The translations under genes were made by a program, and so were the position numbers. 64,000 nucleotides of DNA from an uncultured Clostridia bacterium (GTDB lineage: Bacteria; Bacillota; Clostridia; Christensenellales; Borkfalkiaceae), in NCBI GenBank assembly GCA_947175325.1, contig CAMWME010000003.1, positions 1-64,000 of the forward strand, in the 5' to 3' direction. The notes below the pieces were generated by a model. It searched no databases, was not told the DNA's origin, and was given only the letters and a program-made list of their open reading frames with translations. Shown here in pieces: positions 1 to 64,000 of the stretch (position 1 is its first letter; the number at the start of each line of letters is the position of its first letter).

Positions 1-1216
1 CGCGTATATCGTAGCCGTCGCTGCGCTCGGGCAAATTCAGCACTCCGCCCTCTCCCGTATATTTAAACAGCGTAGCCCCCTCTTCGCTTACAACGAATTT
101 ATAGTCGCCTTCGGTTACGATACTGCCGTTATCTCCCTCTTCCGTATGCACCACACCCGCGTAGTAAGCAACGTAGCCGTGCGCCGTTGAACCCGCAACC
201 ACTTCGAAGTTTGAAAGATTGTAAACTTCTATAAGGTTATAGCATTCCCAGAATGAGTTTTGACCTATACGTTCAACCGACGCAGGTATAACGAAACTTT
301 CCAGCCCTTCACAACACCTAAACGCGTACTCGGATATTTCGGTGATATTAACGGTATTCCACTCCACTTCTTTGAGGGCTGTACAGCACTCGAAGACGCT
401 CCGTCCGAAAACGACTTTTTCGCCCGTAAAGGTTATTTTCTCCAAACCGAGACAACTTATAAACGCCCCGTTTCCTATAGTCAAATCCTTGCAAGGGAAA
501 GTTATTGTTTTAATATTGCTACAACTGATGAAAGCTTCATCACCGATTTCGGTAATAGCTTCGTGCAAAGTAACGCTTTGCAACCCGTCATAATAAGCAA
601 AGGCGTTTGCGTTTATTTTAGTTACGCTTTCGGGGATAACCAAATCGGTCAAAAGCTCGCCGTCGATATAAAACTTAGTTCCGCCGTAAAAAGGATTACT
701 ACGGAATTCTATACTGCACCAATCCTCTATAGTGCCTTCGAAAATCAGCTTATCGCAAGTTGCGACTTCGGTGTGATAATTGTTATCTATTCCGCCTCCG
801 AACACTCCGATATCGATAACTTTGATAGTTTTAGGCAAAGTAAGGCTTGAAAGGTGCATACCGAAGTAATACCCGCCACTGCAAGCGCCCATATGCTTAT
901 AGTGCTCGAACATGCGGTATCTTAACCCCATTACGGGCAATCCCTCGTAGGTTTCGGGAATTTTAACCTCGGTTTCTTTGTAACCCACTTCGGAAACCCA
1001 GTAGAACTCTCCACTGTTGTCAAGTGTATAATAAACTCCGTATTCGTTCCCGCTTATATCGTCTTCGGACGAGGAATTGCAAGAATTGCAGGATTCCATA
1101 CAGCTTTTCTTGCACGACCACACGTACATGGTGGTAAAGCACGAAGAAAGCAAGAACACCGCTACTCCGCCGACCACTATTGCTAAAAGTTTTATAAAAA
1201 ATTGCTTTTTGTTCAT
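1..1216 (-). CDS. BspA-type leucine-rich-repeat lipoprotein (3' end beyond window)
   Basis: The reading frame is open from an ATG at 1216 to the left window edge, about 405 codons, so its C-terminus is missing. Residues 1-26 form a lipoprotein signal with a hydrophobic core and lipobox LSSC (Cys26). A short Cys-rich stretch (SCKKSCMESCNSCNSS) follows, where the protein leaves the membrane. The rest shows irregular repeats of the LRR_5/BspA type, for example LSSLTLPKTIKVIDIGVF, LQSVTLHEAITEIGDEAF and LESFVIPASVERIGQNSF. Such proteins are cell-surface adhesins or binding proteins in gut bacteria; the ligand here is unknown. GAGG lies 6 nt before the ATG, and a good promoter lies at 1233-1260. 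Family is confident, function is not. Confidence 0.8.
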   Translation of the reverse strand, partial: MNKKQFFIKLLAIVVGGVAVFLLSSCFTTMYVWSCKKSCMESCNSCNSSSEDDISGNEYGVYYTLDNSGEFYWVSEVGYKETEVKIPETYEGLPVMGLRYRMFEHYKHMGACSGGYYFGMHLSSLTLPKTIKVIDIGVFGGGIDNNYHTEVATCDKLIFEGTIEDWCSIEFRSNPFYGGTKFYIDGELLTDLVIPESVTKINANAFAYYDGLQSVTLHEAITEIGDEAFISCSNIKTITFPCKDLTIGNGAFISCLGLEKITFTGEKVVFGRSVFECCTALKEVEWNTVNITEISEYAFRCCEGLESFVIPASVERIGQNSFWECYNLIEVYNLSNFEVVAGSTAHGYVAYYAGVVHTEEGDNGSIVTEGDYKFVVSEEGATLFKYTGEGGVLNLPERSDGYDIR

Positions 1217-1232
1217 ATTCAGCCTCGCTTAT

Positions 1233-1260
1233 ATTATAGCACTATATTTTTATTTTGCAA
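1233..1260 (-). promoter_or_regulatory. Sigma-A-type promoter of the LRR lipoprotein
   Basis: On the minus strand, TTGCAA (1260-1255), a 16-nt spacer and TATAAT (1238-1233), with an extended -10 TGC in front. The predicted start near 1226 leaves a leader of only about 10 nt. Confidence 0.6.
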
Positions 1261-1365
1261 GTGTCGTAATAACAACGATTTGACTTTTAACTTTGTCCCG
1301 CATAAACGGCAATTTGTTTTATTATAAGACAAATTTTTTATTAGGCTATATTATAAAATAAAGTC

Positions 1366-3630
1366 ATGCCGTTAAAAATCAACTTCAAAACCGTTCTCGT
1401 ATACGCTGCTTTTTTAGCAGCTTTTATATTCTTAAACAGCGCCGTGCGGGGCGTGCCCTTTTCTTTGGGTCTGCTTTTTGCCGCCCTTTTGTGCGGGGCA
1501 AGCGTTATTGCAACGCCCGTACTTTTCGTGCTTTCTTCCATAGTCAGCTTGAATTTAATGGTGAGCCTAACGAGCCTTTTCGCGGGGCTTTTCCTCGGCG
1601 TTATAACTTTTTTATACCGCAGAACGGGCAGAAAAATCCGCTTCGAGGCGATAGCTTACTTAATAATCGCGCTTGCCCCCTACGTCGCGTTTGCGCCGTG
1701 GCTGGGCGGTGAGTTTATCCTTTCAAACGGCTACGCACTGCGCGGAATTGCCGCGGGCGTCATTATCGTATTTTGCTACTTCTGCCTTAAATCGGTCTAC
1801 GCGCTATTATTTAGGTTGCAGCGGTGCCGACTTCGTGAGGACGAGCTCGTCTGCCTCGGCGTGGTCTACGCGGTGTGCGGTGTCGGGCTGTATTCTCTTT
1901 TCGGTCAAGCGTTTTATATCTGCTTTTGTGCGCTTATCATAGTTTTCTCGGTACGGCTTGCCCGCTCGCCCGCCGCAATTATCGTGGGATTAACCATTGC
2001 CCTTCCGTCCGCCGTGGTCAACCTCTCGCTGTTGCCGCTTACGGTGTTCGTGATAATAACCACGGTAGCACTACTTTTCAGCGGCGCGGGCCGGTTCGCC
2101 GCGGGCACGATAACCGCTGCAACTGCCGCGTATTATATGTACGCGGCGGGCTGTTTCAACTGTGCAATTCCGCTTATCGTGGTGTACGCGCTGCTCTTAT
2201 TTTTGGCTTGTTTCGTCCCCTCGCTGTTGCGTGAAGAAAAGCTCGTCAATTTGAAACGGCGGTTGCTCGTTAAAGAGGTCTTGCCCGAAACCGCGGTGGT
2301 AAGAAGCCGTAGGCGCACGGGCGAAAAGCTTTACAGAATATCCGAAGTTTTCCGCGAAATCGAGTGCGCCTTTATTGCCCTTGACGACGAAACGGGCGAA
2401 GAAGCCGCGCGCGGGCGTATGCTTACCGAGCTGAAAGATAGGTGTTGCAAGAACTGCGAGCGGCACTCACGCTGTGAAAAGACGGGCGTTTACACGGGCT
2501 TTAAACGGCTTATCGACTCGGGCTGTATAAAGGGCAAAGTCAATTTAATAGATTTACCCTCCGAAATGACTTTGAATTGTGCCCGCCCCACCGAAGTTTT
2601 GAACGGGCTTAACGCGATACTCGCCGAATACCGCAGATTTATGACCGAAACCGAAAACGCCCGTTCGGGGCGCAAAATGCTTGCAGAGCAAGCGCACGGC
2701 GTTGCCGAGGTTATGAAGAGCTGTGCCGTGGATTTAAGCAAATCACAGAGCTTTTCGGGCGCCGCCGAGGGTGTGAAAAAGGCCCTATCCTCGCACGGAA
2801 TTTCTTGCCCCGAGGTTTACATAGACGGCGACGAGGCGACCGAGCTTTGCGCGGTAATCCTCGGCAAAACCGACTTGAAGGCGATGACGGATATTATCTC
2901 CGCCACCCTAAAACGCAAGTTCGTTTTGAAGGACAAGATAACCTTTGACGAGGAAAAAAGCTGTTTAATCTTCACCGCCCCGCCACGCTACGACGCGGCT
3001 TTCGGCGTTGCGTGCGCCGTGAAAAGCGACGAAAAGGTTTCGGGCGATACGCACTCGGTAATAAGAATAAACGAGCACGCCTTTTTAATGGCTTTATCCG
3101 ACGGAATGGGCAGCGGCGAATACGCGCGGAAAGTTTCCGAATCGGCAATATCCTTAATAGAGGCGTTTTACCGTGCCGAGATGCCCGCCGACACTATTTT
3201 AAAAACCATAAACAAGCTACTATCTTTTAACCGCGACGAGCGGTTCACTTGCATAGACATTGCCGCCGTAAACCTCGATACGGGCAGAGCCGACTTCGTA
3301 AAAATAGGCTCGCCCGCGGGCATAATCTTGCGCGCGGGCGAAATCAAAATTTTGGAAAGCAACTCTCTGCCGATGGGCATTTTAGAAAATTTGCGCCCCA
3401 CCGTCTGCACCGAACTTTTAAAGGACGGCGATATCGTGATTTTTATGAGCGACGGAATAACCTCCGCCTTCCCCTCCGCAACCGACCTTTACGAATTTTT
3501 GCAAGATATGAAGCCATTGAACCCGCAGAGCTTAGCGGACAAAATTCTTGCGGGCGCGCTTGACAAAACCAACCATATAGTAACCGACGATATGACCGTC
3601 GTCTGTACCCGAATATTCGACAACACTTAA
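1366..3630 (+). CDS. spoIIE: Stage II sporulation protein E (SpoIIE), PP2C-type phosphatase
   Basis: SpoIIE dephosphorylates the anti-sigma antagonist SpoIIAA to activate sigma-F in the forespore, and it sits at the polar division septum. The 754 residues are somewhat shorter than the Bacillus protein (about 827). Residues 1-290 are a run of roughly ten hydrophobic segments. The middle region contains a CCxxCx5C cluster near residue 360. The C-terminal 190 residues carry the PP2C metal-binding motifs LSDGMGSG (about 577) and MSDGI (about 695). The ATG at 1366 has no visible Shine-Dalgarno and lies close to AT-rich -10-like sequences (TATATT 1347, TATAAA 1352). It is a single gene ending at a strong terminator. 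Confidence 0.95.
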   Translation: MPLKINFKTVLVYAAFLAAFIFLNSAVRGVPFSLGLLFAALLCGASVIATPVLFVLSSIVSLNLMVSLTSLFAGLFLGVITFLYRRTGRKIRFEAIAYLIIALAPYVAFAPWLGGEFILSNGYALRGIAAGVIIVFCYFCLKSVYALLFRLQRCRLREDELVCLGVVYAVCGVGLYSLFGQAFYICFCALIIVFSVRLARSPAAIIVGLTIALPSAVVNLSLLPLTVFVIITTVALLFSGAGRFAAGTITAATAAYYMYAAGCFNCAIPLIVVYALLLFLACFVPSLLREEKLVNLKRRLLVKEVLPETAVVRSRRRTGEKLYRISEVFREIECAFIALDDETGEEAARGRMLTELKDRCCKNCERHSRCEKTGVYTGFKRLIDSGCIKGKVNLIDLPSEMTLNCARPTEVLNGLNAILAEYRRFMTETENARSGRKMLAEQAHGVAEVMKSCAVDLSKSQSFSGAAEGVKKALSSHGISCPEVYIDGDEATELCAVILGKTDLKAMTDIISATLKRKFVLKDKITFDEEKSCLIFTAPPRYDAAFGVACAVKSDEKVSGDTHSVIRINEHAFLMALSDGMGSGEYARKVSESAISLIEAFYRAEMPADTILKTINKLLSFNRDERFTCIDIAAVNLDTGRADFVKIGSPAGIILRAGEIKILESNSLPMGILENLRPTVCTELLKDGDIVIFMSDGITSAFPSATDLYEFLQDMKPLNPQSLADKILAGALDKTNHIVTDDMTVVCTRIFDNT

Positions 3631-3656
3631 AAAGCCGCGCTCAAAGCGCGGCTTTT
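3629..3656. terminator. Bidirectional terminator between spoIIE and malQ
   Basis: A perfect hairpin (AAAGCCGCGCT / AGCGCGGCTTT, loop CAA) has A/T tracts on both sides, between convergent genes. Confidence 0.9.
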
Positions 3657-3659
3657 ACT

Positions 3660-5162
3660 TTATCTGTTATATTCTTTGACCATCTTTCTCATAATGGCCG
3701 TATCGTAACGCGAAGGAATTTCTTTAAGCCTAAACTTCCAGTTGCCCGTTGCGACGGAAGGCGTGTTCATGCGCGACTCGTCGCCCATTCCCAATAAGTC
3801 TTGAATGGGCAATACTGCTAGGTTTGCCTTGGACGCAAGAACGCTTACGCACAGTGCGCGCGCCGCCTCCGCCCTCGTTTTGAAGGGGAATACGACGCCT
3901 TCGTCTTTAAGCGCGGCGCGAAGCCTTGACTTGAACACGAGGAACTGCGAATCGTTCATTCTCTTTAAAAGTCCCAAAGCGGTTGCGTTGTCGTGCGTGC
4001 CCGAGTAAACCACCGCGTTTTCTTGAATGTTTCTGGGAAGGTACGGGTTGTTCAATTTGCCGTCGAACGCAAACAGCATAATCTTCATACCGGGGTAGTC
4101 CGTTCTTTGGCGAAGCTTTTCAACGCCGTAATCAATGACGCCCAAGTCCTCCGCAATAACGGGCACGTTGCCCAGCTTCTTTCTGAGCTGTATAAAGAAT
4201 TTAAGTCCGGGTCCTTGCTTCCACTCGCCCGTCTCCGCAGTTTCGGAATCGGCGGGAATGGAATAATATCTGTCAAACCCGCGGAAATGGTCTATACGCA
4301 CTACGTCAACCATTTCGCGCATTTTTCTTATACGGTTAATCCACCACTCGTACCTTTCGCTTTCAAGTACGTCCCAGTTATAGACGGGGTTGCCCCAAAG
4401 CTGACCCGTGGGCGAGAAGTAATCGGGCGGTACGCCCGCAACCTCCGTCGGGTTCAAATCTTCGTCAAGGCAGAAAAGCTCGGGACGCGCCCAAACGTCG
4501 GCGGAATCGTACGCAACGTACAAGGGCAAATCGCCGATAATCTGTATGCCGAGGGAATTGACGTATTCTTTAAGTTTAAGCCACTGCTTTTTGAAAACGT
4601 ATTGAACGAATATCCAGAAGCAGTAATCGCTTTTGTAATTAGCCTCTCTGAATTCCTTTATGGCTAAATTTTCGGCGTACTTATAGCTGTCGGGGAAATC
4701 TTTAAACGAGCCCGAGTAAATGTTCTTTAAGGACATAAACACGGCGTAATCGTCAAACTCACCGCTCTCTACGAACTTTACGAAGTCCTCGTCCGCTATA
4801 TCGAAGCGGGCGTACGCAAGCCTTAAAATATTAAAGCGCGTATTGTAAAGCTCGCCGTAGTCAACCTCGCCTTCGGGCATCTCGCAGCTTGCAAGCTCCT
4901 CGTCGTCCAAAAGCCCCTCGTCCCTCAAAGCTTCAAGGTCGATAAAATAGGGGTTGCCCGAATTACAGCAAACCGACGAATACGGGCTGTCGCCGTAGCC
5001 CGTCTGTGCAAGGGGCAAAATCTGCCAGTACTTTACGTGTGCGCGCCTTAAAAAGTCTGCAAACGCATACGCTTCCTTTCCTATCGTGCCTATACCGTAC
5101 TTGCCGGGAAGCGACGATATGTGGCAAAGTATACCCGCACCGCGTTGAATAAGATTTTCCAT
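3660..5162 (-). CDS. malQ: 4-alpha-glucanotransferase (amylomaltase, GH77)
   Basis: Transfers alpha-1,4-glucan segments between maltodextrins in the cytoplasm, in glycogen/maltodextrin metabolism. About 500 residues, the normal length for bacterial MalQ. The GH77 motifs are all present: VVRIDHFRGF with the nucleophile Asp near 291, VIAEDLGVI with the acid/base Glu near 336, and SGTHDNAT with the third catalytic Asp near 391. The substrate loop LYVAYDSADVWARPELF is also visible. A GTG at 5171 is possible in the same frame. I prefer the ATG at 5162 because GGTG precedes it at suitable distance. It is the last gene of a pyrG-dapL-malQ run, 27 nt after dapL, with no obvious pathway link to those genes. 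Confidence 0.95.
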   Translation of the reverse strand: MENLIQRGAGILCHISSLPGKYGIGTIGKEAYAFADFLRRAHVKYWQILPLAQTGYGDSPYSSVCCNSGNPYFIDLEALRDEGLLDDEELASCEMPEGEVDYGELYNTRFNILRLAYARFDIADEDFVKFVESGEFDDYAVFMSLKNIYSGSFKDFPDSYKYAENLAIKEFREANYKSDYCFWIFVQYVFKKQWLKLKEYVNSLGIQIIGDLPLYVAYDSADVWARPELFCLDEDLNPTEVAGVPPDYFSPTGQLWGNPVYNWDVLESERYEWWINRIRKMREMVDVVRIDHFRGFDRYYSIPADSETAETGEWKQGPGLKFFIQLRKKLGNVPVIAEDLGVIDYGVEKLRQRTDYPGMKIMLFAFDGKLNNPYLPRNIQENAVVYSGTHDNATALGLLKRMNDSQFLVFKSRLRAALKDEGVVFPFKTRAEAARALCVSVLASKANLAVLPIQDLLGMGDESRMNTPSVATGNWKFRLKEIPSRYDTAIMRKMVKEYNR

Positions 5163-5189
5163 ATTTTTCACCGTAGGTAAATTATTTTT

Positions 5190-6371
5190 TTATTTAAGTA
5201 ACTTTTTTATTCTTTGTACAGCCTCTTTCGTAGCCTCTGCGCTGCCGAAAGCCGTCAAACGGAAATACCCTTCGCCGTTTCTTCCGAAGCCCGCGCCGGG
5301 GGTACCCACCACTTGCGCGTTATTCAAAAGATAATCGAAGAATTCCCAACTGCCCATACCTTGGGGGCATTTAAGCCATATGTAAGGGGAGTTTTTACCG
5401 CCCGTGTACCAAATGCCTAAGCTGTCCATACAGTCGGCGATAACTTTTGCGTTCTTCATATAGTACGAAAGATTTTTCTTGATTTCCTTCATACCTTGTT
5501 TCGTGAACACTGCCGCCGCGCCCTTCTGCACTACGTAAGGCACGCCGTTGAACTTGGTCGACTGACGGCGAAGCCACGCCTTGTTTGCGTTGAAGCCCTT
5601 CTTTTCAAGGGCCTTGGGAACTACGGTGTATCCGCAGCGCGTACCCGTAAAGCCCGCAATTTTCGAGAACGAGCAGAACTCGATAGCGCAAGTCTTTGCA
5701 CCCTCTACTTGGAAGATAGAGCGGGCAAGCTCGCCGTCGGATACGAAGCACTCGTAAGCCGCGTCGTACAAAATTACAGCGTTTTTTTCGTTAGCGTAGT
5801 CAACCCACTCTTTAAGCTGAGCCTTGGTGTACGCCGCGCCCGTGGGGTTGTTGGGCGAGCAGATATAAATTATATCCGCGTCCACCGAATAATCGGGCAT
5901 GGGGAGAAATCCGTTTTCTTCCGTGGCGTCTGCAAAAATAACCGACCTTCCCGCCATAAGGTTTGTATCCACGTAAACGGGGTAAACGGGGTCGGGCACC
6001 AAAACGACGTTATCCTTAGAGAAAATATCGAGGATATTTCCGAGGTCGGATTTGGCGCCGTCGGATACGAAAATTTCGTCCAAGTCAAGCTCCACTCCGC
6101 TTTCCTTGTAATAGCTTTGAATACTCTCCCTCAAAAAGCCGTAGCCCTCGTAAGGGCCGTAGCCCTTGAAGGTTTCTTGGCTGGCCATATCGTCAACCGC
6201 GCCGTGCATTGCCTTGATGACTTCGGGCACGAGGGGCAAGGTTACGTCGCCTATGCCGAGCTTTATAACCTTTTTATCGGGGTTCGCCTTAGTAAAAGCC
6301 GCAACTCTGTTTGCAACTTCCGCAAACAGATAGCTGTCTGCAACGTTATTAAAATTCTTATTGAAATTCAT
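5190..6371 (-). CDS. dapL: LL-diaminopimelate aminotransferase
   Basis: PLP enzyme converting tetrahydrodipicolinate directly to LL-diaminopimelate in lysine and peptidoglycan synthesis, bypassing the succinylase/acetylase steps. The 393 residues fit the fold-type I aminotransferase family. Visible motifs are VSDGAKSDLGNI, VPDPVYPVY, CSPNNPTGAA and SFSKIAGFTGTRCGY, whose Lys (about 235) binds PLP. The substrate-family signature fits DapL rather than generic AspC-like enzymes. The ATG at 6371 follows AAGGT. It begins 7 nt after pyrG. dapF, which uses its product, lies 2 kb upstream on the same strand, so the two may be functionally linked. Confidence 0.93.
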   Translation of the reverse strand: MNFNKNFNNVADSYLFAEVANRVAAFTKANPDKKVIKLGIGDVTLPLVPEVIKAMHGAVDDMASQETFKGYGPYEGYGFLRESIQSYYKESGVELDLDEIFVSDGAKSDLGNILDIFSKDNVVLVPDPVYPVYVDTNLMAGRSVIFADATEENGFLPMPDYSVDADIIYICSPNNPTGAAYTKAQLKEWVDYANEKNAVILYDAAYECFVSDGELARSIFQVEGAKTCAIEFCSFSKIAGFTGTRCGYTVVPKALEKKGFNANKAWLRRQSTKFNGVPYVVQKGAAAVFTKQGMKEIKKNLSYYMKNAKVIADCMDSLGIWYTGGKNSPYIWLKCPQGMGSWEFFDYLLNNAQVVGTPGAGFGRNGEGYFRLTAFGSAEATKEAVQRIKKLLK

Positions 6372-6378
6372 ATTTACC

Positions 6379-7980
6379 TTACTTTTTGTTTTTGTAGAGT
6401 ACCGCGTATTTTATAAACTCTCTGAACACGGGGTGCGCGCTTTGAGGGCGGGATTTAAACTCGGGGTGGTACTGCACGCCCACGTAGAAATCGTTTGCGG
6501 GCACTTCAACCGCCTCCACGAGCTGTCCGTCAAGCGAGGTAGACGAAATTACCATACCCGCCTTTTCGATTTCCGCGCGGAAGTCGTTGTTGAACTCGTA
6601 TCTGTGGCGGTGGCGTTCGGAAATGACTTCCGCGCCGTAAGCCTCTTTCAAAAGCTTACCCGTAACCTTACAGTCGGACGCGCCGAGGCGCATAGTTCCG
6701 CCCACCTTCACGCCGTGCTGGTCGGGGATAAGGTCGATAACGCAGTGCTTTGACTGCGGGTTAAACTCGGACGAGTTCGCGTCCTTGTAACCCAAAACGT
6801 TTCTCGCGTACTCGATAACCGCGGTCTGCATACCAAGACATATGCCGAGATAAGGAATATTGTTCTCACGCGCGTACTTTGCGGCAAGAATTTTACCTTC
6901 AACCCCGCGGTTGCCAAAGCCTCCGGGAACCAAAATTCCGTCAACGCCGCCGAAAAGCTTTTCAAGGTTGCCGCTTTCTATTTCTTCGGTGTCTATCCAG
7001 CTTATTTCAACCTTCGCCGCGTTCTCGTAGCCCGCATGCGCCAACGCCTCCGCAACCGACAAATACGCGTCGTGAAGCTGAACGTACTTTCCGCAAAGCG
7101 CAATTTTAACCGTCTTATCGCGGGCGGCTATGCGCTGCAACATTTTATTCCACTCGGTCAAATCAATTTCGCGCGGGTCAAGCTTTAACCGCTTGCAAAC
7201 GAGCTCCGAAAAGTTGCTTTTTTCAAGCATTATGGGGCACTCGTACAGAACGGGTAAAGTCATATTTTCTATACAGCACTCGGGCTCGACGTTGCAGAAC
7301 ATTGCAATTTTCGCCTTTACGTCCTCGGGCATAGGGCTGTCAACGCGGGTGATAATTATATCGGGGTTGATGCCCATACCCCTAAGCTCTTTAACGGAGT
7401 GCTGAGTAGGCTTCGATTTAAACTCTTCCGAGCCCGAAATATAGGGCACCAAGGTTACGTGAATGAAACAGCAGTTATCTCTGCCCACTTCCCTTGCTAC
7501 TTGGCGGATAGCCTCGATAAACGGTTGACTTTCTATATCGCCGATAGTTCCGCCTATCTCGGTTATAACCACGTCCGCGGAGGTAGTTTTGCCTACGTTG
7601 TAAATAAAGGTTTTAATCTCGTTAGTAACGTGCGGAATAACTTGTACGGTCTGTCCCAGGTACACGCCGTTACGCTCTTTGTTTAAAACGTTCCAGTAAA
7701 CCTTTCCCGTGGTGAGGTTCGAGTATTTATTTAAATTTTCGTCGATGAACCTTTCGTAGTGTCCCAAATCGAGGTCGGTTTCCGCGCCGTCGTCGGTAAC
7801 GAAAACCTCGCCGTGCTGATAGGGGCTCATCGTGCCGGGGTCGATATTAATGTACGGGTCAAGCTTCTGCGAAGCCACCTTGTAGCCTCTGCACTTCAAA
7901 AGCCTTCCGAGCGACGCGGCAGTAATGCCTTTGCCCAAGCCGGAAACGACCCCGCCCGTAACGAAAATGTACTTTGTCAT
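6379..7980 (-). CDS. pyrG: CTP synthase
   Basis: Makes CTP from UTP, ATP and glutamine. The 533 residues match the usual length. The N-terminal synthetase domain opens with [19 protein letters not shown]. The C-terminal class I glutamine amidotransferase domain contains [19 protein letters not shown] (nucleophile Cys near 380) and YHPEF. The start is set by GTGAGGGAG ending 6 nt before the ATG. That ribosome binding site is the last part of a structured leader (7991-8178) shared with lon. First gene of a run with dapL and malQ. Confidence 0.97.
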
Positions 7981-7990
7981 AAGTTCTCCC

Positions 7991-8178
7991 TCACAAAAAT
8001 CTCGGCTATTCTGCGCCTTGCGATTTTTCGTGATTTTAGGGCTTCTCGCCCTCTTTGCACAATCTTTAAGCGCACACCAATATATAATTGTGCAAATTCA
8101 CCTCGGTAAGCTCGCTTCGCGACAAATTGGGTGCGCTACACAAAAAGCGTGGTTTTTGCTTGCGCCGTTTATTATTTT
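7991..8178 (-). promoter_or_regulatory. Structured leader element, copy A (pyrG 5' region)
   Basis: About 188 nt of intergenic DNA closely resembling 42681-42872 upstream of lon, in the same orientation and at the same distance from the ribosome binding site. Stems, in plus-strand terms: TCACAAAAATC with GATTTTTCGTGA (one bulged C); GGGC/GCCC around TTCTC; TTTGCACAAT (8054-8063) with ATTGTGCAAA (8087-8096); TCGC/GCGA; and CAAAAA/TTTTTG around GCGTGG, on a GCGC/GCGC base. The stem nearest pyrG runs straight into the Shine-Dalgarno. I do not recognise a known riboswitch or leader family. Confidence 0.7.
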
Positions 8179-8222
8179 TGTAATTCGTAAAAATATTTAT
8201 ATTTTTATAATATTCTTAATTG

Positions 8223-8262
8223 TACCATACCCCCGCGCCAAAAAGCAAGACTTGGGGGATAA
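8223..8262 (-). terminator. Weak hairpin after dapF, possibly a terminator
   Basis: On the minus strand CCCCC and GGGGG flank a 19-nt loop, just after the dapF stop, without a clean T-tract. The following TACAAT, preceded by TTGCTT at 18 nt, could be a pyrG promoter. Both readings are tentative. Confidence 0.3.
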
Positions 8263-8264
8263 AT

Positions 8265-9098
8265 TTATAAATCTATTTCGCCCGTAAAGACGAGGGTCGC
8301 GCCGCCCGTCATGTACGTCGTTTCGTCGGTATAAAGAATTTTCAAATCCCCGCCCAAAAGGTGAACGGTAATTTCTTCGCCCTTTTCGCAAAGTCCGTTT
8401 AAAACCGCGGCAACCGCCGTGGCGCACGCGCCCGTACCGCAAGCAAGCGTTTCACCGCTTCCCCTCTCCCATACGCGCATCTTTAATTCGTTCTTGCCGA
8501 CAACCTTTACGAACTCGGTGTTAATCCTTTCGGGGAAGGCGGGGTGATTTTCAAACTTCTTGCCCACCTTTTCCAAATCGAGCCCGTCGGGGTCTTTAAA
8601 CACGATACAGTGCGGGTTGCCCATAGATACGAGGGTAACTTTATACTCCTCTCCGTCCACGGTCAAAGGCGCGCCGACTACGCTTGCGCCCTTAAAGGTC
8701 GAAGGGATTTTCTCGCCGTCCAAAATAGCCGCGCCCATATCGACTTTTGCGCTTGCAACCTTGCCCTCTTTATCGAGGGTAAATTCAAGCGGTTTTATGC
8801 CCGAAAGGGTTTCTATGCGGCAAGTCGTGCCCTTAACGTAGCCCAAATCGTGTGCAAGCTTGCCGACGCAGCGTACGCCGTTTCCGCACATCTTGCCTTC
8901 CGAACCGTCGGCGTTGAACATTCTCATTTTGCAGTCGGCAATTTTCGAGGAGCATAAAAGGATTATTCCGTCCCCGCCTATCCCGAAGTGTCTGTCCGAA
9001 AGCTTAACCGCCACCTCTTCGGGGTTTTTAAGCTCACCCTTCATACAGTCAAAGTAGATATAGTCGTTGCCGATACCGTGCATTTTATAAAATCTCAT
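8265..9098 (-). CDS. dapF: Diaminopimelate epimerase
   Basis: PLP-independent two-cysteine epimerase converting LL- to meso-diaminopimelate, for lysine and peptidoglycan. The 277 residues match the family. Both catalytic cysteines are visible: one in GKMCGNGVRCVG and one in LACGTGACATAV. The N-terminal MHGIGNDYIYFD is typical. The ATG at 9098 has no Shine-Dalgarno. The -10 box of an excellent promoter (9105-9133) lies 6 nt before it, so transcription should begin at or next to the A of the ATG (leaderless). It supplies the epimerase step after dapL. Confidence 0.96.
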   Translation of the reverse strand: MRFYKMHGIGNDYIYFDCMKGELKNPEEVAVKLSDRHFGIGGDGIILLCSSKIADCKMRMFNADGSEGKMCGNGVRCVGKLAHDLGYVKGTTCRIETLSGIKPLEFTLDKEGKVASAKVDMGAAILDGEKIPSTFKGASVVGAPLTVDGEEYKVTLVSMGNPHCIVFKDPDGLDLEKVGKKFENHPAFPERINTEFVKVVGKNELKMRVWERGSGETLACGTGACATAVAAVLNGLCEKGEEITVHLLGGDLKILYTDETTYMTGGATLVFTGEIDL

Positions 9099-9104
9099 AT
9101 GCCA

Positions 9105-9133
9105 ATTATACTATCATTTGCCCGCTATCGCAA
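9105..9133 (-). promoter_or_regulatory. dapF promoter giving a leaderless transcript
   Basis: On the minus strand TTGCGA (9133-9128), a 17-nt spacer and TATAAT (9110-9105). The expected start point falls at about 9098, the first base of the dapF ATG. Confidence 0.75.
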
Positions 9134-9151
9134 CAAAAATTGAAATTAAAG

Positions 9152-9180
9152 TTGACAAATCGCGCGTTTAGCCGCAAAAT
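9152..9180 (+). promoter_or_regulatory. Promoter of the ECF sigma operon
   Basis: TTGACA (9152-9157), 17-nt spacer, CAAAAT (9175-9180). A perfect -35 with a weaker -10, about 30 nt before the GTG start at 9210. Confidence 0.6.
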
Positions 9181-9209
9181 AAAAGAAAAAAGTTTAAAGG
9201 AGAAAGGGC

Positions 9210-9752
9210 GTGCCCGATAAGCAAAGCGAACAACTGAATAAGCTTTTATCGGGCTTAGCGCGCGGCGAGCCCGACTACCTTGACGGTATTTATCTTTTCA
9301 TTGGTAAAAGAATGTTTGCCGTCGCAACGAGTATGGTCGGACGGAACGACGCCGAGGACGTGGTTCACGATTCCTTAATTAAAATTGCCCGATTTGCACA
9401 TAAATACAAGCAAGACGACAACCCCGCCGCTTGGATACTTAAAATCGTGCGGAACACCGCCCTTGACCTTATTAAAAGGAAAAAGGCGCACCCCGCCGCC
9501 TCCACCGAGGAATTTTTCTCGCTTGCTTCCTCCGACTACGCGCCCGACAAGCGCGACGACGCGATTATGCTTGAACAAGCTATGAAAAAGCTTGCCCCCG
9601 ACGAGATGCGGGCAATTTACTTAAAATATTACGTGGATATGACCGTGCGCGAGATTGCGGCAGAAATGAAGATAAGCAAGTCCGCGGCGGATAGGTTAAT
9701 ACAAAAAGCTGAAGAAAATTTAAAATTTGCACTTTCGGCGGGACGAAACTGA
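9210..9752 (+). CDS. ECF-type RNA polymerase sigma factor
   Basis: A 180-residue sigma-70 family protein of extracytoplasmic-function type, with only regions 2 and 4. Region 2 spans about residues 25-95, with DAEDVVHDSLIKIARFAHKY and NPAAWILKIVRNTALDLIKRKK. Region 4 is near 130-175, with REIAAEMKISKSAADRLIQKAEENL as its helix-turn-helix. The GTG start is fixed by AAGGAG at the correct distance. It begins a run with a single-pass membrane protein and a VWA lipoprotein, the usual layout of an ECF factor with its cognate membrane anti-sigma factor. The inducing signal is unknown; an envelope signal is likely by analogy. Confidence 0.88.
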   Translation: MPDKQSEQLNKLLSGLARGEPDYLDGIYLFIGKRMFAVATSMVGRNDAEDVVHDSLIKIARFAHKYKQDDNPAAWILKIVRNTALDLIKRKKAHPAASTEEFFSLASSDYAPDKRDDAIMLEQAMKKLAPDEMRAIYLKYYVDMTVREIAAEMKISKSAADRLIQKAEENLKFALSAGRN

Positions 9753-9775
9753 AAGTAAAATCGTTGTAGATAAGA

Positions 9776-10501
9776 ATGAAAGACAAACGGCTTGAAGAAC
9801 AATTTAAGGGATACTTCGAGGGTGTTGAAATCCCCGAGCTCCCGAATAATATAGTTGCCGACGCTAAGAAGTCGGTTAAACGGCGCGACATAAGGTTGCC
9901 GAGGTTTGCAAAAATTGCCTCGATAGCAGCCTCCTTCGTGCTGGTCTTTGCCGTTGCCGCCGTACTTATTGCGCGTGCCGATTTCACGGTAGTACAGCCC
10001 GAGGGCGGAAACCAATCGGGTTCTGCGGGCGCACCGCCTACCGCCTCCACTTACACCGCTGACGCTTTGCTTGACCCCATTGATAAAGACGTCTACGCAC
10101 TTTCCACAGACGACGAGAATTATAAGTCTTTGAAATTCTTGAAAACGCTTGCATACAAGCCAAACGCCGAAGTTACCGAAATGCAAACTTACAGCTTTAA
10201 GGACAGCGGCGAGATAGCGCACGTCTACGCGGAAGTAACCCTTATTTCGGGCGCAAGGTACGACGCAACCGTCTACGTAGAGTTTACGGAAGAAACCTTT
10301 GACGAGCTGAAAGACTATTCAAGCTTCAAGACGGGCACTTACCGCGGTCTTTCCTACCGCCTTGAAACGGTTTATCCCGAAGACGAAGAACCCGTAAACA
10401 AGCTTTACGTTGAAAAGGACGGCGTTAAATATTACTTCAATATACAATCCTCGGACGAAAACTCGTATATAAAATGCCTTGAACTGCTTTTGCAAAAATA
10501 A
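9776..10501 (+). CDS. Single-pass membrane protein, probable anti-sigma factor
   Basis: 241 residues: a basic cytoplasmic N-terminus of about 45, one membrane helix (about 46-68, IASIAASFVLVFAVAAVLIA), and an extracellular domain of about 165. The N-terminal segment (LEEQFKGYFEGVEIPELPNNIVADAKKSVKRR) resembles the short sigma-binding tails of ECF anti-sigma proteins but has no zinc-binding HxxxCxxC motif. The extracellular part is not recognised. It starts 23 nt after the sigma gene, and that position is the main reason for the call. Confidence 0.6.
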   Translation: MKDKRLEEQFKGYFEGVEIPELPNNIVADAKKSVKRRDIRLPRFAKIASIAASFVLVFAVAAVLIARADFTVVQPEGGNQSGSAGAPPTASTYTADALLDPIDKDVYALSTDDENYKSLKFLKTLAYKPNAEVTEMQTYSFKDSGEIAHVYAEVTLISGARYDATVYVEFTEETFDELKDYSSFKTGTYRGLSYRLETVYPEDEEPVNKLYVEKDGVKYYFNIQSSDENSYIKCLELLLQK

Positions 10502-10573
10502 TTTTTCAAAAAGCGGGACAAAGCTTTAAGCCGTTTCGTTGTAATTACAGAAAAACCGAACGAGGTGGAAAAA

Positions 10574-12109
10574 ATGAAAAAGAAATTTGTATTAACGGCA
10601 GTATCATTAATGGGCGCGGCTTGCATAGGCTTTTGCGCTTGTAGCGCGGCCGGCGACGGCTGGGGCGGCGAAGGCGGTTGGAACGACGCGTCCGCCGCAT
10701 ACCCCGAAATTGCGGGCGGCAACTACGACTATAACTCGATAATAGAAAACGGCTTTAAAACGACGGATAAGGAAGCCTCCTCTTACTTCTCGCTTGACAG
10801 AAACACGGCTACCTACTCCTTGGTAAGGCGGCAGATTAATTCAAACCGCACTATCGCGCCCGACAGCGTAAGAATCGAAGAAATGATTAACTACTTCGGC
10901 TACGACTTCGACGCGCCCACGGATAAGGCGGTTGCGGTATCTTCCTACCTTGCACCTTGCCCTTGGAACGAAGAAAATATGCTTATGCTTGCGGGCGTTA
11001 AAACCAAGGAATATAACTTGAGCACCGAGGCTTGCAACTACGTGTTCCTCATCGACGTATCCGGCTCTATGGGCGGCAACGACAGAATTGAGCTTGCGAA
11101 AAGGGGCATTGAAAAGCTCGTAAACAATTTGGGCGATAACGACGTGATATCGCTAGTAACCTACGCAAGCGGAGTTAAAACCCATTTCACCGGCAAGGAA
11201 TGCACGGCAGACGGCAAGAAAGATATTATCAAAGCAATAAAAGGGCTTAAAGCGAGCGGCGCAACGAACGGCGGCGACGGACTTAAAAGAGCTTACGACG
11301 CGGCTGAAAGCAATTATAGAACGGACGGCAACAACCGCGTTATACTTATCTCCGACGGCGACTTCAACGTAGGAATGTCCTCGCAAAACGAGCTGAAAGA
11401 GTTCATACAAGACAAAGCCGAAAAAAGCGGCGTTTACCTCTCCGTCTTGGGCGTAGGCTTGGGCAACACCCGCGACAGCATTTTGGAAACGCTTGCAACC
11501 TGCGGCAACGGCAACTATGCATATCTTGATAACGATTTAGAGGCTGAAAAGGTTTTGGTCAACGAGCTTGGCGGCACCTTAAAGACGGTTGCAAAGGACG
11601 CGAAAGCCGGCGTAACCTTCGATAAGGATACGGTTGAAAAGTACAGACTTATCGGCTACGACACGAAGATACTTTCGGAAGACGAGTTCAACAGCTCCAA
11701 AACGGACGCGGGCGAAATAGGCAGCAACCTCTGCGTTGCCGCGCTGTACGAAATCAAGCTTAAAGAATTTGATATGCCCGCCGAAGTGGGCGCAGACGCT
11801 AAGCTTGCGGATATTGAAATCAAATATAAGGACGTGCAAACCAACGTTGAATTGAACGACAGCGTTAAATCGGAAGTTTATCTTAACGCCTCCTTCAACG
11901 ATACCGACGATTTCAAATTCATAAGTTGCGTTGCGGAGTTCGGCCTTCTCCTCCGTCAGTCGCAGTACGGCGGCACCGCAAGCTTCGAAAACCTTACCGA
12001 AAGACTTAGCAGCTTATCCGCCTACACAAGCAAAGACCCCTTGAAAAACGAGTTCGTAGAATTAGTCGGCAAAGCCTCCGAAAACCCCATCTACTCCCCC
12101 AAAAAGTAA
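10574..12109 (+). CDS. VWA-domain lipoprotein, YfbK-like
   Basis: About 511 residues. The ATG at 10574 is preferred over an in-frame GTG at 10565 because that GTG lies inside the ribosome binding site (GAGGTGG). The signal peptide ends near a lipobox-like GFCAC, then a Gly/Trp-rich linker. Residues about 70-150 match the vWF N-terminal domain (IEEMINYFGYDF, PCPWNEENMLML). A von Willebrand A domain follows with an intact MIDAS motif, FLIDVSGSMGG near 160, and a DUF3520-like C-terminus. VWA domains bind protein partners through a metal ion. As third gene after the ECF sigma and anti-sigma genes it may be the surface output or sensor of that system, which is inference. Confidence 0.88.
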   Translation: MKKKFVLTAVSLMGAACIGFCACSAAGDGWGGEGGWNDASAAYPEIAGGNYDYNSIIENGFKTTDKEASSYFSLDRNTATYSLVRRQINSNRTIAPDSVRIEEMINYFGYDFDAPTDKAVAVSSYLAPCPWNEENMLMLAGVKTKEYNLSTEACNYVFLIDVSGSMGGNDRIELAKRGIEKLVNNLGDNDVISLVTYASGVKTHFTGKECTADGKKDIIKAIKGLKASGATNGGDGLKRAYDAAESNYRTDGNNRVILISDGDFNVGMSSQNELKEFIQDKAEKSGVYLSVLGVGLGNTRDSILETLATCGNGNYAYLDNDLEAEKVLVNELGGTLKTVAKDAKAGVTFDKDTVEKYRLIGYDTKILSEDEFNSSKTDAGEIGSNLCVAALYEIKLKEFDMPAEVGADAKLADIEIKYKDVQTNVELNDSVKSEVYLNASFNDTDDFKFISCVAEFGLLLRQSQYGGTASFENLTERLSSLSAYTSKDPLKNEFVELVGKASENPIYSPKK

Positions 12110-12118
12110 GGTAATAAT

Positions 12119-12679
12119 ATGGCGGCGCAATACGATAAAAGAATACTTTGGGCTGTGTTAGGTCCCGTTTGCGGGGTGCTTTGTATAGGTTTAATAACCA
12201 CAATCGTCTGCTTAGTATTAATGTTTGGACCTACCTCTCAATCTCAAAGAAACGAGATGACGGAATATTACCGTAACAGCGAGTATTTAACCATTTACGG
12301 AAAGATAAGCGGTTACCGTTCCTTTGACAGAGAAGCAATTTTCAATTTTGAATTGGACGAAGATTGCATCAACTCACTGACAGAAGAACAACTCAAGTCA
12401 TTCGACGAAACTTGGATATCGGTAGCTTCTGCAAGATACGAGTTCCCCACTAACTGTGAAAAGGTTTTACGCGACAACGGATTTTTCGACTTAATGAAAA
12501 CCGACGAGCGCGGATACCTTTATTCGGAAGAAACGGTTACGATAATCGTAAACCACACCTCTTGGTATCACGAGGATACTCCTTACGCCGTGGGGCTTAG
12601 CGTCGGCGACACCGTGTACCTTGACTTCGAAACGGGCAAAGAACTGCTAATCGACTACATTCAACACGATATGTATTAA
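12119..12679 (+). CDS. Hypothetical membrane-anchored protein
   Basis: 186 residues, no recognised family. One strong membrane helix at about 10-36 (VLGPVCGVLCIGLITTIVCL...), then a soluble, probably extracellular domain of about 145 residues rich in acidic and aromatic residues. AAGG precedes the ATG, 9 nt after the VWA lipoprotein stop, so it is the fourth gene of the ECF-sigma run and may share its envelope role. Confidence 0.65.
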   Translation: MAAQYDKRILWAVLGPVCGVLCIGLITTIVCLVLMFGPTSQSQRNEMTEYYRNSEYLTIYGKISGYRSFDREAIFNFELDEDCINSLTEEQLKSFDETWISVASARYEFPTNCEKVLRDNGFFDLMKTDERGYLYSEETVTIIVNHTSWYHEDTPYAVGLSVGDTVYLDFETGKELLIDYIQHDMY

Positions 12680-12687
12680 AAACAAAA

Positions 12688-12724
12688 TAAGCCGCTTGCG
12701 AGAATTCCGCAAGCGGCTTTTATT
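12688..12724. terminator. Bidirectional terminator
   Basis: GCCGCTTGCG (12691-12700) pairs perfectly with CGCAAGCGGC (12708-12717), with A/T tracts on both sides, between convergent genes. Confidence 0.9.
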
Positions 12725-12728
12725 TAAA

Positions 12729-14012
12729 CTATTCGTCCATATCAATGCAAGCTTCGCGCTCCGCACCGACCGAAACGTACTTAATCTTGCACTCGCAAAG
12801 CTTTTCCAAGAGGTGAATGTAATCGAGCGCCTCTTTGGGCAAGTCCGACTTTTTTCTGCACTTCGTCGTGTCGCAGTGCCAGCCCTTCACCTTTTCGAAT
12901 ACGGGCTTGCAGTCGTCCAAAACGTCGGTGAATGGGAACTCGTCGATTACCTTGCCGTTCAAAAGATAGTGCGTGCAGATTTCGATTTCTTCGTAACCGT
13001 CAAGCACGTCCAATTTGGTAAGCGCAATTTCGTCCGCCCCTTGACAGCGTATGCCGTAGCGGGAAGCCACCACGTCAAAGGGTCCTACCCTTCTCGGTCT
13101 GCCCGTTGCCGCACCGTACTCGCCGCCGAGCTCACGAAGCTTTTCCGCCTTTTCTCCGAAGTATTCGCAAGTGAAAGGTCCCGCGCCCACACAGCTTGAA
13201 TAAGCCTTCATAATGCCGATAGAGTTATCTAACTTCAAATTAGGCACGCCCGCGCCGATAGGTGCGTACGCCGCAATGGTCGACGACGACGAGGTATAAG
13301 GCACGATGCCGAAGTCAATGTCGCGCAACGCACCGAGCTGAGCCTCGAACATAATATTCTTGCCTTGCTTGTTCGCCGCGTTAAGGTACAAGCCCGTGTC
13401 GCAAACGTACTCCGCAAGGGGCTTGCCGTAGGTTTCGAAGTACTCAATCATTTCGTCGACGGTGATAGGGTCAAAGCCGTAGGCTTTAATGGTCATATTC
13501 TTCCACGCAACGATGTCGGGCAAACGCTTGTATAAAAGCGCGGTGTTTAAAAGCTCGCCCATTCTGAACGCCTTCTTCATATACTTGTCGGCGTAGATAG
13601 GCGCGATGCCGCGGCGGGTCGAGCCGTATGGCTTGCCCGTTGCCTTAGTAAGCCTATCCTCTTCCATAATATCTTGCAACACGTTGTAGGGCATTGTGAT
13701 TACGGCTTTATCGCTTATCTTCAAGTTCGCGGGGGTTATCTTAATACCGCCCTCTCTCAGCTTTGCGATTTCTCCGCAGAGGTGCTTTATGTCTATAACC
13801 ATTCCCGGTCCCAAAACATTAACGACATCATCACGAAGAATACCCGACGGCAGAAGATTTAGAATAAATCTTCCCTTTTCGTTAATTACGGTATGCCCCG
13901 CATTATTTCCGCCTTGATAGCGGCAGACGATATCGAACTTTTCGGAGAGAAGGTCAACCATTCTTCCCTTGCCTTCGTCGCCCCAATTTATACCGCATAT
14001 GCTAGTTAACAT
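12729..14012 (-). CDS. purA: Adenylosuccinate synthetase
   Basis: Joins IMP and aspartate using GTP, the first committed step to AMP. The 427 residues are the normal length. The N-terminus holds the signature GINWGDEGKGRMVDLLSEKFD followed by YQGGNNAGHTV. ATGRPRRVGPFDVVASRYGIR and the GTP-binding TKLDVLDGY are also intact. The ATG at 14012 follows AAGGTG, and a good promoter lies at 14046-14074. Transcribed alone. Confidence 0.97.
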   Translation of the reverse strand: MLTSICGINWGDEGKGRMVDLLSEKFDIVCRYQGGNNAGHTVINEKGRFILNLLPSGILRDDVVNVLGPGMVIDIKHLCGEIAKLREGGIKITPANLKISDKAVITMPYNVLQDIMEEDRLTKATGKPYGSTRRGIAPIYADKYMKKAFRMGELLNTALLYKRLPDIVAWKNMTIKAYGFDPITVDEMIEYFETYGKPLAEYVCDTGLYLNAANKQGKNIMFEAQLGALRDIDFGIVPYTSSSSTIAAYAPIGAGVPNLKLDNSIGIMKAYSSCVGAGPFTCEYFGEKAEKLRELGGEYGAATGRPRRVGPFDVVASRYGIRCQGADEIALTKLDVLDGYEEIEICTHYLLNGKVIDEFPFTDVLDDCKPVFEKVKGWHCDTTKCRKKSDLPKEALDYIHLLEKLCECKIKYVSVGAEREACIDMDE

Positions 14013-14045
14013 AATACTTCACCTTTGCTTTTTATTACGCTATAT

Positions 14046-14074
14046 ATTATAAATCAACCCGCCCGCATAGTCAA
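14046..14074 (-). promoter_or_regulatory. purA promoter
   Basis: On the minus strand TTGACT (14074-14069), 17-nt spacer, TATAAT (14051-14046). No purine riboswitch-like structure is apparent in the short leader. Confidence 0.75.
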
Positions 14075-14075
14075 T

Positions 14076-14101
14076 AAAAAAGCGCGGATTTACACCCGCG
14101 C
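14076..14101 (-). terminator. Terminator of the DUF6442/XRE operon
   Basis: On the minus strand GCGCGG/CCGCGC with an 8-nt loop followed by TTTTTT, immediately upstream of the purA -35 box. Confidence 0.85.
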
Positions 14102-14116
14102 AATTAATTTAAATTT

Positions 14117-14335
14117 CTACCCGAAGTAGAATAAATCTTCAAACTTTTCGTCCAGTGCAATACATAAAATAAGCGCAAGCTTAGCCGTAGGACTGAACTG
14201 CCCCGTTTCTATGCTGGATATAGTATTTCGGGATACGCCCACCAATTTTGCAAGCCCGTCTTGGGAAAGGTTTTGCCTCACCCTTGCTTCCTTTATGCGG
14301 TTTTTTAATACGAGCTTATCGTTCTTATCACCCAT
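14117..14335 (-). CDS. XRE-family HTH regulator, 72 residues
   Basis: A minimal Cro/C1-type DNA-binding protein: residues 9-65 form one helix-turn-helix domain (RIKEARVRQNLSQDGLAKLVGVSRNTISSIETGQFSPTAKLALILCIAL), with no effector domain. Its ATG follows directly on the stop of the DUF6442 gene, so the two are translationally coupled. This pairing of a small HTH protein with a small membrane protein is common in Bacillota. It probably represses its own operon, and direct repeats in the promoter are a candidate site. Confidence 0.88.
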   Translation of the reverse strand: MGDKNDKLVLKNRIKEARVRQNLSQDGLAKLVGVSRNTISSIETGQFSPTAKLALILCIALDEKFEDLFYFG

Positions 14336-14728
14336 TTACAAAGCCACCCCGCAAAGCTCTAATATCCATACAACGATTAGGATAACGACGCAAATTGCCA
14401 TAATTATTCCGCCCACCAACATAAACTTACGGAATTTATTTCCCTTAATTCCGAGGAAGATAACGTAAGCCGCCATTAGTGAACCTATAACGATATATAA
14501 CGCCAGCGGTACTTCCACGTCGAAAATCATTGACAGCCCCATTACCAGACACGCAACTATCGCACAGACCGATACGGCAATCCTTGCCGCCCACTTTTCA
14601 CCGCTCTTTTGCATTTCGTCGCCGTTCTTGTTTTCTTCACGGCTCTTTGCAAGTATTTCTTCCTTCGTCAAAGCGTTCGTTTTTTCTTCGACCTCTTCCG
14701 TTTCAACTAAATTTTCTTTTTCTTCCAT
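14336..14728 (-). CDS. DUF6442-like small membrane protein
   Basis: 130 residues from the ATG at 14728, fixed by AAAGGAGGG; an upstream start at 14806 would lie in the promoter. The acidic N-terminus contains KEEILAKSREENKNGDE, which resembles the DUF6442 signature. At least three membrane helices follow (about 55-75, 78-98, 103-127). Function is unknown. The first gene of a two-gene operon with the XRE regulator. Confidence 0.72.
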   Translation of the reverse strand: MEEKENLVETEEVEEKTNALTKEEILAKSREENKNGDEMQKSGEKWAARIAVSVCAIVACLVMGLSMIFDVEVPLALYIVIGSLMAAYVIFLGIKGNKFRKFMLVGGIIMAICVVILIVVWILELCGVAL

Positions 14729-14742
14729 AATTTTCCCTCCTT

Positions 14743-14794
14743 TGCCAAGTTTTGTTTGCAAGATTATAATAACACTGCCAAGTTTTCTTGTCAA
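14743..14794 (-). promoter_or_regulatory. Promoter with paired direct repeats (candidate XRE operator)
   Basis: On the minus strand TTGACA (14794-14789), 17-nt spacer, TATTAT (14771-14766). The 11-mer AAAACTTGGCA occurs twice, at 14786-14776 inside the spacer and at 14753-14743 after the start point, exactly 33 bp apart (about three helical turns). Confidence 0.6.
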
Positions 14795-14836
14795 CAAATT
14801 ATACACAAATTTTTAAAAAATTTTTTCAAACAAAAT

Positions 14837-14860
14837 AACCGCCGAGGTTGTTCGGCGGTT
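14837..14860 (-). terminator. Terminator after the S-4TM-like gene
   Basis: AACCGCCGA / TCGGCGGTT hairpin followed on the minus strand by a modest T-rich stretch. Confidence 0.6.
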
Positions 14861-14864
14861 TAAA

Positions 14865-16049
14865 TTACTTTTTCTTATTTGATTTGGGTTTTTGGGGCTT
14901 GGCTTTTACCGGCTTGGGTTGCTTGACCTTTGCGGGCTTGGCTGGTTTGGCGGGCTTTTGCGCCGCCGGTTTAGCGGGCTTTGCGGGTTGCACCGGCTTT
15001 TGCGCGGGCTTTGCGCCCTTGCTCGCGTCGGCCACCGCAAGCTGCTTTTGCGCCTTTTGAAGCTTCTTTTTCTTTTCAAGCTTCTTCAAGGTTTCCATGT
15101 CAATTTCTTGCTGAATTATAAGCGACTTGCCCTTCGGCTGTGAAATAACGCCCTTTTGGATAAGCGATTTTTGCTTTAACTCCACGAGCGCCGAACGGAA
15201 TCTTTCGGTTACGCCCGTCTGCAACACCTCCACGCCCTTATGGAACATTTTTCTGAAAAAGTTGAAAATAACGGGGCGGTTGCGGTACATTTCGTATTCG
15301 AGCTGCTGAACGTAGTAGTGCATTCTTGCAAGCCTTTCGGTGGATACGTCGCCGTCGGCAAAGAAGTTATCAATGTCCGCACAAGTCTTGGTGCAGTTAC
15401 GCATACACTCCTTTGCACTGTTACAGTCCTTAATAATGGGGCTTACCAAGGGATAGAACGCGATAATCAGCGCCAAATATTCTTGGGTGTTTTCTTTAAG
15501 GAAAATCATTCCCACGAACAGTGCAACGACCGCCATCAAGAAGAAGAAATATATGTAGAAAATTCTGCTCAATAGGTACTTGTTCGTCGCCGCGTTGATA
15601 CGGCAAATGTACATATAACTGTAATCGTCCGATATATCGTCGGGAACGTCTATTTTGTACTTTTCCTCAACCTCTTGCGCCTTGGATAAGCCCTTGCGGA
15701 TTGCAAGCTCGTTCAAGTCGTTGGTCATTTCCCTATCGTACTCTATCTTGGAGAACGGCGAGCCCGTAACGCCCGTTTCGTATAATTGCAGAGAATGTAT
15801 CCCCACGTCCTTGTGCTTGGTTAAAAAGGAAGTAACGCACTCGGTAACTATGGACAGCGCAAACGAAACTATCGAGCAAATTAAGTTGTATTCCGATTTG
15901 ACTTGCGGAATAAACGACAGCACGACGGGCACTATCGCAAGGATATACAAAACGACCTTAATCGCTTTCAGCTCTCTGAAAATGCGGTTAGAGGCGTAAT
16001 GAAATTTTGCGTGTTTATTCTGTCCGCATCTTTCGTTGACCTTATTCAC
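14865..16049 (-). CDS. S-4TM-like putative pore-forming membrane protein with Lys/Pro/Ala tail
   Basis: 394 residues. GGAGG lies 6 nt before a GTG at 16049, which I choose over a TTG at 16055 that abuts the GGAGG. Four membrane helices lie in two pairs (about 30-52, 56-78, 160-183, 190-208). Between them is LYETGVTGSPFSK, and after them QQLEYEMYRNRPVIFNFFRKMF; both resemble the S-4TM family of predicted pore-forming effectors of cyclic-nucleotide immune systems. No nucleotidyltransferase or other defence gene is adjacent. The last 95 residues are an unusual basic low-complexity tail (KKLEKKKKLQKAQK, then repeated KPAKPA/AQKPAK). It overlaps the CLC channel gene by 8 nt. The family call rests on motif resemblance only. 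Confidence 0.5.
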   Translation of the reverse strand: MNKVNERCGQNKHAKFHYASNRIFRELKAIKVVLYILAIVPVVLSFIPQVKSEYNLICSIVSFALSIVTECVTSFLTKHKDVGIHSLQLYETGVTGSPFSKIEYDREMTNDLNELAIRKGLSKAQEVEEKYKIDVPDDISDDYSYMYICRINAATNKYLLSRIFYIYFFFLMAVVALFVGMIFLKENTQEYLALIIAFYPLVSPIIKDCNSAKECMRNCTKTCADIDNFFADGDVSTERLARMHYYVQQLEYEMYRNRPVIFNFFRKMFHKGVEVLQTGVTERFRSALVELKQKSLIQKGVISQPKGKSLIIQQEIDMETLKKLEKKKKLQKAQKQLAVADASKGAKPAQKPVQPAKPAKPAAQKPAKPAKPAKVKQPKPVKAKPQKPKSNKKK

Positions 16050-17682
16050 TTTCAACCTCCGCCTTTGCTTTATCTTGCTTGCCGACTATGGAATACATAT
16101 ATTCCATAAGCTCTTTCTCGTCGTCCGTTTCGCACTCGAAGATTATGCCCTCGCCCGCGTGCAGAACGGTTTCGCCGTCCGCAACGGTTTGGGTACCGTC
16201 CTCTTTAATTACGCCGACCACGAGCCCGTTAGTGGGCCAAACTATCTTCCTTACCTTCGCGCCGTCCGCTTTGGAGTTTAGCATAACTTTAAGCTCCAAG
16301 CGCACCTTTTGAACCTTAGCGTACAGCTTTTCGTCGGCAATGTACTGCTCCAAATTCTTCTCGTAAATGGCCTCGGTCTTAAACAGCATACCGATAAGGT
16401 AACCGATAGTTACGCCCAAAAGCGCGGGCAAGAAATTGACGAACTGCCCCGTAAGCTCAAACACCATAACCATACCGGTTATGGGCGCTTTGACTATACA
16501 AGTGAAGAACGCCGCCATGCAGATTATTATAAGGTAGTCGCCGAATTTCGGGTCCATTCCGCCCATTTGGAATAAAATTGACAAAATCGCGCCCAAGCCC
16601 GCACCGACTGCAAGCATAGGAATGAACACGCCGCAAGGCACGCCGCAGCCCATAGTCATAACCGCGGTGATAAAGCGGATAACTACGATAATTATAAGGC
16701 TTGCGATAAGCCCGATACCGAATACCGAAATCCCGCTTATCTCGCCCGTCCCTTTCGTAGAAAGGGCCTCGATAAAGGAGTGTCCGCCGCCCGTTGAATA
16801 AAGGGTAATAAGCCCGAACGCGCCCGCAAGCACGAAGGGAATAATATACTTACCTACTCCCTTTAAAAACTTAATCTTTTTAAACAGCTTTTTCGAAGCG
16901 AACACGAGGTAATAGAACCCCACGCCCGCAAGCGAAACAATGATTGCGGCAAGCGCAACCCACAAGAAGAATATGAGGTCGGAACCGCTAAAACCGATAT
17001 GCGCGAACTCAAAGCCTTCAAAAGCAAAGCCCACGCCGAAGCCCAGCGCGGGGCGAATGGCGTTGCGCGTAACAACCGCGGTTACGACGCTTATTGCCGC
17101 ACAAATGAACACTTGTGGCGAGAACGAGCGGAACGCCTCTTCCAAAGCGAACACCACGCCCGTTATGGGTGCGTTAAAGGCAACTGCAAGACCCGCCGAA
17201 GAACCGCTTGCAATCTGCAATCTTTTAACCATTTGGTTGCGCCTTAAAAGCGTACCCGTAGCAGAGCCGCAGCAACCGCCTATTTCCAAAGAGGGTCCTT
17301 CCGCGCCCGCGGGGTAGCCCATTAAAACGCACGCCAAAGACGCCGCAAACATAGAGGTAAGCGTTATATACCACTTAAAGCGAACGACGCCGCGCGCCGC
17401 CCCCTCTATCTGCGGAATGCCGCTTCCGCGTATCATGGGTACGAGCTTAACGAGGGTGCCTATAACCAGCGCGCCCGCCGCAAGCCCAACGAACAAAAGC
17501 GGAATAAATGCGGGGTTTCCCAAAAGCATTGAGTAAAGCTTTTCCGAAGTCCCCTCGCCCAGCGACATTAAAATATTATAGAAGGTTACGACGACGCCCG
17601 CAAAAAGTCCCGTCAACACGGACATTATAACCATATTGAGGGCGTTATCCCACACCAATCTCGAATATTTTTTCATACTCAA
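16042..17682 (-). CDS. CLC-family chloride channel/transporter with C-terminal TrkA-C domain
   Basis: 546 residues. The membrane domain has about ten helices and the CLC selectivity motifs GSGIPQIEGA, GAEGPSLEIG (the usual Lys/Arg of G[KR]EGP is Ala; the gating Glu is kept), and CGVFIPMLAVGAGLG. The last ~85 residues (VRKIVWPTNGLVVGVIKEDG...TVLHAGEGIIFECE) form a TrkA-C/RCK-C regulatory domain, as in several Bacillota CLC proteins. It may be a channel or a Cl-/H+ exchanger. Its stop overlaps the start of the S-4TM-like gene, so the two are translationally coupled. Confidence 0.92.
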   Translation of the reverse strand: MSMKKYSRLVWDNALNMVIMSVLTGLFAGVVVTFYNILMSLGEGTSEKLYSMLLGNPAFIPLLFVGLAAGALVIGTLVKLVPMIRGSGIPQIEGAARGVVRFKWYITLTSMFAASLACVLMGYPAGAEGPSLEIGGCCGSATGTLLRRNQMVKRLQIASGSSAGLAVAFNAPITGVVFALEEAFRSFSPQVFICAAISVVTAVVTRNAIRPALGFGVGFAFEGFEFAHIGFSGSDLIFFLWVALAAIIVSLAGVGFYYLVFASKKLFKKIKFLKGVGKYIIPFVLAGAFGLITLYSTGGGHSFIEALSTKGTGEISGISVFGIGLIASLIIIVVIRFITAVMTMGCGVPCGVFIPMLAVGAGLGAILSILFQMGGMDPKFGDYLIIICMAAFFTCIVKAPITGMVMVFELTGQFVNFLPALLGVTIGYLIGMLFKTEAIYEKNLEQYIADEKLYAKVQKVRLELKVMLNSKADGAKVRKIVWPTNGLVVGVIKEDGTQTVADGETVLHAGEGIIFECETDDEKELMEYMYSIVGKQDKAKAEVESE

Positions 17683-17715
17683 TCATTATAACATACCCGT
17701 AATAAAATGTCATTA

Positions 17716-17748
17716 AAAAAAGCCCCCCTTTTTCAAAGGGGACTTTTT
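17716..17748 (-). terminator. Terminator after glnA
   Basis: CCCCTTT / AAAGGGG hairpin with A/T tracts on both sides, at the 3' end of the glutamine synthetase gene on the minus strand. Confidence 0.85.
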
Positions 17749-17749
17749 A

Positions 17750-19831
17750 TTATTTTACACTGTATAACAAGTCAAAATAGGTCGGATAAGGCCAGAAGTC
17801 TGACGAAACCATCGTTTCCATTTCGTCGACTAACGCCCTCACCTCCTCCATATCGGGGATAATTATATGCGCCATTGCTTGCGAGGCTTCCAAAATTTCA
17901 GACTTATCTACGGCTTTCAAATCGTTTTCAAGTTTTTGTGCCGCCGCACTCGCCTTGTCGTTTAACTCGGAAAGTCGGGCTATTAAGCTCTTTTCGGTTT
18001 CGCAAGGGATATTGTCGCCCACCGCCTTTTTTGCCGCTAAGTTTTGGCAGAGGTCTGCAACGAAGTCAGACACGGCGGGGATAATATCGCGCTTTGCCAT
18101 TTCAAGCATAGTCAACGCCTCGATATTGATTATCTTGATATAGTTTTCGAGGCGGATATCCGCACGCGCCTTCGCCTCCTCCCTCGTGTAAACGCCTTGG
18201 CGAACGAAAACTTCGATATTCTTATCCTCGTACAAAACGGGCGTTGCGTCGGCGGTGTTCTTGTGGTTTAAAAGTCCGCGCTTGTTTGCCTCCGGCTCCC
18301 ATTCGGGGCCGTACCCGTCAAGGTTGAAAATTATGCGGTAGTGCGCTTTAAGCTCGCGCTTTATTATCGCTTCCGCCGCCTTTTCGATATCCTTTTTCCC
18401 TTCAAGCTCGTCGGCAAACTGCCCGAACGCGTCGGCAACTATCGTGTTCAAGGTTATATTTGCGTCGGCAACGTTTGCTTGCGAGCCGAGCATTCTGAAC
18501 TCGAACTTGTTGCCCGTAAAGGCAAACGGCGAGGTTCTGTTTCTGTCCGTCGCGTCCTTGGGGAAAATGGGGCTTTCGGGTACTCCGATTGACCCCTCCG
18601 CCGCCACGTTTGCAATATAATTTTCACCCTTTACTATGCTGTCCACAAGCGCGCCCAGCTGGTCGCCGAGATACACCGAAACTATTGCGGGCGGAGCCTC
18701 GTCCGCGCCGAGTCTGTGGTCGTTGCCCGCAGACGCAACCGCCGCGCGAAGTACGCCTTGATAGTCGTCAACGGCTTTGATAACCGCAGTTAAAACGAGC
18801 TTGAAAAGGGTGTTGCTTTCGGGATTTTCGCCCCCTTCCAAAAGGTTTAACCCCGTGTCGGTCGATATGGACCAGTTGTTGTGCTTGCCGCTTCCGTTGA
18901 TGCCCTTAAAGGGTTTTTCGTGCAAAAGGCACGCAAGCCCGTGCTTGTGCGCGACCTTCTTCATAAGCTCCATAGTGAGCATATTGTTATCAACGGCAAC
19001 GTTGGTTATGGAGTACACGGGTGCAAGCTCGTGCTGGGCGGGTGCCACCTCGTTATGCTTGGTTTTGGATAATACGCCGTAGCTCCACAGCTGTTCGTCC
19101 AAATCGCGCATATACTCCGCGATGGTCGTTTTAAGCACGCCGAAGTAGTGGTCCTCTAATTCTTGCCCCCTTGCTACGGGCGCGCCGAAAAGAGTTCTGC
19201 CCGTCAAGACCAAGTCCTTACGCTTTAAATATCCCTCCTCGGAAATAAGGAAGTATTCTTGCTCGGGTCCCGTCTGACAGCAAACTTTTTTACAAGTTAT
19301 GCCGAAACACTTCAAAAGCCTTTTGCCTTGCTTGTCGATTGCGGTCATTGAGCGCAAAAGGGGCGATTTTTTATCGAGGGTTTCACCCGTGTATGATACG
19401 AAAACCGTGGGTATGTAAAGGGTGCCCTCCTTCACGAACGCGGGCGAGGTAGGGTCCCACGCGGTATAGCCGCGCGCCATATAGGTCGCACGCGAGCCGC
19501 CCGAAGGAAAACTTGACGCGTCCGATTCGCCGATAATAAGGCTTTTACCCGTAAGGCGCATAATAACCTTGTCGCCCTCGGGCTCGATAAAACTGTCGTG
19601 TTTTTCGGCGGTTAGCCCCGTAAGGGGCTGAAACCAGTGCGTGTAATGGGTCGCGCCCTTGGATACCGCCCACTTTTTCATAGCCGAAGCCACCGCACCC
19701 GCGATAGATACGTCAAGCTGTTTGCCCGCCTCGATAGTTTCCCGCAAAGCCTTGTAAACCTCGCTTGGCAAGGTCTCTTTTTGAACCGAGTCGTTAAACA
19801 CGTTTTCGCCGAACGTTTCGGGTAAACCCAT
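17750..19831 (-). CDS. glnA: Glutamine synthetase type III
   Basis: ATP-dependent amidation of glutamate to glutamine, the main ammonium-assimilating step. The 693 residues and the sequence fit the GSIII (GlnN) family of anaerobes, much longer than GSI (about 450). Motifs include the N-terminal GSIII segment YTHWFQPLTGLTAEKHDSFI, HNEVAPAQHELAPVY, the nucleotide-binding GSGKHNNWSIS and NRTSPFAFTGNKFEFRMLGS. AGGAG precedes the ATG at 19831. Nitrogen regulators are not adjacent. Appears monocistronic. Confidence 0.96.
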   Translation of the reverse strand: MGLPETFGENVFNDSVQKETLPSEVYKALRETIEAGKQLDVSIAGAVASAMKKWAVSKGATHYTHWFQPLTGLTAEKHDSFIEPEGDKVIMRLTGKSLIIGESDASSFPSGGSRATYMARGYTAWDPTSPAFVKEGTLYIPTVFVSYTGETLDKKSPLLRSMTAIDKQGKRLLKCFGITCKKVCCQTGPEQEYFLISEEGYLKRKDLVLTGRTLFGAPVARGQELEDHYFGVLKTTIAEYMRDLDEQLWSYGVLSKTKHNEVAPAQHELAPVYSITNVAVDNNMLTMELMKKVAHKHGLACLLHEKPFKGINGSGKHNNWSISTDTGLNLLEGGENPESNTLFKLVLTAVIKAVDDYQGVLRAAVASAGNDHRLGADEAPPAIVSVYLGDQLGALVDSIVKGENYIANVAAEGSIGVPESPIFPKDATDRNRTSPFAFTGNKFEFRMLGSQANVADANITLNTIVADAFGQFADELEGKKDIEKAAEAIIKRELKAHYRIIFNLDGYGPEWEPEANKRGLLNHKNTADATPVLYEDKNIEVFVRQGVYTREEAKARADIRLENYIKIINIEALTMLEMAKRDIIPAVSDFVADLCQNLAAKKAVGDNIPCETEKSLIARLSELNDKASAAAQKLENDLKAVDKSEILEASQAMAHIIIPDMEEVRALVDEMETMVSSDFWPYPTYFDLLYSVK

Positions 19832-19894
19832 ATAATACTCCTAAAATATGTTTCAGTTAAATTATATTATTTTATTCTTTTTTTCGTTTATATT

Positions 19895-21208
19895 TTACTT
19901 GTCGTCGTCCCCGCCCCTGTCCTCGAAATTGGCGGGCTTTATAAGGTGGCTGTTCTTTATATCGTTTTTCATTTCTTCGGGCTCGGCGGCGATAATCCCG
20001 CGCTGCAATTTGTCGTAGCCGTGTTTTTTTCGTATCTCGTCAACGCACCGCTCCACCGCTTCAAGCTTTTTGTAGTTGCCCGAGCTTTCGTCAATGGTAA
20101 TCTGCGAAATGCCGTTATCAAAGCCCGAAACGGTTACGCCCATAGACCGCACCTTGAAAGGCGGCTTGACGTTCGCCTTAAACAGCTCGAAGGCGTGCTT
20201 TGCAATCTCACTGCAAAGTACGGTGTGGCGCACCTTCTTCTGCACCGAAAAGTCGGTTAAATTATCGAACCGCACCCAAAGATGCACCGTATCCGCCGTG
20301 CCTTGCCCCGCCTCCCTAAGGCGCGCGGCAACGCTTTCGGACAAAACGTACAAAAGCCTTTCTATGCGGGTAATATCGGTTATATCCTCGCGGTAGGTGC
20401 AAGAGTTGCCTATGGACTTATACTCGCGTTTGTCGTCCATATGCTTAACCTCGTCCTCGTCCTCACCGCGGGCGTAGCGAAGTAGCGTTTCCCCGAACTT
20501 GCCGAAAATCCTTTTAATCATATCGTCGTCGGCTTCGGCTAACTTGCCTATGGTGTTAAGCCCCATACCGCGCAGCTTTTCCTTCGTCGCCTTGCCAACG
20601 AAAAGCAAGTCCTCTACGGGCAACGGGTTTATAACCGACTTAAAATTCAGCTGTGAAATAACCGAAGTGCCGTCGGGCTTTTTTAGGTCGGACCCCAGCT
20701 TTGCAAACGCCTTGTTAAACGACACCCCGCACGAAACGGTCAAATTCAATTCTTTTTTTACGGTGGTGCGGATAGTATCGCCCAAAAATCTGAGGTACTC
20801 GTCCGTGAAGTGCTTTTCGCCGTCAACGGTAATAAACTTATTTTCAAACGGCGGAAAAATTAAGGTCGAGTGCGTCAAGTCCAGCCAGCACTCGTCAATG
20901 CCGTAGCTTTCGATTAGGTCGGTGTACCGCGCGTAAATGGCTTTGACCTTGCGCGAGTACTTCATATACTCGTCGAAGTGCGGCGGCACAATTACTATAT
21001 CGGGGCACTTCTTTTGGGCTTGCCAAATAGTGTCCCCCGTCTTAACGCCGTACCTTTTAGCCATTTCGCACTTTGCAAGTACTATCCCCTTCCGCTCTTC
21101 CTTACTTCCGCAAACCGCCAAGGGCTTGCCTAAAAGCTCGGGGTGAAGCTTCCTTTCCACCGACGCGTAAAAATTATTAAGGTCTGAATGTATTACTATG
21201 CGTTCCAT
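19895..21208 (-). CDS. dinB: DNA polymerase IV (Y family)
   Basis: Error-prone translesion polymerase. The start ATG at 21208 gives MERIVIHSDLNNFYASVE, the canonical Y-family N-terminus with catalytic Asp, and leaves 7 nt to the aroA stop; a longer in-frame start at 21298 would lie deep in aroA. About 437 residues, slightly long. The second metal motif reads SYGIDECWLDL (usually YSIDE), with Asp and Glu kept. The thumb and little-finger regions follow (LKKPDGTSVI, VGKATKEKLRGMGLNTIGKLA, SIGNSCTYREDI). Last gene of the rnj-trmR-U32-aroA-dinB run. No SOS box was recognised. Confidence 0.93.
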   Translation of the reverse strand: MERIVIHSDLNNFYASVERKLHPELLGKPLAVCGSKEERKGIVLAKCEMAKRYGVKTGDTIWQAQKKCPDIVIVPPHFDEYMKYSRKVKAIYARYTDLIESYGIDECWLDLTHSTLIFPPFENKFITVDGEKHFTDEYLRFLGDTIRTTVKKELNLTVSCGVSFNKAFAKLGSDLKKPDGTSVISQLNFKSVINPLPVEDLLFVGKATKEKLRGMGLNTIGKLAEADDDMIKRIFGKFGETLLRYARGEDEDEVKHMDDKREYKSIGNSCTYREDITDITRIERLLYVLSESVAARLREAGQGTADTVHLWVRFDNLTDFSVQKKVRHTVLCSEIAKHAFELFKANVKPPFKVRSMGVTVSGFDNGISQITIDESSGNYKKLEAVERCVDEIRKKHGYDKLQRGIIAAEPEEMKNDIKNSHLIKPANFEDRGGDDDK

Positions 21209-21215
21209 ATGTAAC

Positions 21216-22436
21216 TTACTTCGTAAGTTCTTTGCAGACTTTATCCAGCACTTCAAAATAATTTTTGAAGGTTTTCGAGCAAACTTCGGCGTTTTCAATC
21301 TCTATGCCGCCCGAACGCAGTCCCGTAACCGCAAACGCCATTGCAACGCGGTGGTCGCCGAAGGTTTTAACCAAAGCGGGCTTAGGCTGGGCGGGGTAAA
21401 TTTTAACGCCGTCCTCCCGCTCTTCGCACTTCACGCCCATTGCGGTAAGGTTCGCAACGATTGCCGCAATTCTGTCGCACTCTTGCTTGCGTATATGCGC
21501 CACCCCGCAAATTTCGGTGGGATTTTTAAGATAGGGCGCAACCGCAGCAAGGGTCAAGGCTTGGTCGGAAAATTCGTGCATATCCGCCTTTCCGCCGTCG
21601 AACTTTTCCAAAAGTTTTATAAACTTCAAGTCCCCTTGCATACTGTGGGGCATAACTCCGCCAACGGAAATTTGCGTACCCAAAATTTTATTGATTGCGT
21701 AGAAGTAGCACGCCGCCGAAATATCGGGCTCGATATCGTACTTTTTCGCCGAGTAGCTCCCGCAAACGACGTACTCGCCCTTGCCTTCCTCCACGGTCAG
21801 CCCGAACGACCACATCATATCCAAAGTCATATTCACGTAGTCAAGCCCGTGCGTGCCGTTCACTTTAATTTTGAGAGGCTTGCCCGCGCACGCCGCCGAA
21901 ATCAAAAGCGCGGATAAAAACTGACTGCTCTTAGTTATATCAACCGTAACCTCGTCAGTAGGCGTTGAAGTGCCCTCTATCGTAAACGGATAACAGTTTT
22001 CTTCGCCGTGGAAGGTGAATTTTGCTCCCAAGCCTTTAAGCGAAGCTATAAGGGGCGCAACGGGGCGCGCCCTCATTTGTTCGGAACAATCCAAATAGAA
22101 CTTGCCGTCTTGAAAAGCCAAAAAGGCGGGTAAGAACCTTGCCGCCGTGCCCGCACTGCCGACGTTGATTTTGCCTTCTTTTTTGTCAAGCTTGCCGCCG
22201 CAGCCCGTAATTTTAACGGCCGTACCGTGCACCTCTACGGCAAACCCCAAATCTTTAAGGCAATTCAAAAAAGTTTGGCAGTCGTCCGAAAACTGCGCGT
22301 TAAAAAGCGTGCTCGTCCCCTCGGCAACAGCCGCCAAAAGCATCGCCCGCGCCGTGATACTTTTCGACCCGGGCACGCTAACCGTAACTTTGTTTTTATT
22401 GGTCTTTCCGTAAATGTTTTTTACTTTGTAATTCAT
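21216..22436 (-). CDS. aroA: 3-phosphoshikimate 1-carboxyvinyltransferase (EPSP synthase)
   Basis: Transfers enolpyruvyl from PEP to shikimate-3-phosphate in aromatic amino-acid synthesis. 406 residues, slightly short of the usual 427. Motifs are VPGSKSITARAMLLAAVAEG near the N-terminus, VGSAGTAARFLPAFLA, MRARPVAPLI and the C-terminal DHRVAMAFAV. Its ATG overlaps the U32 gene stop by 4 nt (ATGA), so it is translationally coupled. No other shikimate gene is in the window. Confidence 0.95.
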   Translation of the reverse strand: MNYKVKNIYGKTNKNKVTVSVPGSKSITARAMLLAAVAEGTSTLFNAQFSDDCQTFLNCLKDLGFAVEVHGTAVKITGCGGKLDKKEGKINVGSAGTAARFLPAFLAFQDGKFYLDCSEQMRARPVAPLIASLKGLGAKFTFHGEENCYPFTIEGTSTPTDEVTVDITKSSQFLSALLISAACAGKPLKIKVNGTHGLDYVNMTLDMMWSFGLTVEEGKGEYVVCGSYSAKKYDIEPDISAACYFYAINKILGTQISVGGVMPHSMQGDLKFIKLLEKFDGGKADMHEFSDQALTLAAVAPYLKNPTEICGVAHIRKQECDRIAAIVANLTAMGVKCEEREDGVKIYPAQPKPALVKTFGDHRVAMAFAVTGLRSGGIEIENAEVCSKTFKNYFEVLDKVCKELTK

Positions 22437-23623
22437 TTTCTTCTTCTTAAAATATCCCCACTGCTAAGTTCGTAAGGGCAATTAATTTTGTAAATTTTTT
22501 GAACGAGCTTGCAATCTTGAACTTCTTCGCCGTCCGCAAAAGCCTTTTCAACCGTGAACGGTTTGCCGAAGTTATCAGTCGGGCTTAACACTTCCAACCT
22601 ATCGCCCACCTTGAACCGCCCGCGCATCTCAACCTCTGCAAAACCCTTGCCTCCCGCAACCACGTTCGCAATATAGTCGCAGTCGCCCTTGGTTTGGCTG
22701 TCGGTGTAGTTCACCGTCTTTTCGTTTTCGCCCAAGGTGTACGCCGTGGTATAGTCGCGGTGCGCGGCAGTCAAAAGCTCGCGCTCTACAACTTCGTCGT
22801 AGCCCCCGTCCATACAGCGGCGGTAAGCGTTTATAACCGTTGCAAGGTAGTACTCGGACTTCATTCTGCCCTCTATCTTAAACGAGCACACGCCCGCCCT
22901 TTCAAGCTTATCGAGGTGCGCCGACATATTCAAGTCCTTCGAATTCAAAATGTAAGTGCCCCGCTCGTCCTCCTCGGTATCCAAAAAGCCGCTGTCCGAC
23001 TTTTCGTCCGATTTGCGGATTTGGTACTTCCAGCGGCACGCTTGAACGCACTCGCCGCGGTTGCTTTCTCTGCCCGCAAGGTAGTTGGATAAAAGGCACC
23101 TACCCGAGTACGAAATGCACATTGCGCCGTGGACGAAAACTTCAAGCTCCATATCGGGCACGAAGGAATGAATTTCTTCTATTTCCGCAATAGAGAGTTC
23201 ACGGGCAAGCACCGCGCGGGTTGCGCCTTGCTCGCGCCAAAATTTAACGGCGTATTTGTTCGTTAAATTCGCTTGCGTAGAGATATGTATAGGAAGCTTG
23301 GGCGCCGCCTTTTTAGCCGCGTAAAAAACTCCGCTGTCCGAAATTATCGCCGCGTCCGCGCCCACGCTTTGAAGGTACGCAAAGTAATCTTCCATCAACG
23401 CCATATCCGCGTTTTTTGCAAAGATATTTGCGGTAACGTAAATTTTCTTGCCCATTTTATGGGCAAGGTTAACCGCCTCCGCCATTTCTTCGCGCGTGAA
23501 GTTATCGGCAAACGACCTTAAAGAAAAGTCTTTTCCGCCGATATAAGCCGCGTCCGCGCCGAAGTAAAGCGCGGTTTTCAGTTTTGAAAAGTTGCCCGCC
23601 GGGGCTAATAATTCTACTTTCAT
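22433..23623 (-). CDS. U32-family protein, probable tRNA-uridine hydroxylation factor (TrhP-like)
   Basis: 396 residues with the U32 signature EVFVHGAMCISYSGRCLLSNYLAGR and further cysteines (RGECVQACRWKYQI) that could carry an iron-sulfur cluster, as known for the RlhA/TrhP group. Although named peptidases, characterised members act in prephenate-dependent RNA hydroxylation. In Bacillus subtilis, yrrN/yrrO (trhP1/P2) lie next to yrrM (trmR), and the same neighbour is present here, so 5-hydroxyuridine formation at tRNA position 34 is the best reading. Overlaps both neighbours by 4 nt. A peptidase role cannot be excluded from sequence alone. Confidence 0.85.
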   Translation of the reverse strand: MKVELLAPAGNFSKLKTALYFGADAAYIGGKDFSLRSFADNFTREEMAEAVNLAHKMGKKIYVTANIFAKNADMALMEDYFAYLQSVGADAAIISDSGVFYAAKKAAPKLPIHISTQANLTNKYAVKFWREQGATRAVLARELSIAEIEEIHSFVPDMELEVFVHGAMCISYSGRCLLSNYLAGRESNRGECVQACRWKYQIRKSDEKSDSGFLDTEEDERGTYILNSKDLNMSAHLDKLERAGVCSFKIEGRMKSEYYLATVINAYRRCMDGGYDEVVERELLTAAHRDYTTAYTLGENEKTVNYTDSQTKGDCDYIANVVAGGKGFAEVEMRGRFKVGDRLEVLSPTDNFGKPFTVEKAFADGEEVQDCKLVQKIYKINCPYELSSGDILRRRK

Positions 23624-24288
23624 TTTTTCACACTTATTGCTATTCCGTTACCCGCGTCTAAAACCGTCGTGTAAAGTTCTTTATCGTTCGTTACTGCGGT
23701 GATATATTCTTTGATATGCTCAACCAGCATTTTGCGCTTTTTTGGCACCTCTTCCTCGCCCGTGATATAGCCGAACAACAGCACGTCGTCAGCAACCAGC
23801 ACGCCCCCCGACTTTAAAAGCTTTTTAAGGCGGGGCAAGTACTTTATATACTGTACCTTCGCGCTGTCCAAAAATATAAAGTCGAAGGCGTTTTCGGGCA
23901 AGCCTTCAATAACCTCGCCAGCGTCGCCCAAAATTGCCGTAACCCTATCCGCAAGGTCAAGGCTTTTGAAATTTTCAACCGCCGCTTTATAAAAATTTTC
24001 GTCGCGTTCAACCGTGGTCAAATGCGCGCCCGTGCAAGTTTTAAGCATCACCGCACCCGACACGCCCACCGCCGTGCCAAGCTCCAAAATATTTTGCGGT
24101 TTTATCGTAGATAAAAAAGTCTGCAAAAAGCACAGCGTTTCGTCGTCGGAAACGGGTATTTCCGCCTTAAACGCGTTTTGCCGCAGTACTTGAATTTCTT
24201 CACCTATCTGCGGCTTATTGAAGGGCGCGGTTTTGGTTGCCCGCTCGCCATTCTCGGTATTCTTATGTGCGTAATCAAACTCCGTCAT
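23620..24288 (-). CDS. trmR: O-methyltransferase, probable tRNA 5-hydroxyuridine methyltransferase
   Basis: 222 residues, class I SAM-dependent methyltransferase of the caffeoyl-CoA O-methyltransferase group. The SAM-binding loop is ILELGTAVGVSGAVML, followed by VERDENFY, AFDFIFLDSAKVQYIKYLPRL and VLVADDVLLFG (metal ligands). Bacillus TrmR (YrrM) belongs to this group and methylates 5-hydroxyuridine to 5-methoxyuridine in tRNA. The downstream U32 gene makes this function likely. It overlaps rnj and the U32 gene by 4 nt each. A small-molecule methyltransferase is the alternative. Confidence 0.78.
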   Translation of the reverse strand: MTEFDYAHKNTENGERATKTAPFNKPQIGEEIQVLRQNAFKAEIPVSDDETLCFLQTFLSTIKPQNILELGTAVGVSGAVMLKTCTGAHLTTVERDENFYKAAVENFKSLDLADRVTAILGDAGEVIEGLPENAFDFIFLDSAKVQYIKYLPRLKKLLKSGGVLVADDVLLFGYITGEEEVPKKRKMLVEHIKEYITAVTNDKELYTTVLDAGNGIAISVKK

Positions 24289-26183
24289 AATTCCATTACA
24301 ACCGGAACAATCATAGGCGATTGTTTCGTCTTTTTCTGCAAGTAATTTCTAAGCGAGCGCCTAATCGCCTTTTTCAGCTCGTCAACGCCGCTTCGGGAAA
24401 TATTAACGCTGTCTATGGCGCGGTGTATAACCTCGCGGATTTCCTTGTCGTAGTCGCGGTGGAAATCGAATACGAACCCGCGCGAAGTGATAGCCGGCTC
24501 GCCCACTACCTCGCCGCCGCTGACCGCAACGGAAACGATAAACAAGCCTTCCTCGGAAAGCTGACGCCTATCCTCAATGACGAGGCTTTGGTTTTCGTCC
24601 TCTATTCCCTCGCCGTCGATAAGGCGTGAGCCGGCGTGCACGCTGCCCGCCTTCTTCATACCCTTCGAAGAAATTTCTATTAAATCGCCTATCTCGGGGA
24701 TAATAATTCTGCTTTCGGGAAGCCCCAGCTCTTCGGCAAGTTGCGCGTGCTTTTTCAAGTGTCTGTATTCGCCGTGCACGGGAATAAAGAAGCGCGGCTT
24801 TAAAAGGCTGTGCATAATCTTGTGCTCTTCGCGGCAAGCGTGCCCCGAAACGTGCACGTTTTCAAGGCTTTCGTAAACTACGCTTGCGCCCAGCTTGTAA
24901 AGGTTGTTTATAACCCTATAAACAAGTTTTTCGTTGCCGGGGATAGGCGACGCCGAAATAATTACCGTGTCGTTTTCACCGACGGTTACGAACTGGTTTT
25001 CGCCGTTTGCCATACGCGTAAGCGCACTCATCGGCTCGCCTTGACTGCCCGTAGAAACCACGACGATTTCGCTGTCAAGCATATTCTTGATTTTCGTTAC
25101 GTCGACGAGGACGTTGTCGGGGATAGTTATTTCACCTATCTTTTCCGCCGCCTCAACAACGTTGAGCATACTTCTGCCCGACAGCGCAACCTTGCGCCCG
25201 TACTTTACGGCAAGGTCGATAATCTGTTGAAGCCGATGCACGTTTGAGGCAAAGGTCGCAACGATAATTCTTCTTTTAAGGTTTTCCGAAAACAGCCTAT
25301 CCAAAGTCGAGCCCACTACCGTTTCGCTCATAGTGTAGCCTGCGCGCTCGATGTTGGTGCTTTCGCCCATATATAAGAGCACGCCCGACGAACCTATCTC
25401 GCTAATGGTTTTCAAATCAATAGGCTCGCCCGCGACGGGGGTCAAGTCGATTTTATAGTCGCCGCTGTGGAAGATAACGCCTTGCGGAGTGGAAATTGCA
25501 AACGCCAAAGACCCCGCGATAGAGTGGTTTACGTTGATGGTGCGTATCTTGAAACAGCCGAGCTGTATCGTCTGATTAGGCGTAACCGTAATTTCCTTAA
25601 CGTCGTTTAAACGGTGCTCTCTAAGCTTGCTGTCCACGAGGGCAAGCGTAAGCTTGGTGCCGATAACGGGCACTTTAAGCTCCTTTAAAAGATAGGGTAC
25701 GCCGCCGATGTGGTCCTCGTGCCCGTGGGTCAAAATAAGCCCCCTCACCTTTTTCGAGTTTTCCAAAAGGTACGATAAATCGGGTACGATAAGGTCAATT
25801 CCGGGCGTTTCCTCGGTGGGAAAAATCGCGCCCGCGTCGATTAAAATTATATCGTCGCCGCACTCCAAGGCGGTCATATTTTTGCCTATTTCGCCAACGC
25901 CGCCGAGGAAGATAATCTTAACGGGCTTGCCGCCCGACTTGCCGCCGCGCTTGCCTTTAAATTCCGCGTTATTCTGCCCGCCGTTTTTGGGCTGTTTTTG
26001 TTTGGGTTGTTTATTTTCTTTGAACTGTTTAGGTTGTCCGCTTTTAGCGCCGTTCTTCGCGCTTTCGTTTAATTTTCTTTTGTCAGCCTTCTTGGCGGGC
26101 TTTGCCGCCGCGTCTGCGCCGCCATTACGGTTGGGTCGGCGCCGCTGTAACCTCGTTGAAGGTTTTACTTTTTCGTTTTCCAA
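24285..26183 (-). CDS. rnj: Ribonuclease J
   Basis: Metallo-beta-lactamase/beta-CASP ribonuclease (endo- and 5'-3' exonuclease), central to mRNA decay in Bacillota. 632 residues, compared with about 555 in Bacillus RNase J1. The extra length is a Lys/Pro/Asn-rich basic N-terminal extension of about 85 residues (KPAKKADKRKLNESAK, KQPKQKQPKNGGQNN) before the catalytic domain. The zinc motif LTHGHEDHIGGVPYLL, the beta-CASP motifs (ATFASNVHRLQQI, VSTGSQGEPMSAL) and SGHACREEHK are intact. First gene of a five-gene, 4-nt-overlap operon. The basic tail may bind RNA, which is inference. Confidence 0.95.
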   Translation of the reverse strand: MENEKVKPSTRLQRRRPNRNGGADAAAKPAKKADKRKLNESAKNGAKSGQPKQFKENKQPKQKQPKNGGQNNAEFKGKRGGKSGGKPVKIIFLGGVGEIGKNMTALECGDDIILIDAGAIFPTEETPGIDLIVPDLSYLLENSKKVRGLILTHGHEDHIGGVPYLLKELKVPVIGTKLTLALVDSKLREHRLNDVKEITVTPNQTIQLGCFKIRTINVNHSIAGSLAFAISTPQGVIFHSGDYKIDLTPVAGEPIDLKTISEIGSSGVLLYMGESTNIERAGYTMSETVVGSTLDRLFSENLKRRIIVATFASNVHRLQQIIDLAVKYGRKVALSGRSMLNVVEAAEKIGEITIPDNVLVDVTKIKNMLDSEIVVVSTGSQGEPMSALTRMANGENQFVTVGENDTVIISASPIPGNEKLVYRVINNLYKLGASVVYESLENVHVSGHACREEHKIMHSLLKPRFFIPVHGEYRHLKKHAQLAEELGLPESRIIIPEIGDLIEISSKGMKKAGSVHAGSRLIDGEGIEDENQSLVIEDRRQLSEEGLFIVSVAVSGGEVVGEPAITSRGFVFDFHRDYDKEIREVIHRAIDSVNISRSGVDELKKAIRRSLRNYLQKKTKQSPMIVPVVMEL

Positions 26184-26255
26184 GTTCTAACTCCGATATT
26201 TTTGTTCAATTAATTATGTACTTTTTTAAGCTTGATTAAACCGCATAACCAAGCC

Positions 26256-26385
26256 CGTCAAAAACGCAGAGATGCAAGCAAGACAAGGAAAGTGCGGATT
26301 TGCCGACGGGAGTTTACTAAGCGTAAATGACCAAGGCAAAACGCAAGCTTGACACAGTATTGCGCCGCATATATGCGTTTTAAAT
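26256..26385. other. Candidate structured intergenic element upstream of rnj
   Basis: Nested inverted repeats: AAAACGCA (26261-26268) with TGCGTTTT (26374-26381); TTGCC (26300-26304) with GGCAA (26335-26339); and inside it TTTAC (26313-26317) with GTAAA (26323-26327) around TAAGC. No start codon with a ribosome binding site was found within it. It may be an RNA leader of rnj, a small RNA or an inactive repeat. I do not recognise the family. Confidence 0.4.
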
Positions 26386-26420
26386 TAAAACGGGGGGTTG
26401 ACTTGTTTCAACCCCCGCGT
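26378..26420 (-). terminator. Terminator after the 744-residue repeat protein
   Basis: On the minus strand GGGGGTTGA / TCAACCCCC hairpin followed by a GTTTTAATTT tract, 15 nt after the stop at 26435. Confidence 0.85.
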
Positions 26421-26434
26421 GTATATCTCTTCTA

Positions 26435-28669
26435 TTAGTCTTTGTTTACGTCCTTAACGAGTCCGTCTTCGATAAGCTCTTCCATCGTCTCGTAAGGATA
26501 CATTGCCGCGTAGTCACGCTCGGGCACGTTCCTCTTGATACCGTCGCGCTTTTCAAGCATAAGGTCAACGAGCCTTACCGCCTTCTTAACGCCGCGGGGG
26601 CTCTTAATCTTAATCATCGTAGGCGTGCCGTGCAACGACTTGTTGTTGGATACGTCTTTTTGGTGATATACGGAATACTCGATTTCCTTCGGGTCGATAG
26701 CCATATACAGAACGAGTGTCTTACCACGGATTTTGAAGCGCGCAATAGTTTCTCTGCCCTTGTGGAAACGCTCAGCACCCCACGCGATGTTAGAGTTTAC
26801 TTTACGATAGCTCAAAAGCGCGTTTCTTACTTTACCGTAATAGGTCTTGGTTTCGTCCGAGCTTTGGATAATTCTTGCAATGAAGCTACGGTTGTAGCGC
26901 ATCATGTTAAGGAAGTCAACGCCGTTTTCGTCTTCTTCGTCGCCGTCGTTATCGTCGTCATCGTCGTCGTCAGAATCTTTTGCTGCTACGACGACTACCG
27001 GCGTCGGGGGGGTTACCTCGACGACCTCGGGAACGGGCTCCTCTTCAACGACTTCCTCTACAACCTCTTCTTCAACGGGTTCTTCGATTTGCTCGATTAC
27101 GTCGGTTACCGTTACGAGTTCTTCCTCGGGCTCCTCAACGACTTCTTCTTCAACGACCTCTTCAACGGGTTCTTCGTACTCTTCAACTTCCTCGGTGGGA
27201 GCGACGATTACGTTCTGAACTACTTCAAGGTTTTGGATAAGCTCTTTAAGCTCTGCAATTTCGTTATCAATAGCGTTAAAGCGTTCTTCGTTCGTCTGAT
27301 AAACTTTCTCGCTTACGCTGTCTGACATTCTGTCAACGCCGTCTTCGTCGATAACGATTTCGTAATCGCTGTCTTGCTGCGCTTCGATAAGCCTCGTCGC
27401 AACGGCGTTGGTAATTTCTTCGCTGTCAACGGTAACGGTAGGCATTGCGTTTATAATCTGCTCTGCCACCTTATCCGCGATTTCGTCGGTGTCAAATTCG
27501 GGAAGGTAGTTTGAAAGCGCCGCAGCGGCTTTATCCGCAATAGCGTCCTCGTTGACGCCGGCAACGGTAATCTTCTCACTGATGCGCGCCGCCATCTCGT
27601 CGTAGTCGGGTTCTTCAACCTCTTCTTCGACGCTAGCCTCGCTAAGCTTTTCGGCAACCGCGGTTGCAATTGCGTCGTAGTCAAGTCTTTCGATAATCTC
27701 TTTGGAAATGGATTCGCAGCCCTCGTCGTCAACTATAATCTCGAAGTCCTCGGGCTTTAACGAGCCGACCTTCAAAGCGATAGCGTCGGCAAGCTCGTCT
27801 TCGTTAATCTCTGCACGGATAGGTGCGTCCGAATAGGTTGCCGCCGTGTAGTTCTGCACTTCGGGGATTTCGATTTGCTGTGCAACCTTTGCCGCAAGAT
27901 AGTCGTAATCAATTTCGCCGGCGGGCATTGTGCCGAGCTTATCTGCAACGAGGTCCGCAATGGTTTCGCTGTCAACTTCCGCAGTAATTTCGGGAACAAC
28001 GATTTGCTCCGCCACCTTCGACGCGATGTAGTCGGGTGAAACGTATTCTTGCGCGGGCAGACGGGAAGCAATCTTGTCTGCGAGATATTCGTAATCTATT
28101 GCGCGGTCTGCAACGGATACGTTGACGGGCAACGCCGAAGCCGCCGCAACCTCTTGCACGGGCATACGCTGTGCAAGTTTGTCTGCAAGCAAATCGTAAT
28201 CAATAGCTTGCACGGGCGCAACGTCTTGAACGGGCAAGCGGGCAATCAGCTTATCAACGAGCAAGTCGTAGTCAATATCTTGCTGCGCCGTATAAACGCG
28301 TGCACCCTCTTGTACGGGAGCGGCTGCGGGAGCGGGCACGCCCTCTCCGTTCGATAAAATATCGTTAAGCTCTTTCACCTTATCGGCAAGCGCGTTGAAA
28401 ATGCTTTCACTCTGCATCGCGATAAGTCTGAACTCTTGCTTTAACGCTTCGTAGTCGGTTTGTATTGCTGCTTGCAGTTCGCGCCCTTGATGGATTACGA
28501 AATTAATTTCGTCCCTTGCACCGGCAATCTGCTCCAAAGCAGTATTCATTCTGCTGTTGGAAATTTTAGATTGGTTAAGGGCTTCTTCCTGCTTAGCGGA
28601 TAAGTCACGCTGCCTTTGCAGTATTAGGTCTGCTTTCTTCGGCGTTTGCACGTTTTTGTTATCTGCCAT
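26435..28669 (-). CDS. Large acidic repeat protein of unknown function
   Basis: 744 residues. Residues 1-110 are coiled-coil-like (LQRQRDLSAKQEEALNQSK). From about 125 to 460 there is a tandem, degenerate repeat with core DYDxLADKlAxxLPxQ (IDYDLLADKLAQRMP, IDYEYLADKIASRLP, IDYDYLAAKVAQQIE, NEDELADAIALKV, and so on). Then a Glu/Val-rich stretch, a run of seven Asp, and a conserved-looking C-terminal domain of about 130 residues (FLNMMRYNRSFIARIIQS, WGAERFHKGRETIARFKIRGKTLVLYMAI). It has no signal peptide or membrane helix, so is probably cytoplasmic. CGAGGTG precedes the ATG. Similar C-terminal domains occur in other Clostridia, but I know of no assigned function. A scaffold or cytoskeletal-type role is speculation. 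Confidence 0.75.
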   Translation of the reverse strand: MADNKNVQTPKKADLILQRQRDLSAKQEEALNQSKISNSRMNTALEQIAGARDEINFVIHQGRELQAAIQTDYEALKQEFRLIAMQSESIFNALADKVKELNDILSNGEGVPAPAAAPVQEGARVYTAQQDIDYDLLVDKLIARLPVQDVAPVQAIDYDLLADKLAQRMPVQEVAAASALPVNVSVADRAIDYEYLADKIASRLPAQEYVSPDYIASKVAEQIVVPEITAEVDSETIADLVADKLGTMPAGEIDYDYLAAKVAQQIEIPEVQNYTAATYSDAPIRAEINEDELADAIALKVGSLKPEDFEIIVDDEGCESISKEIIERLDYDAIATAVAEKLSEASVEEEVEEPDYDEMAARISEKITVAGVNEDAIADKAAAALSNYLPEFDTDEIADKVAEQIINAMPTVTVDSEEITNAVATRLIEAQQDSDYEIVIDEDGVDRMSDSVSEKVYQTNEERFNAIDNEIAELKELIQNLEVVQNVIVAPTEEVEEYEEPVEEVVEEEVVEEPEEELVTVTDVIEQIEEPVEEEVVEEVVEEEPVPEVVEVTPPTPVVVVAAKDSDDDDDDDNDGDEEDENGVDFLNMMRYNRSFIARIIQSSDETKTYYGKVRNALLSYRKVNSNIAWGAERFHKGRETIARFKIRGKTLVLYMAIDPKEIEYSVYHQKDVSNNKSLHGTPTMIKIKSPRGVKKAVRLVDLMLEKRDGIKRNVPERDYAAMYPYETMEELIEDGLVKDVNKD

Positions 28670-28705
28670 ATTTACACCTCGTATGAGTAATTTTTCTGAA
28701 ATTCA

Positions 28706-28722
28706 TTACCTTTTTAAGGTAA
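28706..28722 (-). promoter_or_regulatory. Short palindrome near the start point of the repeat-protein gene
   Basis: TTACCTT / AAGGTAA with a 3-nt centre, just after a possible promoter on the minus strand (TTGCAA, 18 nt, TATAGG at 28729-28724). It could be an operator or a small leader hairpin. Confidence 0.35.
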
Positions 28723-28734
28723 CCCTATACTTAG

Positions 28735-28980
28735 TTTACACCCTTTTTTGCAAAAAGTAAAATTAATAACACTATTTTTTTCATTTATTTTCACTTTTTT
28801 TTGCGTTATTTAAGGCATATTCGGGGGGTAATCGCATTTCCGCCCCCTTCCGCGCCCCCGCTTACCGCCTCCGTTTTTGTTAGGTTTTAACACTTTTAAC
28901 GCCCTTGCGAGCCCGTTTTTGCCCGTTTTTTAACAAAAATCCGCCCGCTTTTTCAAAAATTTGCGGTTTGGATAATATTT
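28735..28980. other. Intergenic stretch with no recognised feature
   Basis: Between the divergent 744-residue gene and the tandem-HTH gene. AT-rich at its left end, then a C-rich plus strand (several CCGCCC / CCCCC runs). No open frame with a ribosome binding site, tRNA or strong hairpin was seen. Confidence 0.5.
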
Positions 28981-28998
28981 CCACTTGACAAAATGACC

Positions 28999-29043
28999 GT
29001 TTACCCGCTAAACTTGTATAATATACAGGTTTAGCGGGTAAAC
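28999..29043 (+). promoter_or_regulatory. 45-bp near-perfect palindrome around the -10 box of the tandem-HTH gene
   Basis: Arms of 15 bp (28999-29013 GTTTACCCGCTAAAC and 29029-29043 GTTTAGCGGGTAAAC) are perfect inverted repeats. The centre continues the symmetry (TGTATA-A-TATACA), with only the 29014/29028 pair mismatched. TATAAT (29017-29022) lies in the middle. AAGGAG and the ATG at 29063 follow. A bound dimer or tetramer would block transcription. Confidence 0.85.
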
Positions 29044-29062
29044 CGCCGCTAAGGAGAACTTT

Positions 29063-29500
29063 ATGGGGCTTGAAAACTTTCCGGATATATTAAAGGAACT
29101 AATTATTGAAAACCTTGCAAACCTCACCGAAGTCAGCGACGAGCTGGGCTGCGGCGAGTCCACTTTAAGCCGCTACACGACGGGCAAGGCGCTGCCCACG
29201 CTTGAAATGACGGTGCGGCTTGCGGACTATTTCAGCGTAACTTCGGACTACCTTTTGGGACTGAACGAGGAAAACACGGCAAGCAGATTCAAGCGCTGCC
29301 CGCCCTTTTCGAAGCGGTTTGACGAAGTACTTAAATACTTTCATATTTCAAGATACAAGCTTCAACAGATGACGGGAATAGCGGAGTCGGTTATGCGCTA
29401 CTGGGTGCAAGGCAAGACCGAGCCGACCATACCCAGCGTCGTCAAGATAGCCGAGGCCTTGGGCTGTACCGTGGACTTCCTACTTGGCAGAAAAAAATAA
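29063..29500 (+). CDS. Tandem-HTH (two XRE domains) transcriptional regulator
   Basis: 145 residues with two consecutive Cro/C1-like domains. The first, about 8-68, has ELGCGESTLSRYTTGKALPT and ends DYLLGL. The second, about 82-143, has MTGIAESVMRYWVQGKTEPT and ends DFLLGR. No ligand-binding domain is visible. AAGGAG lies 6 nt before the ATG. The palindromic promoter directly upstream suggests autoregulation. It is followed after 60 nt by a 50-residue protein gene in the same direction. Two HTH domains in one chain match a long two-armed operator. Confidence 0.87.
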   Translation: MGLENFPDILKELIIENLANLTEVSDELGCGESTLSRYTTGKALPTLEMTVRLADYFSVTSDYLLGLNEENTASRFKRCPPFSKRFDEVLKYFHISRYKLQQMTGIAESVMRYWVQGKTEPTIPSVVKIAEALGCTVDFLLGRKK

Positions 29501-29560
29501 AAAGCCCGTATAAAAGGCACCCGACTTTCCCATAATAATAGAAAAAGGCGGAGGCTTTTT

Positions 29561-29713
29561 ATGGGCAAAAAGAAAAACAAAATACAAAGACTGACCGAAG
29601 AACAGTACTACGCTTACATTGCGGGGCTTAAAGACGACGGCGTAAACGACGCGGCTTTGTTTGACGCTAACGGGGATATGTTAATCCCCTCCCCCTTCGA
29701 TAACGAAGATTAA
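29561..29713 (+). CDS. Small protein, 50 residues
   Basis: A short gene with a strong ribosome binding site (GGCGGAGG, 8 nt before the ATG) and its own terminator. The product begins MGKKKNKIQRLTEEQYYAY and ends with an acidic tail FDNED. It has a basic N-terminus, no membrane helix and no recognised domain. Codon use matches its neighbours. Co-directional with the tandem-HTH regulator, so it could be co-transcribed with it. Function unknown. Confidence 0.7.
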   Translation: MGKKKNKIQRLTEEQYYAYIAGLKDDGVNDAALFDANGDMLIPSPFDNED

Positions 29714-29723
29714 TAAAATAGTT

Positions 29724-29758
29724 GACGGCGGAGCAAAATTGCTCCGCCGTCATATTTT
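29724..29758 (+). terminator. Terminator after the 50-residue gene
   Basis: A 12-bp perfect stem (GACGGCGGAGCA / TGCTCCGCCGTC) with a 4-nt loop, followed by ATATTTT. Confidence 0.9.
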
Positions 29759-29855
29759 CCGCAAACTCATCACCCGCGCCCACTCAGCGCAACTAACGCC
29801 CGTTGCTACTATAATATATGGAATGGGTAATTAATTTGTGAAAACCGCAAGTATT

Positions 29856-31331
29856 TTACAATATTATGCAGATAACTCCGCCCTTGCCTTCATTGACAAT
29901 TTTTGTGATGGCCTTACGCATCTTGTTCTTTGTATGGTCTTGCATAGAGCCGACTTTGCCCGCCAAACCTTCCTTCACCATACCGCGAAGCGACTTGCCG
30001 AACACGTTGGTATCCCACATCGTGTCGGGGTTGGTTTCAAAGCCGTTCATCATACCTTGAACTATACTCTCACTCTGCGCCGCACTTCCCATAATGGGGC
30101 TGACTTCGCCCGTTACGTCGATTTTAACTATATGATAGCTCGGCGCGGTAGCACGCAGCTTAATGCCCACGCTTCCGCCTTGACGGACGAGTTTAGGCGC
30201 CTCTAAGCTCATATCCTCGTCGTCGGGGTGAACTATGCCGTAGCCGTTGATTTTAGCGCACTCCAACGCGTCCTTAATCTTATCATACCCGCGCTTTGCC
30301 TCAGAGGTCCCGCGAATATAGCGCATAAGCGTGAACTCGTCGCAAATCTCGTCGCCCGCAATCTCGGACAGCATATCGTAGAAAATGCCGTCTTGCACGT
30401 ACGCGGTAACCTTCGCCTTGCCGTCCGCAAGGTTCAAGGACACCGAAGGCTCGCCCTTCCAGAACTTGCAGTCTTTTAACATATCGTCGAAAGCCGTGCA
30501 GTCCTTCATTTTATTTACGGCAGACGCAGCCGCCTTAATCCTTTCCAAAAGCTCGCAAAGCGCAGAACTTTCTTGGGGCAAGAAGCGCATCCAGTCGGGA
30601 ATATCCACGTCAAAGCCCGTTACGGGGAACTCGAAAAGAACCGCTTTCAATACGTTCAACAGCCCCGCTGCGTCCAGCTTTTCACAGTTAGCCGCAATGA
30701 CAGCAACGCCGTACTTCTTTTCAAGGTCGTCGCGAAGCTTTTTCGCCGCCGCCTTTTCGGGGTCGACGCAGTTCAAAACTATAACGAAGGGCTTACCCAG
30801 CTCTTGCAGCCTTGCAACCGTGCGCTCCTCCGCATTGATATAGCCCGAGCGGGGAATATCCGCGATAGAGCCGTCGGTCGTAACCAAAACGCCTATCGTT
30901 GAATGCTCCGAAATAACCTTTTCGGTGCCGAGCTCCGCCGCCTCCGCAAAAGGTAAGGGCTTATCTGACCACGGCGTATTAACGAGGCGGGGTTTGCCGT
31001 CCTCCTCGAACCCGTGCGCGCCCTTGGTTATAAAGCCCACGCAGTCGGCAAACCTTACGTTTGCAACCGCGTTTTCGATTTTGACCTTAACCGCCTTAGC
31101 CGGAACGAACTTCGGCTCGGTAGTCATAATTGATTTGCCCGATGCGGACTGTGGCAATTCGTCCACCATAACAGCCTTGTCGTTGCCGTTCTCCACGTTG
31201 GGAATGACTAACTCCGTCATAAACTTCTTTATAAGTGTGGACTTACCCGTCCTTACGGGTCCTACCACTCCGATATAAATATCTCCGCCGCTACGACCGG
31301 CGATGTCCTCGTAAACGTTATAATCCAGCAT
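29856..31331 (-). CDS. spoIVA: Stage IV sporulation protein A (spore coat morphogenetic ATPase)
   Basis: SpoIVA polymerises with ATP hydrolysis on the outer forespore surface and anchors the coat. 491 residues, equal to the usual length. Walker A is GPVRTGKSTLIKKFMTE near residue 25, followed by VDELPQSASGKSIMTTEPKFVP and VRFADCVGF. The C-terminal region, conserved for assembly, is complete (NKMRKAITKIVNEGKGGVICIIL). GGAGG precedes the ATG. In Bacillus the gene is under sigma-E, and a weak sigma-E-like -10 (CATAGATT) is present upstream here. With spoIIE it shows the organism is, or recently was, a spore former. Confidence 0.96.
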   Translation of the reverse strand: MLDYNVYEDIAGRSGGDIYIGVVGPVRTGKSTLIKKFMTELVIPNVENGNDKAVMVDELPQSASGKSIMTTEPKFVPAKAVKVKIENAVANVRFADCVGFITKGAHGFEEDGKPRLVNTPWSDKPLPFAEAAELGTEKVISEHSTIGVLVTTDGSIADIPRSGYINAEERTVARLQELGKPFVIVLNCVDPEKAAAKKLRDDLEKKYGVAVIAANCEKLDAAGLLNVLKAVLFEFPVTGFDVDIPDWMRFLPQESSALCELLERIKAAASAVNKMKDCTAFDDMLKDCKFWKGEPSVSLNLADGKAKVTAYVQDGIFYDMLSEIAGDEICDEFTLMRYIRGTSEAKRGYDKIKDALECAKINGYGIVHPDDEDMSLEAPKLVRQGGSVGIKLRATAPSYHIVKIDVTGEVSPIMGSAAQSESIVQGMMNGFETNPDTMWDTNVFGKSLRGMVKEGLAGKVGSMQDHTKNKMRKAITKIVNEGKGGVICIIL

Positions 31332-31345
31332 ATCCGCCTCCGCAA

Positions 31346-31371
31346 AATCTATGTGTAAATAACTTATTTAC
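31346..31371 (-). promoter_or_regulatory. Possible sigma-E-like -10 and palindrome upstream of spoIVA
   Basis: On the minus strand CATAGATT (31353-31346) resembles the sigma-E -10 consensus. Just upstream is the perfect palindrome GTAAATAA-G-TTATTTAC (31371-31355). The -35 match is poor. Confidence 0.3.
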
Positions 31372-31397
31372 GGATTTTCCTTTTTAGAACGGATTTT

Positions 31398-31673
31398 TTA
31401 TTTTTCGTTTTTTAAAATCAAAGCAATGTCGGAAAGCGTTCGTTTGATTTTGCTAATCTCGTTTAAAGCCCGCTCAACCCTTTCTTCTTTAAGCGGCGCC
31501 GCCTCTTCCCAATACTTACAGTCTTTACGCGGCGTAAAAATTCTATTAACGTAGCATCTTCTTATAGCGCTTTTACAGCAATGTCCCCCTACCTTTGCCA
31601 GTCGGACATTGCATATTACGTAATGAGATACGTAGTGTTTACAATTCTCGCAAGTCTTTTCGTTCGTTTCCAT
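31398..31673 (-). CDS. Small Cys-rich, probable zinc-binding protein
   Basis: 91 residues. The N-terminal half has a CENCKHY motif, then Cys in ICNV, CC, C and DCKYW, giving seven to eight cysteines, consistent with one or two zinc sites. The C-terminal 35 residues are a predicted helix (VERALNEISKIKRTLSDIALILK), perhaps a coiled coil. The function is not recognised; similar small proteins occur in gut Bacillota and their phages. It lies just upstream of spoIVA on the same strand, 66 nt away. Confidence 0.6.
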   Translation of the reverse strand: METNEKTCENCKHYVSHYVICNVRLAKVGGHCCKSAIRRCYVNRIFTPRKDCKYWEEAAPLKEERVERALNEISKIKRTLSDIALILKNEK

Positions 31674-31769
31674 AAAATATTTCCTCTTAATGCAAGATTA
31701 ACATATATTATGCGAAATATGTTGCAACTACGAAAAATTCATAGTTGTTTTTTTAGACGAATAATTTAA

Positions 31770-31806
31770 AAAGCCGCCCGCGGGAACCCCGCGGGCGGCT
31801 TTTACT
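31770..31806. terminator. Strong GC hairpin, probable terminator after the GIY-YIG gene
   Basis: AGCCGCCCGCGGG / CCCGCGGGCGGCT-type stem with A/T tracts on both sides. On the minus strand it follows the left flanking repeat of the GIY-YIG gene. Confidence 0.85.
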
Positions 31807-31828
31807 TTATAAATAATCCTAACCATAT

Positions 31829-31859
31829 CGTCATTGCGAGGCTTGCCGAAGCAATCCAG
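31829..31859 (-). repeat. Dispersed palindromic repeat, left flank of the GIY-YIG gene
   Basis: On the minus strand, CTGGATTGCTTCG, then GCAAGCCT, then CGCAATGACG (31 nt). Identical to 49185-49215 in all 31 positions. ATTGC/GCAAT arms can pair. Confidence 0.85.
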
Positions 31860-31868
31860 ACGTTTAAT

Positions 31869-32165
31869 TTACTTTATCAGTTCATTATATAAATCTTCCC
31901 AATTTGGGTTCATAGTTTCTATTAACTTTAACTTTGCTTTACGCGACCCGCCTTTTATTTGTTTTTCACGCCGGATTGCATCGGTAATATCCGTGTACGT
32001 TTCATAATAACCGAGTTTATCTATATTATATTTTTTAGTAAACCCTTCCACCGTTTTGCTTTTATGCTCCCAAACGCGACGAATTAAATTATTCGTTACG
32101 CCCGTATACAGCGTCCCGTTTCTGAAATTAAACATTATGTACACGTAAGAAACGTACTCTTTCAT
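31869..32165 (-). CDS. Stand-alone GIY-YIG nuclease domain protein
   Basis: 98 residues, a single GIY-YIG domain of the YhbQ/UvrC-N type. The core is YVYIMFNFRNGTLYTGVTNN with the catalytic Tyr, then LIRRVWEHKSK with the catalytic Arg, AIRREKQIKGG with the catalytic Glu, and the family ending NPNWEDLY. It is a complete, probably active domain with no DNA-binding extension. The gene fits closely between two inverted copies of a palindromic repeat (9 nt and 12 nt from its ends). The characterised role of such stand-alone proteins is unclear (DNA repair or mobile nuclease). Confidence 0.9.
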   Translation of the reverse strand: MKEYVSYVYIMFNFRNGTLYTGVTNNLIRRVWEHKSKTVEGFTKKYNIDKLGYYETYTDITDAIRREKQIKGGSRKAKLKLIETMNPNWEDLYNELIK

Positions 32166-32177
32166 ATTTTTTCTCTT

Positions 32178-32207
32178 CTGGATTGCTTCGCTCCGCTCGC
32201 AATGACG
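32178..32207 (+). repeat. Dispersed palindromic repeat, right flank of the GIY-YIG gene
   Basis: CTGGATTGCTTCG, then CTCCGCT, then CGCAATGACG (30 nt), in inverted orientation to 31829-31859. A partial copy (GCGCAATGACGG) follows near 32238-32249. Confidence 0.85.
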
Positions 32208-32263
32208 AGGCGGGCGTTTTACTTTATCACTTTGTCCCGCGCAATGACGGTGCGGCGTTTATC

Positions 32264-32602
32264 CTATACTTTGGCAAAAAGAAGATTTCTTATGCGCTCG
32301 CGCGCCAAAACGTCTTCTTCGGAAAACGGCTCAGATTCATCATCATCGTTATCGTACCATATCCATTTTGAACAATACTGCGCGAACCACTGTAACTCAC
32401 TTAACCCCATATACGACAAAGATATACATGTATAATAATCTTTGCTCGTATCACCTACGTACAGCCTTGAACCGTCGGGCTGCACTTCTTTCGTGCAAGC
32501 TTTTTCAAACTTGCCGTCAATAATGCGCCACATATCCGCGAGGTCGTATATGCCGTCTGTTTTTACTTTCTGCTCGTCAAGCTGAATTAACATTTTCATC
32601 AT
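32264..32602 (-). CDS. Hypothetical protein, 112 residues
   Basis: No recognised family. The ATG at 32602 is used because GAGG lies 9 nt upstream; a TTG at 32617 would overlap that site. The sequence is acidic near the C-terminus (YDNDDDESEPFSEEDV), rich in aromatics (MGLSELQWFAQYCSKWIWYD), with no signal peptide or membrane helix. It follows the ATP-grasp gene by 31 nt and may be the tail of that operon. Confidence 0.55.
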   Translation of the reverse strand: MMKMLIQLDEQKVKTDGIYDLADMWRIIDGKFEKACTKEVQPDGSRLYVGDTSKDYYTCISLSYMGLSELQWFAQYCSKWIWYDNDDDESEPFSEEDVLARERIRNLLFAKV

Positions 32603-32633
32603 ACAGATGCGCCTCAAAAATGCGTATTAACGT

Positions 32634-33818
32634 TTATTTTTCCTTAATTACGTCGTCGATAAACGCGTTCATTTCGCCCTTGGTTTTGAAGTTTGCCAAA
32701 AAGCTTAAATTGCCCATACACCCCGAAAGCGCGTCGGGAACTTGCCAAATCTGCTTTACGTTGTCCTTATACTTGTCCGCAATCTCTTGCTCGGTATAAA
32801 GGAAAGGCTTGCCGCGTCTTCTGCCCGCATAGGCACAATAGAACTTCTCTTGCGGGGCAACCGTAGTTTTGCCGTAAGCTATCATATCCGCCCAAATCTT
32901 GTACACGTCGGTGCTGTTTGCGTAGTTCATCATATCGGGCGAGCAGCCGCCCGCGGGGCGCATGTTGACTTCAAGCGCAACCACCTCACCCTTCTTGCCG
33001 ATATGCTGGTCCTTGGAAAGGCGGAAAAACTCGAAGTGAACGAATCTGTTCTTAACGCCGAACGCCTTCAAGGTCTTTCTGCCCGCCTCGCGCACGTCGG
33101 GCAACGGGTTGTTCAGATAATAGTAACAGCTGTTGTCGTTGGAGTTTACTATATCCATCAAATCGCCCATCTCCACGAGCCCCGTTTCGAAAATGGGGTT
33201 GCCCTCTCCGTCCACTATCGCGTCGTAAGAGTTGACTATCGCGTCAAGGTATTCCTCCATTATATAGCCTTGCGGCTTTTTGCTTAAAAAGGCTTTCAGC
33301 TCCTCGTCGTTTTTAAGCTTATAGGTCGCCTCCGCGCCCACGCCGTTATCGGGCTTGACTATTACGGGATAACCGACCTCGGCTATAAACTTTTTACAGC
33401 CCGCAAGGTTTTTAACGAGGTAGTGCCTTGCAACCTTAATGCCCGCCTTTTTATAGTACTTTTTCATTTCGGACTTGTACTTCACCTTTTTCATATCCTC
33501 GGTGTGGAAGCCCGTAGTGATATTGAACTCGGTTCTTAAAAGCGCGTCGCGTTCAAGCCAGTACTCGTTGTTGCTTTCAAGATAATCTATCTTGCCGTAC
33601 TTGAAGGTAAACAAGGCAACCGCGCGGAAAACCTCTTCGTAGTTTTCAAGGCTGTTTACTTTGTAGTATTCGTTCAAAGAATTTTTCAGCTCGAACAAAA
33701 GGTTGTCGTAAGGGCAGTCGCCGATGCCCAAAACGTTAAAGCCGTTGTTTTTAAGCTCGCGGCAAAACTTCCAATAGTTTGCGGGAAAGTTGGGTGAAAT
33801 GAAAATGAAATTCTTCAT
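32634..33818 (-). CDS. ATP-grasp domain protein
   Basis: 394 residues. The ATG at 33818 with AAGGAAG upstream is preferred; an in-frame start at 33851 would overlap the preceding esterase gene. Residues 1-100 are a Rossmann-like pre-ATP-grasp domain (FIFISPNFPANYWKFCRELKNNG). The ATP-grasp fold includes YPVIVKPDNGVGAEATYKL, GYIMEEYLDAIVNSYDAIV and the metal-binding VALEVNMRPAGG. This group ligates carboxylates to amino or amide groups using ATP. The substrate cannot be told. It lies in a run with two alpha/beta hydrolases and a GH3 enzyme. Confidence 0.85.
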   Translation of the reverse strand: MKNFIFISPNFPANYWKFCRELKNNGFNVLGIGDCPYDNLLFELKNSLNEYYKVNSLENYEEVFRAVALFTFKYGKIDYLESNNEYWLERDALLRTEFNITTGFHTEDMKKVKYKSEMKKYYKKAGIKVARHYLVKNLAGCKKFIAEVGYPVIVKPDNGVGAEATYKLKNDEELKAFLSKKPQGYIMEEYLDAIVNSYDAIVDGEGNPIFETGLVEMGDLMDIVNSNDNSCYYYLNNPLPDVREAGRKTLKAFGVKNRFVHFEFFRLSKDQHIGKKGEVVALEVNMRPAGGCSPDMMNYANSTDVYKIWADMIAYGKTTVAPQEKFYCAYAGRRRGKPFLYTEQEIADKYKDNVKQIWQVPDALSGCMGNLSFLANFKTKGEMNAFIDDVIKEK

Positions 33819-33834
33819 AATATGTACTTCCTTA

Positions 33835-34596
33835 TTAATTTTCGGGGTCAAAGCCTAATGCGCTCATAAAAAACGGGATTTGCTGTTCCCATGATGCCTC
33901 ACAATGAGTACCGCCGGGCACAACGCGCGCCGTTACGTTTACGCCTTGCTCTATTAAATAGGCGCAAGTGTCCGCAAAAACTTTGCGCTGTTTGGGGTGG
34001 TTTTTAAACTCTTCACTGCCGTAGTCGGTGTAAAGAACGGTATCCTTGCCGAGCTTGCCTTCCTTTAAAAACGGCGGTATCTCTCCGTCCGCAACCCAAA
34101 GGCTCGGCGAAAGCGCCGCCCCGCGTGAAAAGTATTTATTATACTTTGCAAGGGCGAACAAGGTCATAAGCCCGCCCATCGAGCTGCCGCCTATCGCCGT
34201 GTGCTCGCGGTCGGGGTTGGTGGCAAAGTTTTCGTCAATGAACGGCTTAAACTTTTTAACAAGCCAGTCCATATACTTCTTGCCTTTCGCCTTAATCTTG
34301 CCGAACTCGTCGTCCTCAAAGCTTATGGGCGTGTATTCTTCAAGTCTGCCGTTGCCCTCTTGGTTGCACTCCACCGCCGCAATTATTATCTGCGTGTTGG
34401 TGTAATCCAAATAATCGGCAAGCCCCCAGCTTTTGCCGTAGGTCGCCTCGTTATCGTCAAAAAGATTGTGCCCGTCGAACATATACATAACGGGGTACTC
34501 CCCGTCCTCGTCGTAGTCCACGGGAAGGTAGATATAAGCCTTGCGCTCCTTTTTTTTAGTAAGCGAAGGTATTGTTATAGTCCAACTCTCAACCAT
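33835..34596 (-). CDS. Alpha/beta hydrolase, putative esterase (PF00756-type)
   Basis: 253 residues, no signal peptide. The N-terminus (KKERKAYIYLPVDYDEDGEYPVMYMFDGHNLFDD) is typical of the Fes/esterase D-type family. The nucleophile elbow is AIGGSSMGGLMTLFA, with Asp and the catalytic His in PGGTHCEASWEQQIP. The substrate could be an acylated sugar or siderophore; given the GH3 neighbour, deacetylation of plant polysaccharide fragments is possible (inference). It overlaps the upstream lipase gene by 8 nt. Confidence 0.85.
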   Translation of the reverse strand: MVESWTITIPSLTKKKERKAYIYLPVDYDEDGEYPVMYMFDGHNLFDDNEATYGKSWGLADYLDYTNTQIIIAAVECNQEGNGRLEEYTPISFEDDEFGKIKAKGKKYMDWLVKKFKPFIDENFATNPDREHTAIGGSSMGGLMTLFALAKYNKYFSRGAALSPSLWVADGEIPPFLKEGKLGKDTVLYTDYGSEEFKNHPKQRKVFADTCAYLIEQGVNVTARVVPGGTHCEASWEQQIPFFMSALGFDPEN

Positions 34597-35515
34597 TTAA
34601 TTCGTCCGTAATAAATTCTAAGATGTCGCTTTCAACTTGCTCTTTGCAGTAGTCGTTTAAAATCTCGTGGCGGCTGTCGTCGTAAAGGGTGATAGAAACG
34701 TCCTTAACGCCCGCCTTATGGAACTTGTTGCAAGCTTTTATAACGCCCTTGCCGTAATCGCCCACGGGGTCCATATCGCCCGCAACGAAGTACACGGGCA
34801 AATCCTTGGGTACGGCGTTAATAACCTTTTTGGAACAAGCTTGTTTAATTATAGAAAACAGAATATAGTATCCGTTGTTTGTAAAGTCGAAGCCGCACAA
34901 ATCGTCCTTTTCGTAATTGTCTACGTTGGCAGGGTCTTTTGAAAGCCAGTCGTTACCGGTGCGGTTGGGCTTGAACTTTTTATTGTACGAGCCGAAAGCA
35001 AGTTTTTTAATAAGCTTGCTTCTGTTGCGCCAACCGCAGAAAGCGGCGTTTAATTTTACCATAAACAGCGCAACGTTCAAAGTCGCATTCGATTTAAAGC
35101 CGCTGCCCATTATAATCGCGCCCTTGAATTCGCTGCCGTAAAGCGAGATATATTTGCGGCAGAAGAACGAACCCATACTGTGCCCCAAAACGAACCAAGG
35201 AAGTTCGCCCGTATCCTTTTGCACCGTAAGTTTAAGCTCGTGGATATCTTCAACCACGATTGAATAGTCGCGTTGGTCGTTGAAGTAGCCCAAATCCTCT
35301 TCGGACTTCACCGACTGCCCGTGCCCCAAATGGTCGTCTGCACATACGATAAAGCCGTTCTTATTTAAAAACTCTGCAAAGGGCGCGTATCTTTCGGCGT
35401 ACTCGCACATACCGTGGATAATCTGCACCACGGCTTTTGCCTCGCCCTCGGGCTTCCACAAGCACGCATGAATAGTGTTCTTCCCGTCTTTGGAAGGATA
35501 AAATATATCTTGCAT
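34589..35515 (-). CDS. Alpha/beta hydrolase, monoacylglycerol-lipase-like (S33 group)
   Basis: 308 residues. Oxyanion region VVQIIHGMCEYAERYAPFAEFL, the typical DDHLGHGQS segment, nucleophile elbow FVLGHSMGSFFCRKYI, Asp in VAGDMDPVGDYG and the catalytic His in DDSRHEILND. This is the pattern of bacterial lysophospholipase/monoacylglycerol lipases. Cytoplasmic. It starts 9 nt after the GH3 gene and overlaps the next esterase gene, so all belong to one operon. Confidence 0.88.
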   Translation of the reverse strand: MQDIFYPSKDGKNTIHACLWKPEGEAKAVVQIIHGMCEYAERYAPFAEFLNKNGFIVCADDHLGHGQSVKSEEDLGYFNDQRDYSIVVEDIHELKLTVQKDTGELPWFVLGHSMGSFFCRKYISLYGSEFKGAIIMGSGFKSNATLNVALFMVKLNAAFCGWRNRSKLIKKLAFGSYNKKFKPNRTGNDWLSKDPANVDNYEKDDLCGFDFTNNGYYILFSIIKQACSKKVINAVPKDLPVYFVAGDMDPVGDYGKGVIKACNKFHKAGVKDVSITLYDDSRHEILNDYCKEQVESDILEFITDELNG

Positions 35516-35524
35516 AATAACTCC

Positions 35525-37819
35525 TTATTTGTCTTTCTTTTTCTCGCCGCGGATAAGCTTGCCTATGCCCCTAAACGCTTTGCCGCCGAAAATATCAACG
35601 AGCCCGCTTGCGCGTCTGCTTCCGAACTTTGCAAACTGCGCCGCCGTCCTTAAAGTTACGTAGCGCATAGTGCCGTTTGCCGTGGGGTTGTTCTTAGTTA
35701 TAGCAAACGCTATTCGTGTGGCAAGCCGCCCAAGCGCCCCGCGGGAATTTTTAAGCTCGGAAAAGGGCGTCGTAAAGTCGGCGATGACCCGCCCCTTTTT
35801 ATTGCGGTGAATAACGTATTCCTTAGCGCACACGCTTTCGCTGTCTGCGGCGGGAACTTCTTCCACACCGTCAAGTTCTATTTCACTGCAAAGCCATAAA
35901 TCTTCCGAGGACGCGCCGATATAAATTTTATATGTGCCGCCGACGGTAACCCACTTGCCGCTACCCGTATCGAACGAACGGAACGAGTACTCGTCAAAAG
36001 GGATTTGAACCCTTGCTCCTTCGCCCGCCTTTAAAAAGACTTTTGCAAAGCCCTTTAACTGAAGCTTAGGCGAGTGCGCGTTTTCTGGGTATTCGATATA
36101 TAGCTGAGCCGCCTCCGCTCCGTCGAAATTGCCCTCGTTTTTGATAAAAAACGATAAAAAATCGGGCATTTTTGAAGATTTCAAATATCCGATTTGTGCA
36201 TCTGAATATCCGAATTGTGTATACGATAGTCCGAAACCGAACGGATACTTCGCGCCCGTAAGCCCGCGGTAACCCACGCGCATACCCTCTTTATATTCGC
36301 AAGCGTATGCGTTATCCGTAAAATATTTCGTGCTTGGTAAATCTTCAAGTTTATGCGGAAATGTCTCCGAAAGCTTCCCGGAAGGGCAAATTTCGCCGAA
36401 AATAAGCCTTTTTACGGCTTTTGCGCCCCCTTGACCGTTCAAGCCCGCAAGCAAAAGCGCGTGTAAGCCCTCGTCCCAGTCGGTTTCAACCGCGCCCCCG
36501 CACGATAAAACCGCAACGATTTTTTTGCCGGTACTCTTTAAAGCGGATAAAAGTTCAATCTGATTTTCCGCAAGACGAATATTTTCACGGTCAACGCCCT
36601 CCGCCTCGCCCGCGGAAATACCCACGGCGCAAATAATAATATCGGCGTTTTGTGCAAGTTTTAACGCTTTTTTAATAAGATTTTTGCTCTTTTTGCCCTT
36701 TTGGTTGTAGCCGCGCTCAAACCCGACGAAGTTTTCTTCGTTTTCAAAGCACTGCAAAAGCGTCGCAACTTGCGTCGGATTTACCTTGGACGAGCCGCCG
36801 CCTTGCACCGCGTTTTGCGCTATATCGCCTATAAGCGCATATTTTTCGCTTTTATTTAACGGCAATACGCCGTCGTTTTTCAATAATACGGCGCACTCCT
36901 CCGCGCACCTCTCTGCAAAGGCGGCGTTCTTTTCAAAGTCGCACTCAGCAACAATTTTCGTACCGTTAAGCTTGTCCGAAAGGTTAATTATTCTTTCGGC
37001 GCAGAGGTCAAGCTCGTCTTTCGTAAGCTCGCCCAATTTGATTGAGTCCAAAAGCTCCTTTTCGGAAAATTTGCAAAGCGGCATTTCCAAGTCCGCGCCC
37101 GCCTTAACTGCGTCAACGCGGTTATATGTTCCGCCCCAATCGGAAATTACTATGCCGTCGTGCCCCCACTCTCCGCGGAGTACTTCGGATAAAAGCCACT
37201 TGTTTTCGTTACAATAAACTCCGTTAAGGCGGTTATAAGCCGTCATCACAGCGGCGGGCTTTGCACCCTTTACCGCGATTTCAAAGGGCGTAAGATAGAT
37301 TTCACGCAAGGTGCGCGCGTCCACAGCCGAGTCGTACACCGTGCGCCCCAGCTCTTTATTGTTGGCGGCAAAGTGCTTTACGCACGCGCCCACGCCGTTT
37401 GACTGCACACCAGAAATATATTCGCGACCCATAACACCGCTTAGATAGGGATCCTCGGAAAAGTACTCGAAGTTTCTTCCGTTTAAGGGGTTTCTTTTGA
37501 TATTGATTGCGGGGGCCAAAAGAATATTAACGCCGAAGTGCGCCGCCTCCGCGCCCAAGGCAACGCCCACGCCGTTAACGAGCTCGGTATTAAACGAGCA
37601 AGCAAGCGCGGAGTGCGCGGGAAAGCAAGTTGAAGCCTTGGAGGCGTTTAGCCCCATACTGTCGGTTTTGCCGTCTTGCACTCTAAGCCCCGACGGCCCG
37701 TCAGAGAAGGTTATACTTTCTATCCCCGCCTCTTTATAATCTTGGGTTTGCCAGAACGATTTGCCCGAAAGAAGTCGGGCTTTTTCAGATAAACTTAACT
37801 TTTGAATTTTGCCGTTCAT
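35525..37819 (-). CDS. Glycoside hydrolase family 3 (beta-glucosidase-type)
   Basis: 764 residues without signal peptide, so intracellular. The N-terminal GH3 barrel has VKHFAANNKE and the nucleophile in GIVISDWGGTYNRVDAVKAGADLEMP. The GH3 C-terminal sandwich follows (ALIGDIAQNAVQGGGSSKVNP), then a fibronectin III-like domain (FFIKNEGNFDGAEAAQLYIEYP). About 110 extra C-terminal residues end in a basic tail. Likely splits beta-linked disaccharides taken up by the cell; exact sugar specificity unknown. First gene of a four- or five-gene run. A strong promoter (37831-37859) puts the start point about 5 nt from the ATG. Confidence 0.93.
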   Translation of the reverse strand: MNGKIQKLSLSEKARLLSGKSFWQTQDYKEAGIESITFSDGPSGLRVQDGKTDSMGLNASKASTCFPAHSALACSFNTELVNGVGVALGAEAAHFGVNILLAPAINIKRNPLNGRNFEYFSEDPYLSGVMGREYISGVQSNGVGACVKHFAANNKELGRTVYDSAVDARTLREIYLTPFEIAVKGAKPAAVMTAYNRLNGVYCNENKWLLSEVLRGEWGHDGIVISDWGGTYNRVDAVKAGADLEMPLCKFSEKELLDSIKLGELTKDELDLCAERIINLSDKLNGTKIVAECDFEKNAAFAERCAEECAVLLKNDGVLPLNKSEKYALIGDIAQNAVQGGGSSKVNPTQVATLLQCFENEENFVGFERGYNQKGKKSKNLIKKALKLAQNADIIICAVGISAGEAEGVDRENIRLAENQIELLSALKSTGKKIVAVLSCGGAVETDWDEGLHALLLAGLNGQGGAKAVKRLIFGEICPSGKLSETFPHKLEDLPSTKYFTDNAYACEYKEGMRVGYRGLTGAKYPFGFGLSYTQFGYSDAQIGYLKSSKMPDFLSFFIKNEGNFDGAEAAQLYIEYPENAHSPKLQLKGFAKVFLKAGEGARVQIPFDEYSFRSFDTGSGKWVTVGGTYKIYIGASSEDLWLCSEIELDGVEEVPAADSESVCAKEYVIHRNKKGRVIADFTTPFSELKNSRGALGRLATRIAFAITKNNPTANGTMRYVTLRTAAQFAKFGSRRASGLVDIFGGKAFRGIGKLIRGEKKKDK

Positions 37820-37830
37820 AAACGATTTCG

Positions 37831-37859
37831 ATTATATCACGATTTAACTTAATTTTCAA
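37831..37859 (-). promoter_or_regulatory. GH3 operon promoter with a near-leaderless start
   Basis: On the minus strand TTGAAA (37859-37854), 17-nt spacer, TATAAT (37836-37831). The ATG lies 11 nt after the -10 box, with no Shine-Dalgarno between. Confidence 0.7.
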
Positions 37860-37862
37860 CGA

Positions 37863-38624
37863 TTATAAGGTTTTTGCACACTGCAAAGCGTAGTCGATTA
37901 GATGATGCCCTACTTCGGCTTTGGTGAAGTTGCGGGTATCGTAAGTTTCGCCGCTTAAATCGTCCCCGCAGTATAAAATCTGCCCGAACTTAACGCCTAA
38001 AAACTTAGATACGGCTATCATTGCCGAACACTCCATTTCAACGGTTACGCAGCCTTGCGAGCAGCGAAGCGCGATTTTATCCTCCGTTTCGCGGTAGAAC
38101 GCGTCGGTAGTCCAAGTTTTGCCCGTTTTATGGGGCAAGCCGAGCTTCGTTAAAGTGTTTTCAATATGCTTGACCACTTCCCCGTCCGCCTCTATTTCGT
38201 ACGAAGGGGGCGCGTAGTGATAGCTTGCGCCTTCGTCGCGGACTGCACGGTTAGGAACGATAAGCGCACCGAGGGGGTTGGGCGTAAGCGTACCCGCCGA
38301 ACCGCACGCAATTATCTTTTTAACGCCGCCGGCATACAGCTCGTGAATTTGCCCGGACGCACCCGCCGAGCCTAAAAATCCGCAGATAAGCGCAATTTTA
38401 ACTCCGTCCAAATCAACCTCGTAAATGGGAAGGTAGACCGTGCAAGAGTGCATTTCGGAAATTTGGGTCGCGCCGTATTTTTCGGCAACGTCTTCCACGC
38501 TTGATTTAGAAAAGGCAATAACGCACCGTTCGGGTAAGTTTTTGGGTACGCTGTTATAGTGCTGCGGGAGAGCCTTGCCCTCTTTTTCGTCAAACTCAAG
38601 TAGCGGAATTTCTTTGCGTTCCAT
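37863..38624 (-). CDS. Nucleoside phosphorylase (uridine phosphorylase-like)
   Basis: 253 residues from the ATG at 38624 (GGAGA 5 nt upstream; a start at 38660 has none). A PNP/UDP-family fold: KKIIACGSAGTLTP contains the phosphate-binding glycine loop, and VTVEMECSAMIAVSKFLG is the nucleoside/ribose-binding segment resembling uridine phosphorylases. YHYAPPSYEIEAD is also typical. Catalyses reversible phosphorolysis of nucleosides for salvage; the base preference cannot be set. It is separate from the GH3 operon, which has its own promoter. Confidence 0.86.
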   Translation of the reverse strand: MERKEIPLLEFDEKEGKALPQHYNSVPKNLPERCVIAFSKSSVEDVAEKYGATQISEMHSCTVYLPIYEVDLDGVKIALICGFLGSAGASGQIHELYAGGVKKIIACGSAGTLTPNPLGALIVPNRAVRDEGASYHYAPPSYEIEADGEVVKHIENTLTKLGLPHKTGKTWTTDAFYRETEDKIALRCSQGCVTVEMECSAMIAVSKFLGVKFGQILYCGDDLSGETYDTRNFTKAEVGHHLIDYALQCAKTL

Positions 38625-38688
38625 AATTTTCTCCGTAAGTATTTTCAATAATCTTACCATAACCGAAACGAAAATGCAACAGAATGCA

Positions 38689-38722
38689 AAAGCGCGGACT
38701 TTGATAGTCCGCGCTTTTATTT
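38689..38722. terminator. Terminator after the DUF378 gene
   Basis: AGCGCGGACT / AGTCCGCGCT stem with TTGAT loop and A/T tracts on both sides. Confidence 0.9.
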
Positions 38723-38726
38723 TTAA

Positions 38727-38993
38727 TTAGTGATTGGATTCTACGACTTCTTTTCTCTTTTCTCTTTCTTCCTCACCTCTCATTGCAAGGCGCAAGCCGT
38801 GCCCCGAGATGATGGGGGAAATGATAAGCCAAACCGCCGCGAGGGTGATTACCACGTATACGATAATCGAACCGACCGAACGGGGTCCTTGGAAAATCCA
38901 GCTTACAAGGTTGAAATCGAAGATTCCGTAAAGTCCCCAGTTTACCGCACCAAGTAGTACGAGTACGTAAGAAATAATATTTGCAATTACCAT
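38727..38993 (-). CDS. DUF378 small membrane protein
   Basis: 88 residues with two membrane helices (about 2-25 and 38-62). The DUF378 signature is clear: VLVLLGAVNWGLYGIFDFNLV. The C-terminus is charged (RGEEEREKRKEVVESN). Function is unknown in all bacteria that carry it. Located 44 nt after the sugar-transferase-like gene, with its own terminator. Confidence 0.9.
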   Translation of the reverse strand: MVIANIISYVLVLLGAVNWGLYGIFDFNLVSWIFQGPRSVGSIIVYVVITLAAVWLIISPIISGHGLRLAMRGEEEREKRKEVVESNH

Positions 38994-39037
38994 TTTACTC
39001 TCCTTAAAAGTAGTATGTACGATAATTGCACCGTTAT

Positions 39038-39766
39038 TCAGTTATATCTGTGATTTTTCGCATCCGTTCGCATTTCGTCGTTTTTGAGGGCTTCCTCGGC
39101 GTATCGTTGGGCGTTAAGTAAATCCGTTTGGGTGATAGCGCCGCGCTTTAAAAGCACCTCTCCGTAAGAAAGTTCAGCCGTTTCGCCGAGATAGCTTTTG
39201 CCGTCCCCGCGGATAGAAAGAACGACGCTTTTAATAACGATAAAGATATCGGTGAAAAGCTCTCTTTTTTTGCAGTAGCGCGCGTCTAAATCGAACGCTT
39301 CCTCGTAGGTTAAGCCCTCGTGCCCGCGCAAAACGAGGTGGTTTGCAAGCCCGGGGCGAGTGCCGAAGCGTTCCATACGGTTATCGTCCAAAAGCGCACC
39401 GTCCGAAAGCTTTAACGGCGCGATGCCGACGAAGCTTAATCTGCCGCACAAAATATCAAGTAGCCTTGGTAAATATTTTATCCCGCTCTGCACGCCCGCA
39501 AAGGATTTGAGATAAATTATCTTGCCCTTTGCGCCGAGACACGGCGTTTCTTCGAACGCGTAGCCCGCATGCTTTTTGGAAATTATTACGCCCGCAAGAA
39601 GGACGGGCGAACAGATAACCGTTGAAAGAAGGGCGAAAATGAAGTCAAGAACGTACTTGAAAAACAGTCTGTAATTAAGCTCGATTATAACTATTGCAAC
39701 GACCGCTATGACGATACCGAAAACGGCGTGCCCCGCGGGGGTCTTTAAAAATTCTTCAAGACTCAT
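39038..39766 (-). CDS. Sugar-transferase-like membrane protein with altered active site
   Basis: 242 residues. One N-terminal membrane helix (about 14-32), then a re-entrant-type segment LDFIFALLSTVICSPVLL, as in monotopic phosphoglycosyl transferases (PglC/WbaP group). Family landmarks include LPRLLDILCGRLSFVGIAPL, RPGLANHLVLRG and DARYCKKRELFTDIFIVIKSV. The catalytic Asp-Glu pair expected in the S/T-x-L-D-E-L-P motif is replaced (SGIKYLPRL), and the usual KR before the re-entrant helix reads KY. So it is either a degenerate, non-catalytic relative or a divergent enzyme. It overlaps engB by 11 nt. No other polysaccharide genes are nearby. Confidence 0.72.
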   Translation of the reverse strand: MSLEEFLKTPAGHAVFGIVIAVVAIVIIELNYRLFFKYVLDFIFALLSTVICSPVLLAGVIISKKHAGYAFEETPCLGAKGKIIYLKSFAGVQSGIKYLPRLLDILCGRLSFVGIAPLKLSDGALLDDNRMERFGTRPGLANHLVLRGHEGLTYEEAFDLDARYCKKRELFTDIFIVIKSVVLSIRGDGKSYLGETAELSYGEVLLKRGAITQTDLLNAQRYAEEALKNDEMRTDAKNHRYN

Positions 39767-40358
39767 CTTCTTCTCCGTGCCGTAAAATTCCCTCTATTTT
39801 TTCTAAGACTTGTTCAAGCCCTTGCCGCGTTTCTGCGGAGGCGGCAATGACGTTGCCCTTGCCGCACTTGTACACTGCGGCTATGTTGGTAATACCTTTA
39901 TCCGCTTGTGCGCGCGAAAGCTTATCCGCCTTGGTTGCAATTACGGTGAAAGGCACTACGTGATAATATAGGTACTCCACCATTTGCCTATCGTCGGCGG
40001 TGGGGTCGTGACGGATATCTGCAAGCGAAAAGACGTGGGCTATGCTTTCTTTATCCGCAAAGAAATCGTCGAGTAGCTTTGCCCATTTCAGCTTTTCCGC
40101 CTTGGATACCCTTGCAAAGCCGTAGCCGGGTAAGTCGGCAAGGATAAACTCGCCGAAGTCAAAATAGTTCACGAGCCGCGTCCGCCCAGGCTCTTTTGAA
40201 ACCTTGGCAAGCTTTTTGCGGTTTGCAAGCATATTTATAAAGCTGGATTTGCCCACGTTTGACTTGCCGCACACGGCGATTATTGGTTTATCCGACTTTA
40301 TAAACTGCTCTTTTTTAGCCGCACTCGTGATAAATTCCGCATTAGTAATTTTAAGCAT
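39756..40358 (-). CDS. engB: Ribosome biogenesis GTPase EngB (YsxC/YihA)
   Basis: GTPase needed for 50S subunit assembly. 200 residues, normal length. G1 is CGKSNVGKSSFINML, G3 ADLPGYGFA and G4 ATKADKLS, in canonical spacing. It begins 1 nt after lon, matching the conserved lon-engB order in Bacillota. It overlaps the sugar-transferase-like gene downstream. Confidence 0.96.
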   Translation of the reverse strand: MLKITNAEFITSAAKKEQFIKSDKPIIAVCGKSNVGKSSFINMLANRKKLAKVSKEPGRTRLVNYFDFGEFILADLPGYGFARVSKAEKLKWAKLLDDFFADKESIAHVFSLADIRHDPTADDRQMVEYLYYHVVPFTVIATKADKLSRAQADKGITNIAAVYKCGKGNVIAASAETRQGLEQVLEKIEGILRHGEEDES

Positions 40359-40359
40359 T

Positions 40360-42669
40360 TTACAGTCCTATAATGGAGTTTTGGAATACCTCGCTTATAT
40401 CGGTAACCGGTATGAAGTTCAGCTTTTCACGGATATTTTCGGGGATTTCTTCCAAGTCCTTTTGGTTATCGGCGGGAATGATTATATCCTTTACGCCTAT
40501 GCGGTACGCCGCAAGCGCCTTTTCCTTTAAGCCGCCTATGGGCAATACCTTGCCGCGCAAGGTGATTTCACCCGTCATTGCAACCGACTTTTTAACGGGC
40601 TTTTTCGTGAACGCCGAAAGGATTGCCGTTGCCATTGTTATGCCCGCGCTGGGGCCGTCCTTGGGGGTTGCGCCCTCGGGTACGTGCACGTGAATATCGG
40701 TATTTTCGAAAACGGTATTTTCCAAGCCGTAGCTTGCGCTGTTGGAGCGGATATAGCTTATAGCCGCCCTTGCGCTCTCCTTCATTACGTCGCCCAGCTT
40801 GCCGGTAAGGAGAATATCGCCCTTGCCTTGCATAGCCGAAACTTCAATGGTGAGCGTGGTGCCGCCTACCGCAGTCCAAGCAAGCCCCGTAGCCGCACCT
40901 ACCTCGTCTTGTCCGAGGCTCTTGTCCTCTTCGTAGCGTCTTGCGCCGAGGAAGTCTTCTAAGTTTTCCTTAGTTACGGTAACCTTTTCTTCGTTGCCGT
41001 CAGCGTACCTTACGGCGGCTTTACGGCAAACTGCGTCTATCTTGCGCTCCAAATTTCGAACGCCCGCCTCCATGGTGTAGCCCGATATTATCGCGTTTAA
41101 CGCGCCGTCGTCAAAAGTAATCTGCCCCTCTTTGAGCCCGTTTGCCGCACTCTTTTTGGGGATTAGATACCTTTTTGCTATCTCGCATTTTTCCTCTTGA
41201 GTGTAGCCCGTAAGCTCGATGAGTTCCATTCTGTCCAAAAGCGGGCGGGGAATTCCGTCAAGCCCGTTTGCGGTGGTTATGAAAAGCACCTTGCTTAAAT
41301 CGTAGGGTACTTCGATATACCTATCGCGGAAGGTCGAGTTTTGCGCGGGGTCCAAAACCTCTAAAAGCGCGCTTGCGGGGTCGCCGCGCATATCCGAGGA
41401 TAGCTTGTCTATCTCGTCAAGAAGGAATACGGGGTTGGTTGATTCGGCTTGTTTTATGCCGTTGATTATTCTGCCGGGCATCGAGCCTATATAGGTCTTT
41501 CTGTGACCGCGAATTTCGGACTCGTCCTTGACGCCGCCGAGGCTCATTCTTACGAACTTTCTGCCGAGGGCACGGGCGATTGAAGTTGCAATCGAGGTTT
41601 TGCCCACTCCCGGAGGGCCAACGAGGCACAGGATGGGTGCGTTGAGTCCGTCGGTTAATTTTAATACGGCAAGGTACTCGGTTATTCTTTCCTTGATTTT
41701 TTCAAGCCCGTAGTGGTCGTCGTTTAAAATTTTAACAGCGTCGGCTAAGCTTTCGGTGTCCGTCGTCTTTTCCTTCCAAGGCAAATCCAAAAGCCAGTCG
41801 ATATAGTTTCTTAATACGTTGTACTCGGGCGAGGAGGTCTGCATCTTGTCCATTCGGGAAAGCTCTTTTAAAGCCTTCTCCTCGACCTCTTGGGGCATGC
41901 CCTTTTCCTTTATGCGCTTTTCAAGCTCCTCTTTTTCCTCTTCGTCGTCGCCGAGCTCGGTGTGAATGGCTTTGAGCTGTTCGCGAAGGTAGTACTCCCT
42001 TTGGTTCTTTTCTATGTTCTGGCGAACCATAGAGTTTATCTTGCGCTCTAACTTGGAAATTTCAAGCTCCTCGTTGAGAATTTTATCAATGGTGCGGAGT
42101 CTGTCGATTACGCGCTCGCACTCCAAAATCTGCTGCTTTGTTTCAAGCTTGATATTGAGGCTATTCGCGGCGATATTGACGAACTCGTCGGGGTCGCCGC
42201 ATCTGTCGAGGGCGGAAATGGTGTCCTTGGGAATGCGGGAGTCTGCCATAGAAATATCGCGCATAACGTTTTTAGCCGTGCGGAAATAAGCCTCTTCCAA
42301 CGCTTCCTCGCCGTGAACGGGCTTTATCTCGTCCACCTCCGCAGTGAAGGCGCCGTCCTTTAAATCAATGACGCGCACCGCCGCGCGGTAAAGACCTTGC
42401 ACGGTTATTCTTATGGTGTTTGCGGGAAGGCGTGTTACTTGTTTAAGCTGAACGACCGTACCCACCGCGTACATATCATCGAAAGAAACTTCGGTGAGTT
42501 CGGGATTTTTCTGCGCGCAAAGAAAGAGGCGCGAATCGCCTTCCGTCGCCTTTTTTACCGCCGTGAGGGAAATTATTCTGCCCACGTCGAAGCTTATAGT
42601 CGTATCGGGGAAAATTACTCTGCCGCGTACGGGTACTACGGGCAGAATTTCGGTTTTACTTCTTGACAT
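40360..42669 (-). CDS. lon: Lon protease (LonA)
   Basis: ATP-dependent serine protease degrading misfolded and regulatory proteins. About 769 residues from the ATG at 42669. An in-frame GTG 15 nt earlier lies inside the ribosome binding site GAGGAGG and is rejected. Domains: N-terminal substrate-binding (1-200), coiled coil, AAA+ with LVGPPGVGKTSIA and LLDEIDKLS, and the protease domain with catalytic Ser in KDGPSAGITMATA and Lys in GLKEKALAAYR. The 5' region (42681-42872) is the structured leader shared with pyrG. Part of the tig-clpP-clpX-lon-engB neighbourhood. Confidence 0.97.
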   Translation of the reverse strand: MSRSKTEILPVVPVRGRVIFPDTTISFDVGRIISLTAVKKATEGDSRLFLCAQKNPELTEVSFDDMYAVGTVVQLKQVTRLPANTIRITVQGLYRAAVRVIDLKDGAFTAEVDEIKPVHGEEALEEAYFRTAKNVMRDISMADSRIPKDTISALDRCGDPDEFVNIAANSLNIKLETKQQILECERVIDRLRTIDKILNEELEISKLERKINSMVRQNIEKNQREYYLREQLKAIHTELGDDEEEKEELEKRIKEKGMPQEVEEKALKELSRMDKMQTSSPEYNVLRNYIDWLLDLPWKEKTTDTESLADAVKILNDDHYGLEKIKERITEYLAVLKLTDGLNAPILCLVGPPGVGKTSIATSIARALGRKFVRMSLGGVKDESEIRGHRKTYIGSMPGRIINGIKQAESTNPVFLLDEIDKLSSDMRGDPASALLEVLDPAQNSTFRDRYIEVPYDLSKVLFITTANGLDGIPRPLLDRMELIELTGYTQEEKCEIAKRYLIPKKSAANGLKEGQITFDDGALNAIISGYTMEAGVRNLERKIDAVCRKAAVRYADGNEEKVTVTKENLEDFLGARRYEEDKSLGQDEVGAATGLAWTAVGGTTLTIEVSAMQGKGDILLTGKLGDVMKESARAAISYIRSNSASYGLENTVFENTDIHVHVPEGATPKDGPSAGITMATAILSAFTKKPVKKSVAMTGEITLRGKVLPIGGLKEKALAAYRIGVKDIIIPADNQKDLEEIPENIREKLNFIPVTDISEVFQNSIIGL

Positions 42670-42680
42670 AAATAGCCTCC

Positions 42681-42872
42681 TCACAAAAACTTCATTCTAT
42701 TCTGCGAATAAAGTTTTTCGTGATTTTTAGGGGCTTCTCGCCCCTCGTGCCGCAATCTCTAAGGGCACACAAGTATATAATTGCGGCACTTCACCCGCGC
42801 TGAGGCGAAAGCGTTCGCAAATTGAGTGCGGCGGCAAAAAGCGTGGTTTTTGCCGCCGCCGTTTATTATTTT
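42681..42872 (-). promoter_or_regulatory. Structured leader element, copy B (lon 5' region)
   Basis: About 192 nt matching 7991-8178. Stems, in plus-strand terms: TCACAAAAACTT with AAGTTTTTCGTGA (one bulged C); GGGGC/GCCCC around TTCTC; GTGCCGCAAT (42747-42756) with ATTGCGGCAC (42780-42789); GCGAA/TTCGC; and a long GGCGGCAAAAA / TTTTTGCCGCC stem around GCGTGG. Loops are conserved with copy A while stem pairs change together. It ends at the lon Shine-Dalgarno. Confidence 0.7.
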
Positions 42873-42892
42873 AAAACCTCTTAATATCGTGT

Positions 42893-42921
42893 GCGCGGGC
42901 AAAATTCAATTTTGCCCGCGC
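42893..42921. terminator. Long perfect hairpin between clpX and the lon leader
   Basis: GCGCGGGCAAAATT / AATTTTGCCCGCGC with a single central base, 30 nt after the clpX stop on the minus strand. There is no T-tract, so intrinsic termination is uncertain. It may instead be part of the lon regulatory region or protect the clpX mRNA 3' end. Confidence 0.5.
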
Positions 42922-42950
42922 CGTTAATTTCTATAAAAGTCCGCTTTAAT

Positions 42951-44177
42951 TTATGCGGTTTGCTCGCCGTAAATAATTTTCGGCTCGGCTTTGTCGGTTA
43001 CGCACTCCCGCGTAACGATGACTTCCTTTATATTCTTTTCCGAAGGAAGCTTATACATAACCGAAGTCATAAAGCTTTCGATTATGGTGCGAAGTCCTCT
43101 TGCGCCCGTCTTTAAGCGGATTGCCGTGTTGGCGATTTCTCTGACTGCGCCGTCCTCAACCGTAAGCTTTACGCCGTCCATTGCAATGAGCTTTTGGTAC
43201 TGCTTTATAATGGCGTTTTTGGGTTGGGTCAAAATGTTGACGAGCGCGTCCTCGTTCAAGGGGTGCAAGCTTACGACGATGGGAATACGGCCTACGAATT
43301 CGGGGATAAGCCCGAACTTGGTCAAGTCCTGAGGCTTAACGTCGGCGAGCATTTCGTAAACGTTGTCCTCGGTGTTCTTTACCGTGCCGCCGAAGCCCAA
43401 GGAGGTGTTGTCCTTGCGCTTTTGCACGATTTTATCTAAGCCGACGAACGCGCCGCCGCAGATAAAGAGAATGTTGGTGGTGTCAATTCTTAGGCACTCT
43501 TGCTGGGGGTGCTTTCTTCCGCCTTGGGGAGGAACGCTTGCGACCGTGCTTTCGATAATCTTCAAAAGAGCTTGCTGAACGCCCTCGCCCGAAACGTCGC
43601 GGGTGATGGAGACGTTTTCGCCCTTTCTTGCGATTTTATCAATTTCGTCGATATAGATAATTCCGCGCTGCGCCTTGTTAATGTCGTAGTCGGCGTTTTG
43701 GATAAGCTTTAAAAGAATGTTCTCGACGTCCTCGCCGACGTAGCCCGCTTCGGTCAAAGTGGTTGCGTCGGACGACGCGAAGGGCACGTTTAAAATCTTT
43801 GCAAGCGTTCTTGCAAGCAAAGTTTTGCCGCAGCCCGTGGGGCCAAGCAAAAGAATGTTGGATTTTTCAATCTCGACGTCCTTGTCGCCCGCGTCCTTGA
43901 CGAGGTTGTTTATGCGCTTATAGTGGTTGTACACCGCGACGGAGAGAACCTTCTTCGCCTCGTGCTGTCCGACGATATACTTATCGAGCTCTTCCTTTAT
44001 CTCCGCGGGGGTCTTTAAAGGAACTTGGGTTTCCGTTTCCTCGTCAACTTCCTTTATCATATCGCCGCAGATAAGAATACACTCGTCGCAGATATGCGCG
44101 CCGTCGTTTCCCCTTATGAGCCTTTTAACCAAATCTTCAGTTTTTCCGCAGAATGAACAATGCTTTTGCTCTTTCAA
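42951..44177 (-). CDS. clpX: ATP-dependent Clp protease ATP-binding subunit ClpX
   Basis: AAA+ unfoldase partner of ClpP. 408 residues, normal length. The N-terminal zinc-binding domain has [12 protein letters not shown]...CDECILIC. Walker A is [15 protein letters not shown], Walker [14 protein letters not shown]. The pore loop GYVGEDVE and the ClpP-docking IGL/IGF-type loop region ([11 protein letters not shown] area) follow. It lies directly after clpP, as in many Bacillota. Confidence 0.97.
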
Positions 44178-44204
44178 AAAACTAACTCCTAAAACTACAA
44201 TAAA

Positions 44205-44795
44205 TTATCTTTTATAAAACACTTTGTCGATTAAGCCGTATTCCAAAGCTTCTTGGGCGGAAAGGTAATTGTCCCTATCCGTGTCCTTTTCGATTTGTTC
44301 AAGCGGCTTGCCCGAATTTTGAGCGAGTATCGTGTTTAACTTGTGCTTCGTTCTTAATATGTGCTCTGCCGCAATTTTTATATCACTTGCTTGGCCTTGC
44401 GCGCCGCCCAAAGGCTGGTGAATCATAATTTCACTGTTGGGAAGAGCAAACCTCTTGCCCTTTTGACCGCTGGATAAAAGGAACGCGCCCATCGAAGCCG
44501 CCATGCCGATGCAGATGGTGGATACGTCGCACTTGACGTAATTCATCGTGTCGTAAATGGCAAGACCAGCGGAAACCGAGCCGCCGGGGCTGTTGATATA
44601 AAGCGAAATGTCCTTGGAAGGGTCCTTTGCTTCAAGATAGATAAGCTGAGCCACGACGGTGTTTGCAACCGCGTCGTCAATCTCGCCGCTTAAAAAGATT
44701 ATTCTGTCCTCTAAAAGACGGCTGTAAATATCGTAGGAACGCTCCCCGCGGGAGGTCTGTTCAACTATATAAGGTACCAATGCACCCTTTTCCAT
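44205..44795 (-). CDS. clpP: ATP-dependent Clp protease proteolytic subunit
   Basis: Serine protease forming the tetradecameric chamber. 196 residues. The catalytic triad is visible: Ser in [16 protein letters not shown], His in [14 protein letters not shown] and Asp in [20 protein letters not shown]. The N-terminal [23 protein letters not shown] is canonical. 14 nt after tig and 27 nt before clpX, so a tig-clpP-clpX operon. Confidence 0.98.
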
Positions 44796-44809
44796 AAAAA
44801 ACTCCTTGA

Positions 44810-46267
44810 TTAGTCTTCTTTCTTAGCAGCGGGCTTCTTTGCCGCCGTTGACTTAGTTGCGGTTGATTTAGCCGCGGTTGATTTAGCCGTGGTCGTTTTC
44901 TTAGCGGCGGGCTTATCTTCCGTGGTTTTTGCAGTAGTCGTTTTCTTAGCCGCGGGCTTTGCAGCCTTGCCTTCGACGTACAACTCGTTGTTCTTCGTAA
45001 GGAAGTCGAACATTTTGGTTATTACCAAATCGTTCTTTATATAATCAAGCTGACGGGGGTCGAGATTCTTTTTGTACTCTTCGGCGGTCTTGTCAACCGA
45101 TTTAGCTTGCTCGGCTATCTTCGCGTCAACTTCCTTGTCGGTGTATGTGATGTTCTCGCTCTTTATTATCTTTTCGATGACGAGCTGTTGAAGAACCCTA
45201 GGTTGTGCTTGCGAAACGAACTGTGCACGGAAGTCCTTCATGCTCTGACCGAGGTATTTAAGGTAATCGTCGAGCTTGATGCCTTGATACATAAGGCGGT
45301 ACGAGAAGTCTTGCACCATTCTGTCGATTTCGCTTTCAATCATCGCGTCGGGGATTTCCGCCGTTGCGTGCTTGGAAATTTCTGCGACGATGCTGTTTTC
45401 GGTTTCGTCGCGGGAACGGTTTTCGGCTTGCTTCAAAAGCTTTTCACGCGTCTTTGCTTTGTAGTCCGCAACGGTGTCCGAACCGGCGTGGGTCTTAACG
45501 TACTCGTCGGTGAGTTCGGGAAGCTCCTTCGCGGTAATCTTGTTAAGCTTGATTGCAAACACTGCGTTCTTGCCCTTCAAATTTTCCGCTTGATAGTCGT
45601 CGGGGAATTTTACGGTGATATCCTTCTTCTCGCCGATTTTCATACCCTCGACTTGCGCCTCGAAGCCGGGGATGAAGCTGCCGCTGCCGAGAACCAAATC
45701 GTAGTCGTCTGCGGTGCCGCCCGCAAACTTTTCACCGTCAACCGAGCCGGAGAAGTCGATGTTTACCGTGTCGCCGTTTTTGCATGCGCGGTCTTTAACT
45801 TCTACGTCTTTTGCGTTACGCTCCAAAAGCTTTTTAACTTCGGCGTCAACGTCGGCGTCGGTAACATTATACTCATACTTTTTGATTTTTAAACCCGTGT
45901 AAGCGTCAATTTTGACGTCGGGCTTAACGGGAACGAGCGCGGCAAGCGTAACGCCCTTGCCGTCCGTCATATCCTCGACCGAAAGGTCGGGCTCGCCGAC
46001 TGCGGTGAAGTTCTTCTTCTCTTTGTCAAGGATTGCGAAGTAGTGCTGGGAATAGAGGTAATTGAAAGCCTCTTCGTAGAACAGTCCCTTGCCGTAATAG
46101 TTTTCAAGAACGGGTTTGGGTGCTTTGCCCTTTCTGAATCCGGGCACGGAATATTTGCCGCGCGTTTTCAGATACGCTTTGGAAATTGCGTCTTGCCATT
46201 CTTCTTCCGTGAAAGAAATTGTAAGTTTAACCGTACTTTTTTCTCCGACTGACTGTGTGTATTTCAT
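44810..46267 (-). CDS. tig: Trigger factor with Lys/Ala/Thr-rich C-terminal tail
   Basis: Ribosome-bound chaperone and prolyl isomerase. The N-terminal ribosome-binding domain has the [16 protein letters not shown] signature, the FKBP-type PPIase domain spans about 150-245 ([22 protein letters not shown]), and the C-terminal chaperone domain reaches about residue 435. At 485 residues it is longer than the usual ~430. The extra ~50 residues are a basic low-complexity tail of AAKKTTTAK / KSTAAKST-type repeats, like histone H1-like tails. AGGAG precedes the ATG. First gene of tig-clpP-clpX. Confidence 0.95.
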
Positions 46268-46394
46268 TTTTTACTCCTAAAATATGTAGTTTTTTAAATT
46301 CAAGTAAATTACATTTTAGCACAACTTTATAATTTTGAAAAGCGATTTACAATGCAAATTTAATAAATTTGTGGCTCTATTCAAAGCGCCTTAA

Positions 46395-46423
46395 TTGACA
46401 CTTTTGATTAATTCGGGTATAAT
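46395..46423 (+). promoter_or_regulatory. rqcH promoter
   Basis: TTGACA (46395-46400), 17-nt spacer, TATAAT (46418-46423): a consensus sigma-A promoter, about 28 nt before the ATG at 46452. Confidence 0.85.
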
Positions 46424-46451
46424 ATTCGAGAATACCGCACGGGAGGTTTTT

Positions 46452-48119
46452 ATGCCGCAGGACGCGTTCACTATAAATTTCATAGCAAAAGAACTGCAAC
46501 GAGTCCTCGTCGGCGGTAAAATTTCCAAAATTACCCAGCAAAGCAAGGATTTGCTCACTTTTATTATATACACCCGCAAGGGCACGGTTAAACTTGAAAT
46601 TTGCCTTGCGGCAAAGGGTTGCAGAATAAACTTAACCGACGCGGAAGTCCCCGCGCCCAAAACCGCGCTGGGATTTTGTATGCTACTAAGAAAGCATTTA
46701 CAGAACGCGGAGATAACCCGCGTCGAACAAATCGAGGACGAAAGAATTGTTTTCTTCGACCTCGACTGCACATCGGAGTTCGAGCTTGCAAAAATGACTT
46801 TGTATATCGAGCTGATGGGCAAATACTCGAACGCGGTACTCGTGCAGAACGGAATTATCGTGGGTGCGCTGAAAACCACGGCTATATCGGAGAGCACCAA
46901 GCGCGTGCTGTTTTCGGGTGCAAAATATACCCTTCCCGAGCCGCAAGAAAAGCATTCCCCCCGTAATATGGCGCAAATAACGCATATTTTCGACGAAGCA
47001 AGCGGGGATAAAGCAAAGATAATTTCGGATAAAATAAAGGGCGTATCCTACGCCACCGCGCTTGAAATAGTTGCCGCATGCGGCGAAAATTTGACCGCGA
47101 ACGACGTTTTTAACTACTTAAACGACGAATCTTGCGCCCCTTGCGTAACTTTTGCAAACGGTGAGCCTATTGATTTTAAGGTGCGCTCGGCGGCTGCCGA
47201 AAAACGCGCGTATAACAGCGTTTTGGAGGCGCAGACCGCCTACTATGCCTCAATTAACGCAAAAAAGGACTTTGAGGACAAGGTGAGAAAATTGAGCTCC
47301 GCCCTTTCCTCTGCGGTGAAAAAACAAGAAAAGCGGCTTGCCGTTATGGAGCAAAAGCTTTTGGATTGCCGCGATATGGACACGGTGAAATTGAAGGGCG
47401 AGCTTATTACCGCAAACGTTTATGCACTGCAACGCGGAATGGACGGATTCGAGGCGGTGAACTATTACGACGAGAACGGCGGGAAGATTAAAATTGCGCT
47501 GGATAAGTCCCTTTCCCCCGCCGACAACGCGCAAAAATACTATAAAAGATACGCAAAATTGAAGCGCACGGCGCTTAGCGTAAACGAACAGAAAAAAGAA
47601 ACTTTGGAAAAGCTGGACTATTTGAACAGCATTTCCGCGCATATACGGCTTGCCGAAAACCTTTGCGATTTGGCGGAAACCGAGGAAGAATTAAAGGATT
47701 TGGGGCTTTTGCCGAAAGAGCAGTCAAACAAGAAGAAAACGGTGCAAATTACGCCGTATCGGGCATATATGTTGGGGGGAATGAAGATTTTGGCGGGACG
47801 GAGCAACGTGCAAAACGACCGGCTTTTGAAGTCAATTTCCCGCGAGGATTTATGGCTGCACACGCAAGGCTACCACTCCTCTCACGTGGCAATTTTGTGC
47901 GGCGGCAAGCCCGTGCCCGACGAGGTGCTGCTTGCGGCGGCGGAAATTTGCGCGTACTACTCCGACGGGCGCGCGGGCAGTAAAATACCCGTGGACTATA
48001 CGAGGCGTGCGTTCGTTAAGAAACCGCCCAAGGCAAACGCGGGCTTCGTTATTTATACAGATTATAAAACCGTGCTTGTAAGCCCCAACGCGCACGGGGA
48101 ATTAAGGCAAGAGCTATGA
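46452..48119 (+). CDS. rqcH: NFACT-family ribosome quality-control protein RqcH (Fbp-like)
   Basis: RqcH binds stalled 50S-peptidyl-tRNA complexes and adds C-terminal alanine tails that mark the nascent chain for proteolysis. 555 residues from the ATG at 46452 (GGGAGG upstream); a longer frame from 46395 would include the promoter. The NFACT-N domain (residues 1-180) begins FTINFIAKELQRVLVGGKISKITQQSKDLLTFIIY. A central coiled coil and the C-terminal NFACT-R domain follow, with SREDLWLHTQGYHSSHVAIL and KIPVDYTRRAFVKKPP. Divergent from tig-clpP-clpX, whose protease degrades Ala-tailed proteins in Bacillus. Confidence 0.93.
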   Translation: MPQDAFTINFIAKELQRVLVGGKISKITQQSKDLLTFIIYTRKGTVKLEICLAAKGCRINLTDAEVPAPKTALGFCMLLRKHLQNAEITRVEQIEDERIVFFDLDCTSEFELAKMTLYIELMGKYSNAVLVQNGIIVGALKTTAISESTKRVLFSGAKYTLPEPQEKHSPRNMAQITHIFDEASGDKAKIISDKIKGVSYATALEIVAACGENLTANDVFNYLNDESCAPCVTFANGEPIDFKVRSAAAEKRAYNSVLEAQTAYYASINAKKDFEDKVRKLSSALSSAVKKQEKRLAVMEQKLLDCRDMDTVKLKGELITANVYALQRGMDGFEAVNYYDENGGKIKIALDKSLSPADNAQKYYKRYAKLKRTALSVNEQKKETLEKLDYLNSISAHIRLAENLCDLAETEEELKDLGLLPKEQSNKKKTVQITPYRAYMLGGMKILAGRSNVQNDRLLKSISREDLWLHTQGYHSSHVAILCGGKPVPDEVLLAAAEICAYYSDGRAGSKIPVDYTRRAFVKKPPKANAGFVIYTDYKTVLVSPNAHGELRQEL

Positions 48120-48421
48120 AAGAGAAAAAAGAAGTTCAAGAAAACGAAGAAATTAAAAGCACCACTAAAACTTATTTTTATATAGCGATTGCGGCGTGCG
48201 TGTTATCTGGCGTAGCTTTCGGGCTGAGTTTTTCGGTTTTAGGGATATACGCGCTTATTGCAAGCTTGATTTTGGAGCTTTGCGCCCTATCCTTTTGCGT
48301 TACGCAAAAAAAGAAGAACCCCTTCCCCGCGCTTAAATTCGTTTTTATCGCGGCGTATATTCTTCTTGCGCTGAGCGCGCTGCTTTTTATAGGCGGGCTG
48401 GTGTATTCCGCAATAGTATAA
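48116..48421 (+). CDS. Hypothetical three-helix membrane protein
   Basis: 101 residues. The charged N-terminus (MKEKKEVQENEEIKSTTK) precedes three membrane helices (about 21-40, 42-62, 78-99) with a short basic loop QKKKNPFPALK. No recognised family. The ATG overlaps the rqcH stop by 4 nt (ATGA), so it is translated together with rqcH. Confidence 0.6.
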   Translation: MKEKKEVQENEEIKSTTKTYFYIAIAACVLSGVAFGLSFSVLGIYALIASLILELCALSFCVTQKKKNPFPALKFVFIAAYILLALSALLFIGGLVYSAIV

Positions 48422-48452
48422 AATAAGCGAAATTTTGCCATTATTTATAGTG

Positions 48453-48827
48453 ATGGACAGAATTCGTATTGCGGTACTTGATAAAATTTGTTCGCTTGCG
48501 GCCTTGGGAAGGTTCGTAGTATTTTCCGAGGACGAGCTTTTCGACGCCTTCCCCGACGGCGAGGAAAGGCGCGACGCCACATTGAAGGGCGCGTTAAAGA
48601 GCCTTAAAGAGGACGGCTTTATCGACCTTAAATATTCGAGCGGAAACTTGTACTGCATTGCACCCTTAAAAAACTTCGAGCCGTTGCCGGTTGTTGAAGA
48701 AACAGAGCCTAAACCTAAGGAAAAAGTGCCGAAAGTGCGGCATATTCGGGGGGCAATCTTCATTTCGGCATTTTTTGGCGGGGCGTTGGGAAGCCTAATT
48801 ATCTCCCTAATTTTCGCTTTTATATAG
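48453..48827 (+). CDS. Winged-helix-like protein with C-terminal membrane helix
   Basis: About 124 residues. The start is uncertain: the ATG at 48453 has no clear Shine-Dalgarno, and a GTG lies 3 nt earlier. The N-terminal ~70 residues are helical and end GALKSLKEDGFIDLKYSSGNLYCIAPL, the helix-then-wing pattern of winged-helix domains. A Pro/Lys linker and one membrane helix at the extreme C-terminus follow (about 100-123). Its layout matches the next gene, a likely paralogue whose ATG follows its stop directly. Function unknown. Confidence 0.55.
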   Translation: MDRIRIAVLDKICSLAALGRFVVFSEDELFDAFPDGEERRDATLKGALKSLKEDGFIDLKYSSGNLYCIAPLKNFEPLPVVEETEPKPKEKVPKVRHIRGAIFISAFFGGALGSLIISLIFAFI

Positions 48828-49184
48828 ATGCTGTCAAAGTACGAAAACGAGGTTATGTCCGCTGTTTACAGCCTTTGCGACGGCACCGACGGCTGCCTAG
48901 TTTCCCCCATTGACATACTGTCCATTCTACCCGCGAAACGAAAGATAAGCCAAGACAAGTTAGACGATATTTTGAACGCGTTGAAGTGCGACGGGTACTT
49001 CGATTTGATACCTTCCGAAAGAAAGGGTGAAAAGATGTACGTGATAAGCCTTAAAGAGAGCGGCTTTGCCTACAAGCGTGCGGCGAAGCAAAAACAGCGC
49101 GATATAACTTTTAAGATATTTCTTGCGTTCGTCGGCGCGCTTGCAACGTTTATTTTCGGTCTTATATTAAAAGCCATATTTTAG
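48828..49184 (+). CDS. Winged-helix-like protein with C-terminal membrane helix, second copy
   Basis: 118 residues. The N-terminal domain MLSKYENEVMSAVYSLCDG...LVSPIDILSILPAKRKISQDKLDDILNALKCDGYFDLIPSERKGEKMYVISL has winged-helix-like order. The C-terminus is one membrane helix (FKIFLAFVGALATFIFGLILKAIF), so the protein is probably tail-anchored with the domain in the cytoplasm. Similar proteins are widespread in Clostridia without assigned function. The start codon immediately follows the stop of its paralogue. A dispersed repeat begins at the base after its stop. Confidence 0.7.
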   Translation: MLSKYENEVMSAVYSLCDGTDGCLVSPIDILSILPAKRKISQDKLDDILNALKCDGYFDLIPSERKGEKMYVISLKESGFAYKRAAKQKQRDITFKIFLAFVGALATFIFGLILKAIF

Positions 49185-49215
49185 CTGGATTGCTTCGGCA
49201 AGCCTCGCAATGACG
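49185..49215 (+). repeat. Dispersed palindromic repeat, solitary copy
   Basis: 31 nt identical to the left flank of the GIY-YIG gene (31829-31859 on the opposite strand). It begins at the first base after the stop codon of the preceding gene. Confidence 0.85.
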
Positions 49216-49249
49216 GGTGACGGAATGGCAAAGGCTAAATTGTTTTAAA

Positions 49250-49294
49250 TAAAAAAACCGCCGAGGGCTACGGTGCCCTCGGCGGTTTAATATT
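49250..49294. terminator. Bidirectional terminator
   Basis: AACCGCCGAGGGC (49256-49268) pairs with GCCCTCGGCGGTT (49275-49287), with A and T tracts on both sides, between convergent genes. Confidence 0.92.
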
Positions 49295-49299
49295 TTAAA

Positions 49300-50421
49300 T
49301 TAGATTTTTTTGATAAAGCAACGGCGGCGCTTGTGCTGTTGGGTATCAAACCTCTTCCACAAATTCTGAATGGGGTCGTTATGCTCGAGCATCAAGTTGG
49401 TTTCGGCATACTCTACTTTATACCTTGTAAGCCTATCGCAGAACACCGAAACGAGCGCCATAGCCACGCCTTTATTTTTGTATTCGTCCACGACGCCTAT
49501 AAGCGCCATATCGACTACCTTGGGTTTTTTGATATCGTGCAAAAGCTTTATAAGACACGCGGGTGTCAACCTTCCGCCCGACTTTTGCACCGCTTTTGAC
49601 ATCGAGGGGAAAACCACGCCGAAAGCTACTATCTTATCGTTCTTGTCCACGATTGCCGCAATAAAGCGTAAATCAATTACGAGATTGAAGTTTGCAAGCA
49701 TGGACTTTTTAACTTTTTCCGTAAACGGAACGGTGCCGTAAATTTTACCGTACGTTTCGTCCCAGATTTCGAAAATTTGATTTACGTATCTTTTAAGGAA
49801 GGCTTTCGTATTTTTCGCGCTTGCGAATTTGAGCCCGTACTTTTGCATAAGCTGGGAAGTGATTTCGGCGATTTTAGGGTCCATACCGTCTTTGGGTACG
49901 AAGGCCTTTCTTTCAAGCCAGTCAACGTCCTTTCCGTAGCCGCAATTTTCTATGAGCTTTTGATAATAATCGTAATTGTACTGCTCCTCGAAGGTGGAAA
50001 GCTGGTCAAAGCCCTCTATAAGTAAGCCCTCGCGCTCGAGGTCGGAGAAACCGAGAGGTCCTACTATCTCCTCGGCGTTTTTGCTTTTAGCCCAGTTTTC
50101 GACCGCGCCGAACAATGCGTTTGCAACCTCTTGGTCGTCTATCGCGTCGAAGCGGGTAAACCTTACTCTGTTCTGTCCCCACTTTAAGTTGGCGGCTTTT
50201 TGCAGTATGCCCGATATTCTGCCCACGATTTTGCCGTCTTTATATGCGTTGAAATAAACCGCCTCGGCTTGGTCGTAGTACATATAGTCTTTTGAGAATA
50301 TCTGTTTTTCGTCACCGTAAAGGGGCGGAACGAAATACGGGTTGTTTTTATACAAATTTAAAGGGAAACACAAAAAGTCTTTTTGTTCCTTTTTCGTGCT
50401 TACTTCACGGATTTCTATCAT
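49300..50421 (-). CDS. Acetyltransferase-like protein, paralogue of the next gene
   Basis: 373 residues. The C-terminal half has GNAT-like features: KNDKIVAFGVVFPSMS, then DMALIGVVDEYKNKGVAMALVSVFCDRL resembling the acetyl-CoA loop, then EYAETNLMLEHNDPIQNLWKRFD. The N-terminal half (FPLNLYKNNPYFVPPLYGDE, RFTRFDAIDDQEVANALFGAVENWAK, IVGPLGFSDLEREGLLIEGFDQ) is shared with the upstream paralogue. Such proteins are common in Bacteroidota and Clostridia and often annotated hypothetical; the acceptor is unknown. It starts 4 nt after its paralogue. Confidence 0.72.
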   Translation of the reverse strand: MIEIREVSTKKEQKDFLCFPLNLYKNNPYFVPPLYGDEKQIFSKDYMYYDQAEAVYFNAYKDGKIVGRISGILQKAANLKWGQNRVRFTRFDAIDDQEVANALFGAVENWAKSKNAEEIVGPLGFSDLEREGLLIEGFDQLSTFEEQYNYDYYQKLIENCGYGKDVDWLERKAFVPKDGMDPKIAEITSQLMQKYGLKFASAKNTKAFLKRYVNQIFEIWDETYGKIYGTVPFTEKVKKSMLANFNLVIDLRFIAAIVDKNDKIVAFGVVFPSMSKAVQKSGGRLTPACLIKLLHDIKKPKVVDMALIGVVDEYKNKGVAMALVSVFCDRLTRYKVEYAETNLMLEHNDPIQNLWKRFDTQQHKRRRCFIKKI

Positions 50422-50425
50422 TTGA

Positions 50426-51574
50426 TTATTCCTTAGGTTGAACTTTCAGTCCCCAGCAACGGTGGCGTTTAACAAGCTCGGGGTTGTAATTTCGCCAAAG
50501 GTTGTTGATGTGCCTATTGTTTTCGAGCATGGGGCCCGTTTCGAGATATTTTACGCCGAGCTTTATTAAGCCTTCGAGGCAGTGGCTTAAAATCATAGCA
50601 ACCGCGCCGTTGTTGTTGTGCTCTTTGGTGATGCCGATACTCATCATATCGGCAACCTCGACGTGCTTCATAGCCTTAATATAAGGGATAATGCCGCGGG
50701 GGAATATTCTGCCCTTGCCTTTTTGCATAACCTCGTTGATGGCGGGCATCATAAAACCGTAGGCGATAACCTTGTCGTCCTTTAAGATTACGGCGGCAAG
50801 CTCGGGAATGAGTACTTGGTAGATGGTGTCCATCTCGCGGCGTTTCTGCTTTTCGTTGATGGGTGAAACGCCGTATAAGGGCGAGTAAGCCTCGTCGAGA
50901 ATGTCAAGACACTGCATTATGTAGTTTGAAAGCTTCTTTTTGTCGTGCTTTAAAAGGTAAGCTACGTCGAGAACTTCGTAACCGTTCTTTTCTTGCACGG
51001 CTTTACCGAGCCTTGCAATACGCGCGTCGCCCTCGGGTGGAACGGCAATTCTTAAACAGTTCCAGTCAACGACCTTGTACGCACCGAGCTTTTCCATATG
51101 CTCGACGTAGTAAGGATGGTTGTAAATTTCAATATAGGTGCTGTCCTTGTCGAAACCGTCGATAAGCATTCCTTCTTCGTTTAAATCCGAAAAGCTCATA
51201 GGTCCGATGATTTCTTCCATGCCGAGCTCTTGTGCCCACTTGTACAGCTCTGCAAACAAAGCTTTGGTAACCTCGAAATCGTCGATGACGTCAAAGCGGG
51301 TGAAACGGAGCTGCTTGTAGCCGAACTTTTCGTTGGCGCCTCTGTGCCAGATGCCGGCAATTCTGCCCGCGATTTTGCCGTCTTTATAAGCCAAAAACAT
51401 TCTGCAGTCCGCAAAGCGGAAGGCGTCGTTTACGGCGGGGTCGAACTCCGCGAACTCGTCCATATAGAGGTTGGGGCACGCGTAGGGGTTGCCACTGTAA
51501 AGGTCAATCAAAAACTTGAAAAACTTCTTTTTACCTTTTTTATCTTTTAAAGATATTTCTTTTACTTCTATCAT
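50426..51574 (-). CDS. Acetyltransferase-like protein, first of a tandem pair
   Basis: 382 residues from the ATG at 51574 (GAGAG upstream); a longer frame from 51739 would cross the promoter. It shares architecture and motifs with the following gene: LRFTRFDVIDDFEVTKALFAEL, IIGPMSFSDLNEEGMLIDGFD, MSIGITKEHNNNGAVAMILSH and YLETGPMLENNRHINNLWRNY. The C-terminal domain is GNAT-like. A tandem duplication is the simplest origin. Transcribed from a good promoter at 51642-51670. Confidence 0.72.
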   Translation of the reverse strand: MIEVKEISLKDKKGKKKFFKFLIDLYSGNPYACPNLYMDEFAEFDPAVNDAFRFADCRMFLAYKDGKIAGRIAGIWHRGANEKFGYKQLRFTRFDVIDDFEVTKALFAELYKWAQELGMEEIIGPMSFSDLNEEGMLIDGFDKDSTYIEIYNHPYYVEHMEKLGAYKVVDWNCLRIAVPPEGDARIARLGKAVQEKNGYEVLDVAYLLKHDKKKLSNYIMQCLDILDEAYSPLYGVSPINEKQKRREMDTIYQVLIPELAAVILKDDKVIAYGFMMPAINEVMQKGKGRIFPRGIIPYIKAMKHVEVADMMSIGITKEHNNNGAVAMILSHCLEGLIKLGVKYLETGPMLENNRHINNLWRNYNPELVKRHRCWGLKVQPKE

Positions 51575-51641
51575 TTTTCTCTCGATTACGGAATTATGCT
51601 TGTCCGCAAATATTATCGTGCGGGCGCGAAATCCAAGCAAT

Positions 51642-51670
51642 ATTTTATCACAAAATATCCATAATGTCAA
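51642..51670 (-). promoter_or_regulatory. Promoter of the acetyltransferase-like pair
   Basis: On the minus strand TTGACA (51670-51665), 17-nt spacer, TAAAAT (51647-51642), giving a leader of about 60 nt. Confidence 0.75.
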
Positions 51671-51763
51671 TAATTGGCGGTAGTAAAATAGCCGCGCCGG
51701 TCGGGCGGGGCTTATTATTATATAAGGATTTACTGACAAATTGACAAAAGGTAGTAAAGAAAT

Positions 51764-51792
51764 TTGCTTTTTCCGTCAAATATTGTTAAAAT
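51764..51792 (+). promoter_or_regulatory. Promoter of the membrane-anchored protein gene
   Basis: TTGCTT (51764-51769), 17-nt spacer, TAAAAT (51787-51792), about 30 nt before the ATG at 51823. A stray TTGACA at 51741 has no matching -10. Confidence 0.5.
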
Positions 51793-51822
51793 GAGGTAAA
51801 CTAAATTTACAAGGTTTTTAAG

Positions 51823-53073
51823 ATGAAGCATAAAAAATTGTTTATAACTTTTACGGTAATCTTTTCGGTTCTTCTCGCCTTAGCCATTTTTATTATGATT
51901 TGGTTCTGGGGGGACAGATACGACGACTTTAAGGACTTCCGCGCGGAGGTTAATATTTCCGGGCTTAAGGACGGCGCGTGCCCGCAAGGCATAACCGTTT
52001 ACAAAGCCGACGCCATTAAAGACAAGGACGACGCGGGTAAGGACGTTGAAATAGAGCCGCAACAGAATTACTTTTTTATAACGGCGTACTTTAAGGACAA
52101 GGCGTCCCGCATATACGTCGTGGGCGATAAGTCGGGCGAAATAGGTTACGTCACTTTGAAGAACGTTGACGGCAGCGACCATACGGGGCACGTAGGCGGA
52201 ATTGCGACGAACGGGCGTTATATTTGGGTATGCTCGGGGCACACCATTTACGTTGCGACGAGCGGCACCACGTCAAGCAAGTACGTGGCAGTCGATTTAA
52301 TTAAGGCGGCAAAGGAAAACGGAACTATTCAGTTTAAGACCTCTTTCAATGCAAACTGCAACGCCGCGTTCCTTTACTATTACGACGAGGACGATAACGG
52401 CGCTGCCGGCAGCGTCTCTACCAACGACTGTCTGTACGTCGGCGAGTTCTACCGCGCGGGCAACTACGAAACGGACGAGCTGCACCACCTTAAGACTCCC
52501 AACGGCGAAACCAACAAGGCGTTTGCGTACGAATACAAGGTATCGACTTCGAGCACCTTCGGGCTTTCCCCCTCGGAAGGGCAAGATAAAAACGGCGAAA
52601 AGGTGCCCAAAATTCAAAAGGTTTTCTCTTTGCCCGACGAAATTCAAGGCTTTGCAAGAACGAAAAACGGCTTGGTTTTATCGGCAAGCTACGGGCTGAA
52701 AAATTCACATATCTATTACTACGGATTTAATTGGGATAATTTGGACGAAAACGAGCGCGTAAGATATACGGAAATTGAAAAGGACGACGCAGACAAAAAC
52801 AAGCCGTATAAGAACTTTACGTACGAAGGCGCAACTTTTGAAAGCGGCGCGCCCTATTACCTCGAGAAAACCTCTGCTCCTTACGTTTATTTTATTGACG
52901 GCAAGACTATGTGGAACGACTACTCAATTCCTTCGATGTCAGAAGGACTTTGCACGCTGGACGGCAGAGTTTACGTGTTGTTCGAGTCGGGTGCGAAAAA
53001 GTACAGCACCTTCGTAAGACAAGTGCTGACGAACGTTTACAGCTTTATTCCCAGAAAGAGCGATAAATTTTAG
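51823..53073 (+). CDS. Membrane-anchored extracellular protein, possibly a beta-propeller
   Basis: 416 residues. An N-terminal signal anchor (about 5-28, FITFTVIFSVLLALAIFIMIW) is followed by an all-extracellular domain rich in beta-strand, with repeated short strand-turn units (YVTLKNVDGSDHTGHVGGIATNGRYIWVCSG, LPDEIQGFARTKNGLVLSAS, MSEGLCTLDGRVYVLFESG). The recurring pattern of a small-residue strand then aromatic strand suggests a beta-propeller. No enzyme motif is recognised, and no lipobox is present. Flanked by its own promoter and terminator, so transcribed alone. Confidence 0.6.
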   Translation: MKHKKLFITFTVIFSVLLALAIFIMIWFWGDRYDDFKDFRAEVNISGLKDGACPQGITVYKADAIKDKDDAGKDVEIEPQQNYFFITAYFKDKASRIYVVGDKSGEIGYVTLKNVDGSDHTGHVGGIATNGRYIWVCSGHTIYVATSGTTSSKYVAVDLIKAAKENGTIQFKTSFNANCNAAFLYYYDEDDNGAAGSVSTNDCLYVGEFYRAGNYETDELHHLKTPNGETNKAFAYEYKVSTSSTFGLSPSEGQDKNGEKVPKIQKVFSLPDEIQGFARTKNGLVLSASYGLKNSHIYYYGFNWDNLDENERVRYTEIEKDDADKNKPYKNFTYEGATFESGAPYYLEKTSAPYVYFIDGKTMWNDYSIPSMSEGLCTLDGRVYVLFESGAKKYSTFVRQVLTNVYSFIPRKSDKF

Positions 53074-53085
53074 TATTCATAAAAA

Positions 53086-53123
53086 AATAGCGGCGCGGTT
53101 CGTTTGAACCGCGCCGGTTTTTA
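53086..53123. terminator. Bidirectional terminator
   Basis: GGCGCGGTTC (53092-53101) / GAACCGCGCC (53106-53115) hairpin, A-tract before and TTTTTA after. Confidence 0.92.
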
Positions 53124-53136
53124 TTTGAATATAGTG

Positions 53137-53166
53137 CTGGATTGCTTCGCTTCGCTCGCAATGACG
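53137..53166 (+). repeat. Dispersed palindromic repeat, solitary copy
   Basis: CTGGATTGCTTCG, then CTTCGCT, then CGCAATGACG (30 nt). It differs from the right flank of the GIY-YIG gene (32178-32207) at one position and lies between a terminator and the M18 stop codon. Confidence 0.85.
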
Positions 53167-53172
53167 AGTGGC

Positions 53173-54546
53173 TTACTTGCAGAAGGCTAAGCAAGCTTGA
53201 TACAAAGCATAGATGTCAGCTTTTGATATAAGCTCGTAAGGGGCGTGCATTGAGAGCACGGGAACGCCTACGTCTACCGTGTCGATGCCGAGGTTGGAGA
53301 TATACTGTGCGACCGTGCCGCCGCCGCCTACGTCAACCGCGCCGAGCTCGCCCGTCTGCCAGTAAACGCCGTTATCCTCGAAGATATCGCGTATCCAGCC
53401 CATAAATTCCGCCGAGGCGTCGTTGGTGGACGACTTGCCGCGCGCGCCCGTGTATTTGGATACTGCCGCACCGCAGTTAATAAACGTCGTGTTGCGCTTT
53501 TCGAATGCCGACGCGTAAGCGGGGTCGTAGCCCGCGGTTACGTCTGCGGAGATGCACTTTGAATTGTATCTTACTTCAATGGGGTTGGCCTTGAAGGAGT
53601 TTGCGATGGTTTCGATGACGTCGCAGATGACTTTGGACTGCATACCCGTGTTGCCTACGCTGCCTATCTCTTCCTTGTCTGCAAACACCGCAACCACGGT
53701 GTGCTTCGTGTCGCAGTCGAAGATTGCCTTCATTTCGGGGTAAGCGCAGACCTTATCGTCGTGGCCGTAAGCCGCGATTAACGCGCCGTCAAAGCCGACG
53801 TCGCGCGCCTTGCCCGCAGGAACGAGGCAAAGCTCGGAACACTGCAAGTCAACTTCGGTCAAGCCGTATTTTTTATTTAAAAGGTTTAAAACAGCCGTTT
53901 TGACGGGGTCTTTTTTATCCTCTTCGTCCTCGCTTACAGCTGGAAGTCCGCCGATAACCGCGTTAAGACTTTCACCGTCAATAGCCTTGTTCATAGGCTT
54001 TGCCGCTTGCTCTGCGCCGAGGTGGGGCAGAAGGTCGGTGATATAGAACACGGGGTCGGTTTCGTCCTCGCCGACGCAGATTTCAACGCGCTTGCCGCCG
54101 CGGAGAACCGCAACGCCGTGAAGCGCCAAGGGAATTGCCGTCCACTGGTACTTCTTAATTCCGCCGTAGTAGTGGGTTTTGAAGTAGCAGAGTCCCGAAT
54201 CCTCGTACATGGGGTTGGGTTTTAAATCGAGGCGGGGCGAATCGACGTGCGCGACCATAATCCTTACGCCGTCCTTTTCCACGTCCTCGGTGCCGACCTT
54301 GATTAAAAATACGTTTTTGTGTCTGTTTATGAAGTAACGCTTGTCGCCCGCCTTTAACTTTTCGGAGAAAGAGAAAGGTTTAAAACCGTTTTCTTCGGCA
54401 AGTTTTTGCGCGGTAATTGATGCGTCGCGCTCGGTTTTAGAGCTGTCGAGAAAGGCTTTGTAGCCTTCGGAAAAATTATAAATTTCTTCAAGCTGTTTTC
54501 CGTCCGCCTCTTCGTAGACGTTTTTGCGTTTATATTTCAAATCCAT
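53173..54546 (-). CDS. M18-family aminopeptidase
   Basis: Zinc-dependent aminopeptidase of the aspartyl-aminopeptidase family, cytoplasmic. 457 residues, the normal length. The metal ligands are visible in MVAHVDSPRLDLKPNP, AVFADKEEIGSVGNTGM and the C-terminal PVLSMHAPYELISKAD. YGHDDKVCAYPEM and DVTAGYDPAYAS are also family landmarks. It removes N-terminal acidic or hydrophobic residues from peptides in protein turnover. It has an unusually long 5' region with two promoters (see 54577-54605 and 54709-54737). Confidence 0.94.
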   Translation of the reverse strand: MDLKYKRKNVYEEADGKQLEEIYNFSEGYKAFLDSSKTERDASITAQKLAEENGFKPFSFSEKLKAGDKRYFINRHKNVFLIKVGTEDVEKDGVRIMVAHVDSPRLDLKPNPMYEDSGLCYFKTHYYGGIKKYQWTAIPLALHGVAVLRGGKRVEICVGEDETDPVFYITDLLPHLGAEQAAKPMNKAIDGESLNAVIGGLPAVSEDEEDKKDPVKTAVLNLLNKKYGLTEVDLQCSELCLVPAGKARDVGFDGALIAAYGHDDKVCAYPEMKAIFDCDTKHTVVAVFADKEEIGSVGNTGMQSKVICDVIETIANSFKANPIEVRYNSKCISADVTAGYDPAYASAFEKRNTTFINCGAAVSKYTGARGKSSTNDASAEFMGWIRDIFEDNGVYWQTGELGAVDVGGGGTVAQYISNLGIDTVDVGVPVLSMHAPYELISKADIYALYQACLAFCK

Positions 54547-54576
54547 AATAGTACTCCTATTTATTTTTCAACCCAT

Positions 54577-54605
54577 ATTATAACATAGCAATGCAAAAAA
54601 TTAAA
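54577..54605 (-). promoter_or_regulatory. Proximal promoter of the M18 aminopeptidase gene
   Basis: On the minus strand TTTAAT (54605-54600), 17-nt spacer, TATAAT (54582-54577) with extended TGT. The -35 is weak. Confidence 0.4.
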
Positions 54606-54706
54606 AATTTTTTTGCGCCGCTTATGCGTCGCTGTTTTGCTAATGCAAAACGCATTAAAGTTTGAATACAGCGCTCGAAAACCCTTGCAAGCAAGTTTTC
54701 TCGTTT
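54604..54706 (-). other. Hairpin-rich transcribed stretch between two M18 promoters
   Basis: On the minus strand, downstream of the strong promoter: a CGAGAAAACTTG... / ...CAAGGGTTTTCG-type hairpin, then GTTTTGC-ATTA-GCAAAAC, a perfect 7-bp stem tetraloop, then GCGGCGC and an A/T tract. It has no ribosome-bound frame and could be a 5' leader or a small RNA. Confidence 0.4.
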
Positions 54707-54708
54707 GT

Positions 54709-54737
54709 ATTATAGCTTTTAAACAAATTTTTGTCAA
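54709..54737 (-). promoter_or_regulatory. Distal consensus promoter upstream of M18 aminopeptidase
   Basis: On the minus strand TTGACA (54737-54732), 17-nt spacer, TATAAT (54714-54709). A perfect sigma-A promoter about 155 nt before the M18 start codon. Confidence 0.85.
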
Positions 54738-54824
54738 CGCTTTTTATTAAAACCGGCGCACCGCCGAAAAGCGCGGATTGCGACAAAATTTTTTCAAAAA
54801 ATTTAATAAATATGCTTTTATCTA

Positions 54825-54853
54825 TTTACTAATTATATAATTTGGTGTATAAT
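54825..54853 (+). promoter_or_regulatory. Promoter of the Gx transporter-rnf operon
   Basis: TTTACT (54825-54830), 17-nt spacer, TATAAT (54848-54853). The start would be near 54860, only about 3 nt before the ATG at 54863. Confidence 0.55.
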
Positions 54854-54862
54854 GAATTCATT

Positions 54863-55450
54863 ATGAGCGCGGGCAAGAATGCCGCCAAAAAGATTGCGGT
54901 TCTTGCAATACTTACGGCGTTAAGCTTAATAACTTTCATAATAGAAAGCTTGTTCCCCCCTTTGATTATCCCCGGGGCGAAAATGGGGCTTGCAAACGTG
55001 TTCTCTTTTGCCGCGCTGATTATGTACTCGCCTATCGAGGCGTTTGCGATTGTTGCAATAAGAACGGTACTCGGTGCGGTGTATGCGGGGAACTTTTCCG
55101 CAGTTTTGTACAGCTTTACGGGCGGTATCGTTTCGATGGCGGTTTCGTCAATACTGATGTACACCGCATACCCCCGCGTTTCGGTTATGGCGATTTCGGT
55201 TGCCGCCGCCGTGGCGCACAACATTACGCAGAATATCGTGTTCGTTTTCCTTTCGGGCTCGGTGCTGATGTTCGGATATATGCCCTATTTGATACTTTTG
55301 GGAATACTTTCGGGCGCGATAGTCGGGGGCGTTATAATGCTTTTATTCCGCGGAGTGCCGAAAAACGTGTTTGAAAAAGTGATTTTCGAGCGGAAGAAAA
55401 AGAACGAAAAAGACTCTAAGCCCTTAGAGCAATCCGAGGGCACTTTATAA
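54863..55450 (+). CDS. Gx transporter family membrane protein (PF07456-type)
   Basis: 195 residues with about five membrane helices. The N-terminal region IESLFPPLIIPGAKMGLANVFSFAALIMYSPIEAFAIVAIRTVLGAVY is the signature of the Gx_transp/heptaprenyl-diphosphate-synthase-component-I family, a substrate-binding-subunit-like membrane protein of uncertain cargo. These genes often lie beside apbE, NusG-II and rnf genes in Bacillota, and here it leads the rnf operon. The ATG at 54863 has no Shine-Dalgarno, and the -10 box is 9 nt upstream, suggesting a leaderless start. A TTG at 54842 is less likely since it lies before the -10 box. Confidence 0.82.
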   Translation: MSAGKNAAKKIAVLAILTALSLITFIIESLFPPLIIPGAKMGLANVFSFAALIMYSPIEAFAIVAIRTVLGAVYAGNFSAVLYSFTGGIVSMAVSSILMYTAYPRVSVMAISVAAAVAHNITQNIVFVFLSGSVLMFGYMPYLILLGILSGAIVGGVIMLLFRGVPKNVFEKVIFERKKKNEKDSKPLEQSEGTL

Positions 55451-55480
55451 AAACAAAAAACAACAATTTGGAGGTACAAA

Positions 55481-56773
55481 TTGAAAGCAGTAAAAGGAAA
55501 ATACCTTTTCGGCGGGGTGCACCCCAAGGGCAAGAAAGAGCTTACGGCGTCTTTGCCCATAGAGGTTATGCCCACGCCCGAGGTCGTAGCCGTTTCCACC
55601 TCTCAGTCGCTGGGAAAATCCGCAGTCGTTGCGGTTACCGTCGGACAGAAGGTGAAAGAAGGCGAGGTTATTGCAAAGGCGGACGGGGCGATATCATCCG
55701 ACGTGTTTGCAAGCGTTGCCGGCACGGTTACCGAGATTAAGGAGCTTACGGGCGCAAGCGGCGAAAAGGAAACTTTTATATTTATCAAAGCCGAAGGGAC
55801 GGATACCTTCCGCTTCCCCGCCCTTACTTCCCCCACGGCGGAAGAGATTAAAACGCGCATTAAGGACTGCGGTATCGTAGGGCTTGGCGGAGCGGGCTTC
55901 CCCACCGCCGTTAAGGTTGCACCCAAAACGCCCGTTGACGTTCTTATCGTGAACGGCGCAGAGTGCGAGCCTTATTTGACTTGCGACCACAGACTTATGG
56001 TTGAAAAGACCGACGAAATCGTGCGCGGGGCAAGGCTTTTAAAGGCGGCTTTGGGAATTAGCAACATTGCCATTGGCATTGAAAAGAACAAGCCCGACGC
56101 TATTGCCGCTTTCGAGCCTTACGAGGATATTAAAGTCGTTATCCTTGCCAAAAAGTACCCCATGGGCGGTGAAAGGCAGCTTGCTTACGCCGTTACGGGG
56201 CGCAGAATTCCCCAAGGCAAGATACCCGCTGAATACGGCGTGGTAGTGCATAACGTGGGAACTTGCTATGCGGTATGCGAGGCGGTTGAACAAGGCAAGC
56301 CTTTGTACGAGAAGGTTTTGACCGTTTCGGGTACTGCCGTTAAAGAGCCGAAAAATTTATTTGTAAAGGTCGGCACCTCCGTCAAGGAAATCGTCGACTA
56401 CTGCGGCGGGGAAGCCTCCAACCCCAAAAAGGTCGTTCAAGGCGGGCCTATGACGGGCGTTGCGCTTGCTAACTACGAGCATTACACGCACAAGACGACC
56501 TCGGGAATTTTGCTTCTTTCCAAAAAAGAGGCGGCGGCCGAAGAGCCTACCCCTTGCCTTAACTGCGGAATGTGCGCGGACGCTTGCCCGATGCACCTTA
56601 TGCCGATGAACACTGCGTTCTACTCGGCGGCGGGCGACTTCGAGGCGGCGCAAAAGTACGGGAACGTACTCTCTTGTATAGAGTGCGGTGCGTGCGAATA
56701 TATTTGCCCCGCTAAGCGCCCTTTAATTCAAGCTATAAGAAAGACGAAGGCTGAACTTCGTAAAAAGAATTAA
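55481..56773 (+). CDS. rnfC: Rnf complex subunit C
   Basis: Peripheral iron-sulfur/flavin subunit that takes electrons from or gives them to NADH in the ferredoxin:NAD+ oxidoreductase. 430 residues. The start is a TTG at 55481, fixed by GGAGG 6 nt upstream, with no ATG nearby in frame. The N-terminal barrel (YLFGGVHPKGKKEL) precedes the NADH/FMN region (IVGLGGAGFPTAVKVAP, NGAECEPYLTCDHRLM). Two [4Fe-4S] motifs follow: CLNCGMCADACP and CIECGACEYICP. First of six contiguous rnf genes. Confidence 0.96.
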   Translation: MKAVKGKYLFGGVHPKGKKELTASLPIEVMPTPEVVAVSTSQSLGKSAVVAVTVGQKVKEGEVIAKADGAISSDVFASVAGTVTEIKELTGASGEKETFIFIKAEGTDTFRFPALTSPTAEEIKTRIKDCGIVGLGGAGFPTAVKVAPKTPVDVLIVNGAECEPYLTCDHRLMVEKTDEIVRGARLLKAALGISNIAIGIEKNKPDAIAAFEPYEDIKVVILAKKYPMGGERQLAYAVTGRRIPQGKIPAEYGVVVHNVGTCYAVCEAVEQGKPLYEKVLTVSGTAVKEPKNLFVKVGTSVKEIVDYCGGEASNPKKVVQGGPMTGVALANYEHYTHKTTSGILLLSKKEAAAEEPTPCLNCGMCADACPMHLMPMNTAFYSAAGDFEAAQKYGNVLSCIECGACEYICPAKRPLIQAIRKTKAELRKKN

Positions 56774-56786
56774 GGAGATAAGAAAA

Positions 56787-58001
56787 ATGGATAACAGTAT
56801 CGTAATTTCTACTCCTCCCCACGTCAAATCGAAAAGGACTACCCGCGGCATTATGCTGGACGTGTGCATTGCGCTTTTGCCTTGCGCCATTGCCGGCATC
56901 GTGTACTTCGGCTGGCTTGCGCTTATGCTTGAGCTGGTTGCGGTAGTAGCTTGCGTGGCAACGGAATTCGTTTATTACTTTATCGCAAACAAGGGCTTTG
57001 CAAACAAGTGCAAAGACGCCGGCAAGGTTTGCGTAAGGTGGTGGAAACAGTTTGACTTCACCTCCGTGGTTACGGGTCTTATTCTTGCACTTATAATCCC
57101 CGCAACGGCGCAGTGGTACACCGTACTGATTGGCAGCATATTTGCAATAGCAATAGTTAAGATGCTTTTCGGCGGCACGGGCAAGAACCTCGTGAACCCC
57201 GCAGCTGCGGGCCGCGTGTTTATGGCTATAAGCTTTACGGCGGTTACCACCTACACTGCGGCGAACTTCTCCGCGTTGAACTTCGAAAGCGGAATATTCT
57301 CGGGTGCAACGAACCTTTCTTGGTTGCTTTCAACTTACCCCGAAACGAAGGTTACGGTTTTGGACCTTTTCCTCGGCACGGGCGTTGCGGGCTGTATCGG
57401 CGAAACTTGCAAGCTTGCAATTATCGTAGGTTATATTTACCTCTGCGTGAGAAAAGTTATTAAATGGTGGCAACCCCTTCTGTTTATCGCAACGTTCGGC
57501 TTTGCTGCCGTGTTTATGAGCGGCTTTGCATTCATTGCAACGGGCGGTTACATCTTCGACATGGAGCTGTTCCTCCCTCACCTCTTCTCGGGCGGCGTGC
57601 TGTTCGGCGCGGTGTTTATGTTCACCGATTACGTAACCTCGCCTAAGGGCGTTTACGGACAAATTTTTTACTACGCAGTAGCGGGTATTTTGGTGGCGGT
57701 TTTAAGATACTTCACCAAAATAGAAGTTACCTCGTTCGTAATTATGCTTATGAACTTGTTCGTACCCCTCATTGATAAATACCTTATAAGAAAGCCTTTC
57801 GGCTACAAAAAGGTTAAAAAAGTCAAAGAGAAAAAGACACCCGACGAAAGAGTTGCGGAAGCTGTGGACGCGTTGAAGGTTGACGAGAACGCGGCGGCGA
57901 AGGTTAGCCACGGCGACAGTACCGAAAACACCGAAAAGAGCCCCGCGGCGAGCGTGCAGAGCGTGGGCGTAGACGTTAAATCCGACAAGGAGGAAGCGTA
58001 A
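56787..58001 (+). CDS. rnfD: Rnf complex subunit D
   Basis: Integral membrane subunit with covalently bound FMN. 404 residues, about ten membrane helices. The N-terminus (SPPHVKSKRTTRGIMLDVCIALLPC-like) and FGGTGKNLVNPAAAGRVFMAISF are family signatures. The SGATNLS segment fits the flavinylation motif (FMN via phosphoester to Thr). The C-terminal ~70 residues form a charged cytoplasmic extension (VKKVKEKKTPDERVAEAVDALK). AAGGAG upstream. Flavinylation would need ApbE, encoded at the right end of the window. Confidence 0.95.
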   Translation: MDNSIVISTPPHVKSKRTTRGIMLDVCIALLPCAIAGIVYFGWLALMLELVAVVACVATEFVYYFIANKGFANKCKDAGKVCVRWWKQFDFTSVVTGLILALIIPATAQWYTVLIGSIFAIAIVKMLFGGTGKNLVNPAAAGRVFMAISFTAVTTYTAANFSALNFESGIFSGATNLSWLLSTYPETKVTVLDLFLGTGVAGCIGETCKLAIIVGYIYLCVRKVIKWWQPLLFIATFGFAAVFMSGFAFIATGGYIFDMELFLPHLFSGGVLFGAVFMFTDYVTSPKGVYGQIFYYAVAGILVAVLRYFTKIEVTSFVIMLMNLFVPLIDKYLIRKPFGYKKVKKVKEKKTPDERVAEAVDALKVDENAAAKVSHGDSTENTEKSPAASVQSVGVDVKSDKEEA

Positions 58002-58002
58002 A

Positions 58003-59028
58003 ATGACGGTTAAAGGATTTTTCAAAAGCAACGTATTCAAATGTCTCGTAACCCTCCTCTGCGTACTGTTAGTTAGCGGCGTGTTCCTAACCTTGATGAA
58101 CGGACTTTTAGCCGTATCCGACCAAGAGAGGCTTGACAGAGCGATTAACAAGATTTACGGAAAGTCGGTTGCCTACACCGAGGTTGCGGTTGCTGACTAC
58201 AACGACAGCGCGACTATCGAGGCGGCGTACAAAATTAAGGACGACGGCAACTACCTCGTTAAATCGACGGGCAAGGGCGGCTTCGATAACGGTACCGTTA
58301 CTTGCTGGGTAGTGGTCAACGTGTCGGGCGGCGCGATTAAAGGAATTGATAAAGTAGTTATTGACTCGAACAAGGCGCAGTCCTATATTGCAAACATAAA
58401 CGACAACTTCTTATCCGGCTTTTACAGAACTTACGAAAACGGATATTACTTCAACCCCAACGACGGATTTATTAAGACGGGTGCGACCCGCTCCGCCACC
58501 GCTATCTGCAACGCGGTAAACGGCGCGATAGATTACGTGAACGGAAAGTTCCTCGGCAACGTGGCTTCGGATGCGTACAGCGGACTTAAATACACCGAAT
58601 ACGTAGACACCAAGGCAACGACCCACGAGGGCAAAGACGGAAACGTTATATTCCACGTCGTAACCAAGGGCTACGGAATGGCGACGCCGTTCTCAATCGA
58701 CATTACGGTTGACAGAGAGGGCGTTATCAAGGCTTACACGATTACCAAGAACGGTACCGACAACTACGACCCGAACAAGATGCACTCCGGAATACTTGAC
58801 GGAACGCTGTTCGTAGGCAAGACGGTTGAGGACGTTATAAGGTTTGCTAACGAAGGTATGGAATACAGCGGCGTTGGCTCCGACTTAAAGACGAATGCCA
58901 CCAACTCCAACTACTTGTGCTTGTATGCGGCGGCGTTTGCGGCTGAGAACTACGAGAAGTTCTTACCCGAAGAACCCGAAGAGAGCGAAGAGGCACCCAA
59001 AGACGACGAACAAGGAGGTCAAGAGTAA
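58003..59028 (+). CDS. rnfG: Rnf complex subunit G with two FMN-binding-like domains
   Basis: Subunit with an N-terminal membrane anchor (about 12-36) and an extracytoplasmic FMN domain. 341 residues, much longer than the usual 190-210. The first domain carries the flavinylation motif KTGATRSATAICNAVN near residue 155. A second, similar domain covers about 215-320 (FHVVTKGYGMATPFSIDITVDREGVIKAYTI), with TNATNSNYLCLYAAA where the motif would be (Gly replaced by Asn). The C-terminus is acidic (EEPEESEEAPKDDEQGGQE). AAGGAGG lies upstream, inside rnfD. Confidence 0.92.
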   Translation: MTVKGFFKSNVFKCLVTLLCVLLVSGVFLTLMNGLLAVSDQERLDRAINKIYGKSVAYTEVAVADYNDSATIEAAYKIKDDGNYLVKSTGKGGFDNGTVTCWVVVNVSGGAIKGIDKVVIDSNKAQSYIANINDNFLSGFYRTYENGYYFNPNDGFIKTGATRSATAICNAVNGAIDYVNGKFLGNVASDAYSGLKYTEYVDTKATTHEGKDGNVIFHVVTKGYGMATPFSIDITVDREGVIKAYTITKNGTDNYDPNKMHSGILDGTLFVGKTVEDVIRFANEGMEYSGVGSDLKTNATNSNYLCLYAAAFAAENYEKFLPEEPEESEEAPKDDEQGGQE

Positions 59029-59675
59029 TGAATAAGTATAAAAAGATTACCTTAGACGGACTTATTTATCAGAACCCCACCTTCATGCTGGTTCTCGGTA
59101 CTTGCCCCACCCTCGGACTTATATCCTCCGCCTTCTCGGCGATGGGTATGGGACTTACCGTAGTTGTTATCCTCACTTTAAGCAATATCTTAATATCGGC
59201 ACTCAGAAAGGTTATTCCCAACGCGGTGCGTATACCTTGCTATATAGTAATTATCGCAACTTTGGTTACCTTTGCGAGAATGTTCCTTGAAAAGTTCGTA
59301 CCCGATTTGTACGACAGCTTGGGCGGCTTCCTTGCCCTTATCGTTGTTAACTGCATTATCCTTGGCCGTGCGGAGGCGTTTGCAAACAAACACACCGTGC
59401 CCGAGGCGGCGGTTGACGGATTTATGCAAGGCTTGGGCTTCACGGTTGCTCTTACTCTTATGGGTATTATCTGCGAGTTCATAGGCAAGGGTTCGTTGTT
59501 CGGATATCAGATTATGGACTTTAAGGTCGGTATGCTTGCAAAGCCCGCGGGCTCGTTCCTCGTGTACGGTATTTGCATTGCGGTGTTCACCTACGTTATC
59601 GACTGCATCGAGCGTGCAAAGCGCGTTAAGGCGAATAAGCTTGCGCGTGAAAACCTTTTAAGGGAGGTGGCGTAA
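59028..59675 (+). CDS. rnfE: Rnf complex subunit E
   Basis: Integral membrane subunit, 215 residues with about six helices. Signature segments are NPTFMLVLGTCPTLGLISSAFSAMGMG and NCIILGRAEAFANKH, whose Cys residues bind an intramembrane [2Fe-2S] cluster together with RnfA. The ATG overlaps the last base of the rnfG stop. AAGGAGG upstream. The C-terminus is basic. Confidence 0.96.
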   Translation: MNKYKKITLDGLIYQNPTFMLVLGTCPTLGLISSAFSAMGMGLTVVVILTLSNILISALRKVIPNAVRIPCYIVIIATLVTFARMFLEKFVPDLYDSLGGFLALIVVNCIILGRAEAFANKHTVPEAAVDGFMQGLGFTVALTLMGIICEFIGKGSLFGYQIMDFKVGMLAKPAGSFLVYGICIAVFTYVIDCIERAKRVKANKLARENLLREVA

Positions 59676-59678
59676 ACT

Positions 59679-60281
59679 ATGGGTACTTTTATTGCGATAG
59701 TTCTTGCGGCTGTTCTTACGAACAACTTTATCACCGTTAAAACTTACGGTATCTGCCCCTTCCTCGGCGTTTCCAAAAAGACTTCGAGCGCGGCGGGCAT
59801 GGGTATTGCGGTTACCCTCGTAATGGTGCTTGCAACCTTAGTTACCTATCCCATTTACACCTTCGTAATGGTTCCCTTGGGAATTGAGTTCCTTGAAATT
59901 ATTTTCTTCATCTTCATTATAGCTTCGCTTGTGCAGATGCTTGAAAAGATTATTCAGAAAATCTCCCCTTCCCTTTACGGAGCGATGGGTATCTATCTTC
60001 CCCTTATCACTACGAACTGCGCCGTGCTTGGCGTTACCGAGCTGGTTATAGGCGATATGTCGGCGTATATCGGCGACGCTTCTATGAACATCGGCTGGGC
60101 AGTTCTGTACGCGTTGTTTGCGGGACTCGGCTTCACCCTCGTTATGATTATAATGAGCGGTATGCGCGAAAAGCTGAATTATTACAAGACGGCAAAAGCG
60201 CTTGCGGGCTTCCCCATAGCAATGGTTACGGCGTGCTTCATTTGTATGGCGTTCACCGTATTCAGCTATATAAGCATATAA
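59679..60281 (+). CDS. rnfA: Rnf complex subunit A
   Basis: Integral membrane subunit, 200 residues with about six helices, homologous to RnfE in inverted topology. Family motifs: VLTNNFITVKTYGICPFLGVSKK and YLPLITTNCAVLGVTE, with the cluster-binding cysteines. AGGGAGGTGG upstream. 3 nt after rnfE. Confidence 0.97.
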   Translation: MGTFIAIVLAAVLTNNFITVKTYGICPFLGVSKKTSSAAGMGIAVTLVMVLATLVTYPIYTFVMVPLGIEFLEIIFFIFIIASLVQMLEKIIQKISPSLYGAMGIYLPLITTNCAVLGVTELVIGDMSAYIGDASMNIGWAVLYALFAGLGFTLVMIIMSGMREKLNYYKTAKALAGFPIAMVTACFICMAFTVFSYISI

Positions 60282-60293
60282 GGAGGGCGCGTT

Positions 60294-61148
60294 ATGAGTT
60301 TACTTGAAATTACTAATCAAACGTGGATTACTGTTGCAATAGTTGCGGGTATATTTGCCGGCTCTGCTATTTTAATCGGCGCGCTTATTCTCATCGTCGG
60401 CAAAGTGTTCAAGGTTGACGTGGACGAAAAGATTACCAAGATTTTGGATAATCTTGCGGGCGCAAACTGCGGCGGCTGCGGCTGCTCGGGTTGCTCGGGA
60501 TTTGCTTCCAAACTTGCGGACGGCAGCGGAAACCTTTCGGACTGCCACGTAACCTCGCCCGAAAAGAAGGCGGAAATTGCAAAGCTTTTAGGAATTGAGC
60601 TTAAAGAGGAAGAACCTACGGTTGCGGTAGTTCACTGCAACGGCGGAATCGAAAACTGTGCGGATACGTTCGAATACAAGGGCAACCCCACTTGCGCGGC
60701 GGCAAATTCGCTGCTTGGCGGAAACAAGGCTTGCTCCTACGCGTGCTTAGGTTGCGGCGACTGCAAGGCGGTTTGCCCCGAGAACGCGATTGAAGTTACG
60801 GGAAGACTTGCACAAGTTGACCCCGACAGATGCGTATCGTGCGGGGCGTGCATTACGACTTGCCCGAAGGGCATTATAGACCGTATCCCCTCCTCTGCGC
60901 CTATTTACGTTGCTTGCTCGTCAAAGTGCAAGGGCAAGGAAGTCACGGGCGTTTGCAAGGTCGGCTGTATTGCGTGCGGCATTTGCGCGAAGGTTTGCCC
61001 TCACGGCGCGATAACTATGAAGGACAATTTGCCCGAGATAGATTATTCGAAGTGCACGGGCTGCTTGACTTGCGTTGCCAAGTGCCCCAGACACATAATA
61101 ATCAGCCGTAAGGTTGTTGCGGAGGAGACCCCTAAGCAGTCTGCTTAA
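60294..61148 (+). CDS. rnfB: Rnf complex subunit B, polyferredoxin
   Basis: Ferredoxin-oxidising entry subunit. 284 residues: one N-terminal membrane helix (about 10-35), the RnfB ASF domain with GANCGGCGCSGCSGFASKL, and then four [4Fe-4S] ferredoxin motifs: CLGCGDCKAVCP, CVSCGACITTCP, CIACGICAKVCP and CTGCLTCVAKCP. So it has at least five cluster sites. AAGGAGG upstream. Last gene of the rnf operon, followed after about 60 nt by a terminator. Confidence 0.97.
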   Translation: MSLLEITNQTWITVAIVAGIFAGSAILIGALILIVGKVFKVDVDEKITKILDNLAGANCGGCGCSGCSGFASKLADGSGNLSDCHVTSPEKKAEIAKLLGIELKEEEPTVAVVHCNGGIENCADTFEYKGNPTCAAANSLLGGNKACSYACLGCGDCKAVCPENAIEVTGRLAQVDPDRCVSCGACITTCPKGIIDRIPSSAPIYVACSSKCKGKEVTGVCKVGCIACGICAKVCPHGAITMKDNLPEIDYSKCTGCLTCVAKCPRHIIISRKVVAEETPKQSA

Positions 61149-61206
61149 CCCAAGTATCTTAAAAGCTTTAAGACGAAACGAACTATTCACTAATCAAACT
61201 TAAATT

Positions 61207-61242
61207 AAAAAGCCCCGAGCTCGTTTGCGAGCTCGGGGCTTT
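61207..61242. terminator. Bidirectional terminator between rnfB and the pectate lyase gene
   Basis: AGCCCCGAGCTCG (61211-61223) / CGAGCTCGGGGCT (61228-61240), loop TTTG, with an A-tract before. Confidence 0.92.
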
Positions 61243-61247
61243 CCATA

Positions 61248-63044
61248 TTAATCATTGCCTATTTTAACTAAGTCGGAAGTATAGTCGGTGAGCAACTGTT
61301 TGAGCTCGGGAATTATGTTTTTATTCCCGTCCTCGACTTCGTAGTTAAACGTGAATTTAAAGTCGCCGCCGCCCATTCTGCCTGCGTACTTTAAAACCTT
61401 TTCCTTTGCTACGTCGGGCGTATCAAGGGCGTATTCGTACATATCCTCCGCGGTGTCGAAGTTGTTGTAAATGTTGCCGCCCTTTTTCGTCGTGTAATCG
61501 GCGGGCACTTTTTCGTCCCTCGACGAGGCGAGGTAGCAGTCGATTCCCGACTTATCGTCAGTGTCGTTCTGCGTTACCATAACGAACAGTGAGCCGTCGA
61601 ATTTGTTGCCGTACGCCTTAATAACACCGCCGTCCTCGCCCGAGAAAGTTCCCTTCTTGGGGTTGGTTAAAAGGTCGGAGCCCTGTCCCGCCATAAGCAT
61701 AGGATAGGTGCGCGCGGTCGAACGGAAGTAGTTGTTTTCAACGAACGCGCTAGCACCCAAAGTCACACCTACGCCGTACTCAGAGTTGCCGTCGTAATAG
61801 TTGTTGAATATATGCGCGGTTGCCATTCTTATGCGGGGGTGACGGGAATCGGAATGGTCGTACCAGTTGTGGTGATAGGTAACGAGCGCTTCCTTCTCAA
61901 TCACGTCTTTCATACCTTGCAGATTGCATTTGCCGTTGTCCCAGAAGTGGTTGTACGAGTGGGTTATATAGGAAGAGTATTTGGTATCCAGCGCGCCGTC
62001 GCCCTTTACTTGGTCGGCGTCCTTGCCCGGGGCTCCGTAGAACATATCGCAATTATGCACCCAGATATGGTCGTTTTCGTGTGCAATTGAAACGTTGTCG
62101 CCTTCTTTACTGGAACAGTTCATAAAGCCGAGGTTGCGTACTTCAGCAAAAGAGGACCTTTTGATGCTGAAGCCGAAGCCGTTAATCGTTGCGTCGTCTC
62201 CGACGCCTTCAAGAGTAAAACTTCCGCCTCTGGCTTTGTCTGCTCCGTTGCCTATAACCAAATCGCCTTCGCCGTTTTCGGTTTTAGAAGGGGTGTTAAC
62301 GTTGCCTATAAACCTCATGCAGAGGGGGGATTTATCGTATCCCTTTCTGTAGTATTCGAAAATTTGCTGTATGCCGACGCAAGTCTGCGTTCTGCCGTCT
62401 TCTTTTGCTACGATATCAAAGGTTATGCTGTCCTTGTTTTCGTCGGTTACGTAAAGTACGTGCGCGCCCTCTTTCAAGGTGCCGTCCTCGTTGTATGCGC
62501 CTGGCATTACGCGGCTACCGTCCGTGCCGATGAAGGCGTAGCCTACTCTCTCGTGCGGCGCAACCGCAACGTTTTTAATTGCCGACTTTTCTTCCAGCTC
62601 GTTGCCGGTTTCATCGTAGGGAACGACTTTAAGCGAGTATTTGCCCGTCTTCAAGCCTACCGCGTCTGCGCGGAAATAGGTTTTGTATTGTCTTACGAGA
62701 GGTGCGTCGAGCTTAGTCCAGTCGCCGTTTTCCCCCTTGTAATAGACGTTGTACCAGCTTGCACCGTCCAGTGCTGTCCATTTTACGTAAGCCGCCTCTA
62801 AATCGCCTTGCCCCTCGGTGATTTGCACCGCGCCTTCCGCTGCGGGCGGGTCGGGGTCTGGTTTGAGGTCGGGCTTGGTTTGCCCGTTATCGTCGTCCTG
62901 TCCCGGGATAACTATGGGCTGGCCGCCAGTTCCCGGGTTGCCGTCGGGGGTATCGTCGGTGGTGCAAGCCGCCGCGCCAAACGGTACGGAAAACGCCGTT
63001 AAAAGCGCTATTACCGCGAGTATGGATTTTTTGAGTTTCTTCAT
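61248..63044 (-). CDS. Pectate-lyase-type (PL1) surface lipoprotein
   Basis: 598 residues. The signal peptide ends in GAAAC (Cys27), then a Gly/Pro/Asp-rich linker to about 70. A fibronectin III-like module follows (VKWTALDGASWYNVYYKGENGDW, YSLKVVPYDETGNEL). The catalytic right-handed parallel beta-helix spans about 180-560: NGFGFSIKRSSFAEVRNLGFMN, DGALDTKYSSYITHSYNHFWDNGK and the lyase hallmark WYDHSDSRHPRIRMATAHIFNNYYDG, whose Arg acts as base. It cleaves pectate or similar by beta-elimination with Ca2+. It suggests plant-polysaccharide use, which fits the intracellular GH3 enzyme. AAAGGGG precedes the ATG. Confidence 0.88.
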   Translation of the reverse strand: MKKLKKSILAVIALLTAFSVPFGAAACTTDDTPDGNPGTGGQPIVIPGQDDDNGQTKPDLKPDPDPPAAEGAVQITEGQGDLEAAYVKWTALDGASWYNVYYKGENGDWTKLDAPLVRQYKTYFRADAVGLKTGKYSLKVVPYDETGNELEEKSAIKNVAVAPHERVGYAFIGTDGSRVMPGAYNEDGTLKEGAHVLYVTDENKDSITFDIVAKEDGRTQTCVGIQQIFEYYRKGYDKSPLCMRFIGNVNTPSKTENGEGDLVIGNGADKARGGSFTLEGVGDDATINGFGFSIKRSSFAEVRNLGFMNCSSKEGDNVSIAHENDHIWVHNCDMFYGAPGKDADQVKGDGALDTKYSSYITHSYNHFWDNGKCNLQGMKDVIEKEALVTYHHNWYDHSDSRHPRIRMATAHIFNNYYDGNSEYGVGVTLGASAFVENNYFRSTARTYPMLMAGQGSDLLTNPKKGTFSGEDGGVIKAYGNKFDGSLFVMVTQNDTDDKSGIDCYLASSRDEKVPADYTTKKGGNIYNNFDTAEDMYEYALDTPDVAKEKVLKYAGRMGGGDFKFTFNYEVEDGNKNIIPELKQLLTDYTSDLVKIGND

Positions 63045-63148
63045 TTTGCCCCTTTGAACGGATTTTTCATTTTTTGATTTATTCGTTCATTATTATAATA
63101 TCACGTTTAAACCGGAACGGCAACCATAATTTAAAAATAATTGATTAA

Positions 63149-63178
63149 AAAGCCCCGCGCTGTTAAGCGCGGGGCTTT
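63149..63178 (-). terminator. Terminator of the apbE-NusG-II operon
   Basis: AGCCCCGCGCT / AGCGCGGGGCT hairpin, loop 4 nt, followed on the minus strand by TTTTTAATC. Confidence 0.9.
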
Positions 63179-63186
63179 GTATTTTA

Positions 63187-63654
63187 TCAGAACGGTATGT
63201 CGGGGCTTTCAAGGTCCCTAAACAACGGCTCGACCTTTACGCCGTGGGGACTGCAATAAATAAAGTCTGTGTTGTTGCTCATTTCGGGGAAGTAACCGCA
63301 TTCCTTGCCTTTGCAGTTTGCCTCGGTCATTTTAACGGTTTTGGCGGACTTGTTAATATAGACCACGTTCAAGCCGTTGCCGCGCGTGCGGACGGTTACG
63401 GTTATTCCCGCGTTATCCTCCTCTACCGTCAAGGTTTCGCTTTCGGAATACACCGCTTCGCCGCCGAACTCGTAGGTGAACACCTCCTCCGCGTTGACGA
63501 AGATTTTTACGCCCGTTAAAGGGTCGGTGTTGCGCGTTGTGAACACGACGATAAATATTATTGCGACGAGGAGCAATATAACGCCGTAGATTATCAAATC
63601 AAACAGCTTAAAGCCCTTGTCCTTTTTTACTTGTTCTACTTTTTTTAAAGACAT
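63187..63654 (-). CDS. NusG domain II-containing membrane protein
   Basis: 155 residues. A basic N-terminus, one membrane helix (about 19-42, LFDLIIYGVILLLVAIIFIVV) and an extracytoplasmic NusG-II domain (KIFVNAEEVFTYEFGGEAVYSE). The domain ends with a Cys pair, ANCKGKEC and FIYCSPHGVKVEP, typical of this family. Function is not established. It is regularly found next to apbE, Gx-transporter and rnf or related flavoprotein genes, as here, so a role in extracytoplasmic redox or flavin handling is inferred. It follows apbE by 3 nt. Confidence 0.85.
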   Translation of the reverse strand: MSLKKVEQVKKDKGFKLFDLIIYGVILLLVAIIFIVVFTTRNTDPLTGVKIFVNAEEVFTYEFGGEAVYSESETLTVEEDNAGITVTVRTRGNGLNVVYINKSAKTVKMTEANCKGKECGYFPEMSNNTDFIYCSPHGVKVEPLFRDLESPDIPF

Positions 63655-63657
63655 AAT

Positions 63658-64000
63658 TTATTCTGCCGTGAATACAACTTTTCTGTCCGTCAGTTTTTCT
63701 TCAATGAACTTTATAGCTTTGTCCTTGCCCATAGCCATAATCGCCGTCGTAAGCGCGTCTGCAGACGCCGCAGAGCCGCCGACGACGGTTGCCGACATTA
63801 TACCCGTCTGCACGGGTTTGCCCGTCGTGGGGTCGATTATGTGGCAATAACGAACGCCGTCGATTATATACCGCTGTTCGTTGTCGCCGCTGGTGGAAAG
63901 CTTGTCGTTGCAGAAAGAGGTTTTAAAGTAGCCGTCGCGCTTTACTGAGCGGGGGCTGATAAACTCCAAATTGAAGTTTTCGTTTTTAAAGTGCCTTTTG
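63658..64000 (-). CDS. apbE: FAD:protein FMN transferase (ApbE), C-terminal part
   Basis: Only the last ~113 codons are in the window; the frame stays open to the right edge. Motifs are STSGDNEQRYIIDGVRYCHIIDPTTGKPVQTGIMSATVVG and SADALTTAIMAMGKDKA, the conserved C-terminal ApbE core with the His-Ile-Ile-Asp-Pro-x-Thr-Gly metal/FAD site. ApbE attaches FMN to threonines of RnfD and RnfG outside the membrane. Its presence 2.5 kb from the rnf operon fits that job. An ATG at 63969 lies inside the domain and is not the true start. Confidence 0.93.
   Translation of the reverse strand, partial: KRHFKNENFNLEFISPRSVKRDGYFKTSFCNDKLSTSGDNEQRYIIDGVRYCHIIDPTTGKPVQTGIMSATVVGGSAASADALTTAIMAMGKDKAIKFIEEKLTDRKVVFTAE

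Follow-up and report, generated by a model that had tools for sequence, protein, structure and literature searches.

The BOX elements of Streptococcus pneumoniae are modular repeats that carry terminal inverted repeats and target-site duplications; they are structured if transcribed, are thought to be non-autonomous mobile elements, are restricted to a lineage and sometimes lie in 5' untranslated regions (PMC3049150). The bcr1 and other repeats of Bacillus cereus are lineage-specific, 100-400 bp long and variable in copy number, with mobile features, and bcr mobility is tied to a TTTAT motif (PMC6542083). ERIC and IRU are small repeats (127 bp for ERIC) which are co-transcribed with genes and affect mRNA stability (PMC2229807). 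Terminal inverted repeats are given as a criterion for MITEs in two papers (PMC3049150, PMC10969869).

Here we describe an element that occurs twice in the window, the whole analysed stretch of 64,000 nucleotides from an uncultured Clostridia bacterium, once before pyrG and once before lon. Because it sits at unrelated loci, varies in copy number, is missing from orthologous sites and forms tandem arrays, it is probably a non-autonomous, dispersed, mobile structured repeat that is confined, except for rare outliers, to a single family of uncultured Clostridia. By analogy with the published descriptions, it resembles the BOX, bcr1 and ERIC repeats in kind. Like BOX, it is interspersed, of similar size, structured, apparently non-autonomous, lineage-restricted and at times 5' untranslated; unlike the modular BOX, it has a fixed hairpin order, slight end complementarity and no established target-site duplication. 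It shares lineage specificity, variable copy number and mobile features with the bcr repeats, whereas its flanks are T-rich without a fixed motif of the TTTAT kind and its hosts belong to another group. Like ERIC and IRU it is a small repeat, of different host and length, and it is known from DNA.

HEARO RNAs prefer ATGA or GTGA at their boundary. The element is like HEARO and the IscB-TnpB RNAs in that a structured RNA would travel with a mobile element, and in having GTGA at one boundary. In contrast to HEARO, it has no Rfam match, a TnpB zinc ribbon is absent from 18 of 20 genomes, copy-rich ones included, and its GTGA belongs to the last stem and does not appear at the junctions of the empty sites of pyrG and lon. 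The element was not found in searches of open papers. It represents a large structured-repeat family with strong covariation that is absent from Rfam 15, and its hosts in named records are metagenome bins.

Two copies in the window

The first-pass annotation of the window had reported that two stretches of ~190 nt upstream of pyrG and lon align end to end. Both are indeed present, on the minus strand, with a row of hairpins common to both; in the RNA sense they run from 8177 to 7990 (pyrG) and from 42871 to 42680 (lon), over 188-192 nt. The downstream genes are pyrG and lon by NCBIfam match. The features are as follows.

7990..8177, minus strand: full-length copy in the pyrG leader (covariance model 177 bits, E 3.7e-57; model positions 1-188)
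8054..8096, minus strand: P3 of the pyrG copy, the covarying stem of the first-pass annotation, verified (sequence)
7991..8033, minus strand: P5 of the pyrG copy (sequence and fold)
7986..7990, minus strand: pyrG Shine-Dalgarno sequence GGGAG, abutting P5 (sequence)
7980-7978, minus strand: pyrG start codon ATG (the PyrG model match begins at residue 1)
8219..8248, minus strand: putative pyrG promoter, TTGCTT-18 nt-TACAAT with TGG before TACAAT, upstream of the insertion
42680..42871, minus strand: full-length copy in the lon leader (covariance model 195.4 bits)
42828..42859, minus strand: P1 of the lon copy, a GC stem and an A-run/T-run apical stem with the loop CCACGC (fold; helices 1 and 2)
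42747..42789, minus strand: P3 of the lon copy, an 11-pair stem around ATATA...GTGTGC (fold; helix 5)
42729..42745, minus strand: P4 of the lon copy, a short GC hairpin (fold; helix 6)
42681..42723, minus strand: P5 of the lon copy, a 17-pair terminal hairpin with GTGA at its end (fold; helix 7)
42676..42682, minus strand: lon Shine-Dalgarno sequence GAGGAGG, after P5 (sequence)
42669-42667, minus strand: lon start codon ATG (sequence)

Two stems were rechecked letter by letter, and the compensatory changes were as claimed. One is the pyrG stem 8054-8063/8087-8096, which reads TTTGCACAAT/ATTGTGCAAA, whereas its counterpart in the lon copy reads GTGCCGCAAT/ATTGCGGCAC: four positions differ, and the partner is changed at all four. 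This P3 stem follows from the comparison of copies and not from the fold of a single sequence, as the minimum-energy fold of the pyrG copy alone favours a different pairing at P3 and the middle part. Compared with dinucleotide shuffles, the fold gave z values of -3.22 for the pyrG copy and -6.56 for the lon copy; the plus strand of the pyrG copy showed a weaker excess (z -1.55).

The last pyrG stem (7991-8001 with 8022-8033) ends just 5' of GGGAG and ATG, in agreement with the earlier remark that the last stem adjoins the ribosome binding site. The accompanying statement that the aligned stretches stop at the Shine-Dalgarno sequence is true of both window copies but does not extend to the family, in which A follows GTGA in 76 of 108 copies. 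In the lon leader (window 42684-42667), the terminal GTG of the element shares the lon reading frame, and the ORF list accordingly begins Lon inside the element; the true lon start is likely the ATG at 42669. At the position of the putative pyrG promoter, TGG- or TGT-TACAAT is kept in five other genomes (G060, G029, G057, G008 and G054). A promoter consensus scan made no call there and gave no promoter-like match at either window copy.

Covariation and the selected strand

The covariance model gave 117 matches at E <=0.001, in 96 loci of 30 genomes. For the context, flank and per-copy counts the nine lowest matches (95.2 bits or less) were dropped, leaving 108 copies, which are the top of the match list. 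Compensatory change was seen in 24 of the 53 predicted pairs among the seven home-genome copies and in 47 of 53 across the 117 copies. In the 117-copy alignment, 95.4% of cells are paired, as against 74.6% in shuffles and 37-54% when the partners are slid out of register, and the observed value of any of five measures was reached by 0 of 500 shuffles; because this alignment was fitted to the covariance model, these figures favour the model. Helices 1 and 2 (P1) are paired in 99% of cells. Compensatory change affects 11 of 11 pairs in helix 5 (P3), 5 of 6 in helix 6 (P4) and 14 of 17 in helix 7 (P5). The weak helix is CACCC/GGGTG, with 76.5% paired.

With the CACCC/GGGTG helix left out, G-U occupies 99 and A-C 23 of 5271 cells in the 108 copies. 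This means that selection acts on the strand that forms the leader RNA. Among copies at different loci, the 12 closest pairs differ at 20 of 1168 stem positions, compared with 94 of 1064 loop positions (p 5e-15); in other words, stems are ~5 times less changed than loops. Of the changed base pairs in these 12 comparisons, 10 were kept and 9 broken, which indicates that recent changes do not all preserve pairing.

Broken pairs amount to 3.1% in leader copies and 2.7% in other copies (p 0.49), where the leader set of 37 holds the 36 leaders defined below and one wrong member, and where a structure-based search, which finds intact copies first, biases comparisons of intactness. Since a position at a start codon does not go with better-kept structure, the structural constraint seems to belong to the element rather than to the leader position.

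A pseudoknot between the P1 loop CCACGC and the P3 segment GTGTGTGC was considered; the pairing was found by eye in some copies only and is not claimed. The P3 segment varies (GTTTGC, GTGCGC) while the P1 loop stays CCACGC in many copies. None of 4227 Rfam families scored above its gathering cut-off on the element in the window, the seven home loci or 18 other loci, and permissive matches at the pyrG copy had E values of 1.1 to 8.7 only.

Copies in the home genome and in other genomes

Seven full copies and one short fragment were found in the home genome, and BLASTN and the covariance model, which was built from these seven copies, agree on this. Five of the seven are leaders, of lon, yicC, a cobW-like GTPase (named by eye, with no NCBIfam match at the cut-off used), secY and pyrG. 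The secY copy sits between rplO and secY. Another lies between metY and metA, antisense to both genes; the names metY, metA and rplO were read from translations. The remaining copy is located between a promoter, TTGCAT-N17-TATAAT, and the 6S RNA gene. As a side observation, the 6S RNA at this locus (L004:1466-1885, home contig C22) would gain a ~200 nt 5' extension unless processed.

In the genus, 80 of 93 genomes contain the element (match at E 0.01), with 0 to at least 28 copies per genome; copy numbers in the genus, family and order surveys are lower bounds, because no more than 28 candidates per genome were scored in the genus and 6 in the family and order. Family-wide, 201 of 398 genomes contain it, in 5 of 18 genera, and an even draw of the order gave 23 positive genomes of 396, in 5 of 142 genera. 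Only two genomes of the order draw that contain it (G402 and G477) lie outside the family; such outliers are rare and belong to two other families of the order. The length is ~188 nt, and ~225 nt in one other genus. The distant G477 copies keep the P1 hairpin, AAAACC(A/G)CGCTTTT, and most of them keep a CACC...GGGTGAA core, while most remaining letters differ. An exact-pattern search of named genomes gave 84 matching stretches, and among the matches listed (80 of 84) all titles are uncultured Clostridiales, Clostridia or Christensenella MAGs. The same pattern had no match in viral contigs.

Head-to-tail tandem arrays are also present, with four copies in L064 (the first degenerate), three each in L175 and L365, and two each in L366 and L353.

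One might suppose that each copy is an independent small-RNA gene and that the leaders are cases of read-through. The selection of one strand, the constraint on structure in leader and other copies alike, and the 6S copy, which directly follows a promoter, are in line with this idea. However, the 20 nt before the element hold no conserved promoter-like sequence in the 108 copies, the two window copies gave no promoter-like match, and copy number ranges from 0 to many among congeners. This explanation is considered highly improbable.

Empty and filled orthologous sites

Among the loci of the best 30 of 83 genomes with a match, the element lies directly upstream of pyrG in one, that of the home genome. 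For lon it is again found in one of 30 loci, the home genome (best 30 of 91 genomes with a match), and in addition in L039 (G029). Conservation with the orthologous gene, as expected of a riboswitch, was therefore not found at either gene. A 14.9-bit match before pyrG in L093 proved to be another repeat and a promoter region, not the element.

The pyrG site is empty in G060, G029, G057, G008 and G054, and the lon site is empty in G060, G054, G008 and G057 and filled in G029. The PyrG and Lon proteins of G060 are 96% and 95% identical to those of the home genome, and no trace of the element is left at either site, which read TTTTTACGAGATTATATGAC (pyrG) and ATATGAGGATTTAACGATGG (lon). The other home sites show a similar patchwork. 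The metY|metA site is empty in G060, G029, G054 and G057, and the cobW-like site in G060, G054 and G057; the 6S site is without the element in G054 and G008. The yicC site is filled in G060 and G008 and empty in G029, G054 and G057. The secY site has no element in G060, G029 and G054, a full copy in G028, and element-like 3' ends in G008 and G057. In G060 and G025 the element is present before clpX and absent before lon.

Eleven pairs of copies, picked by eye from a list of flank comparisons, share a site between two species, 10 by both flanks and one by the right flank only. The number expected by chance is 2-5, an estimate from our own arithmetic (5546 cross-genome pairs of copies, with 1200 sites assumed) and not the result of a tool. 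Some sites may have been kept for function. The copies of one pair, L049 and L051 (97% identical), are mutually closest among foreign copies; in the other 10 pairs, when the 101-107 foreign copies are ordered by closeness, the partner comes 19th to 95th. Identities of 92-96% across species can also occur between copies at different sites, as with L003 and L130. Independent repeated insertion is favoured over vertical inheritance for the same-site copies, although near-saturated divergence would mimic the low rank of the partner.

Gene context

Of the 108 copies, 62 have a downstream gene on the same strand and 44 one on the opposite strand; for two the strand is undetermined. No copy was scored as lying within an ORF, by a simple rule under which overlapping ORFs of less than 250 aa were disregarded. 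An ORF of 100 aa or more begins with an ATG no further than 30 nt from the 3' end in 35 copies; at the 5' end, on the other strand, this is so in 8 (p 4e-5). When alternative start codons are allowed and a Shine-Dalgarno-like word is required (start within 30 nt, ORF of at least 100 aa), 36 of the 108 copies are leaders. These make up 16 of 26 copies in the home clade (G000, the home genome, with G060, G029 and G054) and 20 of 82 elsewhere (p 0.0008).

Thirty of the 36 leader genes were scanned against NCBIfam; 8 of these were without a match at the cut-offs used. The genes are mixed: YicC, SecY, ClpX, Ffh, HslV, PheS, PrfB and RpsG, furthermore PurD, ThrC, NrdG, glucuronate isomerase and V-ATPase D; IleS, truncated by the locus end, and RimP scored below the curated cut-off. 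Genes that recur across species are yicC, secY, lon and clpX.

A second ORF-adjacent class was defined by a start within 18 nt and an ORF of 70 aa or more (43 copies). All 108 copies end with GTGA, while some distant copies end otherwise. The next base is G in 32 (mostly GGAG) and A in 76 (mostly AC, then T-rich), and 27 of the 32 G-continuing copies are ORF-adjacent, compared with 16 of the 76 A-continuing ones. The left flank holds a Shine-Dalgarno-like word in 11 of the 43 ORF-adjacent copies and in 2 of the 65 others. At lon, the insert is preceded by the old GAGG and followed by a new GAGGAGG. Our interpretation is that the element inserts at translation starts and that the copies which keep a ribosome site survive. 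Masking of the Shine-Dalgarno sequence by the element was considered and showed no consistent effect (n=36; mean accessibility 0.45, as compared with 0.38 when the upstream sequence is shuffled).

The first-pass annotation had proposed, on one side, a cis-acting leader that responds to a general growth or nucleotide signal and, on the other, a mobile structured repeat. Had the element been a genuine cis-acting leader, riboswitch-like or protein-bound, of a housekeeping regulon that was spread or co-opted, start codons and Shine-Dalgarno-like words next to a third of the copies (36), the asymmetry of ATG codons, the recurrence of the four genes named above and the high leader fraction of the home clade would all be natural. 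A riboswitch, on the other hand, is expected as the sense 5' leader of functionally linked genes, and most sampled copies are not leaders, 44 face a downstream gene on the opposite strand, and the leader genes are diverse, from secY, ffh and hslV through pheS, ileS, prfB and rpsG to purD, thrC and glucuronate isomerase. Furthermore, structure is no better kept in leader copies, the Shine-Dalgarno sequence is not consistently masked, and orthologous leaders of close relatives are without the element. A cis-acting leader is thus very unlikely. The annotation had itself named further copies lying mostly outside 5' leaders as evidence against its leader proposal; this is the situation overall, and the home clade, with leaders in the majority, departs from it. 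The covariance-model search of the genome and its relatives that it suggested is the source of the seven full home copies and of the 80 positive congeners. With the home copies at unrelated loci, the empty sites and the tandem arrays, the proposal of a mobile structured repeat is borne out. It should be mentioned that covariation between two leaders of a genome does not by itself imply a riboswitch, as copies of a mobile structured repeat look alike.

Tests for signatures of insertion and search for a mobilising enzyme

The element is short (~188 nt), non-coding and stably folded and lies in AT-rich intergenic sequence, as MITEs do: the 30-nt flanks have 34% GC, compared with 47% in the element, and are T-rich, with no fixed motif standing out. 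Terminal inverted repeats of the MITE kind were not found in the 108 copies. The first 25 nt, compared with the reverse complement of the last 25 nt, gave a mean local score of 5.5, where shuffled ends gave 4.7 (standard deviation of single scores 1.1); this excess is beyond chance over 108 copies, yet corresponds to less than one matched base. The consensus ends, AAATAATTAACGG and TTTTTGTGA, do not match. Terminal inverted repeats are vestigial at most.

Target-site duplication at a fixed offset gave a best identity of 0.36 against 0.32 (z 3.9, the best of many). By alignment, p was 0.26 for all 108 copies and 0.02 for the 43 ORF-adjacent ones, whereas a far-window control reached p 0.002. 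A general target-site duplication was not established on the 108 copies, and the control window outscored the best class. By appearance, the Shine-Dalgarno sequence is repeated on both sides at lon in G000 and G029 and at secY in G000. The closest sampled relatives are too divergent for the exact insertion junction to be defined.

Enzymes linked to hairpins or RNA were searched for in 20 genomes. Y1 transposase (PF01797) was found in two, G066 (1 copy of the element) and the copy-rich G070 (21 copies scored), where the match contains an internal stop; it was absent from G000, G019, G020, G025, G035, G047, G068 and G080. Reverse transcriptase occurs in six, namely the home genome, the copy-rich G025 and G080 and the copy-free G010, G015 and G085, and is absent from the copy-rich G019, G020, G035, G047, G068 and G070. 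The home genome holds one reverse transcriptase gene, at G000:C4:137264-137923. The TnpB zinc ribbon was found in two genomes, both copy-free (G014 and G015), and IS110 in none of the 20. The copy-rich G019, G020, G035, G047 and G068 have none of the four; as these are drafts of 93-97% completeness, single absences are soft, and the five together weigh more. With separate profiles for the 5' and 3' halves, no autonomous, gene-bearing version was found in 800 kb of the high-copy G019. The unpaired halves there were four weak 5' matches (E 0.29-0.98) and six 3' matches, three of which lie directly upstream of a full copy.

A variant of the mobile repeat is an element that acts as a DNA-level hairpin: the single-stranded DNA would fold and be used by a recombinase or a rolling-circle/HUH transposase during replication, the RNA having no role. 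This is possible, if somewhat less than likely. The AT-rich flanks, the lack of an established target-site duplication, the head-to-tail arrays and the low use of G-U cells are consistent with it. The distribution of Y1 argues against it, as the sole copy-rich genome with Y1 carries the internal stop, in a test that covered Y1 among the candidate enzymes. The bias of G-U over A-C fits RNA and one-strand DNA equally well.

A proposed model for propagation

Many intergenic copies in both orientations, presence and absence between close relatives, and compensatory evolution in leaders and non-leaders were all observed. For the mobile structured repeat favoured here, these suggest that the structure would be kept for the element's own propagation, not for neighbouring genes, and that the propagating form might be a folded RNA or a folded single-stranded DNA. 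Sense insertions just before start codons are enriched among surviving copies; with a Shine-Dalgarno sequence at the end of the new leader, next to the last hairpin, the gene can still be translated. The leaders of pyrG and lon seem to be two cases of such insertion, and an effect on their expression, if any, might be a by-product or a local co-option. The leader-rich home clade counts against a purely selfish element, which does not predict it. Other points against the mobile repeat are the 11 shared sites, which exceed the chance estimate, the nine broken pairs among the closest copies, the failure to establish a target-site duplication and the lack of an autonomous partner in 800 kb of G019.

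A bolder proposal, which we regard as rather doubtful, is that the element represents a new class of short mobile element whose unit of propagation is a folded RNA or one folded DNA strand. Its machinery would be other than Y1, reverse transcriptase, TnpB and IS110, and its insertions would be targeted to, or selected in, the space that separates the Shine-Dalgarno sequence from the start codon, rebuilding the ribosome-binding site. If true, bacteria would have a short interspersed element that supplies genes with new 5' leaders. The questions posed are what mobilises a short structured element without the usual RNA- or hairpin-linked enzymes, and how genes are translated after insertion.

Neighbouring repeats and hairpins

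The copies of ~250 nt (four in G019, and those in L142 and L177) owe their extra length to a nested second repeat. This second repeat, ~60 nt with TTTGCAC...GTGCAAA ends, is nested at varied places in L142, L177, L311, L313, L318 and L326. Another dispersed repeat, CGTCATTGCGAGG...CAATCCAG, is present in both orientations in the window, at 31829-31859, 32178-32209, 49185-49215 and 53137-53168, and L093 has a related repeat ahead of pyrG (1250-1395). Stand-alone P1-like hairpins, AACGGCGC-nnn-CAAAA...TTTTG-nnn-GCGC, were seen at 42893-42921 in the window, at L040:2731-2775 and at G000:C2:10317-10370. The one between clpX and lon is present also in G060, G054 and G029.
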